Source: Monodelphis domestica
Lineage: Eukaryota > Chordata > Mammalia > Didelphimorphia > Didelphidae
Length of the DNA stretch: 64,000 nt
Direction: 5' to 3'
NCBI RefSeq assembly: GCF_027887165.1
Contig: NC_077227.1
Location: 439,075,612-439,139,611, forward strand
Numbering within the stretch: position 1 is the first letter of the stretch; each line of letters starts with the position of its first letter. A model generated the notes under the pieces. The model worked only from the letters and a program-made list of their open reading frames with translations, had not been told where the DNA came from and did not search any database. This document shows positions 1 to 64,000 of the stretch, piece after piece. Both the position numbers and the translations under genes were made by a program.

Positions 1-1416
1 AGGAAGAGCTGTGAAGGGGCTGATAGTTTTGGCAATGAAGACATCATTTGTATCTTTGGGGATAGCAACATCAGGTGAATGATGAGGTCAGAAGGTAGAT
101 TTCATAGGCTTTAGAAGCTGGTGAGAAAAGGGAAAATAAAGACATTGAGAATGAACCATAGAAGGCCTTCTCAAGATGTTTAGTTAAGAAAGGGAGGATA
201 AATATAAAACGATATCTATTAAGTCACAAAATGGTTGATATAGATGGGGAGAACACCCACATTGATAAATTCACAGATCATCAAAATAGTAGATAGTATA
301 ATATGTGTTTCAGTTCAGTATTACATAATTATCTTTAGATAATAATTTAATATGTGGCATTAGCCATAGGCTTTCTAATGTCCTTAAGGCTATTTTTTCA
401 GTTTAAACATTAAAATTTATGTCAAGAAGGGCACTATTAATAACAATAAGTACTGATTAACTTTTAGACAGTTCTAAGAATCTAAAACCTTAAGGAAGGA
501 ACCTCAAGAGACCAAGTTATATAACTTCCTGCCTTCAGCTAGGCAAATCCTAATACCATAGGATTTTAAAGCTTAGAGAGATTAACTAATCAACAGGCAC
601 TTATTAAGGCACCTACTAAATGCCAGGCAACTTGCAAGGCACTGGAGATAAAAAGTAAAAAAGTAAAAGAATCCTTGCTTTTGAGAAATTTACATCCTTT
701 AATTAGAAACAACATGTCATATATAAGTAGATACATGATATATAGTAAGTAAATATGAGGCATTTTCAGGGGAAAGGAGAGGATTATAAAAGGTCTCATG
801 TAAGAGAAGATAGTGTTCAATGTTTGGAAGTGTGGGATTTTATGAAGAAATGAGAGAATATATTCCAGAAATGGAAGCTAGCATGGAGACAAGAGATAGC
901 TTGTGTGGATGAGGAAGTTAAAATCGAATACCTTTTCTCAATCCTCCTCCTTGATCGAAGCCTTTCACACTATTGAACACTGCTGTATTGAACACTGTTT
1001 CTCCTGTTCATATCCCATCCTCTAGCTGGGTGGTTTGGCAAGCTTTTTACTTTCTCTCATAAATTTAAAAAAAAAAGGGTAAAAAGAATGGTAGGATTTG
1101 TGTTTCTCAAGTCTTTCCCTTCTCCAATCCATTCTCAACACAGATGCCAAGGTAATATTCTAAAAGCCAAGGACTATAACCCCTACTCAACGAATTCCAG
1201 GGGCTTCCTATAGAATCAAATATACACCTCTATTAGGTATTTCTCTTCTCTCCCAACTACATTTCTAGGCTTACTATGTTATTCCTCTTCATTTACTCTA
1301 CTGTCTAGTCAAACTGCCCTCCCCATAATAATTTGAGAGGGTAGAGGAGACAATAGGGTTGTTGTTGTTGTTTTTTTAAGTTGGGGAGACCTGGTGCCAT
1401 TTGTAGGCAGTAGGAA

Positions 1417-1457
<41 letters not shown>

Positions 1458-1660
1458 AGAGAGAGAGAGACAGAGACAGATAGAGACAGAGACAGAGACT
1501 AAAGACTAGAATGTGGGAAGTTTACTAGAGGAGACAGGAGGGTCTGGAATCAAGAAGAGCAAGTTGCCTTTGGCAAGAAGAGATAGCTCTTTATCAGTTT
1601 CTTCTAGAAAATGGTGTCAAAGAAGAAAAAAATTGAGAGTTATGTTAAAGAGTTTTGAGA
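1..1660. repeat. Mosaic of old L2 LINE fragments
   Basis: The stretch reads as several L2 pieces in both orientations. About 1-230 and 1375-1600 resemble the L2 reverse-transcriptase region in antisense (phrases such as tttgtaggcagtaggaaa and gaatgatgaggtcagaagg). About 590-790 resembles the L2 3' end in antisense (cttattaaggcacctacta). About 930-1330 resembles L2 in sense. No intact reading frame remains. No host gene is visible here; this is the DNA downstream of the cyclin gene. Assignment is from remembered consensus, so the edges are approximate. Confidence 0.6.
1421..1500. repeat. (TG)n followed by (GA)n/(GACA)n microsatellite
   Basis: About 17 TG units run directly into GA and GAGACA units. 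It lies inside an antisense L2 fragment. Confidence 0.95.
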
Positions 1661-1744
1661 TATATGGCAAGAGAGGAGGAAGGTCCCTGAAAATAACTTT
1701 TATTTTTTCTTTCTCAAAGTATGAGACAATATTAAAAATAACTG

Positions 1745-1895
1745 CTGACCCCCTTCATCTTACTGAACAGGAAACTGGAAGCCCCAAAAAGTGAAATGAG
1801 CTTCCCAAATTATACAAGGAAAAGCCTTGAACAGAATCAAGATTCAAACCCAGGGTCCTTGCCTATGACTATTCCTATTTGACTAATGAAGCTGC
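1745..1895 (-). repeat. MIR/THER1 SINE, antisense
   Basis: The order of an inverted MIR is seen: a decayed tail (gaacaggaaactggaagcc), then the antisense box around gattcaaacccagggtcc. Old and diverged. Confidence 0.6.
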
Positions 1896-1899
1896 AGTA

Positions 1900-2130
1900 A
1901 GGAAACAAACTTTTCCTGATCCCACCCACTCAAGTGTTCTCTCCTGCCTATAATTTTAGAGATTATGTTTCCATACCTCTCATGAACTGGTTTATTTTAT
2001 TATTAATTTGTAGTCATGTCTTCTCTCCCCAAACTGAGTGGGAGTTTCTTGAGAGTCGACTTTATTTTTTCATTTTGAGATTCCCACAGTATCCCCATAC
2101 AGGACCACTCCAATGGGCATGTTTTTTTGA
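1900..2130 (+). repeat. L2 3'-end fragment
   Basis: Contains the L2-terminal phrasing ctgagtgggagtttcttgagagt followed by a pyrimidine-rich piece, and continues into a short antisense MIR tail to about 2200. No gene is visible. Confidence 0.45.
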
Positions 2131-2280
2131 GCTCTGAAAATGTTGAGGAACTTGCCCAGGATTATGTAGCTAAGTGGTATAATAGGGACTAGAAATTAGT
2201 TATTCTGTTCCCCCTCCCTACCTCCCTGCACAGTGATCAGAAAGGGTGTTGAGGCAAGACTCTTGTAATGAATGAGGGCA

Positions 2281-2318
2281 TGTATGTGTGTGTGTGTGTG
2301 TGTGTGTGTTGTGTGTGC
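2281..2318. repeat. (TG)n microsatellite
   Basis: Nearly pure TG dinucleotides with one TT break. It lies about 250 bp beyond the proposed poly(A) site of the cyclin gene. Confidence 0.95.
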
Positions 2319-2490
2319 ACATTTTTTTGAGGGGCATCCTTCATTGGTATTAGGTCTTTTTGATTTGTCATCTTGGTAAAAGGGGGAGGAAAAAGTAATT
2401 CCTCAACTTGTTGGTCAACATTAAGTACAGTTCACTGTAGAAAGATAAAGACAAGCTACCAACTAGGCACTCAAGACTTTGCCTAATGGA

Positions 2491-2498
2491 TAGCAGCA
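2491..2498 (-). promoter_or_regulatory. Possible third miR-15/16 8-mer
   Basis: A third minus-strand TGCTGCTA lies about 80 bases beyond the distal AATAAA. It is functional only if transcripts read through to an undetected later poly(A) site; otherwise it is chance. Confidence 0.3.
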
Positions 2499-2575
2499 AG
2501 GGCAACAAAGTTTACTTTCAACTCCAATTAATTAGACAAAGTTTCCGCAAGACCAACTGCCTTTGAGACAGTAAC

Positions 2576-2581
2576 TTTATT
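2576..2581 (-). terminator. CCNE1: Poly(A) signal AATAAA, distal
   Basis: On the minus strand the sequence is CATTTCAATAAAGTTACTG. It lies 513 bases past the stop codon, a plausible 3'UTR length. Confidence 0.6.
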
Positions 2582-2598
2582 GAAATGAAATAGCTCTA

Positions 2599-2606
2599 TA
2601 GCAGCA
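2599..2606 (-). promoter_or_regulatory. CCNE1: miR-15/16 family 8-mer target site (second)
   Basis: Minus-strand TGCTGCTA again, just before the distal AATAAA. It is present only if the long 3'UTR is used. Confidence 0.6.
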
Positions 2607-2803
2607 ATTTACATATTGCAAGGGTTAAAAAGAAAAGCGTTATGTCAAATTAATATTGCGGAAAAGGCAAGCTACCCTCCACAGCTAGTTGCAACTATTG
2701 CAATATAATGCTAATAGTTAGGAATTCATGCATTAAATGTGATTAATAACCCTAGGGTACCAAAGCAGAGGCCAGAAAGAGTTATACTTAATTTCAAGGC
2801 TTT

Positions 2804-2809
2804 TTTATT
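2804..2809 (-). terminator. CCNE1: Poly(A) signal AATAAA, proximal
   Basis: Minus-strand ACAATAAAAAAGCC, 285 bases past the stop. It would give a shorter 3'UTR retaining only the 2840-2847 miR-15/16 site. Confidence 0.5.
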
Positions 2810-2839
2810 GTATGAATGGTTGACCAAGTATCACCCTCC

Positions 2840-2847
2840 TAGCAGCA
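2840..2847 (-). promoter_or_regulatory. CCNE1: miR-15/16 family 8-mer target site (first)
   Basis: Minus-strand TGCTGCTA is a full 8-mer match to the miR-15/16/195 seed. CCNE1 is a well-established miR-15/16 target in human. This site precedes both candidate poly(A) signals, so every isoform would carry it. Confidence 0.65.
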
Positions 2848-3093
2848 TCTGGAGCACTCGTTGGTGTTCTATAGGTGGTTGGTGTACTTGACCCCCTTTT
2901 TTAAAACGTGTGTTCCATAAAAACACTACTTCCGCCCCAGTCCCTTCTAAGAAGCTTCTGTTATGAAAAAGAAATGCATGTTCCCATCTACAAATCTGTA
3001 AAAGCTAACAAATCCCCCAGGCAGCAGTCAACGGAGCAGAGCTTAGAGCAGGCACTTCAGCAAATTCATTTCTGATTAGAAGTGTTGGAAAAT

Positions 3094-3204
3094 TCACTCC
3101 TGCTCTTTGCTAGGTTTCTTATCACTCTGTGGTGGTGTGAGGACTCCAGAGGGAGCAGACACTTTCTCATCAGCCAGAATGGCTTGCTTTTCATAAGCTC
3201 TGTC
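3094..3204 (-). CDS. CCNE1: CCNE1 last coding exon: C-terminal FBW7 degron
   Basis: Acceptor TTTTAG at 3206-3205. Encodes residues 697-732, beginning DRAYEKQA and ending KEQE-stop. Contains SGVLTPPQS, equivalent to human SGLLTPPQS, whose phosphorylated Thr380/Ser384 is read by the SCF-FBW7 ubiquitin ligase. Turnover control therefore looks intact despite the altered N-terminus. Confidence 0.95.
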   Translation of the reverse strand, partial: DRAYEKQAILADEKVSAPSGVLTPPQSDKKPSKEQE

Positions 3205-6200
3205 CTAAAATAAGACCAAAGGAGATAAATGTCAATGGTAAAAAAAAGTATCCTTTTGACTTAATATTTATTTACCAGTTGCTGAAGTGCAGCCACACAA
3301 TAATGTTTAAATTCTATTATGCTTTCAAAACTGCCCCTTATAGTAAGGTGGTTGAACAAATAAATGTTACTTCTGAGTAAAATCAGTCTTACATTCAGAA
3401 GTGATAATGTGGGGGTACGAATGGGCTGCTTTTAAAAGGGGAAAATGATCAATTTCATATTATCATAATAATGTACATCCAGAATTAGGTTCAGTTCCTC
3501 AGTGAATTTTTTCCCTCAACTGATTTCCTAAAAATCTACTTTAAGCTCACAAAAATATAAAGTGATGAGCCTCCTTCTACGATTTTTAAAAAAAGAATTA
3601 AATTGGTGGATATCTTTCTGGGATATTTACATATGGTCTGATTTGGGTAAAGGGACTACATGGACTGGAGAATGGTCACTTCTAGTAGGATGTCCTATTT
3701 TGTCATGAGAAAACATAAAGGTTATTACTGACCAGCAAGTTTATGGTGTTCACATGAGTTTGAATGTTGTGCATGTCTTCACTAGGAACACCCTTGAAAT
3801 ATTTGAGCCTGGCACCTCCTACTTCCTTTACAGCCATAGCAAATGGGACCATCCACTTCACGCACTCCTCTACTTCTGGCCAATCAAAGCCTAGAAAGTA
3901 AAGTGAAAATTGTGCTCGATCTAAAGCTTACACGAGGACATGTCAAGTTTATATATATATATATACTTCAACTTCATTTGAAATCCAACTTACCTGAAAC
4001 TTTTTTCATTATCTCAGTGGAAGAGAAATGATACAGGGCAGATGCAGCCAGCACTCCATAAGTAAAGTCAAAGCAGCCCATATCCAGGATGCAGACATCT
4101 AAAAGCTACAGAGGGGGCCAAAAACATGATAGAAAACAAGCCAGTATGTCAATAAACACAACCCTATGAAATTTACTCAAGATGGATGGAACGCCACACA
4201 AAATGGGATGAGTGGTATGTGCTGGGACTTACCTCAGCAACTTGCACAAAGATTTGCTGAGGATATTGTGGCATGAGCACTTCTTCATACAGGTCATTGA
4301 GATAAGCCACCTGCATGTATACATTTAACCAGGACACAAGTGTCATGGGGCTTAAACGCCACTTCAGAGCCTAGAATAAAATAGAAGGAGGAAAGGAGGA
4401 GGCAAATTAGAGGTCAACAGCAAAACCAAGGATAATGGAGTACCCTGGCATGCAGTGGTAGACTGCCATACAAATAATCGACCACCTTCAGAGTTACAAT
4501 ATGTCCACATAGAGGTCATTACTTAATTTAGAGAATATGATAATTAGGTATACAATTGAAGATGAATCAAATGCAAATAGGCAATTGCTTTCATCCTTGA
4601 AGAAATTCTCCATGAAGATTGAGCAGAAAATGTTTTATAAATCATTAGTAACTTACCTTCATAATGATTAATTCCATGGTAAGAATCTCTTCTTCTGTAC
4701 AAGCTCCATCTGTCACATAAGCAAACTGGTACAGCTTTGGTGGATAGATTTCCTGAAAGAAAAAAAAATGAAAGAAAATCATCATTACCATCAAAGCCAA
4801 ACACTGATATCTCTATGCCATAGTGTCTATTCAAATACCCTATTATCTGCTTTTGCTGAACCAACAGAAGTACAAAAACACAAAGATTTCTATCTCTGAC
4901 TCATATATTTGGAATCCTAGCATCTTTAAATGGTTAATTCATAGCAATATGTACATGATAAATATAAGAGCCCAACAGTAGTCAAGATGCAAATGAAAAT
5001 CTGAAAGAAATTAATGAACTATGCTTGCTACCATATACCTTTAGAGCAATTTTTTTTGCCCCCTTAATGATCCTAGTTTCCCATTTAAAAGTTGGACTGT
5101 AACTTAACCCAAGTTGCCAAGATTAAGACTGTTTGCTCCATCCAAACCATATTATTAGCCCAAAAGTAGGGTACTTTCCATACTATAAAAAAAAAATAGT
5201 CTGTATTCTAAATATGAACAGATTTCCTACCTCATTGAAGCATACATCTAGTACTAACATAAAAACTTGAACAAGTTTTACCTCAAGTTTGGCAGCTATA
5301 AATAATGAGGTAATCCCAATAAGCTGCAAAAGGGTTTTTGTAATATTTCGCTGTGTTGCCATATATCGATCAAAGAAGTCTTGTGCCAAGTAATACGTCT
5401 CCCTGTGAAGTTTATAGACTTCAGACACCTGAAAAAATAGTTAATAAGTTTTAGTACATTTACCTGAAAGAATGTTTTTCATGGACTTTCAATGTTTTAC
5501 TTTTAGACAAAACAGCAAAAACAAAAGTACTGACACATTTGCTTTTCTCCACTCTAACCCATAAGGGTACTTATTTATAGAACTTGAGCCTTAGTTAATA
5601 TGGTCCAACTCTTCTAAGTTCTACATATAGGTTCATTACTTAGAGAACAAAATAATTGTTTTCAAGAGAGAACCCCTTAAGTAATTCCCACAAAAAATTA
5701 TCAACCCCTAAAAATTAAACCTTAAAAACATTTTGGCTTGAGTATCACATACCATATATGGTTTATGGTTTAAAGAGTAAAAAGTTAAATAAACATCAGG
5801 ATACAGTCATTTAAAGACAACATTCTAAGGCACAAAGTCAGACTTCAGAGGCATCATAGTACAGTAGAAATATCAATGGATCAAGAGGAGACCCTGTCAC
5901 TTACTCCGTGAATGTGTCTGTATCCTCATTTGAAAAACAGGGAAAACTTCCCAGCCTAACTGGTTGTTGTGAGGAGTTTATGAGAATCTCTGTGAAGTTG
6001 CTCTGTAAATGATAATTTGCTAGACAAATGTAAGGGATCATCACAAAAGCTAATAATGCACACTAAGTCTTTCTAGGAATAGCATATGCCAACATTAACA
6101 TGTTAATGTTTGGAAATTTGGTTAGGCAAGAATCTAAATTGTATATAAGCAAAGGGTCTATATATATGGGGGGAGGGGAGAGGGTAATTGAAAGAATAAG

Positions 6201-9200
6201 GAGACAGAAATTGGTGTAAGCAAAATAAGTTTGTGAAAATTCCTTTAGCAGGCCTGGCACCATTTCTAATGATTAGGATAAACTAATATTCCTGGCCAAT
6301 ATTCAAGTTCCACCATTATATTTTAGAACAGAAGTAAAACCTAACTTTAGAAATGAAACTATTGTTTATAAGACAAACTTTCAGATATCCTTCACTAAGC
6401 TCAAAATATAGCACCTGCCAGTAACAGTATGGGCACCTTTTTCATATGCAAAAATCACAGTTGTGATCAGAATTAGGTTTCTTAACTTCTCTGACTTTTA
6501 AACTATTACTTATTGTGAGAAACCCAGAAGAAGCTGAATTGGTAACATAGTTAAAAGCTGTAGTAAACTTTTAACAATAGAAATGTTTGTTCTAGAGACA
6601 AATTAGAAAAGAAAAACAGAATTACTTTGATGTCCATGTTTTGGAAATGAGAAAGGAAATGAATACTCCATGGATTCAAAAAAGAACCAGAATACCAAAT
6701 TCAAAGAATTCTTTGTGAATGAGAAAAATGTGATCATCCTACTTGCTTATACCATACTGTCACAGTTAATGCCAATAGCCAAACTCACCTCCATCATCCA
6801 ATCCAGAAGAATGGATCGCATTCTTGGCTGTAGAGAAGGATGTCTCTCCATGAAGTTCTTATCCCTCAGGTATACCTGTTCTTTACTTAACATAATTTTC
6901 CAAACCTCATCTCTATTTGCCCAGCTATAAAAAATGAAACACTTGTTAGTGTGCCTAAAAGTTAGTAAAAGGCAAGTTGTAGTGAAAGAGATAAAGGCAT
7001 AGAGGCAAGTGTGGCAGGTTAAATACTTACCCCAATAATGGTAATGGTGTAGCTCTATGTTGGGAGAAATTGTGAGTTGGCATATTAGAATTAGGTAGTG
7101 ATGGCTCATCCCCTCCTTTGTCAGGTGTGAGAATCACTGACCAGGGATTTCTGAGAAAAGCCTGTTCAAGGAAAACATCCTTTTAGGTAATGGGTCACTC
7201 AGAATGATTCTCAATACAGAGAATATTAATGATTTTTTATATCTGACTATTCATTAAAAAAATTTCACACCACAGGAAAAATGTGTTAGTTTCATTATCT
7301 TAATTAAAGCAGAATCCTACATTTTGTAGGTAAAAAGGAAATGAATACAAGTCTAGATGAGGGATTTTTAACCTTTTTGGCAATCAGGCAAGACTATGGA
7401 CCCCTTCCTAGAGTTTTGTTCTTTAGCATATAAAATAAAGAGGATTACAAAAGAAATAAATTACATTGAAATATACTCATCAAAATATTTAACAATTCAT
7501 AAACTCAGTGAAACCTGTTCAGAGATCCCATATTAAGAACCCCTTGTCTAGATTAATCTCAAAAATTCATTAGTTTTGTCTTTCACCTAGCAAGCACCAT
7601 CTATTTACAATTTCTTTCCTGGACACATTCTTCATTCCCTTTTGTACCATTTTATAAAAGATTTCTGGGCTTTTGATTTTACTTATCTAAAAAAAGATTT
7701 ACTTATATAAAGTTGCAGACCACTTTACAAGAACATTACCATTTTAAATAGAGAAGAAAAAAAGAGACAAAGTAAATCTATTCTACAACAAGATATTTGC
7801 TTTAATCTGGCTCTCTATATTCAAGACTATGAAAATAAAATTGCCCAAACCAAACTAACTTGCCAACTTTTGCAGTAGCAAGTTTGAAATAAAAATGTAT
7901 CAATTGCTGCACCTTTCATATTCAGGATAGAGGTAACTAGCATACCTTTTTAGGTAGCTACCTATTATATCTCTCTTAAATTGAAAGTCTGTTTCTGAAT
8001 GTTTTGTATAGAACATGTTTTATATGGAACAATGTATCTGTTCTATATTTGTAAAGTACTAAAAAAAATACTAAAAAAAACTCTTGAAAGAATCAAAATG
8101 CTTGACACATTTAAAGTACTATTCTATTTTTAAGGAAAATAAAATAAGAAATAAATCTAGCATTGTGAGAACAAAAATTAATGCCTTCTATAAAAACCAT
8201 AAAAACAGAAAACCAAAACATTAAAGACCACCTTTGCAGTCTAAATGTATCCCAAATGTTATAGTGGTCTCAGCTGAAGTGCTGGAATACTTGATTTCTA
8301 TTCAAATATGGAAAGTTTTAGCAAAGTTTGAGTTGCATTAAGACTTGTTTTGTTAAGTTACCATATTTAATTTCTGGCCTTACAAATAATTTTAGACCCA
8401 ATTTTAGAAACTCCTCTCCCACTTTTTTTTGTTATTGTTTAACAAAGCAGCCATCTTACTGAAAATGTCAGTCAATTATGCCAGCATGGAAAGACTGTGG
8501 GAAATTACCAATCTTCTATTTCTTAATTGTCTTAATAAGGAGGGCAGTTATTTCTATTCTTTCTATTTATTAACGAGGGCAGTTATTAATGTTTAATATA
8601 GAATATTGAGATGATTGTAAATAAATGAAATCTAGTTTCTGGCTCAAAAGTAGTGTTGGTTAGGTAATAATTGATATTTTTTCAACACATTTTGCCTACC
8701 ATCCATTTTTCACTTGGGCTGCTTGTGCACTTTTCAAGCTGTTAAGATTATCTAATTTATAATCAAGCCCCCTTGCTCCTTATAAAATATAATTTCTTAC
8801 TCTGGAGCAGGAGAGCTCTAGACATTCAAGACTTCTCATCACAGCTCATGGGGTAACTTGTGTGAGAAAGGAAACCTCTCCCAATTAGTCTTTACCACTG
8901 TGCTGGTAGCAACTCGATTATTCAAGAGGCACATTAAGAGTGCTCTAAATTAATTTTACTGTTCTATCATTGGACCTGAAATCTTGTTTTGAGGGCACAA
9001 TCACAGTGCTATCTTCTCTGATCATGTAATTGACAATACTAAGAAAAGGCCATTGTAGATAAGCTGGCAGCCATTTTTAAACTACAAGTCAGGGAAGAGT
9101 TACAAGAGACCCAAGAACCCAAGAATACCTTAATTCTTCTCTAGAGGAGATATCTTACAGAAGAACTAGGTAAAGCAACAACACTACAACACTTCATGAA

Positions 9201-12200
9201 TTATACCCTAAAGATATACCTAACTTTTAAAGAGAGATTAGCCCAAATTCAAGAGGAGAGTTAGAGAAAGGACCATCTCTAATTCTTCATATATTTTCAA
9301 CTGAATAAGGCTCAGAAAAAAATCATATAAAATTTTTAGGTTTTTAGGGAATAATCAGAAAGCTAAGGTAATGTTCTAATGAAAAAAAATGGGATTCAGG
9401 GCTATAAAAATTTTGTGGCAACATGATGGATGTACTATTTTAGTCTTAGAACTTAATAAAATTACTACTAATATTTAGTAGAGGACCTGAAGATCAATAT
9501 TATACTAAGACTAGATATGGTTGTGATGAAGCAGTTTTTCAAAGATGGTATTACTAATGACATTTAAAGATAGTTCACAGTAACCTGTTTGTTATTCTTT
9601 TAATGAATTATAATAAATAATGCACTTATTTCAGCAGGTCAATAATTATTAACTTTTTAAAAGAATGATTATATTCATAAGCTGACTAAAGATTTCAATT
9701 ATATATCCAAATTCTAGCTTCACAAATTCATATCAAAGGCATTCTTCCCTAAGTAGGCTGATGAACTCAGATATCACTATATTTATAAAATAAATAGGAA
9801 TCTGTTCTGAGGATGTGGAAAATTATGATAAACCCTTAAAACATCTATGGCAGGGAATTGATACAAGTAAATTCAGTATGTATGACTATTCATATACCAC
9901 TGCTATGTGACCAGTTGAGATAAGATAGATAAACTAGATTATCTCAGATGAAGTATTATAAAGTACTTTGCCATTAGAACATGTTATATAGAGGCAAGAT
10001 ATTATCACATTCTAGTAATATATCAAAGGGCAAAAGACATGCTTAATTTGTTTCTCATTTAAGAAGTGGAAACATTTTTAAGTGTTTAAATTTTACAATA
10101 AATAACTAACCTAGTACCCACTCTTGCTGCTCTCTCTAAGAAATGAAGATATACCATAGTAGGTACATAAAGATTTTTAGGTGAGAGGGCATAAAACATA
10201 AATTTATTTTCTAATCAAAGAATACCAAATGGAATAGTTTTAAAATGGGGTGATAGCATCCTCATAATTGGGTTTGATTAAAGGATTGACTTAGAGAGGA
10301 TGAGGGAAAATAAAGAGAAAGGAATGACTACTTCTTTTATTAAACTGAAATACTTTTTTTTTTCCAATTGAGGAGAAAGTCATTCATCTCACTTTTCAAT
10401 ATTCAGTGAATCCTGCTAAGGAAGGATTGAATGTGTCTTTTATATTCAACTATGACTACCATTTCACACAATGCTGCCCATCTGTTATGAAGCACTTTAC
10501 TCTTTAAGGTTCCAGCTGCTACCTCTGTTTAGATGCAACACATTGTTCATTATCCTATGAAATGATGTACTGCTCATCCCCAACTTTGCAACACTTAACT
10601 TGGCTTAAATAAATATTCCTAGTCCTGTTCTTTATATGATGTTACAACATATGCCTGGGTCTGGGAGAGAGTGAGAAGTGCTTTCTCTAAATCCAAACTA
10701 TGACTATGGCCACCAGTCATTTCTGGAGATAAAGATAGTTTGGTTTCTTTTCATGATGAGCATCAGGTTTCACAATGTATAATTTTAGTGACTCTTTCTT
10801 AAGGGAAAGGAAAGAGAGACTAGTCACCTGAAATTCTGTAATGAAACATATTAATATATAAAATCTTCTACAAATACTTATACCTATTGAGGTCAGTTCA
10901 AAATCCAGTTGATAGTGACAATTTTAGTTGAGTACTAAATATACATAATAATCACTAGCCTGAAGTGGTGAAGTAGAGTCATCAAGTCACAAACTTAAGT
11001 CATTTTATTTAAGGCTATCATGTGCTTTTTGTAGAAGGAATACAAGAATTCCAAATAGGGAGAAGTCTTCATTTAGAACCTTTCTCTTTCAGAAACCACC
11101 ATTAACCCAATTACCCTGAGCTGTTTGTCCTTTTCCAGAAGATGTCTAAGATATATATTTCTAATTTGGTTTATATGTGAGATTGTACACTGGACAAAGA
11201 GGCTGGAGACCTTGATTTTAGGTCTGTCTGCCAGTATTAGCTTTGTTATCATAGGCAAATCATTTTACTTCTCTAGGACTCAGTTTTCTCTCCAGTAAAG
11301 GGAAATGCTTGAAACAGATGATTGCAAAGATCTTTTCCAGTTTTTATGTGACATCTAAAATCTAAGTGTCCAGAGTATTCCTAATGCGGGGAGAAGGGGT
11401 TGGCAGTCTACAGCTTGTTAAGAGCTGAGAATACATAGTTAGGCAAGGATTACCTTTAATTCAACTTTAATCATAATGAGTGAGGGAGAATAAAAGGGTG
11501 TAGTAAACATGTGATTATATAGTAAAGAGGGAGAAAACTAGAAAATTTAAAAATCTTCTTAATCATTGTCAAGAAATAACAATAATTATGCTTGAGGACT
11601 ATGAAGCTTACCGGTATCCTGACTGCAGTTCTTCCAATTGTTTCCCTTTTGGCCAAAACTTCATCTGGATCCAGCAAAAACTAAATCCAAAAAACACATT
11701 AAGCAAGAGGAAAAAAAACCCAAACAACACAAAACTGTAAGTGTAAAGTTTGATCAAGAGCTGTCTGTTCAAATCTAATCTTTTCTCCCACATTGCCTAA
11801 GTAAGGATCCTTATAGTCCCCGGACACGTGAGGTCTATAGCAGAGAAAGGTTCCCCATATTTTACCTCCCTTGTACTCACCACAGCTACATCTGCCTTTC
11901 TTTTCCTGGAGCGGGAAGAATCTGTTGAACCACTGCCTCTTTGCTCCCTTCCTGAGTCGGTTTCACTCTTCTTATTCTCTTCCTTCCCATCAGGGCTCCT
12001 TTCTTCTCTCCCATCTGCATGCTCATTAAGCCTAGGATTTTCCTTCCCATCAAAGAGCTCACCAGCACTTGGATCTTGTTTGTTATCCGGATTTGGGTCT
12101 TCCCTGCCATCGGGTTTTGGATCTTCCCTGCCATCTGGGGTTGGATTTTCCCTCCTATTGGGTCTTGGTTCATCTGTCCCATCAAAAAGCTCATGGAGAC

Positions 12201-13073
12201 TTGGATCTTGTTCCCCACAGATAAGCTCACGGAAGCTTGGATCTTCTTCTTCACAGATGAGATCAATGGGATTTGGGTCTTCTTCCTCACAAATGAAGTC
12301 ATCCTCCTCATCGGGGTGAAGAATTTCTTCTTCACAGATAAGATCAACATTTGGGTCTTCTTCCTCACAGATAAGGTCATCTGGATTTGGGTCTTCTTCC
12401 TCACAAATAAGCTCATCTGCATGGGGATCTTCCTCATCACAGATTAGCTCCTCAGGACTGGCCTCCTCTTCATCACACATAAGCTCATCAGGGCTGGGGT
12501 CTTCTTCACAGATCAGCTCATCAGCATTTGGGTCTTCTTCCTCACAGACTAGCTCATCTAAACTTGCTCCTTCCTCCTCACAGACAAGCTCATCTAAGCT
12601 TGCATCTTCCTCCTCACAGATAAGTTCATCTAAGCTTGCTCCTTCCTCCTCACAGACAAGCTCATCAGGGTTTGGATCTTCTTCCTCATAGATAACTTCA
12701 TCAAAACTTGGATCATCATCCCCATAGACAAGCTCATCAATACTTGGATCTTCCTCCCCATCGAAGAGCTCATCTGGGCTCGGCTCATGTGTCCCGTTCA
12801 TAGGCACGTCATGGCTTTGCTCATGAGTACCATTCATAAGCTCATCATGACTTGGCTCTTCCTTCCCATTCACAAGCTCATCAGGATTTGAATCTTCCTT
12901 CTCATCGACATGTTCTTCTTTCACATCCTGGGTAAATTCCTCCTTCTCCTGATATTCCTCGGAACCACTGCAAAATAAAGCCAATGGGGAGGGGGGTTAT
13001 TGGTAGGGGCTTTGCCCCTAAATCACCTTCTCTCTTACCCTGTCAGTGGAGATACTCACCTTTCTCTAGACAT
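3094..13073 (-). CDS. CCNE1: Cyclin E1 with an expanded LxCxE-repeat N-terminus (11 coding exons, 732 aa)
   Basis: G1/S cyclin; the partner of CDK2 in the nucleus, driving RB phosphorylation and S-phase entry. Coding pieces in transcript order: 13073-13060, 12967-11881, 11680-11612, 7161-7031, 6924-6789, 5428-5282, 4752-4657, 4370-4233, 4105-3994, 3890-3733, 3204-3094. All introns are GT-AG and the phases join without a stop. The start ATG (MSRE; human MPRE) follows an in-frame TGA in the same exon. Seen: RSRKRK nuclear signal (357-362), LTPDK N-terminal degron Thr402, cyclin box from about 435 with MRSIL (469-473), [14 protein letters not shown], and LTPPQS (Thr719/Ser723, matching human Thr380/Ser384, the FBW7 phosphodegron). 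Residues such as [20 protein letters not shown] and [10 protein letters not shown] match CCNE1 rather than CCNE2. Oddities: residues 30-333 are an acidic repeat absent from human, and the internal VDCLE is MGCFD. No transcript was available, so the splicing is predicted. Confidence 0.93.
3733..3890 (-). CDS. CCNE1: CCNE1 coding exon: C-terminal cyclin fold
   Basis: 158 nt, residues 645-696 plus the split Gly644. Acceptor CTTTCTAG, donor CTG|GTCAGT (one base off consensus). Encodes [18 protein letters not shown] and later [13 protein letters not shown], matching human [10 protein letters not shown] and HNIQTH. Confidence 0.95.
3994..4105 (-). CDS. CCNE1: CCNE1 coding exon carrying the degenerate VxCxE position
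   Basis: 112 nt, residues 607-643 plus split Gly644. Acceptor CTCTGTAG, donor CAG|GTAAGT. Encodes [17 protein letters not shown] then [16 protein letters not shown]. Human has VLDVDCLEFPYG here; the reported VxCxE motif (VDCLE) reads MGCFD, so both the Val and the Glu are changed. Confidence 0.95.
4233..4370 (-). CDS. CCNE1: CCNE1 coding exon: centrosome-targeting stretch
   Basis: 138 nt, residues 561-606. Acceptor TTCTAG, donor GAG|GTAAGT. Encodes [20 protein letters not shown] then [34 protein letters not shown] is identical to the human centrosomal localisation region. One extra Glu is present relative to human (LYEEVLMP against LHEVLLP). Confidence 0.96.
4657..4752 (-). CDS. CCNE1: CCNE1 coding exon: mid cyclin fold
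   Basis: 96 nt, residues 529-560. Acceptor CTTTCAG, donor AAG|GTAAGT. Encodes [18 protein letters not shown] then [14 protein letters not shown], close to human [18 protein letters not shown]. Confidence 0.96.
5282..5428 (-). CDS. CCNE1: CCNE1 coding exon: cyclin box core
   Basis: 147 nt, residues 480-528. Acceptor TTTTTTCAG, donor GAG|GTAAAA (weaker than consensus). Encodes [20 protein letters not shown] and RYMATQ, then [18 protein letters not shown], nearly identical to human cyclin E1. Confidence 0.96.
5826..6030 (+). repeat. MIR/THER1 SINE in an intron
   Basis: Reads atagtacagtagaaatatca through tgtatcctcatttgaaaaacaggg to ggttgttgtgaggagtttatga, the standard MIR order. Inserted antisense to the cyclin gene. 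Confidence 0.75.
6789..6924 (-). CDS. CCNE1: CCNE1 coding exon: start of cyclin box with MRSIL hydrophobic patch
   Basis: 136 nt, residues 435-479 plus split Gly434. Acceptor TTTATAG, donor GAG|GTGAGT. Encodes [15 protein letters not shown] through [13 protein letters not shown]. The MRSIL patch (human MRAIL) is the surface that binds RxL docking motifs in CDK substrates and in CIP/KIP inhibitors. Confidence 0.96.
7031..7161 (-). CDS. CCNE1: CCNE1 coding exon: N-terminal Thr-Pro degron
   Basis: 131 nt, residues 391-433 plus split Gly434. Acceptor CTTGAACAG, donor GG|GTAAGT. Encodes [19 protein letters not shown] and ends [13 protein letters not shown] aligns with human IPTPDK, the weaker Thr62 degron; PLPLLGW aligns with PLPVLSW. 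The 30 residues between are poorly conserved. Confidence 0.9.
7359..7545. mobile_element. hAT-type MITE with perfect 8-bp target duplication
   Basis: 187 bp bounded by imperfect terminal inverted repeats (GAGGGATTTTTAACC and the reverse of tattaagaacccctt). It is flanked on both sides by GTCTAGAT (7351-7358 and 7546-7553), the nTCTAGAn target typical of Charlie-like hAT elements. Further copies of the family are at 47281-47478 and, as a fragment, at 18886-18955. Confidence 0.8.
11175..11360 (+). repeat. MIR/THER1 fragment
   Basis: Contains aaatcattttacttctctaggactcagttttctctccagtaaaggg, a decayed MIR central-to-3' section. Confidence 0.6.
11612..11680 (-). CDS. CCNE1: CCNE1 coding exon, 23 codons
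   Basis: Residues 368-390, [16 protein letters not shown] then RTAVRIP. Acceptor GGATTTAG, donor CCG|GTAAGC. It directly continues the [11 protein letters not shown] end of the previous exon, as human RSRKRKANVTV continues into FLQDPDEEMAK, fixing both orthology and frame. Confidence 0.92.
11881..12967 (-). CDS. CCNE1: CCNE1 giant repeat exon (362 codons) with an LxCxE array
   Basis: 1087 nt with acceptor CTTTATTTTGCAG and donor GTG|GTGAGT. It begins [11 protein letters not shown] and ends with the nuclear signal [13 protein letters not shown] (human SARSRKRKANVTV). Between lie tandem 12-residue acidic units, consensus [12 protein letters not shown], from residue 30 to about 333. Early units read DELVNGKE or DELFDGEE, the core units carry LICEE/LVCEE, and the last units shrink to 8 residues (DPKPDGRE). 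The whole exon is open in the frame set by both neighbours and indels between units are multiples of three, which argues for selection on the protein. Human has about 22 residues here. Confidence 0.93.
11985..12894 (-). repeat. CCNE1: Coding minisatellite, 36-bp unit (12 codons), about 25 units
   Basis: On the minus strand the unit is roughly GATCCAAATCCTGATGAG followed by CTTATCTGTGAGGAAGAA. There are full 12-codon units, two 11-codon units, one 15-codon unit and several 8-codon units. Adjacent core units are the most alike (GASLDEL.CEEE occurs twice and DASLDEL.CEEE once), a pattern expected from unequal exchange. Likely length-polymorphic. Confidence 0.92.
12211..12660 (-). other. CCNE1: Array of 12 LxCxE pocket-protein docking motifs
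   Basis: Leu positions 108, 120, 132, 144, 156, 167, 179, 191, 203, 214, 241 and 253 of the predicted protein each begin a perfect LxCxE (LVCEE, LICEE, LMCDE, LICDE or LICGE); residue 229 begins FICEE. Each is preceded by Asp/Glu and followed by acidic residues, as in papillomavirus E7 (DLYCYE) and other high-affinity RB ligands. Binding to RB, p107 or p130 is inferred from the motif. Confidence 0.85.
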
Positions 13074-13103
13074 GATGGCAGATCTGGGGTTAAGACCTCA
13101 GTT
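13060..13103 (-). CDS. CCNE1: CCNE1 exon 2 with the start codon
   Basis: 44-nt exon; a strong acceptor (TCTTTCTGTCCCTCTAG) precedes it and donor AG|GTGAGT follows. A 30-nt leader with an in-frame TGA precedes ATG at 13073-13071 in the context GCCATCATG, closely matching the human CCCATCATG. Only MSRE and two bases of Ser5 are coded here. The in-frame stop excludes a longer N-terminus in this frame. Confidence 0.88.
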
Positions 13104-13624
13104 CTAGAGGGACAGAAAGAGAAAAGATTAAAAGGACTAAGTTTCTGTCGAGCAACAGCAATCTCCCCAGCAGCTGTCTAATTCCCAAAAGAACACCTCC
13201 CTCTCCCTCTTTACTCCTTCCTTCCCAAGCCCCCGGCGGCAAATGGTAGTTTGGAAAGAAAGAGATGTCACAGATCTTGATGGTCAATCTCCAAGTGACG
13301 ACCCACCTAGTCACTGCAATGAGACTCTGACCTCCCTCAGCCCTCAGAGAACAGCGGTACTCGGGGTGCACTGATCTTTTAAACTCAAGTGCAACCCGGG
13401 GCACCAGACCTGCCTCTGCGGGCTTATGTGCAAAGTCGGGGGAAGGGGAGGGAAGGGTCACCTCCGCTCCCTCTCGGCGTGCCTCCTGTCAAACTATAGG
13501 GCGAGAGAAACTAAGCAGCTTTACTAAGAGCGAACCCCAAGTCCCGAGCAGCAGTGGTGGAGGCCCCAGCGGTGGCTACTACCACATCCTCGGGTAATCC
13601 CGGGGTCCGCCGAATCCCGACTCA

Positions 13625-13676
13625 CCTCCGTTTCTCTTTCCTTACCTCTGCCTCCGTTTCTCTTTCCTTACCTCTG
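13625..13676 (-). repeat. Perfect 26-bp tandem duplication, each copy with a splice donor
   Basis: Two identical 26-base copies (13625-13650 and 13651-13676). On the minus strand each contains CAGAG|GTAAGG (exon ends at 13672 and 13646), and a third donor GGAG|GTGAGT follows (end 13626). They could serve an alternative CCNE1 first exon with heterogeneous 3' ends. Confidence 0.85.
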
Positions 13677-14202
13677 CCGCTGCTCTTTCTGGCAGGCGGC
13701 CACGCAGCTGGAATCCAGGTGGCAGAGGCAATGACAGAGCAAGGAAGGAGTTTAGGCAGGGATAGTCTCGTGAACCCGCTGGGCTACGGGCAGCACGTAC
13801 GGCGGACCCCACCGCGGACCCTCCTAGGCAAACCAGCAAGCAAGCAAGCTAGCGGACAGCGTGCCCTCCTCTGTCTCTACCTTTCCATCGGGCCAGAACC
13901 CATCTCCCACCCGCTTGCTCCCGCTCTGCTGGCTAGCTCGCTGCCCGCTTGCCGCTTGCTGGCTTGCTGGCTGGCGGGGCTGGCCCGCCCGCCCTCAGGG
14001 GCGGTGTTTGCGGCTCCCACTCCCCGCCCTCCTCCACCGATCTCCTGCCTCTGCCTGCAGCTCCTCCTGCCACGCCACACCGTTCGGAGTGTGGCCCTTG
14101 CTGGCTCTACCAGCTGGTTCTGACCCGCGGGAGCCGAAGGACGTGGAGCTCCGCTGACCCCAGCTGCAGTCACTGGGTTGGAAGGATGAGGATGCGAGTA
14201 CC

Positions 14203-14315
14203 CGGCTGCAAGGACCCGGCTGCGAGGACCCGGCTGCAAAGATAGGCTGCAGGGTCTTGGCTGCAGGGACTTGGCCGCAGGGATTTGGATGCAGAGATGC
14301 GGCTGCGGCTGCGGT
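14203..14315. repeat. GC-rich minisatellite, about 14-15 bp unit
   Basis: About eight degenerate units on the pattern GGCTGCAAGGACCC, GGCTGCAGGGTCTT, GGCTGCAGGGACTT, GGCCGCAGGGATTT. Lies in the CpG island between the two candidate first-exon donors. Confidence 0.85.
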
Positions 14316-14470
14316 GAAGACTCCTTTGCGAGAGCTTGGCTGTTATCCGGGATCGCCTGTGGAACTCACCTGCTGTGGCAATGGGATGCCCACTATGCCC
14401 GCCTCCCTCCTACTGCTCTCCCTCGCGAGCCCCAGGTGCATCCTTACCCTCAGCGGACGGCGGCTGGTGA

Positions 14471-14515
<45 letters not shown>
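14471..14515. repeat. CAG/CTG trinucleotide repeat (4 CAG, CAA, 10 CAG)
   Basis: Fifteen consecutive triplets with a single CAA interruption. On the cyclin strand it reads CTG and falls inside the predicted 5'UTR exon. Potentially length-variable. Confidence 0.97.
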
Positions 14516-14516
<1 letters not shown>

Positions 14517-14660
14517 CGCTGGCGGTGGAGGCGGAGGCGGTGGAGGCTGTGGCAGTGGAGCGGGAGGAGCTGGTGGGGGTGGTGGAGGCAGCGGCTGGGG
14601 TGGTGGAGGCGGCAGTGGCGGCAGCGGTGGCGGAGCTGGGGGCTGCTGGTGGATGCCCGC
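14516..14660. repeat. GGN/CCN triplet-rich stretch
   Basis: Long run of GGC/GGT/GGA triplets on the plus strand (CCN on the cyclin strand). It resembles the CCG-rich 5'UTR of CCNE1 in human. The poly-Pro/poly-Gly frames it creates lack ATG starts in the relevant frames and are not treated as genes. Confidence 0.85.
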
Positions 14661-14812
14661 AGGCGGCAGCTGGTGATCGGGGTTGGCCGAGGGAGGCAGG
14701 GTGAAGAGGAGGAGAGGCAAAGGCCTGAGGCGAAGAAGGAAGAGGCCAGAGGAGGCGAAGTTCGGAGCTCCTGGGCAGCTCTGGTGGGATGTGCAGGGCG
14801 CAGCTACCTTCC

Positions 14813-14818
14813 TTTATA
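14813..14818 (-). promoter_or_regulatory. CCNE1: TATA box on the cyclin strand
   Basis: Minus-strand GGGTATAAAGGAAGG inside the GC-rich island, directed toward CCNE1. It predicts a start site near 14788. TATA boxes are uncommon in CpG islands, so one in the right strand and place is meaningful. Confidence 0.55.
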
Positions 14819-15299
14819 CCCTGGCTGCCCGCGCCCCCCTCCAGCGGGACATTAAAAAAATATCTAAGGCGCGCAGTGGCCCCCCCACCCCACCCCCTCA
14901 TTTCTTCCCCTCCCCTCCCCCCACCTCACTCCCCTAATCCCCCCTCCCCCAAGTCTAGCCAGACCCAGTCTCAGTGCTTGAGTCGGGTCAAGGCCAGCTC
15001 TTTCTGCCTGGGTGTCGAGCTCTGGGGGTAGGGGGCATGGGGCCAGCAGCTCCGGATGAGAATCTACCCGCCCCCCCCCACGACCCCCTACAGTGCACAG
15101 GGAGCATGCGTACTGAAGTGCAGCTGCCTGGAGAAGGCGGGGTGGGGCCTCCTGGTGCTCAGGGAGAGAGAAGGGAGGGGGTGCTTGGAACTCCAGGGCG
15201 GGGGAAGGGAGGCGGGGCTCCTCCTTGCACCGCTGTTCTCTCTCAACAGCCAGAGCCGAAAAAAAAAAAAATAACCCTGCGTGGTCGCCTCCAGATCCA

Positions 15300-18200
15300 T
15301 GTAAAAACAAGGGGACGATTGTGATAACCCTTTTAGAGGGAGAGGAAATGAGTATAGGGGCCCCAGACTGAAGGCTTCATTCTACCCTCAGACTTAGGGA
15401 ATGGTTTCGTGAGATGAGGTGAACTTTGAAGGTGGGGAAGCATTACTGCTCTGTGGTCTTCTCAATCACCTCTGCGGGTTGTATTTAGCGTCTTTCTTCA
15501 TGTGAGTTTGAGGGGGGGGCATGTCTCGACCACTTTTTTTTCCCAAGGCCATGCTTGCCTGTCCCAAATCTTTCTGTTCTCCCTTTGCCCCTGTGGTAAT
15601 ATGCTCTGGGTAGGATAACACTATGTTTACCTTGCTCCGCAGGACCCTGTGTCATTTTTCCTTCTGCTCCCCGTTCCCCCGAAACCTCTGATTCCAAGTT
15701 GGGAGACTTTTTCCAACCCAAGTTGAATTCTCCGGCCCTGGAGGCCCCTTGGTACTTACTAGCTGTACCAGACATTCTGGCCCCTGGTTTCATTCAACTT
15801 AGCACTTCGTTGCACATGGCCTTGTGGTGATATCTGGCATGGCTGTAAATCGTGGTTCCTCCACAAAAAAAGTAGGTAAGCTCAAGTCATTATTTATAAA
15901 TAGTTCTTTTCCTGGGTCCCTTAACAACATGCCGCAGCTATATTTTCTGACCCAAAATTGGGAAATGTGGTCTGATAAAGGATATTTCTTTGGTAAAATT
16001 TCCTTCGTTAAAAAGTACACTTTCTTATTTTGAAATGGAGACAGCCCTGAAAAATCCCAGGGATAGAATCTCTACTCACAAACTCAACTCTAGGAGGTGT
16101 AGTAGGGACTTGATCGTATTTGTGGAATGAATGGGAACAAATGAGTGAATGAATGAAGACTTGGGCTGTTTCAGTGGAAAGAGTAATGGATTTGGAGTTT
16201 GAGGGCTTGATTCATTATCAAACACTACTGCTTACCATTAAGGTGGCAAATCACTGGTCTCTGTGCCTTAGTTTTATTATCTATCAGTCTCTGGTGTGGA
16301 CTATACAGAGACCAAGATTTAAGTGACATCCAGTATTTCTTCAAATGGTTAAGGAAGGCAGAATGCTGTGAGTGAAGGATTCTTCCAATTAATGATAAAT
16401 ATGGTAGTCTCCGTGGTGCCTAGGGTGAGAAGGATTTTACAAGATGATTATTAGGCTCTGGTGTGGTTGGGTAAAAGAGAGGGAGGGAGGAACCTGAAGT
16501 TGATTGTGCAGGAGAAAGCATATTGCCCTGAGTTAAGAGAATAGGCTTTTCATTCAAATCTTCCTCTTACTGACTCTCATTTAAGGCTTTCAAGTCCCTT
16601 AACCTCTCTGGGTCTCAAGTCCAGATCTGTTAAATGGAAAGGGGAGTGGAGTCAACTAGATGATTCAAAGTGCCTTTCCAACTCTTTTCTCCCTCCTTTC
16701 AACTCATAACATTCACTGTTTCTAAGTTCATTTTGCAAAGCAAGGATTCAAATTAGTTCAACAAACATTTATTTATTTGGTAGTATATAAGCATCCATCA
16801 TGTGCAAAATTCTGCTGGAGAGATGCAATATAAAATAAGACATGTCTACTGGCCTCAAAAAGCTTACAGTTTAGTGCTCATTTAGGAAAACCAAACCTGG
16901 GTTAATCCCTTAGTTTTCTGTTTTCCTACATCCTTTCCTAGCCCATTCTACAATGAAGCTTAGGAAATAACATTATGGGGATTTTAGGGAATAATACTTG
17001 TTTAGAGTAGAACAAGTTTAGACACAGGCATGGGAAATGGGAGGAGAAGACAGGTAAGGGCCAAATCTGAGGAGGGCTGTGAACCAATTTTCCTCTAGGC
17101 AGAGGGGCCTCTCTGCCCCTGGAGGGGGAACTCCCTGGGAAAAAAGCAGCCTTCCCAGAACACACCACCACCACACCTAATCCTCCTTTACAGATGTACC
17201 AATTCTCCTTCCTCTTGGGAGATATGCAAGTAATGAGACAAGGCAAGCATTTTGAAGGTTTACTTTCTCCCTGATAGTCCATGAAGTTTGGGCAGCTGTG
17301 TGCACAACTGGACTCTGCTGTCACTGAAGCAGCCTCTGTCTGTCTGCAGTTGGTATTGATTGCACTCCAAGGAAGTGAGCTTTTCTTTATCCTTGGGTCT
17401 CAGCTTTCAGTTTAGGGATTATCTAGGCCCAGGGTTTCTCCTTCCTGCCAGACATTTGGATGTTTCAAGGCTTCCTTGTTAGTACCTTAACTCATGGTTG
17501 TTGAATGAGTGAATTGGTCATTTGTTAACAGGTTTTGGGGAGTAAGAATGATAGTAAAGCAGATTGAAAACTATTGCCTGAGCCAGGACAGGGCAACCTG
17601 TATCACAGTTGCCACTGAATGTAGCCTGAGGAAACTTCTGTGGATGACACTTCCATCTCAACCATATCCTTTCTACCTTTCAAAACTCAGTCCAAGTGGT
17701 CCCCTCTTCATGTGGTAAAAGGTTCCAAAACACCAATCTTGAAAGTTTCAGAACCATCCTCAGGCAGAAGTGTGAAGTAGTGAGTCACCTTAATATCTCT
17801 ACTTGAGAACCTCTACAACAGGCATGCCCTCTCCTGTACCATCCCAAACTCTATACTTGACCCCCCCCCATTCTACATCTTCTTTCCCCCCTTAAAATCA
17901 ATATACTTTTGCCTCTTTTCTTGAAGGGTGTTGTTCTTCATTCATTGTCCAACTTACTGTTTTCACTAAATCTTTGAAAAATTTTGTTCTCATCTAATTC
18001 TTGAATTGTAGAACTATAGAATGGTAGTCCAGGCAGAGAAAGTATTAATTTTCCAGATGAGGAAGCAGAATCCCATAGAGATGTAATGATTTGCCCAAAA
18101 GGCAACTTTTCCCCCCTTGCAAAAAATGTTCTTTGTAATGTAGGGCTCTTCTTCTTATGACTCTCTCTCTCTTTTATAAAAATTGTGAATCAATCTGAAA

Positions 18201-18500
18201 TTGACATTGGTTCTTTTGTATTTCCATTTTCAGTTATGTTCAATTATATCCATATTTTTAATATTTTATTATATTGCCCTTTCACTTAATAGATATTTCT
18301 TAAATGCTTCACATCTTGACTGAAAAGAGGTGAATCTCTCTAGACAGGGACATTTAAATAGTACTATGTATATAACAGGTCAATCTGAAGGATATTGGGG
18401 GGGACCAGTTTGTCTCCCACACTTTCCAATTTGATTCTCTGAGATTTAACTATAAGCAATAAGACTGATTTTTAAAATGATATAAACTTTGGATATCCAA
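15300..18500. other. Intergenic DNA upstream of CCNE1, no gene seen
   Basis: Contains MIR pieces in sense at about 16150-16330 and 16500-16690, an antisense L2 3' end at about 16745-16880, and an antisense MIR tail at about 18000-18110. The open frames are short and show no family resemblance. Confidence 0.7.
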
Positions 18501-18885
18501 AGAGTGTTGCCTCTAATCCTGTGTGCCTTTCTCCCATCTGTCCCCTTCAATCAATCAACAAATATTTATTGATGCCTATTCTATGTCCCCCTCCCTGCAG
18601 TTCTAAATGTCAAAATGCTATTCATTCTTCAAAACCCAGCACATATCCCACCTCTTATGTGAAGCTTTGCCAGCCCACAGGCATCTGCCCTTTTCTGAAC
18701 TTCTATAGCACTTGTGTGCCATGTAGAATTATCACAGACACAGAACAGGGGTTCATAACAGGGTCTATTAACTAGCCTTTTAATATATATATACATATAT
18801 ATATGTATTTATTTATTCCAATATAATTGGTTTCTATACATAATCCTCTGTGTTTTATTTTATGCATTTAAAAACATCCTGAGAT

Positions 18886-18955
18886 CTGGATCCATAGGCT
18901 TTACCAGATTGCCAAAGAGGTCCATGACACAAAAAAGATTAAAGAATCTCTGGTT
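18886..18955 (-). repeat. Fragment of the hAT MITE family
   Basis: Its reverse complement reads ttaatcttttttgtgtcatggacctctttggcaatctgg, the left part of the same family as 7359-7545. Confidence 0.5.
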
Positions 18956-19440
18956 TAAAGGACTTCAAAGGCTATCCAACCAGTAGCTGGACAAAAATTA
19001 TCTCTATAGTTTAGCCAGAAAGTGGTCAAGACCTTGCTTGAAAGACTTTTACTGAGATAGATGGCACTCCCTCCTCTCCAACCCTGGTCACCACCCCACT
19101 CCCCTTCCCCTTCTCCTGCCTACTGTGTCCCCAGAAGCCTATTCCACTTTTGGATAGCTCTAATTGTTGGGAAGCTTTTCCTTACATCAAACCTAAATCT
19201 ACTTCTATGTTAACTTCCAGTCATTCTTCCTAAGTCTGTCCTTTGGTGCCAGGCAGAACAAGTCTAATCCCCTCAACCACATGACTGCCCTTCAGATACT
19301 TGAAGGTAGCTATCATGTTTCCCCTAAGTTTTCTGTCCTCTAAACTAAACATCAGCAGTTCCTTCAATAGATCCTGATATAGCATGATCTCATGGCCCTT
19401 TACCATCCCTGTAACTCACTGGACATTCATAGTATTCTGT
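18956..19440 (-). repeat. L3/CR1-like LINE, antisense
   Basis: Phrases such as cctattccacttttggatagctctaattgttgggaagc and tcagatacttgaaggtagctatcatgtttcccctaag are the antisense of a CR1/L3 3' region. Decayed. Confidence 0.6.
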
Positions 19441-19454
19441 CTTTTCCTTTTGTT

Positions 19455-19645
19455 TGTCCACACATCTAGCATTTATATAGCACTTTAAGGTTTACAAAGT
19501 ACTTCCCATTGACTATCTCATTTGATCTTCATGGCAACTTTGTCAGGTAGGTGCTGTTATTCTCCATTTTACAGATAAGGAAACTGAAGCTGAGAAAAGT
19601 TTAGTGACTTATAATTGGTAGCAAAGCTAATAAGTATCTAAGATT
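19455..19645 (-). repeat. MIR SINE, antisense
   Basis: Reads tttacaaagtacttcccattgac, gatcttcatggcaact, ttttacagataaggaaactgaagc: the standard inverted MIR order. Confidence 0.8.
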
Positions 19646-19730
19646 CCCCTGCTGTGATGTAAGCTTCTTGAAACCAAAGATTATTCATCTCTCTTTTCCT
19701 AAAAGTATTCAGCATAATAAGGTGCTGACC

Positions 19731-19937
19731 TTTTAAAAAAAAAAAAACCTTTACCTTCTGTCTTAGAGTTGATACTAAATATTGATCTAAGAGCAGAGCA
19801 ACAAGGTCTAGGCAATTGGGTTAATTAACTTGTCCAGGGTCACACAGCTAGGAAGTGTCTGAGGTCACATATGAACCCAGGTCCTCCTGACTTCAGGCCT
19901 AGCTTTCTATCTATTAGACCACATAGCTTCCTGATAA
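19731..19937 (-). repeat. Marsupial tRNA-derived SINE (Mar1/SINE1-type), antisense
   Basis: Antisense of a SINE whose head reads like ggcagctgggtggctcagtg and whose end reads gaaggtaagggttt. Starts here with a poly-A-derived run and aacctttaccttctgtctt. The name is from memory; the family is the same as the copies at 20647, 37189 and 63668. Confidence 0.75.
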
Positions 19938-20165
19938 AGCACTGATCTTAGTAGTCTGGAATCCCTGAGGTCAAGTCTCACATCAAATATTAGCTTTTTG
20001 GTGATGGCAGGCCACTTGATCTCTCTTTGCCTCAGAATCCTCATCTAGAAAATGAAAATTATGATAGCGATAGAACTCTCCACTCCAGACTTGGTGCAAG
20101 ATGCAAACATTAAGTAATGTTCACAAAGTACCATTATTAAGGCCTTAAGCATAATAAGTATTAAT
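19938..20165 (+). repeat. MIR SINE
   Basis: Reads tctggaatccctgaggtcaagtc, cttgatctctctttgcctcag, catctagaaaatgaaaattatgat. Abuts the SINE before it. Confidence 0.7.
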
Positions 20166-20450
20166 TTGTTTTAAACCATTGAATACAGAAAAGTATATCA
20201 CATGGCACCTCACCTCAAGGAGCTCTTCACTATCACATCTCTTCTCTACTCCACCCCACATGTAACCCAAAATCCTTATAGCTAAATATTAGATCCCTTT
20301 CTCTCAATTTGATCAGTCTGATTCCATTTCTGGGAATTCCCAGTGTCTCTTCCCCTTGTCTGCCAATCCATGGATAGTAATCATCTACTTCAAGGTCTGG
20401 TTCAAATGATATTACCTCTGTATACCTGGCAGTTCTTGTTTCTCTCAGTT

Positions 20451-20452
20451 TT

Positions 20453-20526
<74 letters not shown>

Positions 20527-20646
20527 TTCCTTCATTTTTCTTTCTTCCTTCCTTTCTTCCTTCATTTCTCTTCCTTTCTTCCTTCCTTCCTTCCTTCCTT
20601 CCTTCCTTCCTTCCTTCCTTCCTTTCTTTCTTTTCTTTCTTTCCTT
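20451..20646. repeat. (TTTC)n-(TTCC)n tetranucleotide repeat
   Basis: Nearly 200 bp of TTTC then TTCC units. It sits exactly at the 3' tail of the antisense SINE 20647-20826, so it most likely grew from that SINE's A-rich tail. Confidence 0.95.
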
Positions 20647-20826
20647 CCATTTTAGAATCAATAATGTGTAGTGGTTCCAAGGCAGAAGTGTAGTAAGGGC
20701 TAGGCAATGGGGTTTAGTGACTTGCTCAGGACCACATAACTAAGAAATGTCTGAAGTCAGATTTGAACTTAAGACTTCCTTTCTCTAGGCCTGGCTCTTA
20801 ATCCACTGAACTACCTAGATGCCTCC
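20647..20826 (-). repeat. Marsupial tRNA-derived SINE, antisense
   Basis: Reads ccattttagaatcaataatgtgtagtggttccaaggcagaag and ends ctaggcctggctcttaatccactgaactacc, matching the family at 37189-37396. Confidence 0.85.
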
Positions 20827-21804
20827 TCAAAGGCTTTCCCAGTTTATCTATGTTATTCTTATAAAAGGTCAAGCTGTTATGATAAAATCAACCCTTAATA
20901 AGTCTAAAGAATAAATATGAACCCAATATGAATTAGTTTTCCATGAGGCAGTGGAGACCATATTAACTTTCCATCCTTATAGTCATAACAAAGTCAGGAA
21001 CTTCTTAGTTCATTTCAATCACCCCTACCTCCACTAATTGGAGAGATAATTAGTCAAGGGTAAGAGAGTCCATGTATAATGCTTTCTGTTTCTTTATCCT
21101 TCCCCACCCCAAGATTTGTCACAGAGCTTTGCATAGTGTTAAACTGATAGAGAAAGGGAAGGAGAAGATGAGGGCACAATAGTATAATAAATAAAATTCC
21201 AAGATAATCTTAGAGTCCCATTTTAAATCAAAGTCACTTACCTAACTCTAAGCCCTTTTGTTGCAAGTAAGGGCCACTGGCAGACCAACTTAGGCCAACT
21301 AGACATTCATAAACCCAGTCCAAAAGTCTTTACTGAACCCATGTGTGCTTTCTTAGTCCTATTCTCAGCTATACTGTGTGGGAAATGGCAGAAAGAAAAG
21401 ACAAACCTTGTTCTTCAGGCACTCATAATCTGATTGGGAGACACGCAAATACTCAGTTCCATTCAACTGATACCTTCTTATAGACAAGACAGTATACCAG
21501 ATGTAGCCCTGTTTATTCTTTTCACTAACACTCCAGAATGTACACACCCAAATGAATATTGTCCCCTTCAAAGTAGATCCATGAGGAGGCAACACATTTA
21601 TTCCAACAATGTTGCCATTGCTTCAAGTTTGTCTGGAAATCCTCTTGGGAACTGGCTGGCTGAGCTAGTCTTCAGGTCACACAAGAAATTCAGTCCAATT
21701 ACTTTACAATCATACCTCATTTTGGACTCAAAACCATATTACTCAGCCCGATTCTCTACCTTATTCTCTAGATTTGGCTTCTAATTGCTTTTTATACTTT
21801 CCAG

Positions 21805-22080
21805 AAAGCAGAAAGCGGATATATAGTTTGATGGATAGAGCAGCAAGGGGGGCAGAAGTCCTGGATCCTGGTTCTTGACTCTGCAACTAACCAATTAATC
21901 AACTAACCATGGGACTTGGGGCAAGTCCCATTTGTGACTTCTGTGGCCACAAGTTTTTTCATCTACAAAATGGGAATAATGATACCTTTTCCACCTATCT
22001 CACAAGGTCGTTGGGAGGATTAAATGAGATAATATTCATGAAAATGTTTTGTATAGCATTTTAAAAATATGGGATTGAGC
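21805..22080 (+). repeat. MIR/THER1 SINE
   Basis: Long, well-preserved order: agtttgatggatagagcagc, tcctggatcctggttcttgac, acaaaatgggaataatgat, gttgggaggattaaatgag. Confidence 0.85.
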
Positions 22081-22094
22081 TCTAGCCCTGTACT

Positions 22095-23165
22095 TTCCAG
22101 TTGCTTGATAGACATGCAACATGTCCAAAACAAAACTCCTCACCTCTTCCCTGTCCTTTTTATTGATGGAAGCTAACATTGTCTCAGTCACTGAAGTTTG
22201 GAAATTAGTAGTCTTCTTTGATTCTTGCTTGGAATTTATTTAATTAATTTAGAATATTTTTCCGTGGTTACATGATTCATGGTCTTTTCCTCCCATCCTC
22301 CCTCCCCCTTCCTGTAGCCAATGAGCAATTCCACTGGGTTTTACATGTATCATTGTTGATTCTTTCTTCTTGCACATCCATTACAGCCACTTAGTCACTA
22401 TGTTCTTATATCTTATATCCCATCATAACCACACTCTGCCAGCCCAGTTCCATCTCTTTCAAGTTTAGGTCCTCATTACTGATCATATGCCCTATTGTAC
22501 CAACTTCCTAGCAAGTCTTCCTGCTTCCAGTTGATCCCTGATTCAATCCATTCTTCACATGGTTGCCAAAATAATGTTACATGTGTTGTGTCATTCCTCT
22601 GCTTAACAACCTTCAGTGGTTACCTGTTGTCTATAAGAAAATATTTTTTATCCTATGTAAAGTCGTCTATGTTCTGGCTCCAATCCACCTTTCCAATTTC
22701 ATTCTCATTACATTCTTTTGCTCACCCTATGTTTCATCTAAACTGTACAATTGACTATGTCCAATCTCATCCTACTCTCCTGTATTTGCACAGGCTATCT
22801 CCCATGCTTAGAATACATTGCTTCTTTATCTTTTGGCTATTGAAAGCATTCCTTTCCTTCAAGATGCTGATCAAGTGCCACATAATTCTTCCCCAACCCC
22901 ACAACTCTTCTCTCACCAAGACAAGTGATCTTTTACACCTCAAATGTTTAATAGCATTTAATGTCCAGACCTTTATTTCACCCTACTTCAGAGCATAGTT
23001 ATTTGGTTACATATTTTACTACCTGCTAACCTATTCTAAGTATATTGTTTAAGTTCCTTGAGAGTAAGAACTGTGTTATTTTTCAGTTTTTGTATCCACA
23101 ATACTTGATATAATATCTTGCACTTTCTAGATTCTTAGAAAGTGATTGCTGAACTGAATTGAAAT
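22095..23165 (+). repeat. L2 LINE 3' region split by an L1 fragment
   Basis: Begins acatgtccaaaacaaaactcctcacc, resumes after the L1 insert, continues through gtcattcctctgcttaacaaccttcagtgg, and ends with cttgagagtaagaactgtg and a terminal aatacttg stretch. The short open frame here is an L2 relic. Confidence 0.75.
22231..22355 (-). repeat. Marsupial-type L1 3'-end fragment
   Basis: Reads tagaatatttttccgtggttacatgattcatgg and caattccactgggttttacatg, phrasing I know from opossum L1 3' ends in antisense, with an A/T tail at the left edge. Inserted within L2, so younger than it. Confidence 0.65.
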
Positions 23166-23429
23166 TATCTCCTCTAAGGAACTAGAACAGACAAAAATTT
23201 GGTGCTAGAAATGTGACTTTGGGATAGACAATGATATATTGTAGCAGAAGATTAGAGAGCTAAGACCCAAGCCATGACAGGTACCTTCAAAAAATGGAAT
23301 ATGAGGATTCATTAAAGGAGACAGAAAAAGTCTTAGAGAGGTAGAGAAAGGATTGGGGAGGGAAAGTATTCTTATCTCATGGATCCTTCCATTCTGTCTG
23401 AAAATATGGCTAAATTTTCTCAATTCTCA

Positions 23430-24950
23430 AAAAAAAAAAACATAACTCCAAGCTATCATCCTCATAAATTATATTATCCTATATCTCTTTTTCTTTCACT
23501 ATCCATCCTCTGAGAGCCATCTACCCTTTTTGCTTCCATTTCATTTGTTCCCACTCTTCAGTCTCTTGCAATCTGGCCTCTGACCTTTAATTTCTAATGA
23601 AAATTATTCTCTCCAAGGTTGCCAGTGATCTCTTAATTTTTTTAACTCAATTTTCTTCTTTGCCTTCCTCTTACTTGGCCTTTCTGCACATTTTGGAGCT
23701 GTTGACCACCCTTTCCTACTGGATACTCTCTCCCTTGGTTTCACTGACTCTGCTCTCTTTGGGTTTGCCTCTTGCATATCTGACTACTCTTCCTCAGTTA
23801 CCTTTGCTGGATTTTCATTGATCTCTTGTCTACCAAATGTGAATGTACCTAAGGCTCTATCTTTAAGATGTCCTCTCCTTTCCTCTTCTCTTTTTTCCTC
23901 TATTTTCTTTCTCTCTATGATCTCATCCATTTCACTGGATTCAGTTATCTCCCTACAGATGACTTCAAAATCTACACACCCAATCTGTTCTCTTTCCTGA
24001 ACTCTAGTGCCATATTAGTCACTAACTGTTGGCTATCTCCATATGGATATTCCATCAACAGCTCAAACTCAGCTTGACTAAAACAAATCATACTTTCTCA
24101 TAAATGCATCTTTCTTTTTAAATTTCCCTATTTCTGTTTAGGACAACAAGTTCACAACCATCTTTTACTCCTTCCTTACCTCTATTTCTAACCAAATCTC
24201 ATCTATTCAAGGTCCACAGCAACTCTTCCATCCTTCTCAAATTTCTCATGACCACTAACATAGTTCAAACCCTCATAACTCCTTGCTTAGACTATTTAAA
24301 AAGCCTTCTAATTGATCTCCCAGCTTCCAGTTCCCCCTTCTCTGATCCTATCTTTCACATAGCTGCCAAATTGATAGTCCTATGATTCAGGGATGACCAT
24401 ATTACTTTTTTCTTCCATCCCCAGTTCAAAAAATGTAGAGTGGGGGGCAGGGGTTTGCCTATAGCTAAAAAATATAAATTTTGATTGCCCATTGAATTAT
24501 TCAAGAATTTGCCTTCATCTTAACTTTTCAGAATCACTTCATATTATTCCCCTTTATACATTCTCTATTCCAACCCTATCTGTTCTCCAAACTCATCCTT
24601 ATAATTTTGGTGCTATATTTTCCCATGCCTGGCATACATTCCTTCCTTACTTCTGCCTGAGAATCCTTAGCTTCCTTCAAGGCTCAGCTCAAGTGACATC
24701 TTCCATAGGAAGCTTTTCTTCACATCCTCTGCTCCTACCCCAATAAAAGTTCCCTTCCTTCTGGAATTCTCTTGTATTTGCTTACTTCACTGTGCTCATG
24801 GCTCATTCTGTCCTTCTTCTGTTGCCACTATCCCTCTCTACTCTCATGTAAGTTACTTGAGGGCAGGGACTTTCTCATTTGTCTTTGATCCCAGAATCTG
24901 GTGCAATGCCTCCAATATAGTAACCACTTAATAAATCTTTGTTGAATTGA
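23430..24950 (+). repeat. L2 LINE, about 1.5 kb
   Basis: Contains the L2 series: ctctccaaggttgccagtgatctc, ggagctgttgaccaccctttcctac, atcaacagctcaaactcagcttg, caaggctcagctcaagtgac, and the 3' end cttaataaatctttgttgaattga. Frames are broken; the short open frames inside are relics. Confidence 0.8.
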
Positions 24951-25399
24951 CAGAGGGAAGTGATTGATCACTACATAGCAAGACTTTTCAGTGGAATGGA
25001 CATTGCAAAAGGTTAAAGAGAGAGCAACTAGGCATGAAACTGATTTAACAAATGCAGAAAACTTATTTGTGAAGGGTAAGAGAGAAATAGGGTGGTAGCT
25101 GAAGTAAAGAAGCCCTGGGGCTAAATTAAGGTCTTTCAATATCATGGAGACCTGTGCATGTTTTTACTGTTATGTGACAATCCTGTCCTTAGGGAAGAGG
25201 TGAGCCAAACCTGTTCCACTGCTATGGATAGGGGGCGTTCCATGTAAGACTAGGAGCCAAGACAAGATAAAGCAAGAATAGGGCTATAAACCTGTGGAGA
25301 CTTCCAGAGAATATGCTTTAGTCCCCCTTTTTCCAAGATCATAAAGGCGTGGGAAAAGGCTAGAGCCGTGTGCTTTTCCCTCCTGTTGCCAAACAGTCT

Positions 25400-25760
25400 C
25401 TGTCTGAGCAAGTTGTTTAGACACACCCATACCTTTAAGTCATCCTAACTTTAGAGATACCAGGTTGCCTGGGATTTGGTTGTTGCCATACAAGGTGCAT
25501 ATGTTACATGCACATATGAATGACTAATGAAGCAAAGAATAATTAGCAGATTGATTAGTTATCCTTTTCTGCAATCTAAACAAGGTAATTGTATAGCAGC
25601 TGTACTTTAGTTACAGTCCAGAAGTGGCCATTAATAAGTGAAACTGTGTTTGCATTTCATAAGCATGTTTGAATTTCTCAAGTTTTAAATTTCATGTGAG
25701 GGAGCCAAGCTGAGGCAACACTTCAATGTGCAAACCCAACTTAAATTTAACTTTTGGATT
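25400..25760. other. Repeat-free, AT-rich block, possible conserved noncoding element
   Basis: No repeat family is recognised; homeodomain-like TAAT/ATTA cores cluster around 25520-25640. Conservation cannot be judged from one sequence. Confidence 0.25.
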
Positions 25761-27879
25761 TAGAGTACAAGCAGAATCAATCAGGAAATATTTAATGAGC
25801 TTTTTGAACATTTACTATATTCAAGGCTTTATACTAAATGCTATAGAATTTACTTATTTCTTTTTCTAACTATGCTTCCTTCCTATAGATAATATCCAAC
25901 ATTCTTTCTTCATTTTGACTGGAAACTTGTTTTTTAGCCATGACAAATATGCTATAGCCCATCTCTGGCAAGCAAGGACGACTTAGCCTCTTTGTATGTA
26001 TCATTCATAGCCCTGGGGGACCTACTTGCTGTGGGAGAAAAGCTTGTCTCCAGCTGTCTTGATCTTCTTATATTCCATGGATGCTCATATCTCAGTTGCT
26101 GGATAGAACTAGAAAATTATCCATTGTTTGTTGCCAGAACCCCAATGGAACAAATAGCTTGACTGTGGGCCAAGATGGGGCTTGACACCTGCTAGGAGAA
26201 GCCCCCACATTCATCATTCCCCCTTAGGGAAAAAAACACCCTTCATATATTTGAAAACAATAACTAAGTCATCCTTTATCCCTCTCTAAATTATATACTT
26301 CTTTGGGCTCCTTTTTAGAGGATGGTCTAAAATGTGATGAAATTTAAGATTTTGACAATGATTGATATGTCTCCTCTGCTCTTGGGTATATTTCTGGGAT
26401 AGCCCATCTATGATTACCTCTTTGCTTCTTCACAGTTTTAATACAAAAAGGCCCTAGAATGGACCCAAAGTCAATCCCAAAGTAGTGGCTTAGGACATTA
26501 GAACTAGTGGATACAAAAGTAGAGGGATGGAAATAAGTAATAAAAGGATGCATGTATCTGTGTATGTATGGACCCAAAATGGGGATGATGGGAAATGGTA
26601 TGAGGACAAAAAGCAACCTAGCCTGGAAATAAGCAAGGGATGTATGTGAATGTGTCCTTCCATAATTATGTAGATGTGAATGTTGGTGGGGGGATATGGA
26701 ATAAGGAGGATGGAGAGGAGCATTACCTGCCTGGTGAGGACTGTACAGGTTGAGATTAAGGTTGGATAATTAGACTGAAGCCCAATGTCAATTTGTGCCT
26801 TCTCTTGGTAAAGTAAAAATAAGTTTCTCAACTGTCATTAACACCCTTGTCTGAAAGTCCTTTTTGTTTGTCATGTCAGTGTTGAATTTATCCTTCAATC
26901 AGTCACTCATTGAGCAAACATTTACTGAGTGCCTACTGTGTGCAAGGATTCAGGCTGCAAGAAGGTTCTTGTTAGAACTGTCCCCTGCTGGGGTGGGGGC
27001 ATCAGTGTCTTGTGTACCCTGGCCTTGCTTTCTCCTTTATAGTCTCCCTGAGGGGAAAACATAAAATGCCTGGGCTGGCAGGCCTTTGCCACTCTAGTAA
27101 TTCACTTTCTTGGGACCGCAGGGGCTTGGAGGGGCTATAGCTTTCTGCTCGTCCAGCTCTTTGCAGAGTTTGCAAGCATTTCATTTCTCGTAAATTAGCA
27201 TTTTGATGGGGGGAGAGGGGGAGGGCAGCGGAGTACAAATGCTCCTCACTCTTCCCTCAAAACCACATTCCAGCATTTATTTTCCTGTACTGGCAAAGGC
27301 TGAACAGTAAACATTTACCAAGGGGGAATTTGCCTTCTGCCTGCTCCATGAATGTGTGAGATTAAATATTACCAACTCTCTATTTTGGATCGACTTTTCC
27401 ATGCCATCAGACAGGCGTCTCAAAGTAACACCTGAGCGGGACTGGAAGGGCTGAAAGAACGTGTTCTGAAGGCAGGAAGGCTGTTTCCCAGGGGTCCAGT
27501 AAAGAGCTGTTGGGTCTGGAGGGCTGGTTTTACACAGAAGCTTAAGAAGGCTCCCACTTACTTGATATGATTTAAGGGGCACTAGGAAGAGCCCCTTCCA
27601 AAAAAGTTCTCCCCAAATTAATGCCTGAAATCTCACCATTACAAAGATCTACTTTCATTCCCTTGGGTTAATATTATCATTTTTAGTTGCCATATGTCCC
27701 TGCCAAAGGACTTGATATTTCAGTAACCTTTATTACTTTTGTGCTTTAGGAATATTCATTCTATTAAACATATACACTTTGTATACTTCTATAAAGCCAA
27801 ATAGCATTTGCAGTTACTGCCCAGCGAAGCCTAAAACAATGCTCCTTTGAGGCTTATCACAGCTGGTAGAAAGTGACTA

Positions 27880-28240
27880 GAATGTAATCTTCCAGAGGGG
27901 CAAGGGCATCCCTGATGCCCAACACTGTACCTGCCACATAGTAGGTGCTGGATAAATTGTTATTGAGCTGAACTGAATTTGAGACCTTTTTTGATTTATA
28001 AGAGCCTTGAGTGGGGATTCAGAAGACCTAGTTTCTAGTCTCAGCTCCATGACCTTGGGAAAGTTACTTCCCCTTTTGGGGCTTCAAAGATTTCCTCATC
28101 TGTCAAAAAACAAACAAACAAACAAAAAACTCACCACAACCCTCCCTACTTTTTTCAGCAAGGTTGTTGTGAGGATCCAGGGAGATAATGTATTAGAGAC
28201 TACAAAATTCTCTAAGGAAGTAGAACATTGTTTTTCTTTA
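27880..28240 (+). repeat. L2 3' end followed by MIR
   Basis: About 27880-27980 ends with acatagtaggtgctggataaattg (L2). About 28000-28240 has ctagtctcagctccatgaccttggg and aggttgttgtgaggatcc (MIR), interrupted by an (AAAC)n run near 28107. Confidence 0.7.
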
Positions 28241-28954
28241 GAATTAAATCCCCAATACCATAGGGTACAATGGATTTATCAGATACTTTTTCTCCTGCTC
28301 CAGTGGGGACTGGGGATAAAAAGCTCAAGTAAACACCTTGAAATAGGATTGATGAAAGGAGGGAAAGTGTGTAGAAAAGAAAAGTATGTGCATGTGTGTG
28401 AACCAATCCACATTCTGCTGACTTTACAATCCTACCCACAGCTGGCCCTATCCTTACCTTTCCTAGCTTTGTGGTCTTGGTGTGGCTTGTTCTTGGGGCC
28501 AGGGAATTCCTAGAATGGAAGGCACGTGAGTGTATGGTCTGTACAAGGCTTTCCCAACAATGGCTTCCTTCCTAAAACCTCCCAGTTTCGAGTTTAGCTT
28601 GCCAGAGTCTGGGTGATCTGATTTATGGGCCATGGTCTGAGGGTCTTCAGGGCAGTCGAATTCCTTTTGTTTTGCCTCCCTTTACTCACTGGAGTCAAGA
28701 CTATGGTAACTAACACCTGATTCAGCCACAACCCTACTTGAATACTGACAGAAATGGAATTTGCTACTGCATTCCCCATTTAGAAAAAGTTAGGAACATC
28801 ATAGGGAAGCCTTCAGAGCAGAGATGGAGACCCCTAAAAGTCTTATCCAGGAGATGTTCTAGAAATGTTACAGCAAAGGACTAGGCATAAAGTAGGTGCC
28901 CACTAAATACTTGTTGATTGAATCCACACAGCACAATTTCATCAACCTCTAGAG

Positions 28955-29471
28955 TAGGGGTCCCCAAACATTTTACACAGGGGGCCAGTTCACTGTCCCT
29001 CAGACCATTGGAGGGCCGGACTATTAAAGAAACTATGAACAAATCTGTATACTGCTGTCTGGGATAGCGGTGGCTGCAGCACTGGCTGTGATGGGCCTTC
29101 ACACCTTGCACAGGCCCATCACCACCATCACTATACCAGGCAGCAGCATACATAGTGCAGGATCCCCTCCCCCAGATCACTGCTCAGCATGCTGACTTCT
29201 CCCATTGTGCAGCCACATAATCCTTTGCACAGTGCCTTGTTCTCATTCAGTTACTCTCAGAACAAGGCACCATGCAAAGCATTGTCACCAGAAGTAGTAC
29301 TGTACATGAGCAACACTGCACTTTGTGGCGCCACCACATACAGTGCTCCTCTCACTGACCACCAATGAAAGAGGTGCCCCTTCTGGAAGTGCAGTGGGGG
29401 ACAGATAAATGGCCTTGGTGGTGGTGGTGGGGTGCATATGGCCCCCGCAGGCTGTAGTTTGGGGACTCCTG
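28955..29471. mobile_element. Non-autonomous Charlie-group hAT element, OposCharlie-like
   Basis: 517 bp with terminal inverted repeats (aggggtccccaaac at the left, gtttggggactcct at the right). Flanked by 8-bp duplications CTCTAGAG (28947-28954) and CTCTAGAC (29472-29479), the nTCTAGAn target of Charlie-like hATs. Internal phrases gggggccagttcactgtccctcagacc and atatggcccccgcaggctgtagtttgggg match my memory of OposCharlie1. The low divergence of the ends suggests it is among the younger repeats here. Confidence 0.88.
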
Positions 29472-30209
29472 CTCTAGACCCTAGCAATAGTCATAGTCAT
29501 TTAGAATATTGACCTTGAGGTCCTGCAAGACCCTCAGTAATGTAAAGATTTCACTGTGTTCATTTGACTGGGCTTTACTGAAGCAAGAAAGTAGACTCTG
29601 GCTTTTACCAAAGACTTTTTTTTTTTTTAAACAAAAAGGGTTTTCAGGTTAACACTGAGTTAACAAGAAAATTCAATTACCCAGAACCCCTTTCCCCCCA
29701 CAAACATTTGAATTTCCAAAAAACCTGGTGCCTCCCCTTTGGAGCAGCACAGTCTGCTTCACCTCCTCTCCAACTACCCCCCTTTCCCCCCTCCCCCCAC
29801 ACACACACATTTTCATCAGTGGGCGTAGGGCCTCCTGGGTGTGTGGCAGCCAATTCAGAAATGTACACATGTGCTCTGGAACGAAAAAGGTTGGAAAGCT
29901 GTGGTCTAATCCATCCAGGACAGAGGGCTGCCTCATCAGTCCTGTGTATACTTTCCACTCCACCTCCTCCTTAAAATCCCTGAGGTTCCAGCTGTCAAAT
30001 TCCTCTGCAAGCCTGGATCCGGGAAGGAGGGGGGGGGGTGTTACTCTTTCAAGACTGTAGTTTGCACAAAGGAGTGAATTTCAAACCTACTTGTAGTGCA
30101 AAGTTAACTTTAAAAATTAGATTTTGTTCTAAAAAAGTCCTTCAGTAAAATTCAAGTCAATGAGTATTTTGTAAGTATATCCTACATTCAAGGAGATTAT
30201 AGAAGGAGG

Positions 30210-30865
30210 GGAAGAAAAGGATATCCTAAAGCCTCAGTTCTAATCTTCCCTGCTCTGTGAAGCCTCTATGCATCTGAACACACCATTATCTCTCCCTTCA
30301 AACTCCAGTGGTACTTATACTCAGCATGCTTTATTTATATTTTTACTTACTTTTTCATAGGTACCTACTCTATTCTCATCTGGTAGACTATAAACTCTTT
30401 GAGGGTAGGAGTAGTCTTTATATTTCCCTTTCTTCCCCACGTAGTACCTAGTATTAGTTTATGAACAGAATATATTTTAGCTTGCCAGTTATCAAATACT
30501 TACTCTACATGAGGTTCTAAATGCCAGGGCTACAGAATCAAAACAATCCATTGTCCTTGAGGATTCTGTACCTCAGTCCTACCATCCCACCTTCTGCAAG
30601 AAGCCTTTCTCAATCCTCCTTATCCTTAACCTTATTGCCTTCCCTATGAAATTATCTCCAATTTATCCTTTATCTTGGTTGTACATAGTTGTTTGCATAT
30701 TGTCTCCTTCAAAAGCTCCTTGAAGGCAGGATCTGTTTGTTTGTTTTTTGGTTTGTTTGGGTTTTGGGGGGGGGGGGTGTTTGTTGGTGTTGTTTTTGCT
30801 TTTCTGGGATTCTTCAGTGATTAGCACAGTATTCAGTATATTGTAGGTACTTAGAGATTGTTGAC
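30210..30865. repeat. Three adjacent L2 3'-end fragments
   Basis: Sense about 30210-30480, antisense about 30480-30560, sense about 30570-30865. The last contains a T/G-rich expansion with a run of 12 G near 30765. Confidence 0.65.
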
Positions 30866-31029
30866 TGACTATACCAAGCAAAGTTGATATACTCTAGGAT
30901 AATTGACTCTCCTATCACGTTCCCTGCTTCCATCTGCTGTGATTTAGGAAGTTAGCTCCTAAGCCATGCATTTGGATGATGGATGTCACCAGGTTCGACA
31001 TGTGGCTTGGCTGATTCTTGAAGAATGAA

Positions 31030-31195
31030 TAGAGTTTAGAGGGAAGGATCCCATAGGGTTCTTTAACACTGGAAATCTTCATGTGAAGGCTCAATGACTA
31101 CATATTGGTGTGGTAGATGGTATTCTAGTACAGATATAGTTGGAATTGATCCATGAGGTCCCTTCTAACTGAGATTCCATGATTCTGTGACTACA
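31030..31195 (+). repeat. L3/CR1 3'-end fragment
   Basis: Ends ggtcccttctaactgagattccatgattctgtgac, the typical 3' end of marsupial L3/CR1 copies. Confidence 0.65.
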
Positions 31196-31954
31196 GTTCC
31201 TCTTTCTAGTCTCCTTCCTTCCCCATAAAAATAATTCCATGGGATAATATTTTATTCTTTTAGGCCTCACCCATTTCTGTCATCTGAAGACATTCCCTGA
31301 GCTAGTTGAGATAACTGATTTGTGCCTCTGGAGAGGGACAGGCAGGACCCTGAAATGAGGCAGATGTGCTTCAATTCATTGGCTTTGTTCGTAAGAAGGT
31401 CAGCCAATGTTTTCCAGGTGTGGTGATCTATTTGCACTGTTTTAACTAGTCCAGGTTTAGTTAATTAATTTGCTTTGGGAAATTATATCTTATGTTCTTG
31501 TCATGAGGAGCCCAGCTGGCCTGTCTTTCTTTTTTTCCTTTAAGGGGGGGGGGGATCTCTCCATAGGGGAACTTTGGCATCATCCTTTCTGTGAGTCTGA
31601 AGAACCAAGGTCTTTGGACCTAGAATGCTTGCTCATTTTCTTAATGGAATCAGTCTTTAAATCCTAGAAATTTAGGATTCCTCTTTTGACAATTAAAGAG
31701 GATTCAGTTGTCGAAAGCCTGAAAAATTAGCAATATGCTTCCAAGCAGCCTTAGTTTCCCCCAAACTCATTACAGATCTCTATTCCTGACTTGATCACAA
31801 GATGATTGGATTTAGAGGCAAAGAGATCTAAGAAAACATTTAATCCAACATTGCCATTTTATTGAAGAGGAATTTGACCCAGATGAGGAGATGTAATTTG
31901 TCTACTATTGCACATCTAGTAACTAGCAGGACAAGGATTCAAACAAACCCATGA

Positions 31955-32280
31955 ATGATGGTGGAAAAAATTCTTCCCTGGGAATCAGAATTTCTGGGTT
32001 CTAGTCCCAGATTTGTCACTAACTCCTCATGTGCCCTTGGGCAAATCCTGTTCTCTGAGTCTTAGTTTCCTTGGTTTTCAAAGGGGATAATAATCCCCAA
32101 CTCACTTCACAGAGTTGTGAGAATAAAAATAATGTATCTCATTTTAGAAAGTTGAAAGCACTTTACAAATGTGGAAGATTATTATATTTTCAGTCTGTGC
32201 TGCTTCTCAGGGTAACGAGTTCCATAAGTTTACTCCCTGCTGTGTGAAGAAGGATGGCCTGTTATTTGTCCTAAAAAACT
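31955..32280. repeat. MIR (sense) followed by L3/CR1 (antisense)
   Basis: About 31955-32190 shows tctgggttctagtcccagatttg through ttctctgagtcttagtttcc (MIR). About 32190-32280 resembles antisense CR1 (cgagttccataagtttac). Confidence 0.6.
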
Positions 32281-33214
32281 GCCTCTTTCAAGCTTCAGGG
32301 GGTGAGGGGTTTAGCAGGAAAAGGGGAGGGTGCCAATTCTAGTATTTGGGGACTTGGTGAACAAGTCCCACATTTCCTTTCTCCATTCCCTTAATAAGCC
32401 TGGAGAACAGAGAAGAACTGGTGAAGTTCCCATGTGACAGCATCTAGCCCAACCCAAAGCTTTGCACACAGTAGGCACTCCATAAATGTCTGTTGAATGA
32501 ATGCATAGACACATCCATATTTCCCATGAGGCCAGGTATAAGGTCAAAGCAGATGCAGTCATGTAACTGTAGATTTCCATACCAATAGCTCATGTTCCAA
32601 GAACTTTAATTTGCTGTAACTTTTCCTTCCACCATCCTTCCCCCTCACACCCTCTCCCCTCCCCTCCATGGTCTGACTTATAATGCTAGAATCTGTTTTA
32701 CATACATATAGATAGATATTCAGTAAACATGAAAATATGCAGTAAATAATGTTGCATTTTTTTTTATTACTAACACACAAAAGCAAGAAAGCTCCGAGTT
32801 AGAGCAGCTGCAATTCAGCCCAGTGTGTGGCAAACCATATGGTCTAAAAAATTAAACAGAAGACAACACATGAGTGCAACATACAGGCCTTTATCTGACA
32901 GTGCCAAGAACAACCCTTCCCCTCAGAAAAAACCATTCTCAGCATGGGGTCGTGGGTGGATTTTCTCAGTTATTTGTAATCAGGAACAATAATGAGACCT
33001 TGCAGTCTCATCAGCTTTTACTCGAAAGTATTTTCACATCTATTATCTCATTTTATCATTATAACAAATCTATGAGATACATAAAGCCAGGAATACTTCC
33101 TTCTATAAGTAATTAGTATATACAGAGAAGCTGTCATCTGTCCAAAGTAATACATGGAATCAGTGGTGGAACAGGAACAGGTGGAACATCTACTCTAGAA
33201 ACCTTTTTCACTGG

Positions 33215-33890
33215 ACTAATCTGCTCTGCTCAATATAGCCTCAGTTTATCATTCTAGCCTTATCTCCCATTGTTCCCCTCTAGTATTTTATATTTAATTC
33301 CTTCTCATTTTCCTATTCTCATTACTTTCTGCCTTATGTTATTATACTTCTCTTTGTACAGCTTGTATTCCTCCAACCCCTCTCCTACCACCAGTGGAAT
33401 GTAAGTTTCTTGAGGGTAGATATTATTTTGGTTTTTATCTTTTTATCCCTGATGCCTAACACAGTTCTTGAACATAATAGAGGCTTAATAAATGTTGGTT
33501 AAATTGTTGATAGTAAAACTATAACACCTTGCTCTTCCTCGAACAAAATTTGCTTTCTATGACTTCCAGCTGGAATATTCTTCCCTCTACTCCTCTCTCA
33601 ATGCAGTTCATATTGCCACTTATATAAAGCTTTCCTTGATTCTCTCCCTTCTATCACCAAACAAATAAAATCTCCTTCTTCACTGCACCTCCATAGCACT
33701 GGCCTTCTCTTGTATGGTCCTTACCAAAATCTCCCATGTTTGTAGTTAAGCATGAATTAATTATATCTCAACCACTAAACTGTGAACTGCTTGTTGTGTT
33801 AAATTGGATTTAAATTAGGGACAGATGTCTAATCTGCTAACTCCTCCTACTTTCAAGTTAGCACATAGTAGGCTTTCAAAAGATGTTTGT
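33215..33890 (+). repeat. Two tandem L2 3' ends
   Basis: The first ends aacataatagaggcttaataaatgttgg near 33500; the second runs about 33530-33890 and ends gcacatagtaggctttcaaaag. Confidence 0.7.
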
Positions 33891-34162
33891 GTTGAATTGA
33901 ATTGCTTCTCAGTAATCAGATATTCCTTTTCTAATCCTAAAGATCCAGGTTATCACCATTCCCCCTACTATTTTTATAGGCCAGGAATTGGAGGCAGGGA
34001 TATGTTTCTAACATTAATTTACTTGCACCAACAGGCATTTCCCCATTTAGAATGTGAAAATATTTCTATCTTTTGCTACCTTTTATATAGAGTGTACCTG
34101 GTCTGAAACTGTGGTAATTCAGAGAGCAGCTGGTCTTAAATTCATCTTTACATTTTTCTAGG

Positions 34163-34254
34163 AAGAAAGGACTTGCCTTGACAAAACTTTATCATTCCTT
34201 TCTGACAGCTCCCATTGAGTACAGATTTAAGGAGAACCAAATTTGACAAAATAT
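34163..34254 (+). repeat. First copy of a diverged 90-bp sequence pair
   Basis: Shares tatcattcctttc, cagatttaagg and atttgacaaaatat with 36012-36105. The family is not recognised. Confidence 0.6.
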
Positions 34255-36011
34255 AGTAGTGTAAACAAGCTTATAAATGGAAGGATATTTAACTTGCAGA
34301 AACTGACTTTTAGCATTTTAAAAACACCCGCCCATTTTCTTAAAACAATTGTCTTGTGACAAATAATAACATTTATTAAAGGACTATCCTCCCCCCAATG
34401 TTCACAACTAGAAACCAATAATCTGATAGTTTAGCTTAAATCACTTTATGTAGTACAAGTGGAAAAAAAGCTGGCTCTTGAGATTTGGCTTTTAATCCTA
34501 TATTTGCCATGAATTTGCTATATGATTTTAGATTTATAATCATTTCATCTCAGTTTCTCTCAGTCTCAGTTTCCTCATCCATTAAATAAGTAGATTGGGT
34601 TGGCTCAAAGGCTACACGAAGCACTTAAAATAAATACATGCTATTTCTCTTTTAAAAGCAAATTACCTAGTGAGTCTATCTCTGTCTTGATTTATTTCTT
34701 AAATGAACAAACTTCTTTGGGTCTAGAAACAACAAATGCTTGTCATGGAGGAAGATGGACTCTGCCCTAGACCTGTTATACTCCTTTCCAACCCCCTTCC
34801 TATGGCCCAAAGAACACACCCTCCTCTTAGTCTTTGACCCTATTTGTCAACCCTCCTTTTTTCTCCCATGCTGCCCCTATTTGTCAAATGCCCTCCCTTT
34901 CGCCTCTCACCTCCACTGCCTTCTGTCCTATACCTCATCCCTTCAAGGCCTCCCTGCCTTTCAAGGTGGCACATAGCTAATCTGATAAACTCATTGTTTA
35001 TGAGCACTAATGTGCTAATGGGAGAAGACTATGAGAGTTTCTCAGGGTCCTCCCTCCAGATCTTGGGCCACACATGTGTATTGTAATAAGGGCTTTCTGG
35101 AAGACAATAAATAATTATTTCATCTTCTATTGTGTTGTATAAACTTGTATAAATTAAATGAAATAATAACAATGTATAAACTAGTACAGATGAAGTTTGT
35201 GTAAAATCTTTCTGGTATTAATTGAGAAAAAAATATAAACTATCATGTGGCTCTTCAAAAAAAAGTTACATCCTAAAATTATTATGCCAAAATGGCTTTT
35301 TCCCCTTAAAAGATTCCCAATCTCTGGGTCTGATGATCACTGGAAGTCCCTTCTGGTAGTTCTTAGCTCCTCTGGGGAGCCTTCCCTGATTGTTCCAGCA
35401 CCTACTGATGTCCCCCTTCTTTGCACTTTTACAGCACTTATTATCTATACAGAATAAAGATCCATTTTTCTCTAAAGATGCTCTCCAATTTAGTTTTCAG
35501 TAACTTAAATTGGCCTTTCCTCATCAGCCCCACGTTCCCAGGTGCTTGGGGAATGTAAAATATTCCTGTACCTGGGGGCCTCTGGCATGGATATGTGATA
35601 TTTGTGTGAGGGATGATAGCAGAATTTAGAACGTACCATTGGAGCTCATCTCGAAGGCATACACTTTGAAGCTTTGTATAACGACATGATCTTCTGGCCC
35701 AGCTCTGTATGATTTGCAGCGATAGGGAATTTTCTCCTGAACACTAATGATAGAAAGAAATGCAGTGTTCCATATAATGTCCCAAAGATTTTTCTATAAA
35801 TCACACTGTAAGTTAAATCAGCAGAATATTTTTATCGCTATCTCACTGTTTGCCAAGTATGTGCCGGTGCCGAGTGAGAAATGAGATCTCAGTAGACAAT
35901 AAATGGTCGAGGATTCTGTGGAGCACATTTTAAGTCCAGCATTTTAAAACCAGCTGAAAACCCTGGTTTCCAGCCCTACCTCAAAGGAAATCAAGCAGAA
36001 TGTAACCGCAT

Positions 36012-36105
36012 GAAAGTGTTTGTCTTCATCGACAAACTGTATCATTCCTTTTCCAACAACTCCCACAGAGAACAGATTTCAGGGAAAATGAATTTGACAA
36101 AACAT
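36012..36105 (+). repeat. Second copy of the diverged 90-bp sequence pair
   Basis: Reads actgtatcattccttttcc, agaacagatttcagg, gaatttgacaaaacat. It lies in an otherwise repeat-poor block (about 35550-36230) that could be regulatory. Confidence 0.6.
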
Positions 36106-36439
36106 CAACTTTCAATGTGGTATGCCTCTGCTTTCCCTCTGACCTGAGATCAGCTATCTATACCAGAGTACAGCTGTTGCCATTTCTTGTTTCTTGGTGA
36201 ATTAAATCACCTCCAATTTTAAAATAAGGCTGGATACCAATCTTCCCCAGGATGTCCTTGTTACTAGGGTCTCCTGCAGCAGAATTGGGTTTCTTTGGCT
36301 TGCCTGTTAATTTTCTGGTTACCTTCTCAACTAGTGAAACAAAGAGTGTACATTCTTTAGCCTAGCATTCAGTGTTCTCCATGCTCCCAAATCATTTTTC
36401 CCAATCTTATCTCCCACTTCTAACCTACTCATTATTTTA

Positions 36440-36760
36440 AGTGGAAGGGATCTTAGGGATCAGCTATTCTATCATCTTCCTTTTACAGAAAAGAAGTTCA
36501 GAAAAGGGAAGTGAAGGTCACACAGGTAATAAGTAGCAGAGTTGAGATTTGAACCTTAGGTTCTCTGACTCCAAATCATAAAAACTTAGCTTAGACCTGG
36601 AAGGAACTGTAAGAGCACTAAATTAGTCCAACATTTACATTTTACAGATGAGTAATCTGAGATTAACTTGTCCAACCACACAGGTAGCAAATAACAGAGT
36701 CCAGATCAGGAAAATCAGGTTTCTTGGTCAGTGTAGTTTCTGAGTTCTTATTGCCTCCTG
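36440..36760 (-). repeat. Two antisense MIR fragments
   Basis: Both have inverted MIR order: ttttacagaaaagaagttcag and gatttgaaccttaggttctc; then ttttacagatgagtaatctgag with taacttgtccaaccacacagg. Confidence 0.7.
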
Positions 36761-36869
36761 ATTTTGGTGACTGTTTTGCATCAACTAAACTCTTCCAAGA
36801 CATGATGATGAATCAAAGTATTTAATTTGTCCATTTCTTATTTTTCTGGAGTTGTCAATTTATTTTAAC

Positions 36870-37440
36870 TTGGGTTGGCTGACACTGCTGTAACAGGATA
36901 TCTTCTCTTGCTTCAAATCACTGTACCTCACTGTCTTCTTGCTTAGAATGCCCTTTGACCCAATGTCTATGGATCAAAAACTTACCCAAACTTTAGAGCC
37001 AGCTCAAGTGCTACATCCATTGATTCCTCTAGAAAAGGCAGAAGTGATTCCCCACTTTGTCTCCATCCTCCATCACACTTTGTATTTCTGTTGTATGCTT
37101 ATATTCACAAATAGCAAAATTACAAGGCAGAATGTAACATTTTGTCTACTAGACTGTTAGTTCTCTGAAGATAGGATCTGTATGTCTTTTTTTTTTTTTA
37201 AACCCTTACCTTCCATCTTGGAATCAATACTGTGTATTGGTCCAAAGGCAGAAGAGTGTTAAGGGCTAGGCAATGGGGGTTAAGTGACTTGTCCAGGGTC
37301 TCACAGCTGGGTAGTGTCTGAGGTCAAATTTGAACCTAGGACCTCCCGTCTCTAGGCCTGGCTCTCAATCCACGGAGCTACCCAGCTGCCCCCTCAGATC
37401 TGTATGTCTTAATGGACCAACAAGTAGTTTTTGAGGTGTG
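36870..37440 (+). repeat. L2 3' end interrupted by a SINE
   Basis: L2 phrasing (gtacctcactgtcttcttgcttagaatgcc, agttctctgaagataggatctgtatg) is cut at 37188 by the SINE and resumes at 37397. Confidence 0.7.
37189..37396 (-). mobile_element. Marsupial tRNA-derived SINE with 14-bp target duplication
   Basis: Flanked by identical GATCTGTATGTCTT at 37175-37188 and 37397-37410. Antisense body from a T-run and aacccttaccttccatcttgg to ggctctcaatccacggagct and acccagctgcccc. The perfect duplication and clean body make it a relatively recent insertion. Confidence 0.93.
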
Positions 37441-38774
37441 TGCCCAGGCCTGAGTCAGACACAATGGGAGATAAAAGGATGAATCAGTTTATAAATGTTC
37501 TCTTGTCTTTGAAAGAGAGAGAAGGAAAGAAATAGCTCATAGCTCAAAAGTATCTCTCCATGAATCATGGCTTCTACTGAGTGGCCACTTGATAAAATTG
37601 TGATAACATGTTTTAAATAGTTTCCTCAAAACAAATGTAAGGAAAGTAATGAAGTATTACCTCCATTTCACAAATGAGAAAGTTGAGGTTTGCAGAGTTC
37701 AGGTACCTATTTTTCTCTACATCTCTAATTATGAATGGTTCTTCTTCAATTCAGGCCCTGGGTATATCTGTTTCTTCTGGGGTAACTTACTGATTGCCCC
37801 ATACCTATTTTTCTCCTCTCCTTAGAATCCAAAGTGATGGAAGGATGAAGGTGTGGTTAAGGGGGAGAAAGAGGTAAAGAAGATCATTTCAGTTCTTATT
37901 CTCTCAACCTTCTCCTTGAACTTCTTTACTTTCCCTCTCAAACATTTTTGTAGAACTCTCTTTTTCCTTTTTATGGGTTTTGTAGAAGAGCTGTTTGGGG
38001 TAGCTTCAGTTTGAACAGGCTGAAGAAAATGTGAATCCAGTTGAATTCCTTTCAGAAGAGATCTTAGGGATATTGGGGAGATTTCTTTTTTGCCTCTCTC
38101 AACCATAATTCCATCTCCCCTTTTCTTACTCAACTTCTCTTCCCACCTCCCCCCCACCCCCTTCCAACTCAGTTTCATTTGCACAGCAGACAGGCCTGCC
38201 TTCCCAGGACAGGGAGATAGATCTGCACCTGCATCATTAAGCTGATGTGCTCTGGGCTCTAGGGAGTGTATTTCCTGGGGTTTTTGGTATCTGATTGTGC
38301 TGCTGAGGCTGCAGAGGGAGACCAGACGTTCTGTTCAGAATGAGACAAAGCTGGATCTCACGCTAAGGAGCCAACATTGTCTCCTCTTGGGCCTCCCTTT
38401 CCGGCACTTTCAGGCATGATCTTTGGGAGAAGTTTCCCAGAGACTAAATATTTCAGTAAGAAGGTTATTTTTTTCCTTCTTTCCAAGGATGCTTTCATTC
38501 ACCCAGAGCTCATCAGGATTTAGAACATTTTAATGTCTTAACATACAGGATTGCCATATTGGAGGGCTCCTGGCAAGCACAGAGCCCCCCACTCTCATTT
38601 TCCCCATCCAGAGCCTCATTGTGGGAATGAATGATTATTGTTGTAATAAAACTGTGCAGCTTCCAGATCCAGGGAGGAGGGAGGGATGGATGGACTGATT
38701 TTCTCTTGAGCTGAGTTACATTTGAATATCTTAATATTGGCCCAAGACCTTCTTACGTGGCACAGCTTTTCTGA

Positions 38775-39610
38775 GGCAACATCTGGAGTAATATGTTCAG
38801 TCCTGGGCCCCACATTTTAGGAAGGACATTTACAAACTGGAGTTTGTCCAGAGGATGGTGACCAGAATGGTGAAGGGACTAAAGACCACATGTCATGTGA
38901 GGATTGGTTGGAGAAACCGGGTATATTTAGCCTAGAGAAAAGAAGACATAAGGGGAGGTACATGATAGCTATCTAGAAGTAGCTACAGGGCTATCATATA
39001 GATGTGTGATTAGACTTGTTCTAGCTTCAGAGGGGGCAAAACTAGGATAAATGAATGGGTCAAAGCTATAAGGAAGAAAGATTTTCTAAGAATCAAGCTA
39101 TTCAAAAACGAATGGTTTCTGTCATGGGAAATGTTCCCAAAAGAGGCTTTGATGACCATCTTATCAGAAGAATTGTAAAAAGGGCTATCTTGTATTGAAT
39201 GCAAATTTGAATTAGATGATCTCTAAAGTCCTTTCTATCACTAAGACTCTATATATCTAAGATTCTCCAAAACCACACACTTTTCTTTGGAAAAACCATT
39301 TAAGGATGTCATTGAGAAGAAGAATTAGACTTGTTTTCCTTGGCCCCAAAGGGCAGAAATAGAACCAGTGGGTGGAAGTCACAGGAAAGCATATTTTGTC
39401 TTCATATGAGGAAAAAGTTCCTACCAATCATAGATGTCCAAAAGTAGAATTGGCTTCTTTAAGAGGTCGTAAGTTCTTCATCACTGGAAATTTTCAAACA
39501 GAGGTTTGATCACTATTTGTCATGGATGCCATAATTGGAATTCCTCTTTAGGTAAATATTGTACTAGATGGCCTTTGAGATTCCTTTCCATTCCAAGATT
39601 CTGTGATTAA
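38775..39610 (+). repeat. Two L3/CR1 3' regions in tandem
   Basis: The first (about 38775-39260) has aggatggtgaccagaatggtgaagg and ends agatgatctctaaagtcc; the second (about 39330-39610) has gggcagaaatagaaccagtgggtggaag and ends attccaagattctgtgatt. Confidence 0.78.
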
Positions 39611-39764
39611 CTGAATTAGCTTGATAGGTAGATATTATCTACTTTTTATGTACTGACAATGTAGGTACTGAACTTTATGATATGATTAGCAGGGCATCAG
39701 GAAGGCTTTCCCATAACCAAAAATATCTCTGCCCACCTAAAATTCTATCCTTGAAGAATCAAAG

Positions 39765-39935
39765 AGTCATAGACTATTAAAGATAGACTTACTATCTATT
39801 ACATATGCAGAAACAGGCTCAGAAGGGAGAAATGATTTGTCCAAGTCAAACTTAATTAATGGCAGAGCTAGGCCTAGAACTAAACCTTCTGAGTATTAGT
39901 CAGTACTCTTCCAGCTTCACCATTGTGGTTCCCTA
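39765..39935 (-). repeat. MIR SINE, antisense
   Basis: catatgcagaaacaggctcag, ttgtccaagtcaaacttaat, ggcagagctaggcctagaac: inverted MIR order. Confidence 0.65.
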
Positions 39936-40889
39936 AGTAGGTTTCAATACTCAAGTCATATCCTCCCTCTTCCAAAAAGCCTTCCCCAGTTTTGCCTTTT
40001 CAAAATAGATTTCTTGAATGAATGCAGGAGGATCTAATTAGATGATCTCTAAGGCCCTTCCCAGCTCCAAAACTATGATCCTCTGGGCCTTAGTATGAAT
40101 GACAGAAAATGTAGGCAGGTGCTCTGGGGAACTTAGCTTGTTTTCTGGGTTTGGAATCAGAATCTATACATTTTTTGAATATTTGGATTCACTTCCCTGT
40201 AGGGCAGTTATTGCTTCTTTCCACATTTTCCTTCTCATTTTCCCTCTAGGCTTTTCTTAGAGATAAGGTGAATTCCATCCTTTCATATCTTTGTGCTTTT
40301 ACCTTCCTCTTTCCATTCTGCATTAGAAGGCAACCTCTTTTTTTTTTAGGTTTCAGATCCATTGCAAATAAGCAGAGTCTGGCAACCAAGTATTCTTTTA
40401 CAACTATCACCCTCATTTCTGTGACTCTACACCTGCAGAGTTCCGTGTATATAATAATGTAAACAAACATGGGTTGAATTTATTAGTGTGTGCGTGCATA
40501 CATGCATGTGCCCACCAGTGCATTGAGGGAGCCAGGAAGGAACTTTCTAGCACAAAGACTGTATGCCTGTGAGACACATGAGAATGGCTCAGCAAACTTT
40601 AGAAATGATCAGAATGTCCTATCCATAAAATCCCAGTTTAAAAAATGTTAGCAGGTGCATATACAATAGCAAGTCAGTTGGGATGGATTAGTATAGAATA
40701 CCATTTCCGTTCTCACCAGATTATGCATTCAAGGCATAATTTTCCATAAATTGTCATTCTTGTCTGCTAAGAAAAGCAAAAAAAAAAATTCACATGGAGA
40801 AACCTCCCTCAGAGCCAAGTCAGGGTCTGTTTGCAATAGGATGTATCCCAAGCATTTCACCCTAGATCATGGGAACTCTGGAAACTCCA

Positions 40890-41060
40890 GGCATTGGTCA
40901 TTGTGGTATAATGGAAACGGTATGTTCACACAACCTGGGTTTGAATACTGGCTCTGTTTCCTAACTAATATCCTTTAAAGTTGCTCAATGTGTCTAGAAC
41001 TCACCTTTCCCTTCTATACAATAAAGGGATTGTATTAGACCATAGAATCATAGCTTTAGA
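40890..41060 (+). repeat. MIR SINE
   Basis: tggtataatggaaacggtatg, acctgggtttgaatactggctc, ccttctatacaataaagggattg. Confidence 0.65.
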
Positions 41061-41319
41061 GTTGAAAAGGATCTTAGAAAACTTTAATTCATTAATGGGA
41101 AGATCATATCTAAGGTCTATGATCTTATGAAGTACTCAGGCTCTTTCAGGTTTGGAGGTGAGTATTATAGGATCAGATAACTTTCTCTTTTAATTCAGGC
41201 ACTGGACAAGATCTAAGATGATAGAGCACATGAAAGGTTCTAATGTATAATTTGTAGACCTATCTCTAGGTTTTCAGATCATCACATGCTTAGGGAGGGG
41301 AGAAAAAAATACGCAAAAC

Positions 41320-42305
41320 CTTCATGGCATTGAATCATCCATGGAATAAAGACCGGACTTAGCCTGGCCTTTAAGTTCTTTCTCACTCTGGGCCCACCCT
41401 ACTTTGGCTAGACTTTTCCCACCATTCTCCTAAGTGTTCTCTGCCCCAGCCACCTTTACTTAAACAAACCCATACTTCTCTACCTCTGTACCTTTGCTTA
41501 TGCTATTCCCTTCTTATGGAATACCCTTCTCACCCATCTCCAATGACTGAAATCTAAAACCTTTCATTCTAGACCCAACTCAAATACCATCACCTTCCTA
41601 AAGTTTCCTCTGATCCTTCAACATAATTCAATTCCCTCAGCATACATATTTAAGTTATTTGTGGATGTCTCATTTCCTGTAGGACTAGCACGTCTGGGTT
41701 TGAGAGCACATTGAGCCCTTTTCAGGGAAGCTTATCCATCTTTGCTGAGTACCTGTCACCTATGGTTCCAAGAAGCATGTGTAACAGTCACACCCTGGTA
41801 AGAAGTCTTAACAGACAGGCCAAACAAGGTTGGGGATAATTGAAAGGCCTCAAACCCCTTGGCATCTTATGTCTACTTCAACCATGTGAAGACTTCCTCC
41901 AGTGGAATGCAAGCATGAAAACGATTTGTTCCAAGGCAGCTGAAGCAGGCACTATGGAGCACTTCAAACTTGATTGAATGCTGAAGATGCCAAGGTTGTC
42001 CACTGATTTCTGAGCCATTGCCAGTCATCCTGACTTTTGTCTTGTCACTGGACATCAGTGACTCTGGAAGAGAGAGTGAGGCTGATGACTTTGTGCAACT
42101 CTGCCTCACTTAAACCTAATTTACTCATGAGTCAAGGCATCACCCTATGAAGTCACTGGTCCTCCTCAAAACAAAAGATCCACCACTCAAATTGTAAGAT
42201 GCATTAGGATAAAGGAAGTGTCTTATTTTCTTTTATGCACCTCATAATACAAATACAGAGCCTTTTACCTAGTAGGTACTCAGTAAAAGTTTATTAGATT
42301 GAATA
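41320..42305 (+). repeat. L2 3' end split by a roughly 520-bp insertion
   Basis: L2 text (cacctttacttaaacaaacc through aagtttcctctgatccttc) stops near 41690 and the L2 terminus (tagtaggtactcagtaaaag) resumes near 42210. The insert carries gagagagtgaggctgatgactttgtg and gtcactggtcctcctcaaaac, phrasing of a marsupial interspersed repeat I cannot name with certainty. Confidence 0.6.
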
Positions 42306-42384
42306 CCCATGGCTTTCATTTTGCTCCCTGTACATTTTTTATAGGGAGAGTAGGATGGTCAAGGTTGGCTAGGAAACATATTAG

Positions 42385-42670
42385 GTTCTACATTGCTATA
42401 GTGGATAGAGCAGGGGGCCTGTAATCAGGAAGATTTGAATGCATATCTGATGTTAGAACCTAAGTTGTGTGATCCTGAACAAGTCATTTAATCTCTGTTT
42501 GCCTTAGTTTCCTCATATATAAAATGGAAATAATAATAGCACCTACCTCCCAGAATTGTTGTGAGGAGCAAATGCTAACTATTATTATTATTAATGAATA
42601 GGAGAAATGTCTAAGAAATGCTTGGTGATTATTGGCAAAGTTATTATATTCATGTTCATAGCTAGACTTG
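42385..42670 (+). repeat. MIR/THER1 SINE, well preserved
   Basis: tatagtggatagagcaggggg, aatctctgtttgccttagtttcc, tataaaatggaaataataatagcacc, gttgtgaggagcaaatgc. Confidence 0.85.
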
Positions 42671-43404
42671 AATCTTTCAGCATGTGTGTCAGGACTGTAG
42701 GATACAGGAATTATGAAACCAAGATCATATAGAGAGTCTCCACTTGGGCCAGGAAGTTTTACTTAGTCCTTCAGCCATCGATCTCATTCCTTTACCAGTC
42801 AAGCATCTGGAGGAACACAACGTTGGCTACAGAGGAACCCAGGTGAAGGAACATGGATAGAACGAGAGCATCCTACCACTTCTGCCAAGTCTACTTTAAG
42901 AAGTTATAATCAGCAACAATATTTTGATATATAATTGATAAAAAACACGCTTATGTACATATGTTCATATATCTTCATCTTCTTCTCCTGTTTGGCAACT
43001 TTTAAATGCCCTTTAAATCAGTAAAACCTACCTCTATAGGGCTCCTTCACAAGTACACACACACAGTCTCTCCTTTCTCTTTTTTCCTCTGTGAGAGCAT
43101 ACATGACATATGTGTACATATATACAGGTTTGTTTCTCTATGACCCATCCTGAAATCAAGACACAGCCAGGAATAGGAAGAGATCTAGTTCACCCAAATG
43201 CATTCCTTTTGATGAAAATATGAGGATCTGTTTTGTGGGCATCACTGAAAATAAATGTAGTCATTATCTTGGTGGCCTGAGAGATAACCAAAGACTCCAC
43301 ACCCTAAAGTTTCTAAACAGTCTTTTAACCTGAATGCTTGGTTTCACTGTTATCCTAACACATAAAAGAGACACACACCTTTCTTTTCTGGATCATCTGT
43401 TGGA

Positions 43405-43940
43405 TCAGCACATGATACAGTGGAAGGGGCATTAGCCCAAGAGTCAGAAGACTTAGATTCCAGGACCTGCTCTTCCTCTTACTAATTATCTGATCTTGGG
43501 CAAGTCATTGGACTTCCACAAACCTCAATTTTTTCATTTGTGAAACTAGGATGTGGGATGGGGAGAAGGGAAGGGAGGCAGGTTTGGGTGGATAATCTCA
43601 AAGGTTCTTTCTAAATCTAAAATGCTATGACTTTATACAACATCTTGATTGCCTCCAGGGTTCCTCCTATTCTAAGTACTCAGGAGAGACACAGGGGAAA
43701 TAAGGAATAAAGTTCTTGTCCTCAGGAAAAATGAAATTCTACAAACACGTATTAGGTACCTACTATGTACAAGGGACACAACTATGCAACTAGCTAATAA
43801 TAGCCTTTTATGGCTGGGAAAGCCCCTCTAGAGACCTGAATCCTTTTCCTGATCCCATCAGTGACCTTGGGGAAGATATTTTCTTCTTTTAGGCCTTATT
43901 CTTTTCAAATGTAATATTAGTTATTTGGATTAGATCAGTG
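43405..43940 (+). repeat. MIR, antisense L2 tip, and a second MIR
   Basis: About 43405-43640 is MIR (gtggaaggggcattagccc, tcttgggcaagtcattggac). About 43725-43785 is an antisense L2 tip (tattaggtacctactatgtac). About 43800-43940 is a second MIR piece. Confidence 0.65.
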
Positions 43941-45814
43941 TTACTCAAGCTGTATTCTCTGAAACCCTGGTATGCTATTTGCTGTGAATTAAGAGTTCTG
44001 AAAAAATGTCAATACTGGCAGGAATTGTCCCTCTGAAGAAGGGGCATACTATATGGGTTGAAAACATTCTCTAAGTTCAGCAGTTCAAGGGATGTGAAAA
44101 ATATATTTAATTTCTTCTTTTCTCTAAAGTTTCCCTGACCTTTCCTTTATCATTGAGGGAGAATTTTGTGTTTCTAGACCAGAATGTGTGGGTTCCATTT
44201 ATGGAGTGATCCATGGCCCACTGGTTTGAACCACATTGAATTTAATGATCCCCATGGTTTCTCTCAGCTTTGATATTATATTCTAGGATTCTGTGATTCT
44301 CTTAGTTTCACATTATACCTAAATTTTTGTCTTCTGCTACGTACTTTGCCATTGACTTCAAGGCTTCAGATAAATAGGGAGTTGTTTTCTAAAAGGTGGT
44401 CCTCATTTAGGGGGTAGGGTGGGGATGAACTAACCCAGGCCCTGCCCTTAAGAACGTACTTATCCCTTCTTAGACTAACTCTAATACTGTTTTCCTTTTC
44501 TCATCTGAACCTAAGTAATGCTTGCTATCTTATGGACTGCTGAGATAATGAATAAGATGGTGTCTGTCCTATGCTGTGAGTTTCACAAGAAAAGCCAGGC
44601 AGGCATTTTCAGTTGAGTCTGAGAAAGTATTATTACTCAAAAGGTATTACTACTACTATCATCAGTGATGACCATCCAAGGCTTGGGGGGGAAAATGGAT
44701 GCAGAGTCTTTCGTTCAGATGGGAGCTTCATTTCCAGAACTGATTTTTTTTTTAAAAAGGTAATTTTAGGAGCCCTTTGAAGATAGATAATCCCACCAGA
44801 ATGAGAAGGTTTGCTTGAAGCTTTCAGAAGCAGAAGCAGCTATTCTTGGGGCTGGGGAAAGTTTTTGATTGCCTGACATCTGTTTTTATGGAAACTTCAG
44901 GGAGTAACCAGGGGGAAATGTACGTATAAACAAGGCAGCCAGTTTTGCCTTTTCACCATATTGTTAATGGGGAATTGTACACATTGCTCCCTCTACACCC
45001 CAATGCAAATTTGGTCCTCAGTCTAAGGTAGGAGTTATTAAATTATATGTGCAGATTGAGAATTGGACTGAGCCACAGTAGAGGAATCAATGTTTTACGT
45101 CCCTTGCTTTTGTGCCGTAAAAGAAAATATTCTTGTTAAGTGTGAATTAATTTTCTCCTTTAATTGGTGCATAGAGTGAATTCTGGACATTTGGAAGGTT
45201 AAATTGAAATTTTGAGGATCTATTTTGTGGGCACAGGAAGTACTTGCGCTTTTCAGCAATGTAGGAAGTAAAACCAAACCATCTCATCTGATGAATTGCT
45301 TCCTATTGATTGTGCATGGATCAGCTCACTGAAGAGTATGGCTTTTAGCATGTGCTCCTTTTTCTTTCTCATTAAGTCTCACATATTTTAATTCTTCATA
45401 TTGAGGGTGAAAGTGTCCCTCTTTACATTTACTTGTTTCTAGAGTGTCCCCCTGTCCTCCCATTTTGACTTTTTTGATGCAAAAAACTCTTGGTTTCCTC
45501 TTGTTAGCTAATGAGAGCACTATTACTGTCTCTGCAAGAGACTTTTTTTAAGAATCTGAAGGCAACTTCAGATGTCTGCTGACATCTAAAAGAAACTCAG
45601 GTCCTGGGGGAGGCGTTCAGATTAAGCTGAAGGAGTTGTTCTGCTCCAGTGCAATTGAAATTGGGGTCGAGGACACAACCTGCCTCACTTTGTTTGGGAT
45701 TAGAGACCCCTAGTCATTACCATCAATAAATCTCAGATGATGATGATGACATAAACACAAGATTGAGACTTAACACAATCAATCAGTACAAGATAAATGT
45801 AGATAATGCAGCCA

Positions 45815-46020
45815 ATAATAATAACAGATCACACATACATGGCACTGCACAGAGTACTTTCCTAACCCTAACCTTGTGAAAGGTAAAGGATTTCTAATCC
45901 CCATTTTACAAATGAAGAAGGAGTCTGAGGCTTAGAAATTAAGGTTCAGTCAGTATGACAGAATTGGCTTTTCCAACTGTAATCCCAATGCTCTTTCCAT
46001 TTTAGCACATAGGCAAAGTT
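45815..46020 (-). repeat. MIR SINE, antisense
   Basis: ggcactgcacagagtactttcc, ccattttacaaatgaagaaggagtctgagg: inverted MIR order. Confidence 0.7.
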
Positions 46021-46999
46021 AATAGTTACATGATGTACAGGCAAAGGTTTAAGGGCACTGGGGGGGGGGGGGAGATGGGTGATGGTGTAAGAGACAGACA
46101 TAAGAGTGAGGTTAAGAATATACATTACCTTTCCTTTTGATCGGTCCGGCCCTGAAATGTTTACTTATCTGCACAGTGTGTCCTCCAATGCTGTTATCAT
46201 CATAACTGGTTAATGGGTGTCCTTGCCACTGTTGTTATCATCATCTCTGGTTAATGGGTATCCTTGTTTCAAGGAACTTGAAGCAGCCCCCATATATTAC
46301 CTGTTTTCATCCTCACTTCCCCTGGGGCAGGTGTTATTTTCTCAATCAATTAGTCATCTAGTCTTGACTGAATGCCTCCTGTGTGCCCCCTAGACTAAGG
46401 GATCCTGAGAGACAAAAGGGAAGGAAGACACAGTGTTCCTGACCTCCAAAACAATTACAATTTACTAATGTTTATTAGGTGCCTACTATGTGCAAGACAT
46501 ATAACTATAATTGGGAAATTTTATATTAGCTATCTCTCATACAGAGGGGGCTTTCCAAGCATAGGGATATTAAACAATGTGCCCCAGTCTATACTGACTA
46601 AACATGGGTCAAGAACTGATTCCGAGATTCCTTGTGCAGTTCCCTTTCCATCAGCGCTCATCTCACTAGGAAACTCCAGTACCGGCACCCTACTTCCCAA
46701 GAGTGCTACCAAAGGCTATGGCAAATCTTATATCCTTCTCCACTTCTGCATTTGTGGCTGCTCCCATCTCCACCCCCACCCCCCCTCCAAGCTGAAGCAG
46801 GCTGGAACTGTTGGAAATTATAGACTTTGCAATATGTTGAAAAGTGTCCAATTGTGTCTACAATGTAACAGATGTCTTCATCACATAACACAGAAGGAGT
46901 CTGTGAAATACAGAACTTTGCTATACATCAACACAAAACTTTGAAGAGCCTTGTTTATTTAGATAGACGGCATCAGGGTGAAACAAGCACACCAAGAGT

Positions 47000-47275
47000 T
47001 TTCACAGGCACCAAATCATAGAATTACACTTAAACGTCTGTAAGAAGACTCAAAGGTCATCTAGCCTGACCTTCCACCCAATGTAAGAATGTTTCTATAG
47101 CATCTCTAACAGCCATCTAGCCTTCAGTTGAACACTTCCAGTGATAAGAGCTTCATGAACTTATCAATCAAGCTCTTTCCATGGTTGGGCAGTTTTGATT
47201 AACAGCCTTGCTCTTAAATTCAGCCAAAACCTGTCTCCCTGTAATTGTCCCTCATTTGTTCTAGTTCTTCCCCTT
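47000..47275 (-). repeat. L3/CR1-like LINE, antisense
   Basis: ggtcatctagcctgaccttccaccc through gtaattgtccctcatttgttctag, antisense CR1/L3-type text. Confidence 0.6.
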
Positions 47276-47280
47276 AGAAC

Positions 47281-47478
47281 AGGAATTCTTGACCTTTTTG
47301 GTGACATGAACCATGTTAGCAATCTAGTCAAGTCTGTGAACTCCTCAGAATAATGTTTACATGAGTTTTAAATAGACATATATATATATAAAATTTTTTA
47401 AAAAGTCAATTGTAGTGAAATACTATTAACATATTTTTTAAATAAAAAGTTTACAGACTCTGTATTAAGAACCCTTGC
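47281..47478. mobile_element. hAT-type MITE, same family as 7359-7545
   Basis: About 198 bp from aggaattcttgacctttttgg to gtattaagaacccttgc. Flanks CTTAGAAC (47273-47280) and CTTAGAGA (47479-47486) are a decayed 8-bp duplication. Confidence 0.72.
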
Positions 47479-48237
47479 CTTAGAGAGTTTACTTTCTTCC
47501 ATGAGAGAGTCCATTCCAATCAAAGAAGGATAATAGAGTCTTCCTGTTACAATTTATGGAACTAGGCGAATGTGCCTGACAAGTGATAGATGCTAGAAGT
47601 GATTAAACTTTATTTCTTTTAAGTCACAAGATATTAACAACTAATGCTATGTTTCCTTTAGGAGTGGGTGATAGGAAAAGGAAAACAAGAGTTGAGGGTC
47701 AGTGATTTGAAGAAAGAAGTTTAAAATGATCAGGGAGTGAGTGATTGAAGTAAAGTCTTAAAACATGTCTATGAAAACTCTGGTTTTATGAAATATAAGT
47801 ATTAGACAAAGATTTTAATAATTTAATTTAATATTTTAATCATTCTGGGTTTTTAAAAAACTTTCTCTCCTGATGAAGAAGTGATAAACTAAGGAAGCAG
47901 ACAAGACACATGCATTTTTAGACTTGACCAATTTGGGAATTTATTTTACTTAATATATATGTATATATATATATGTATGTATATGTGCTACAAAGGTGTT
48001 TAAAAAAATTTCCCCCCAGTTAGAACTGAGTTAGAACTTGTAAATTGAGAAAAAATGTGTAACCAAATAAAAATATATAAATGAACTATATCTCTATGTA
48101 CTCTACTTAATAATAATACCAAATGGAATTATATTCATTATATTCATTTACACCTGAGGTTGCTAATATACAACATGGCTTTTAAAGTCTTTAGTAATAA
48201 TATTCCAATAGGGCACATATTAAAGGATATCTGTTTT

Positions 48238-48262
48238 CTCTCTCTCTCTCTCTCTCTCTCTC
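48238..48262. repeat. (CT)n microsatellite
   Basis: Pure CT run of about 12 units next to the left arm of the inverted-repeat pair. Confidence 0.93.
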
Positions 48263-48268
48263 ACTCAG

Positions 48269-49419
48269 AGACTGATGAGATTAAGTTCCTGAAAACCACC
48301 AAAGCTGGAGACCAGGCTTTGAAACAGAGATGACTCCCAACATTATAGAAGGCCAGCTTAAGTAGCCAAATAGGCTAGCTCTCCTGGACAGCCATACATA
48401 TTTATTCATACACATATCTATGTACCTCTCAGTCTGTGTTTTTCTATTTCTCTTTTATCTCCATTTTTCTCTCCTCTTCACCTACTTTCATCTTCTCCTT
48501 AAATACTGCCATGATATAGAACTAAAGTATTATATTTTTATTTGTTACATTTATTTAGTAGAATTATATGCTCCCTGATTTAAAAATTTTCAATGAACAA
48601 GTCAAACATTTTATATTCTCTATACAAAGAAACTAAATTGAGTTGCTTTTTAATTTATATCACACTTGATTGCTTTTCTACTATGAGTTAGGGCTTCTCA
48701 GAAGAAATTCTTGCCTATCCCTGATCTATGTACTACTTTGGGGTTTTCAGAAAATTAAAATACAATAAGGTATACAATCCCAAAATGATCCTGAATGTAA
48801 TTTAACCTTTTATTGCCATTAATAATGACCCTGAGACTGCTATATCCGGAAGTGCCTTCTGAATCCTCAATTATAAATGTATCCTATACACCAAAGACAT
48901 ATGGAAATATTGCTTAAGAGATGACTGCTTAATAGGAGGTGAAATAAAAGAAAATACAAAATGCCTCAAAAATCTTGGTCTAAGACTTTTGGGGAATTCT
49001 ATTTGTGATAGGGAAAGGGACCAAAGATGCAAAATGTCTTTTCCCTATCACATATTTAAAGTGCCATAGATCTTACATAGCATTTCCAAATCTTTGCAAG
49101 AATCTATAACATTCCTTATTTCACATTTACCCTTTTAATGTCTCTGTGCTGAGAAGGATAGGAAAGAATACTTCCCTACTGCCCATCCTAATTTTTATTT
49201 AAACAAAAACTGAAGCTTAGAACATGGTAAGATCTCTACAAATTCTCACACCTTTCTAATGGTAGAGAAAGGTTTCCTGATTTCTGATGCAGCTAAAAAC
49301 TGTCTAGGAGAAGCAGCCTATCTGGCTACTTAAACTGCTCTTCTATAAAGTTGGGATCATCTCTGCTTCAGGGTATGGTCTCCAGCTTTGCGGTCTCAGG
49401 AACTTGATCTCATTAGTCT
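48269..49419. repeat. Fold-back unit: 120-bp inverted repeats around a 0.9-kb centre
   Basis: The left arm 48269-48391 and right arm 49300-49419 are reverse complements at roughly 80% by eye; shared text includes ttcctgaaaacc/ttcctgagaccg, gctggagacca and ttaagtagcca. The AT-rich centre shows no coding frame. It could be a non-autonomous DNA element with long inverted ends or two opposed copies of one repeat. Confidence 0.65.
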
Positions 49420-49858
49420 ACCCAGAAAGCATTCAACTCACAAGAGACACCAAATTGCTAAACCAGAATATCAGTTGATCCAGGGAATGGTTTCTTGGTA
49501 GATGTGACTGAAAGGATGACCAGGGCCTGCTTCCCTTAATGTGGGTAGGCCCATATCATAGACCAAATTTCAGATCAGAAGGTTTTTTTAGTGGGTTAGG
49601 AATTAGAGCACAATAAATTTGATGTTCATAAGGGAAATTTCCATTAAGTTTTGATAGCCTGATAGGCATTTTTTTCCCCTTTTATGTAAAGGAGTTATTT
49701 CTACCTAAAGAATTAATCCTAGTCTTTTAGTATCCAAGCCCTTTCATCCTTCAGTGCTCAAGGCTCACTTTCTCATTAAGGAACTTTCAAGAACCCAGAC
49801 CCTTTCCTCTACCTTATCAACAACCCATTCATGCATCATTTCTTAGGGTAGCCTGTCT

Positions 49859-50462
49859 CATTGAATTTATGTTAATTTTGCCTTGGAAGGTGACATTTTC
49901 CTGACCTTGTTTTTATATTCTGGTGATAGCCTGGTGGATGAGTTGACTAAAACTTCTGGTTCAATCTAGTGGTTTTTTTTGTTTTGTTTTGTTTTTTTCA
50001 ATTTCACCACACCACCTCCCAGGTAATATCTGGTTTATATTAGACTTTGTAGGTAAGTGATTCATTCTTGCCAGAAACAAAAGTATAGAGACTGTCATAT
50101 CTTAAACGTTATCCCTACAGGGGACGATGCAGCAGCCCCCACTCTAGGACACCCAGTTGTCCCTAGATCCTCCCTTGCAAGGTACCTTGATTTAGAAGCT
50201 GCCTTTCTTACATAGCTTGATCGTGTTTATTATTCCTCATTTATTTTTTCTCCTGTAGGCTTTACTACTCAGTATTAGGCTTTTAATTCCTACTAAGTGT
50301 AAGGCAAATGGAAGAGGATAATGTGTACCTAGCATCTATTGGGATACAGGCATAAAAAGGGATACAATCTTAGGGAGCTGATGTGGATCGTCTGGTCACA
50401 GCTTTACTTAAAGGAACCTTAGATGAGGACCCTGAAGGAAAGTTGGTCTTCAACGTCTTTAT
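49859..50462 (+). repeat. Direct-repeat pair, copy 1
   Basis: Shares with 50822-51392 long colinear text such as gattcattcttgccagaaac, tatagagactgtcatatctt and gcataaaaagggatacaatctt. Arms of about 600 bp lie about 960 bp apart. Confidence 0.75.
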
Positions 50463-50821
50463 TTACCTTCCGTAACAGATGGTGTTTGTTCAGAGATGGA
50501 AGGATCCCTTGCAGGTCTGACCTGACGAGAGCTTCACACTCAGCTCCTTGTTCGAGCACAGGGGCAGCAAATAATTAATCTTCTCTCTTAGTAGCTGAAA
50601 CTTTCCTTTACAGAGTTTTCTCAGAGTGTTTTATGGTTCTAGGAACTGGGTCCAGTGCATATTCATGCCCCACCTCCCCATCCATATGTAAAGCCATTTG
50701 GTTGTTTTTTGGTCTTTAAAACTCAGTTATTCCTGCACTGATGTTTCTTTAAGAGACTTCTCCAAGAAAGCTCCATTTATGTTCCCAAGTTCCCGAAATC
50801 TTTCAAAATCTCATGAATACT

Positions 50822-51392
50822 TCATTTATTTTATGTTGATTTTGTCTTGGAGGGTGACTTTTTCCTGACCTTCTTTCCAAATTTGGGAGGAGGGGGGAAA
50901 TTTTATGGTAGCCCCTATGTATGCATTGACTGCAATGACTAGTTCAGGCCAATGTTTTTTCAACTCTACCACAGGCAACGTCTGGTTTATATTAAACTTC
51001 ATAAGTAAATGATTCATTCTTGCCAGAGACAAAAGTATAGAGACTGTCATATCTTAAACATTAACCCTGTATGGGACCAGGCAACAGCCTCACTCCACGG
51101 CATTCAGTGGTCCCCACTGCCCTGTCATATTGCTTGACCAGGGATAAATAATCCCTCATCTGTTTTTTCTTCTTGTAGGCTCTCATATTTGATGCCACAC
51201 TTTAATCTCCACTACATGAATAGAGGAATAAATAGCAAACCGGAGCAAACCCAAGGGGTAATGTGCAGTGAACATCTATTAGTACATAAACACAAAAAGG
51301 GTCACTATCTTGGATAGCTGATGAAGATAGTCAGGTTAATAGCTTTGTTTAAAGGGGACTTCAACGCAAAGTTGATTTTCAGGGACTCCTTA
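50822..51392 (+). repeat. Direct-repeat pair, copy 2
   Basis: Colinear with copy 1 across roughly 570 bp with small indels. The 360-bp spacer between the copies is not duplicated after copy 2. It could be a fossil LTR pair with almost no internal part, two insertions of one repeat, or a local duplication; it is old and broken in any case. Confidence 0.75.
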
Positions 51393-51444
51393 TCAAAGAA
51401 ACTACATTTTTCAGTTGCTGTCTTCTGGGGGTATGGTGGGGAAG

Positions 51445-51620
51445 CAGTATGGTACCTTGCATTGGCATTAGGAGATGTGGGTTGTGGGTATTACTCTAAC
51501 ACTACTCAACTGAATGACCTTGGGCAAATCACTTCTCCTTCCAACACCACCCTGTTCCTTATCTGTAAAATGAAGGGTTCGGTCAGATAAGGTAATCTCT
51601 AGCCAGGAATTCCATTTCTG
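51445..51620 (+). repeat. MIR SINE
   Basis: attactctaacactactcaac, cttgggcaaatcacttctcc, ttatctgtaaaatgaagggttcggtcag. Confidence 0.8.
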
Positions 51621-52599
51621 CCTCCTTCCACCCAGGTTCCCTTGGTTGTGCAACAGAAATAGTCAAGAGGCTCTTTACATAGATGAATAACAGTTTGGAT
51701 AGAGATGTGTTTAGGAGAAGATGTAAAAGGGAAAGTCCTTTCAGCCTGAATGAGGAATTCTTTATTTGGGAGAAATCTGTCCTGTCCTTTTCTCTACATG
51801 CCCTCTGTTGCATACCAGTCAAACCCAGCATAGACCAACACTCTCCACTACCTCCCACAGAGAACACTCAGGTACTACTCTTCTCTTCCTGGTCCTTTCA
51901 AGCCTACCTCCACTCTCATGCCCTTTGCTCATACTAAATTCTTTGGGAACAAAGTGAGGCTCACAGCTTTTTCTTTTGCTAGGGAATAGGTTCTTCAGCT
52001 GCCTCTCCACCAAGTATCTTCTTATAGTCAGCAGAGCATAAATTCAGAAGTGAGCTGTGGCAGAAATATATTCAAGTCCAGCCAACATTATTGTGATTTA
52101 AGCTGATGACTAAAGAATTGTAATGAGCCCAGCACTATTGAATAGTTCTGCCACTTTAATAATCTCACCATAAAAAAAAAAAATCTGAGCTAGTGTGATG
52201 AATGGTACTTAGAACAGCAAGCATCCTGATCTGGTGACAGCCACCCTCTAGACTGCTTGCTGAGATTGGTGGGGGGTTTCTGTGGATAATGGGCATAAGG
52301 TGAGCTGAGATGGGGGGTGAGTGTATCTATGGTTAGAACTAAGTAGCTATCTCTCTTGTTATTACAAGGAATTATTATTTTATACAAGGAAACCCAGTAT
52401 AAATATCAGTGTTGAATAAAAAGAGCATGGTTTCTATAATTTTCATTCTTTATTTGAGTTTATGTGAGTCCCCCAAAACTAAGCACTGCTCCTGCATTTG
52501 GTGCAAGGCAATGTCTGCTTCAGACAGATTTGTTTCCCAAACTTACATGGAATTTGACTTTTGCCTTAATAATATAGTCATGAGAAATCCAACCCAGGA

Positions 52600-53560
52600 A
52601 ACTTTACAACTCTAGTATATTCCTCTCCCATCCTTTGCTCTGATGCAGTAATTTTCAGCACTCACTCCAGAACCTAAAACACAGGTATATTATTCATCTT
52701 TGGCAATACTCTATTCCTCACTAGTCATTCTTCCTTCCATGCTTAGTATAACATCAGGGCTCTAGCCTACAAGCTACCTATGAGTCTACATTTGGTTAAC
52801 CTACCTTATGTGCGCATTTAGTTGATTTTTTTGACTGATTCATACTTCTACTTTAACACTCATCTTTTTCAGAATGGTAGTTCTCTCTTTAGTCATCATC
52901 CCTATAAATTAAGTTTTTCATTTAAAAAAATACCTTGAACTTCCATTAATATCCTTCTCTAGTACCCAGAATGGAAATAGCCTAGGGTCCAGAGAAGATA
53001 TGCCAGCATAATACAGGCTCCTTGAGGGAAAAGCTTCAAATTTAAGTACAATAATGATGATGGGGTGTCTGCTGTCTAAAAGCCAGCCTTGAAAAAGTTG
53101 GAGAGTATCCTCACAAGGATGGTGATAGGGTAATGACTTAAGAGTCTTTTTTGTTTCTTTGTACCAAATACTAGTAAAAACTAGAGTTTAACTTCCAAAG
53201 AGGTGATTGCTTCTTCCCTGATAGTTCTCTTTTGCTGTTTGAGATTGCATCAGAGGATGATTGCTATGATGAGTGAAAGTCAAAAAAGAAGACACACTCA
53301 CAACCACATTTTCAGATACATGTATAGGTAAACTAGACTGGGGCTGGTTTTCAGCAATGATTGATGCTCCATAGGAAAATGGCCCATCTGAATCAGCCCC
53401 CTAACTCTTTCTTACAAAAGCATGACTATCAATGTGTTGGGATACCCATTCACTCAGGAATATAGAAAACAAGTCCCATCTCCTCAGACCAGTGCCTGAG
53501 AAAAAACAAAATCTCACATACATGGAGACATTTGAACCAATCCACTATAGAGTAGTCTTT
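52600..53560. other. No recognisable gene or repeat
   Basis: AT-rich sequence without a convincing family match; the open frames are short and unremarkable. Confidence 0.5.
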
Positions 53561-53779
53561 GGGAAATCATCTCTTGAATGAACATCCTTCATAGAAGCCT
53601 TGCAGAGCTCTCATTATGTAATATTTCCCTGAATAAAGATGGAGAATGGACTATCAGATTGCCAATACCAGAAAGATCCATGGTGCTGGTTTATATGATT
53701 TCATCAGCTGATCTATGGATGTGGCTACAGCTAAATTTCATGGAAGGTTTCATAGGATGTAATGCTAGAACAGACCTTA

Positions 53780-53925
53780 GAAATCATATATTCAAAACCC
53801 ATTATTCTACAATGGAAGAAATTGAGTGGAGGAAAGTGATTTGTTCACAGTCACAGAATATAAACCAGGATTCAAACTCAGATTTTCCCATCTCAAATCC
53901 ATGCTCTTTCCACTACACTTCACTG
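53780..53925 (-). repeat. MIR SINE, antisense
   Basis: ttctacaatggaagaaattgagtgg, gtgatttgttcacagtcacag, aaaccaggattcaaactcag. Confidence 0.7.
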
Positions 53926-54879
53926 TCACCATTGACAGCTTGTTATTCTTCTCTCCAGGGCATGTATATCTACATTGGATTAGCCAAAGTATCCCCTTCC
54001 CCACCCATTTAAGGTAACAAAATTTGCTATTGTCAGTACTAAGGCTTGCATGAATGATGCTCTATGAAATAAAATTTTTATTATGACTAATCATTCCAAG
54101 ATTACAAATCACATTTGATTTACCTGAAACCATTGCTTGGTTACTCTTTGACAGAATGAAAGCATAAATTGATTAAGTTGTGACAAGTTAATATATTGGA
54201 CTATAAATAAAGGGATTAACTGAAGTTTGAAGTAGGGCAAATTCTTAATATCCAGTTAACTTGGGAGACTTTCTTCTCTGCCCTAGGACTTGGATAGGCT
54301 CTAACTATTTTTCTGAAGTTGACTCTGAGGCTGCTTGGGGAAATGTGAAGATGAACTCATATACAAATATCTTTTTAATGGGTTCATATTTCAAGGGAGT
54401 TTATGAGAACAAGAGAACTGAATTTCCAGAATAGAGAAATTTGTTAATCTTATGGATCATCAAAAAGAGTAAGATATAGTCAATAAGACAAAACCAGCTG
54501 TGGACATATGTGTGCATTTGTTTGTGAATGTATAGAAGTGAGTATGTATATGGGACCACATCTGTGTTTTCCTCTGTGTGTACAGGGCTCTTTGTTTTTT
54601 TGGGGGGGATCTGTGTGCAATCTATATTTCTCAGTGCATACATTTGTATATGGATGCCTGCACATTTGTGCACTTAAATACCATTATTTACTGGTAGAGT
54701 ACTTCACAGCTCATACTCAGGTGATAGACTTTAGACCTGGCAAAGGTACACAATTTTCATTTGCTAGCTTGAAGTCTTCCCAGAATATTTCATAGTCAAA
54801 TGCTTTTATTCTTGCAGTTAAAATGATTCCTTTTCTCCAGTTGCTGGTCAACCAGTACAGGTTACCATTTTAAGTGAGT

Positions 54880-55220
54880 CAGCCTTTTATTTTCTTCTGC
54901 AGAAAAGTAAGGCAGAGTTAATGGCAGAGTTGAGATTTGAGTTGGGCCTTGAAGGATGCATAGGATTTGTAAGAATGAAGAGATCTGAGGCAGCGTGGTC
55001 CAGGTGGCCCATGAATGAAGATACCGGAACAGTAAAAATCCATAGTGAATTTGCACAGTGCATGTTTGGGGACTGAGAAATAAGGTTGCTGAGGAAAAGT
55101 GAGTCTAGGTCACTGGGAACCTCAAAAGCCAAGCAATAGTATAGACATGATATTCTAGGACAAGGAATCACTGGAAGCTTTGGAGCTGAGATTTATCCTA
55201 TCTAATCATGGTTACTTTGT
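54880..55220 (-). repeat. L2 LINE, antisense
   Basis: gagttgggccttgaaggatgc, gatctgaggcagcgtggtcc, gaatcactggaagctttgg: typical antisense L2 phrasing. Confidence 0.65.
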
Positions 55221-55959
55221 ATATGTGGGACCCTTCACTTGTGGATGATGAGATTAAGGCAAAATTCTAGAACTTGAATTTGGAGGGGATTGTTAGTATG
55301 GAGTGGATTGGGTTATGAACCATTCATTCCTGAGGTTATGAAAAAGATGGGAAAATTTCTAAATGGAAAGGAGCAGAGATACTTTCTGTTGCCATGTTGC
55401 AAGTTTGCAAGAAACTTTGGGGTCCTTAGCTTGGGAACTTGGATTTCAAAATCTTGTTTCCTGGGCGTTTGAGCCAAGAATACAGAGTTCGAATCCCTCC
55501 TGGATCCCCTGAGCAGTTCTGATAGGCTGATGTTAGTTTGAGGTCTTGAGCCCAGCAAGGGAAGGGGAGAGAGAACCGCACCCTCCAGGTGCTGGGCTTG
55601 GGCAAATGCCAGGGTCCTGTTAAAATATTACGGCTACAATCCATCACCCGACCTTGGCCAGGACCCCTGGGGTGGACACATAGCCATCACTGAACCACAT
55701 GCTAGATTCTCCATCCAAATGTTTATGCTCCAATGTCAAAGAGGAGAAGAGACTTTGGGCTGGAAGTAATTAGCATCTCTTCCCCTCCGTGGGCCCCTTC
55801 TCCTTTAAGGTCACCACCAGGGCTGGTCCATAGCAATGTACTAAAGTCGGCCAAGTTTGTCCTCCGTGGCCTCCCACCTCCTTTTTCTGGGCCTCTCATT
55901 TCTGGCACCCCTCTTTTCCTTCTAGCCCTACCCATTCCCATAGGGTCTCGCTCTTAGCT

Positions 55960-57240
55960 AACCGTCACGTGCAAGCTCCAGACCTGCATTTTTTTTTTCT
56001 CCTGGACATCTCCACCTGGATGTTCTGCCAGCACCTGAAACTCAAAATGTCTGAGTTATCACTTTCCCCTTCTAACCTGATCTTTTCCCTGAGTTCCCTG
56101 TTTTCATCAATGGCACTGCCATTCTGTAGTCACCCAGGCTCCAAACCTCAGAGTCAGTTTCAATTCTTTCTTTTCATTCATCCCCTAATTTTAACAGACA
56201 GGAAATCTAGGCACTTTGATCTTCATGGTTTGTGTTGTTCAATTCCTTACTCTCTGCTCTTGCCACCCCCAACTACCCTACTTCCAATTTGTATCTTTCT
56301 GTTGTAAGTGTTCTAAGCAGTATCCCTACTCCAATCTCTCCCCTCACCAATCCATCCTTCACATATTAATGTATGTAAATGATCACATTAATTCCCCTGC
56401 TCAAAATTCTTTAATAGCTTCCCATTAGCTACAGGATAAAACTCAATTTCCTTAACCTGACATTCAAGGCTCATTTTATTAAGTCCTCAATTCGCATTTT
56501 AAACCTTGGTTGTTATTCCATTTCACACTCGAGCCTAACTGACCTGCTAACTATTTCCCAAATGTTTTCAGTATCTTTTGAAGAGCATGCTTATAATATT
56601 GTCTGGCTGGAAGAATTTATCTTTCCAATGCCGCCTATATAATTCCTATGTCATCCTGAATGGACCAGTTCAAAAAAGTCTTCTCTGCTTCCTCCTAGGC
56701 ACACATGATCTCTATCACAGAAGTAAGTAGCAGGGAAGTAGAATAAGTAGAACCCTAGAATCAGAGACAGGAAATTCTGAGTTCAAATCTAGTCTCAGAT
56801 ATTTATTAGCTATGTGTACCTGGGCAAGTGATCTAACCTCTGTTTCTTCATCTATAGAATAGGGATAATATTAGTTCTTACCTCCCAAGGTTGTATGAGT
56901 ATAGAATGAGGTGTTTATAAAGTGTTTAGTTCAGTGCCTAGTAGAAAGTAGGTATTTATTAAATCCTTGTTAAATCTAAATCTAAAAAAAAAAACTAAAT
57001 TAAAAAAACTGTGTCCTCCTTCCCCAATTTGCAGAGCAAGACTAGAGACTTCTCTCATTACATTTTCACATTCTATCTTGTATTCCAGCTATTAGTATTC
57101 ATGTCGGTAAACTCCATGAAGGCAGAGATCATACTTTATCCTTTTTTGTATCCCCCACAGTGTCTATCATGATGTTCTTTACAGGGCAGAGATTCAATAA
57201 GTGTTTTGTAGATGAATGAATAAATAGATGAATTTAATCC
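55960..57240 (+). repeat. L2 LINE with a MIR inserted
   Basis: L2 from ctggacatctccacctggatg to about 56700 and again about 57010-57240 (ccatgaaggcagagatcatac). A MIR at about 56720-56980 splits it (ctgagttcaaatctagtctc, gggcaagtgatctaacctctg). The open frames here are L2 relics. Confidence 0.75.
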
Positions 57241-58134
57241 TTATATCCCTTGGAAGAAGGAGAGTTATTTCTATTTTAATAGAGGGCTTTGGGAAAGAGA
57301 AGAAAGAGACCAAGGCAAAGGAAAGACGCTACTGATGACATTTTCATCATCTTGATGAAGGAGATTTAGTTGAATGGGGGGGGGGGGGCTCTCTGCTGTC
57401 CCTTCATCCTCTCACATATTTAGATATTTACCCTACCTACATGTAAGACCCTGTTTGGTTACCCAAATGTTAATTATGGTTGTTACAAGAAAGAATCCCA
57501 AGTGGAATCATTGGAGCAATCACTCCCTATTCAACCCATTCCTAGGACTCACTCCTAAGAATAGCCCATCTGTATACTTGTTTCTCCCATTAGAGGGGAG
57601 CTCCAAACCCCACAAGAGGTTGGAAAGTGTTAAATTCTCCATCTGCTGCTTCAGCAGGGGCCTGGCTTGATCAGAAGGTCCCTGTTAACTTCAGAGCATC
57701 AAGGAGAAGACAGAAAGAAGAGAAAAACCACAGAAGGAAATAATTGGAGTCAGCAGTCCTGTCCCCACCCCCTCACAGTTCTTCCGGTCCTTCCTCCATC
57801 TGGGAGCAAGGTGGTTTGAGGGGCTGGCCAGTGTAAACACATCCCCAGGGTAGCCCTGACCCCAAATCATTACCATCTGAAAGTTGGTTGCAGGAAGGGG
57901 GGAGTGTGGGGAGAAGGGGAATGTCAGAGCAGAACAAAACCCTTACAAGAAGAGCCTATGTTAATTGGTTCTATTGTTGGTTGACCTCTTGCCAGTTAAT
58001 AGATCCAGGAGCAGCAGCATTCCCCCACCTCCATTTTGAGAGTCCCTTTTGGCTCATGGTAGTGGGAAGATGAGGGAAGTGGAGAAGGGGAATGGTGTGG
58101 TCACCTATTCCATAGTTTATGCACAGGATGATAA

Positions 58135-58400
58135 CATGGATTCCTGCTACAGTGGCAAGAGCCCGGTTCTCAGAAAACCTAGGCTATAGTCCAGTCTTTG
58201 CCACTAACTCTCCCTATGAGACCAACCATAGACAAGTCACTTTAACCCTCCAAGACTTAGTTTTCTCATCTGGCAAACTGGGATAAGAAGACCCATTCTA
58301 ATCTGCCAACCTCACTGAGTTTTTGTGAGAATTAGATGTGATAATGCATGTAAAATCTCATTAGAAAGTATAAAATGCTCTATGGTTGGAAGCAGCCATT
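58135..58400 (+). repeat. MIR SINE
   Basis: ctatagtccagtctttgccac, catctggcaaactgggataag, tgtgagaattagatgtgataatgc. Confidence 0.8.
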
Positions 58401-58829
58401 ATTGTTTTCTGGACTAACCATCATGCTCAGTGATTGATTATACTGAAGGGGAATCATAGATCCTTATAAATGATCAAGTCAAATACCTTTGTTCCTCTCA
58501 ACTTTTGAATTTTACTGATGACATCCAGAACTCTAAATTCTGGGGACAATGAGGACAATCTCCTGAGATACACATTTATCTTCTATATAAAGAATTTTCA
58601 CCCAGTCCTCTAGGGGCTCCTGCTATAAAGTGACATTTGTAATTCAGGGTTCCAAAGACGTTGGCAGAGTTCTGACATGGCATATTTGGAATTGACTGGG
58701 ACAAAGAATTTCCCAGGACGTGGAAAGAGCTTTATAAATGATACCACTCTATCTTTGCTCCCTTCCTCTCCCCAAACTGATTTTCCTCAGCAGTCCCCTT
58801 ATAATAATGATCACATCATATATACATGC

Positions 58830-59060
58830 ATATAATGTGCTAGTTTTCTTAACCTATTAGTTCACTAGACCCTCACCTCAACATTTGATGTAGGCAGATG
58901 TTAGCATCTATTTTACAAGTGGGGAAACCAAACTTCAGAAAGGTGAGTAGCTTGCCCAAGATTGGTCACATTGTAAATGAGTTAGTGGTAAATATGGGAC
59001 TAGAGCCCAAGTCTTCTGACTCATTGCTCTTTCTATCACACTATGATGCCTCAAGGCATG
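58830..59060 (-). repeat. MIR SINE, antisense
   Basis: tattttacaagtggggaaacc, gtagcttgcccaagattgg, gactagagcccaagtcttctgac. Confidence 0.75.
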
Positions 59061-59149
59061 TGTTTCATACCTACTTAAATTGTAGAGAAAATTCTCATTT
59101 TAATGCCACAAGTGTTTTAATGGAACCATAAATGTCACTAATTTCTAAA

Positions 59150-59430
59150 TTAATTGTCAAGAGAATTATACTTGAACCAAGGACAAACCACTTTGTAACA
59201 ATGCCGAAAGTGTTACTTTGTAGGTATTTCTTTCCATTTGGAAACGGTAACAAATACATTGATAATGACTCTTTGGTGAAGAGGGTTGTTTTTTAAAAAC
59301 ACTCATTACAGTTGCTAAAAGTCACATTCATTACTGTGAAGGTGAAAAACTAATATGTTACTAGCGGCTGGGGATAATAAAGCTGCAGGATTTAATAATG
59401 CACCTGAGGGAGTTGGGGGGAAACAAAGCC
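59150..59430. other. Repeat-free block, possible conserved noncoding element
   Basis: Single-copy-looking sequence with TAAT/ATTA-rich cores (tttaataatgcacctgaggg) between repeats. Conservation cannot be tested here. Confidence 0.25.
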
Positions 59431-59799
59431 CCTCCAAGTCCTGAAATCTGATTTCTTTGGGTCAAGGAACAGACCTGGAATGGGGGAGAAGGGTGGCTAG
59501 AAAGGAAACCTTAATGTAGATCCATTTCCCACCTTCCCACACTCTCCTTATGGCCAAGGGCCAGTCTAATGTAAAACAAGAAGTCAGTGAAGGGTGTCAG
59601 AAGTCCCCTTTCCTCTCCTCTCTGTGTCCTTTCTTTCCCTTTCAGGGCCTGAGCATAACATCTCCCAACTTCTGCTCCTACCTATTGGGAAGAACCTATT
59701 TCAAAACCTTAATAGAGAGAAATTTTGGGTTATCCATTGTAATCAATTATTTATTCTAATGTTAGTTCATTAGTGTGGGCATTTGAGTCAATATATTAC

Positions 59800-60080
59800 A
59801 GGTTGCTTTCAGAAGCATTTATTGGGCACCTCATATTGAACTCAAGAAATGTTTATTAGGCATCCATTGTTTTTAGAGTCCAGTGTTAGGTGTCCACCAG
59901 AGGTGGGAGCAGCAGGGGGAATATAAGAATAAATGAGCCATGGTCCCTGTGCTCAGGGAACTCATAGTCTAGTTGAGGAGATAAGACTAACACACCAGAA
60001 ATAGAGAATAATAAAATAATAATATAATATAATAAAAAGAATAATAAAAGAATAAAAAGGGAATAATAATAATAAAAGAT
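59800..60080 (-). repeat. L2 3' end, antisense, running into an (AATA)n tract
   Basis: gaagcatttattgggcacctc and tgctcagggaactcatagtctag are antisense L2. From about 60001 simple AATAAT units follow. Confidence 0.65.
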
Positions 60081-60727
60081 CACATTCAATACCAAATTGA
60101 TATAGATTTCATATGCGATAGGAGTTTGTTCACTGGACAATTTCATATTTTTTAGTATCTCTATATTGACTCTATCAGTCCTTCATTTGCTTCCCTCTGC
60201 CTGAGATAAAGACAAACACAAAAGATAGTCATTTTATAGATAGAAAATAGGGAAGTAAGGATGGCCATAAGAAAAAGCACAATAGGTAGGTGTCTACATT
60301 TAGTAGATACTAGTACCATTTGAGGGGATCAAGAAACATCCCAAAGTGTACCAGCCACCGTCATTTGTATCCCAATGGTTATTAATTCCTCAAAGTACTT
60401 TCCAAGAGAGGAAAAATCACACATAGAATAGGGATGTTTAAATAATGGGGCCACAAAGGGGAAAGTTCCAAGCATGAACTGCTTCTGGAATGGCAGATTT
60501 GAGTGAGGAATCATGGGAGATGGGGTTGGGGAACATGGAAGAATAAATACCAAGAGTAAGAAGAAATTTCATGCAAGAAGAAGTGAGAGACATCAGAGGC
60601 AAGAGTTACCAACTCCACAACTTCTCATAAGGCTAGTCCTAAATAGAACAACCCAATTGGGATTCAAAGCAATGAATATATGGCCTTGTCCTCTGTGGAC
60701 AGTCAATAATTGTCTTTGTGATGATGG

Positions 60728-61795
60728 TGAAGAAAAGGGAGAAAGGAGGAAGAAAGAGTAAAGTGAGGCAGAGAAGAAAAATTACAAGATGAAGGGGAGA
60801 AAAAATGAGAAAGGGAGTTAAAGAAGAAGTAGAAGGTGGGAAAAGAAGGGAGAACAAGAGGTGAAAAGAAAAGAAGGAGAAATAGAAAGAGAAGGAAAAT
60901 AAAGAAGATAAACAAGTAGAAAGAAAAGGAGGGAACAAAATAGGAGAACAAAGAAGGTCAAGAAGAAGCAAGATAAAATACGGAGCAAAAAATCAGGAAA
61001 AACTGAAAGAGAAGAGGAAAAGCCAGGAGGAGAAACAAGGAGGAGAGAGTTGATGTAGCTGGAGAAATGGCAAGAGTCAAAAATATTTGTAGAAGGATAA
61101 AAAGTGGGAGGATATTGAAGGGAAAGAGAAATAAGAGGAGGGGTTAGAGAGGGAAAGATGAAGGAGAATGCAAGAGGAGAGGAAGAACAACATCGAGGAG
61201 AACTAGTAGAAAATGAAGAGGATGGAAAAGGAGCTAGACAAGATAAAGGAGAAGAAAAGAAAGCAGGAGATAGAAAAAGTCCAAGGAGAAGAGAAAAGGA
61301 CAGGAATGAGAGAAGAAAAATAGAAGAAAGGAAAAGGGAAAGAGGAGATGGGAGGAGAAAGAAAAGGAAATGCAGGAGGAAAGTAGAAAGAAAAGAAACA
61401 GACAGAAAAGGGAAAGGAAGAAGAGCAAGAGTTAGAAGAGAAAAAAAGAGCAAAAAAAAAAAAAGATGCAAAATCCAGAGGAGAAACGGGAGCAGTAAAA
61501 AAGGCAGAAAGAAATTAAGAGATGGGAAAAGAATGGAAAGAGAAGTAGCAGAAGATAGGAGAAAAAGAAGGAGAAGGAACAGAAAATGATAAAAACAGAA
61601 AGGTAATTTTAAAAAAGAAGAAGGAAAAGGAAGAAGAGAAAGACAAGAAAGAAAAGGAAGAATGAAAAAGTAATAGGACAAAACAGAGCATGGAAGTAAA
61701 AGCAGTAGAAGATGGAGGAAGAGAAAGAAAAGGAAGGCAGCAGAGGGGAGGAGGAGGAGATGGAGGAGAAAGAGGCGGTGGGAAAAGAGATGAAA
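60728..61795. repeat. Polypurine tract, about 1.07 kb
   Basis: The plus strand is almost entirely A and G (GAA, GGA and AAG mixtures without a clean period). Pyrimidines are scattered singly. The long pyrimidine-strand frame it opens is a low-complexity artefact. Confidence 0.95.
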
Positions 61796-62098
61796 TGGAC
61801 CAGCGTCAATACATAATTGGAGCCACATTTTGGTATCCTAAACAGCTGGACAGTGTTACTGTCACTGTGACTAAACAGGAAGGAGCTGAATGGGACAAGC
61901 AGGTTAATGGCTTCCAAGGCCAATTGGCACTGATACTTTTTTGTACAATTTACTAATTTTCTCAAATGAGAAGGATGGAGAAAAGTGTTCATTTTTGAGA
62001 TGCAAATTTGCTATTGAACACGGAGCCTTTAAAGCCACCCAATTACAGAAAGTGCTTGACAATCTCTTTGAGTCTTTCATTTGCTGGGCTAGAATAAT
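61796..62098. other. Repeat-free block, possible conserved noncoding element
   Basis: Balanced-composition, single-copy-looking sequence between the polypurine tract and the TG repeat. No gene is recognised. Confidence 0.25.
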
Positions 62099-62101
62099 GT
62101 G

Positions 62102-62148
<47 letters not shown>

Positions 62149-62149
62149 A
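62099..62149. repeat. (TG)n microsatellite
   Basis: About 22 uninterrupted TG units. Confidence 0.97.
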
Positions 62150-62639
62150 AATCTTGCTATCGTGAGCAGCAGGTAGCAAAATGTTGATCTTTAATGTGTT
62201 AGTAAAACAGCATTCAATTTGAATATTGGCTTTTTCTGCCATCTGTACCAGTTGACACTGTTTTTCATACTAGCTTATTACATTTCTTGTACAAACATAC
62301 TTTTGGATATATCTGTTGATTTATGCTATAGTTTCTCTGGCATTTGTGTTAAAATTTCATTTTAAAAGTTATAAAAAATACTACTATTTATCCTTTCCTT
62401 AATATCCTTTATTTGATAAACTCAGAAGCTATATATCTTTCTAGAAACCAAGCTATTGATCTTGGTTCTTCTAGTAAAACTTCAAATTGACCCTCCCAAC
62501 CAAGTTCAGATTCATGTCCATACCTGAGCAAGTGTGGATATCTCTCTGAAATCACATCTATAAAAGAGTCAATCTATTAGGGTCAAAAATTTATTTTGTT
62601 TACCCCATCCCCCAAGGAAGAACCACTAAATCACTTTGA

Positions 62640-62800
62640 GGGAATTGGACCAGACGTCCTAGAAGGTGTCTTTCATCTCTAAATCTATGTTCCCATTATC
62701 CCTCTCTGTGCCTCAGTTTCTTCATCTGGTCAGTATGAGAGTTGGACTACTAGATGGTCTTTAAGGTCCCTTCCAATTCTGACATTAGGATTCTATGCCC
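62640..62800 (+). repeat. MIR/THER1 3' portion
   Basis: ctctgtgcctcagtttcttcatctgg and aggtcccttccaattctgac. Confidence 0.65.
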
Positions 62801-63509
62801 TCTCTAACAATCATGTCTTGATGTATATATTTTCTTTGCACACCCAAATTGAAAGTATATTTTAAAAGAGTGGCTCCTTGCTTTTTCAGTATAAGGTGAT
62901 AAATGTCCCAAACCATGTCTCCTGAGTCCCCCTCTATCCTCTTGTAGCTTAGCTGAATTGGGCAGGGGCAGGTAGGTATAGTGTGGGGAGGTTGATTTTC
63001 CTCACCAACACCACAAGGAAGGTAGTTTATGTCAGCAGAGAGGCCCCACAGTGGTTTGTGCATGCCTGAGGCATTCAGCCATTCTAAAAATCAGCATCGA
63101 CCAATACAGATGGTGGGAAAAGCCAACATTCAAATTGGATGCTGTTTTACCAACACGTTAAAGATCAGCGTGTCTTTAGTAACTGTTGTAACACCAGAAC
63201 AGGATTCTTTCCTTTCCAGCTTTGACAGCCTCTGATTCTCTGATCCTTTTTTCAAACATTGGTGTTAATTAGATGGGTTAGGTTAGGCTTGGAGAATATG
63301 AGATTACTGAGGAGCAAAGAACATTGCCTTCTCGCTTTCCTTGCCTCCCTTGGCCATAACCCCTAAATTTAGCCATATTTTGGCATCATGAACATAGAGC
63401 ACAGAACATTAAAGCTAGAAGAAGGGGATACCAAAAGCAAAACCTTCACAAACACATTCCTTCATCATCAGATACACCAATATGAAACAATAAACTTTCT
63501 TGATAAAAT

Positions 63510-63925
63510 ATCTCTTGGTGGTATTCCTAGCTAAAGGGAATTTCAGAGATCACAAAGTACAGCCATCTAATTTTACCAGTGTGGAAATCAATACCAAGAG
63601 AAAAGAAATTACTTTTCTATGATTGAGGAGCAAGTTTACACTGGAGCTGAGACTAGAACCCAGCTCTTGGTGGCAGCTGGGTGGCTCAGTGGATTAAGAG
63701 TCAGGACTAGAGATGGGAGGTCCTAGGTTCAAATCTGGCCTCAGACACTTCCCAGCTATGTGACCCTGGGAAAGTCACTTAACCCCCATTGCCTAACCTT
63801 TACCATTCTTTTGCCTTGGAGCCAATACATAGTATTGATTCAAAGAAGAAACATAAGGATTTTTTAAAAAATAGAACCTAGCTCTCCTGACTCAATCAAG
63901 GTCTCTTTCTAGCACACACTGTTCT
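63510..63925 (-). repeat. MIR, antisense, interrupted by a SINE
   Basis: Inverted MIR text (taccagtgtggaaatcaatacc, ctggagctgagactagaaccc) stops at the SINE and continues after it (gctctcctgactcaatc). Confidence 0.7.
63668..63871 (+). mobile_element. Marsupial tRNA-derived SINE with 14-bp target duplication
   Basis: Head tggtggcagctgggtggctc, then tcctaggttcaaatctggcc, gacccty-like core, tail cttggagccaatacatagtattg. Flanks TAGAACCCAGCTCT (63654-63667) and TAGAACCTAGCTCT (63872-63885) differ at one base. Confidence 0.92.
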
Positions 63926-64000
63926 TTTTCCTTCATTTCTTCCAATTCTTCCATATTGTCAAAGATTTTTCCTGTGTTTGCTTTGTACACTGCCTGTCCT

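Follow-up and report, generated by a model that had tools for sequence, protein, structure and literature searches.

This analysis reports an array of exactly 12 LxCxE motifs, accompanied by one FxCxE, in residues 108–257 of opossum cyclin E1, which is encoded on the minus strand of the window (the whole 64-kb stretch of DNA that was analysed); the array is present in six marsupials including the opossum, which represent both branches of the marsupial tree. Judging from the compared sequences, we consider it fairly probable that this is a selected multivalent docking array for RB, p107 and p130, which would tether cyclin E1–CDK2 to them and replace the VxCxE site of the cyclin fold. Cyclin E–CDK2, RB and E2F form a heavily studied cell-cycle switch that is usually assumed to be identical in all mammals. 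If the reading is correct, the G1/S wiring of marsupials is unlike that of other mammals, with 10–12 motifs added and the usual one removed, which suggests that marsupials have rewired the commitment of cells to division.

The spliced model of opossum CCNE1 comprises 732 residues with AG/GT exon borders, all on the minus strand. Part of the 5′ untranslated exon, as captured in a retrocopy of the gene, lies at 14655–14903 (71% match to retrocopy L003, 853–1122). Exon 2 (13060–13103; coding part 13060–13073) contains the start codon and the first 14 coding bases, encoding MSRE and a split codon; it reads ATG TCT AGA GAA AG followed by gtgagt, with a 5′ border placed after ..ccctctag from the sequence. 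Exon 3, the repeat exon (11881–12967; 362 complete codons following the split one), has an unbroken open reading frame along its length and good splice sites at both ends (acceptor ..ttttgcag, donor gtgagt). It is followed by exon 4 (11612–11680) and exon 5 (7031–7161, including ILTPDK). According to the gene model and PDB alignment, the cyclin fold begins in exon 6 (6789–6924), which contains the hydrophobic patch MRSIL, and continues through exons 7 (5282–5428), 8 (4657–4752), 9 (4233–4370) and 10 (3994–4105). Exon 11 (3733–3890) precedes exon 12 (3094–3204), which contains the C-terminal LTPPQS phosphodegron, kept in opossum as is MRSIL, and the stop codon.

In a PDB ranking the opossum protein matched cyclin E1 with E-values of ∼1e-144 to 1e-153, cyclin A2 with ∼1e-30 and cyclin D1 with ∼1e-20, so that cyclin D1, and with it a D-type fold, falls far below cyclin E1; a 299-residue core query against human cyclin E1 gave E = 2.4e-153. 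Cyclin E1 proteins also rank above cyclin E2 among the protein matches listed. A dog CCNE1 query gave 45 matches in the opossum genome. Nine other loci (L035–L040, L044, L049 and L058) were all closer to CCNE2 than to CCNE1, and the CCNE1-type places were the exons of the gene itself and the broken retrocopy. Among the nine loci compared, no ordinary second CCNE1 was found elsewhere; the other matches to the dog query are weaker, with an identity no higher than 46%. Exons of C19orf12 and URI1, conserved neighbours of CCNE1, were not found in the window with human protein queries. Rfam gave no match, nor did a PDB search with the repeat exon.

The 12 LxCxE motifs start at residues 108, 120, 132, 144, 156, 167, 179, 191, 203, 214, 241 and 253, with spacings of 12, 12, 12, 12, 11, 12, 12, 12, 11, 27 and 12, and the 27-residue gap contains a degenerate 13th unit, FICEE (residue 229; 12283–12297), which is LICEE in wallaby and wombat; the LxCxE core is thus present in 12 of the 13 units. 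In the codon table the array occupies 12211–12660, with motifs 1–6 at 12646–12660, 12610–12624, 12574–12588, 12538–12552, 12502–12516 and 12469–12483, and motifs 7–12 at 12433–12447, 12397–12411, 12361–12375, 12328–12342, 12247–12261 and 12211–12225. An earlier sequence-only reading had given the same position without naming the strand, and its description of 12 perfect motifs at about 12-residue spacing is borne out by the spliced model. The acidic setting that it described is equally evident, residues 108–257 having a net charge of −68 with one basic residue (one Lys/Arg). Disorder of the array is likely because 46% of its residues are D/E; an AlphaFold prediction for the Gracilinanus protein, made with a 10-row alignment, had a mean pLDDT of 33 and was uninformative on disorder. 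All 12 motifs fit the ELM pattern for LxCxE, which calls for acidic surroundings and, a short way downstream, a residue that is hydrophobic or Pro/Ala.

On either side of the array are units that lack cysteine and have a common acidic plan, DELxxGEEDPS: the 5′ units of the 36-base repeat (residues 30–107; 12661–12894; TRF period 36; aligned in six marsupials) and the 3′ units (ELFDGTDEP.., PDGREDPN.. in translation; 12022–12210; TRF periods of 24 and 36 bases). In 20 000 residue shuffles of the exon 3 protein at most three LxCxE occurred, a figure that makes the array look more surprising than it is, since tandem duplication produced the copies and they cannot be counted as 12 separate events; the retention of LxCxE is better evidence than this count.

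The sequence-only reading had proposed looking for the array in other marsupials, and it was found in five more, American and Australian, whose deposited proteins contain 12, 12, 12, 11 and 10 LxCxE. All five, the Tasmanian devil protein among them, are deposited as G1/S-specific cyclin-E1. Among the remaining 115 relatives listed, 107 have no LxCxE and eight have one; the relatives were 120 of 149 matches, taken as cluster representatives at 90% identity, which may hide further marsupials. Marsupial cyclin E1 has 712–746 residues, whereas most of the others listed have ∼400–450 with a short N-terminus. A protein search with the exon alone, in which proteins of ∼199–633 residues among the 8000 best word-sharers were scored, yielded no additional proteins. 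No description of the marsupial array was found among the literature matches listed.

The sequence-only reading had proposed testing whether L, C and the last E stay constant while the linkers drift, and this is what is observed: in pairwise comparisons of the six marsupials, differences number 0 of 172 at C, 0 of 160 at the last E and 8 of 172 at L (which varies in one of 13 columns) against 213 of 1025 (21%) in the linkers, in a MAFFT unit alignment that may favour the motif columns, the x and E of the LMCDE unit of three species being misplaced outside the E column and an extra unit of Trichosurus being possibly one register off. Columns and species are not independent, which makes the p of 1e-5 from a permutation test too low. 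Within the opossum array itself, the L, C and E codons differ nearly only silently, with a pN/pS of 0.03 compared with 0.35–1.18 at other positions. In neutral simulations (4000 runs for each rate), 0.15 changes per site left a motif survival of 0.39 per unit, and at least ten of 12 motifs survived at a frequency of 0.002, or 0.027 with 0.10 changes per site. Selection to keep L, C and E in the array is well supported. The cysteine-free 5′ units are conserved too (0.069 pairwise differences), and therefore the constraint is not limited to the LxCxE motif.

A spliced CCNE1 retrocopy, located 31.6 Mb away from the gene, includes the repeat exon and joins exon 3 directly to exon 4; the repeat exon was spliced into mRNA in the past. 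The sequence-only reading had named skipping of this exon in RNA as a threat to its proposal; the retrocopy answers this for past mRNA. Exon skipping was rejected because the 1087 nt of exon 3 are not a multiple of three, so that omission would change the frame, because the 3′ end of the exon encodes the basic stretch SRSRKRK and because the retrocopy includes it. No counterpart of exon 2, which now provides the start codon, was recognised in the retrocopy, so the old transcript may have started differently. Between its 5′ untranslated exon and exon 3 the retrocopy has about 25 further bases, and its exon 9 is only partly present. The dead retrocopy retains about three of 8–9 LxCxE motifs (counted by eye as 3/8, or 3/9 if LVYEE is taken for a former LxCxE, where the alignment places it), which is near the simulated neutral survival per unit. 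The age of the retrocopy is uncertain because the gene and retrocopy differ no more at fourfold sites (0.151) than at zerofold sites (0.152), with 0.268 at twofold sites. Chance or artefact as the origin of the array is rejected on the strength of the retrocopy, of the arrays in orthologs and of the tests for retention.

In ordinary cyclin E1, VDCLE is described as regulating the contact with RB1, p107 and p130 (an extract of PMC8652076). The opossum sequence that aligns to VDCLE of human cyclin E1 (9nyq_B) is MGCFD (4067–4081, minus strand, hand-counted from exon 10), and MGCFD stands at this site in all six marsupials. Among the 89 other sites read by pattern it occurs in none, and [VI]xCxE in 66; the site went unread in 27 of 122 sequences through pattern mismatch, one of these being the repeat exon itself. 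Other listed sequences vary at this site as well, and MGCFD is a lost feature and not the sign of another gene. With the usual site lost in these marsupials, it seems likelier that the array replaces or upgrades an existing pocket contact than that it forms a wholly new one. The interpretation of the array as a multivalent RB-family ligand, put forward by the sequence-only reading, gains from the five further marsupials and from the absence of free drift at L, C and E, but it had overlooked this existing pocket site.

The LxCxE cleft segments MMCSMYGICK and FYN are kept in opossum RB1, and RBL1 and RBL2 are present in the genome, so that all three pocket genes are there; cleft segments, read in part, were found for what are, by resemblance, p130 (MCAIYVMAKV) and p107 (LCAFYIMAKV). 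Mutation at N757, within FYN, impairs LxCxE binding (PMC4987141, in extract). Opossum RB1 also retains the RxL contact KPLKKLRF, and an extract of PMC2082274 describes cyclin E/CDK2 as recognising pRB via C-terminal RxL motifs; with KPLKKLRF and MRSIL both kept, RB docking would therefore not depend on the array. The small effect that the LxCxE of cyclin D has on RB phosphorylation in vitro (PMC12871278) also counts against the docking reading.

We infer that the array is disordered, binds pocket proteins with avidity, tethers the kinase and takes the place of VxCxE, and that events followed this order. In the marsupial stem, a 36-base unit in the N-terminal coding exon of CCNE1 would have been duplicated in tandem, one unit would have gained LxCxE and then been amplified to 10–13 copies, and the weaker VxCxE pocket site of the cyclin fold would have been lost along the same lineage. 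The probably disordered, strongly acidic tail would give the B-pocket cleft of RB, p107 and p130 a choice of many equivalent LxCxE ligands; with motifs 11–12 residues apart, one pocket protein might be bound at once, or a few on well separated units, and fast rebinding along the array would raise avidity and dwell time. Because the LxCxE site and the E2F-groove site of the pocket show no overlap (PMC12197514, in extract), cyclin E1–CDK2 could sit on RB–E2F complexes, leading to efficient phosphorylation of RB.

The array might instead act as a cellular counterpart of the viral RB binders and fill the LxCxE cleft of p107, p130 and RB, displacing LIN52 of DREAM and LxCxE chromatin partners when cyclin E1 has built up, with positive feedback on E2F/DREAM targets, an alternative to which we give a low probability. 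Competition would call for a ligand in many copies, but cyclin E1 is usually scarce relative to pocket proteins. According to an extract of PMC11126580, p130 and p107 join DREAM through an LxCxE-dependent LIN52 contact, and LxCxE partners are potential competitors for RB; in addition, the LxCxE of cyclin D is not its main kinase dock (PMC12871278, in extract). E7, however, displaces E2F only with its folded CR3 part as well (PMC12197514, in extract). Tethering and cleft blocking may both be true. It is quite improbable that the array stabilises p107/p130–cyclin E1–CDK2 complexes and restrains CDK2, thereby braking or buffering and not driving: p107 and p130 do make stable inhibitory complexes with cyclin E/A–CDK2, and the three pocket genes are all present in opossum, but RB should then be bound by the array as well.

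Selection of the acidic repeat for a partner other than a pocket protein (histones, metal or another domain), with LxCxE incidental, would suit the shared acidic plan of the flanking units and the good conservation of the 5′ ones. We nevertheless find this improbable, as variation is least precisely at L, C and E, no cysteine of residues 11–380 falls outside an [LF]xCxE unit in any of the six marsupials and the pocket proteins are already known substrates of cyclin E1–CDK2. A neutral coding minisatellite, whose copies stay similar through gene conversion or because they were duplicated recently, would explain the variable copy number (10–12 LxCxE), the DNA similarity of units 1–4 (4–5 differences per 30 bases between neighbours) and the use of TGT for all 13 cysteine codons; yet silent changes are common at the L and E codons while replacements are almost absent, and motifs held across both sides of the marsupial tree are mostly lost in the dead retrocopy, which makes this explanation very improbable indeed.

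Returning to the docking array, a broader proposal is offered only tentatively: a rewiring in the marsupial stem, in which VxCxE was swapped for a 10–13-unit array and the cyclin fold underwent a burst of change and was then frozen, may have made cyclin E1 a multivalent antagonist of RB, p107 and p130 that phosphorylates RB and empties LxCxE clefts, those of DREAM included, with little help from D-type cyclins, giving an E-cyclin-led, switch-like commitment to S phase. The array is a ready-made candidate multivalent RB-family ligand and would allow one to ask, in a natural experiment, whether the G1/S threshold depends on the strength and valency of docking, a point debated for both D-type and E-type cyclins. 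There may also be consequences for the cell biology of marsupials and for their cancers, those of the Tasmanian devil among them.

Other vertebrate CCNE1 is the same gene with the same cyclin fold, hydrophobic patch and LTPPQS degron, but mostly without the added length, with no array and usually with [VI]xCxE where the marsupial proteins have MGCFD. The LxCxE of D-type cyclins sits at the extreme N-terminus. Animal CCND and plant CYCD are likewise G1 cyclins with an RB-contacting LxCxE (extracts of PMC12871278 and PMC12197514), but in one copy of modest contribution, whereas marsupial cyclin E1 has 10–12 on a long acidic tail and is a CDK2 cyclin. LxCxE is duplicated within the polyomavirus superT antigen, where two copies come from the splicing of wrap-around or tandem viral transcripts and not from a fixed genomic array (PMC9007360, in extract). 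JC virus small t antigen binds the RB family and has two LxCxE, although these are ∼60 residues apart in a viral protein and not in a repeat array (PMC2868895, in extract). Papillomavirus E7 and similar viral proteins with a single LxCxE are also acidic, disordered pocket ligands; E7 combines the motif with folded CR3 (PMC12197514, in extract), whereas the cyclin E1 array has no CR3 and its carrier is a kinase subunit.

As a separate observation, marsupial cyclin E1 has 14 private residues, a count that falls to 12 when two gap states are left out and that takes in three columns of the C-terminal tail; the control counts omit gap states, and the control clades, of 1–4 sequences each, mostly arose later than the marsupial stem. 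Platypus has 21 private residues, which we assume to be caused by a mis-spliced model.

The spliced CCNE1 model, read from the minus strand, extends between a 5′ UTR near 14.9 kb and a stop codon at 3.09 kb of the window, and encodes a cyclin E1 of 732 residues from eleven coding exons with in-frame joins and AG/GT borders. The repeat exon, exon 3 (12967–11881, minus strand; 1087 nt with no stop throughout; acceptor ttttgcag, donor gtgagt), encodes 12 LxCxE motifs at residues 108–257 and one FICEE unit, and its 3′ end encodes the counterpart of the basic stretch in other cyclin E1 proteins. The sequence-only reading had placed twelve tandem RB-docking motifs of cyclin E1 at 12211–12660, and its coordinates, motif count and residue numbers all agree with this model. 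As judged from sequence, the array-bearing protein is CCNE1 and the array would be a new form of LxCxE docking. Near the 5′ end of the gene, a CAG tract is followed by GGC/GGT-rich repeats (14471–14619), and a perfect 26-base tandem duplication lies 5′ of exon 2 (13625–13678).

In a search of 5.8 billion proteins, the best 120 of 149 relatives were compared. The same reading had pointed to other marsupials, and the array is found in the devil, the wallaby and three more species, in database models all deposited as G1/S-specific cyclin-E1: Sarcophilus harrisii (746 residues, 12 LxCxE), Notamacropus eugenii (723, 11), Gracilinanus agilis (734, 12), Trichosurus vulpecula (733, 12) and Vombatus ursinus (712, 10). 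The opossum protein is 98% identical to that of G. agilis, the two sequences not being the same. The other 115 proteins, which include platypus, dog, rabbit, birds, reptiles, amphibians, fishes and cyclin E2, contain no LxCxE (107) or one (8). Non-marsupial N-termini are short in the alignment, and the array lies between an MRRES-like start (bird, turtle) and RKRKADVA, so that it seems to have arisen by internal swelling of a coding exon.

Free drift of L, C and E, against which the sequence-only reading had set its claim, is absent from the alignment of six marsupials: pairwise differences number 0/172 at the cysteine, 0/160 at the last E and 8/172 at L, where the FICEE unit is the one variable column among 13, versus 213/1025 in the linkers. 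The x positions show 24/172 and 14/155, and the residue after the motif 14/157; in the LMCDE unit the aligner placed x and E of three species in linker columns. Column shuffling of motif columns against the remainder gave p = 1e-5; neither columns nor species are independent and the aligner favours the motif, so this value is too low. Within the opossum array, all unit pairs together show 84 silent and 12 replacement differences at the L, C and E codons (pN/pS 0.03); pN/pS is 0.35 at x positions and 0.5–1.18 in the flanks.

A neutral control for motif retention is provided by an intronless CCNE1 retrocopy on the same chromosome (C1:407.51 Mb, 31.6 Mb from CCNE1), which is dead, with nine premature in-frame stops (parent-aligned codons, ordinary stop excluded) and several frame shifts. 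Its units read LIDEE, LICEE, LMCNE, LICEE, FMCKE, HI*EK, LIYEE and LSFWE, three of the eight still being LxCxE, and LVYEE ahead of them in the gene–retrocopy alignment may be a ninth, lost motif. The cyclin part differs from CCNE1 by 0.15, 0.27 and 0.15 changes per site at 0-fold, 2-fold and 4-fold positions. In neutral simulations, 0.39 of motifs survived at 0.15 changes per site and at least 10 of 12 survived with a frequency of 0.002; the values at 0.10 were 0.52 and 0.027, and at 0.20 and 0.25 ten motifs were kept in 0/4000 runs. These comparisons indicate that selection acts on the LxCxE motif. However, cysteine-free units 5′ of the array are conserved too (0.069 in the six-marsupial alignment), which argues against a motif-only account and suggests that the whole acidic tail is somewhat constrained.

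Within the retrocopy, matches cover the repeat exon and all later exons (exon 9 partially), together with the 3′ UTR and a portion of the 5′ UTR exon, and the repeat exon/exon 4 junction is exact. Exon 2, which carries the start codon of the present gene, has no recognisable counterpart there, and about 25 bases upstream of exon 3 are without a match to CCNE1 exons, so that the old transcript may have had a different start. At 15 residues dividing two opossums from four Australian species, the retrocopy agrees with the opossums at four, with the Australian species at eight and with neither at three, and it therefore probably left CCNE1 early in opossum history or before. By its structure, it is a record of a spliced array-bearing transcript deep in the marsupial past, and says nothing of present-day expression.

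LxCxE is described as binding in an extended form to the pocket B subdomain, leaving the E2F groove uncovered (PMC12197514). With motifs 11–12 residues apart, adjacent pocket domains, given their size, could hardly occupy all at once; the chief effect of the array would be tighter effective binding, through rebinding, of one pocket protein or a few, which would hold CDK2 on RB–E2F. Such tethering as the main purpose is weakened by the modest gain in RB phosphorylation in vitro reported for the single LxCxE of cyclin D (PMC12871278) and by the RxL motifs in the RB C-terminus that cyclin E/CDK2 is described as recognising (PMC2082274), which are retained in opossum. A serious rival, or a second function, is that the array would compete for the LxCxE cleft and so also drive LIN52 off p130/p107; the LIN52 contact, and potential competition of LxCxE partners for RB, are described in PMC11126580.

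Loci identified by resemblance as RB1, RBL1 and RBL2 are all present in the opossum genome. Opossum RB1 retains the cleft segments IMMCSMYGICKVKN and FYN, which correspond to those with human Y709, K713, Y756 and N757, as well as the C-terminal contact KPLKKLRFDIEG. The substitution N757F reportedly weakens the binding of proteins with LxCxE (PMC4987141).

A review citing Dowdy 1993 and Kelly 1998 states that VDCLE of human cyclin E1 regulates interaction with RB1, p107 and p130 (PMC8652076); opossum cyclin E1 has MGCFD at the aligned position. Among the 95 of 122 sequences in which the search pattern could read this site, MGCFD occurs in 6/6 marsupials and 0/89 others, 66 of which have [VI]xCxE, indicating that the old VxCxE pocket-protein contact is lost in these marsupials. 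The fold and tail also contain 14 marsupial-only columns (12 without gap states) at sites with conservation of 90% or more across 55 other sequences, most of them from amniotes; the same count gave 0–1 in six other clades, each with few sequences and most of later origin than the marsupial stem, and 21 in platypus, attributed to a faulty gene model. The fold is nearly invariant among marsupials (62/4470 differences, 0.014), which together with the private columns suggests change on the marsupial stem followed by near stasis. Array gain, VxCxE loss and fold changes may be linked events. Across window positions 3094–6924 (cyclin fold and tail), the five deposited marsupial proteins share private residues at sites that are conserved elsewhere, including a one-residue insertion (DLYEEVLMP versus DLYEVLLP). 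The N-terminal TPDK degron (exon 7161–7031) is altered against human LIPTPDKEDD, and the C-terminal LTPPQS degron (exon 3204–3094) is retained; given the TPDK reading, marsupial cyclin E1 turnover may be different.

Among the literature matches listed, the nearest multi-motif precedents are polyomavirus superT (PMC9007360) and JC virus small t antigen (PMC2868895), each described with two motifs, versus 10–12 in marsupial cyclin E1. The titles and abstract openings of the matches listed, in which subscription journals are mostly uncovered, hold no description of a marsupial cyclin E LxCxE array, nor do those on multiple or tandem LxCxE give an account of one in cyclin E1. A further paper reports positive selection in marsupials; CCNE1 belongs to the p53-network set that it covers, and is named in its main text once, in a table (PMC6406535).

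Intronless cyclin E2 copies (L035–L039) lie at C2:166.94 and 167.03 Mb, C7:239.47 Mb, and C1:385.28 and 410.33 Mb; the two on C2 have long open frames of 388 and 317 codons with no stop within the match. The acidic exon gives weak matches (21–31% identity) to many long open frames at C4:362–399 Mb and C3:75–79 Mb, perhaps, at a guess, chance similarity to zinc-finger gene clusters. Strand asymmetry is extreme at window positions 60001–62000, where GC skew reaches 0.62 and AT skew 0.59 and the plus strand is purine-rich. In the opossum RB1 exon with FYNLVF (L033, C4:320896400–320906300), Leu directly follows FYN, where human RB1 has Ser, and REGQYD stands against human KEEEYD; co-change of these residues with the array is possible.
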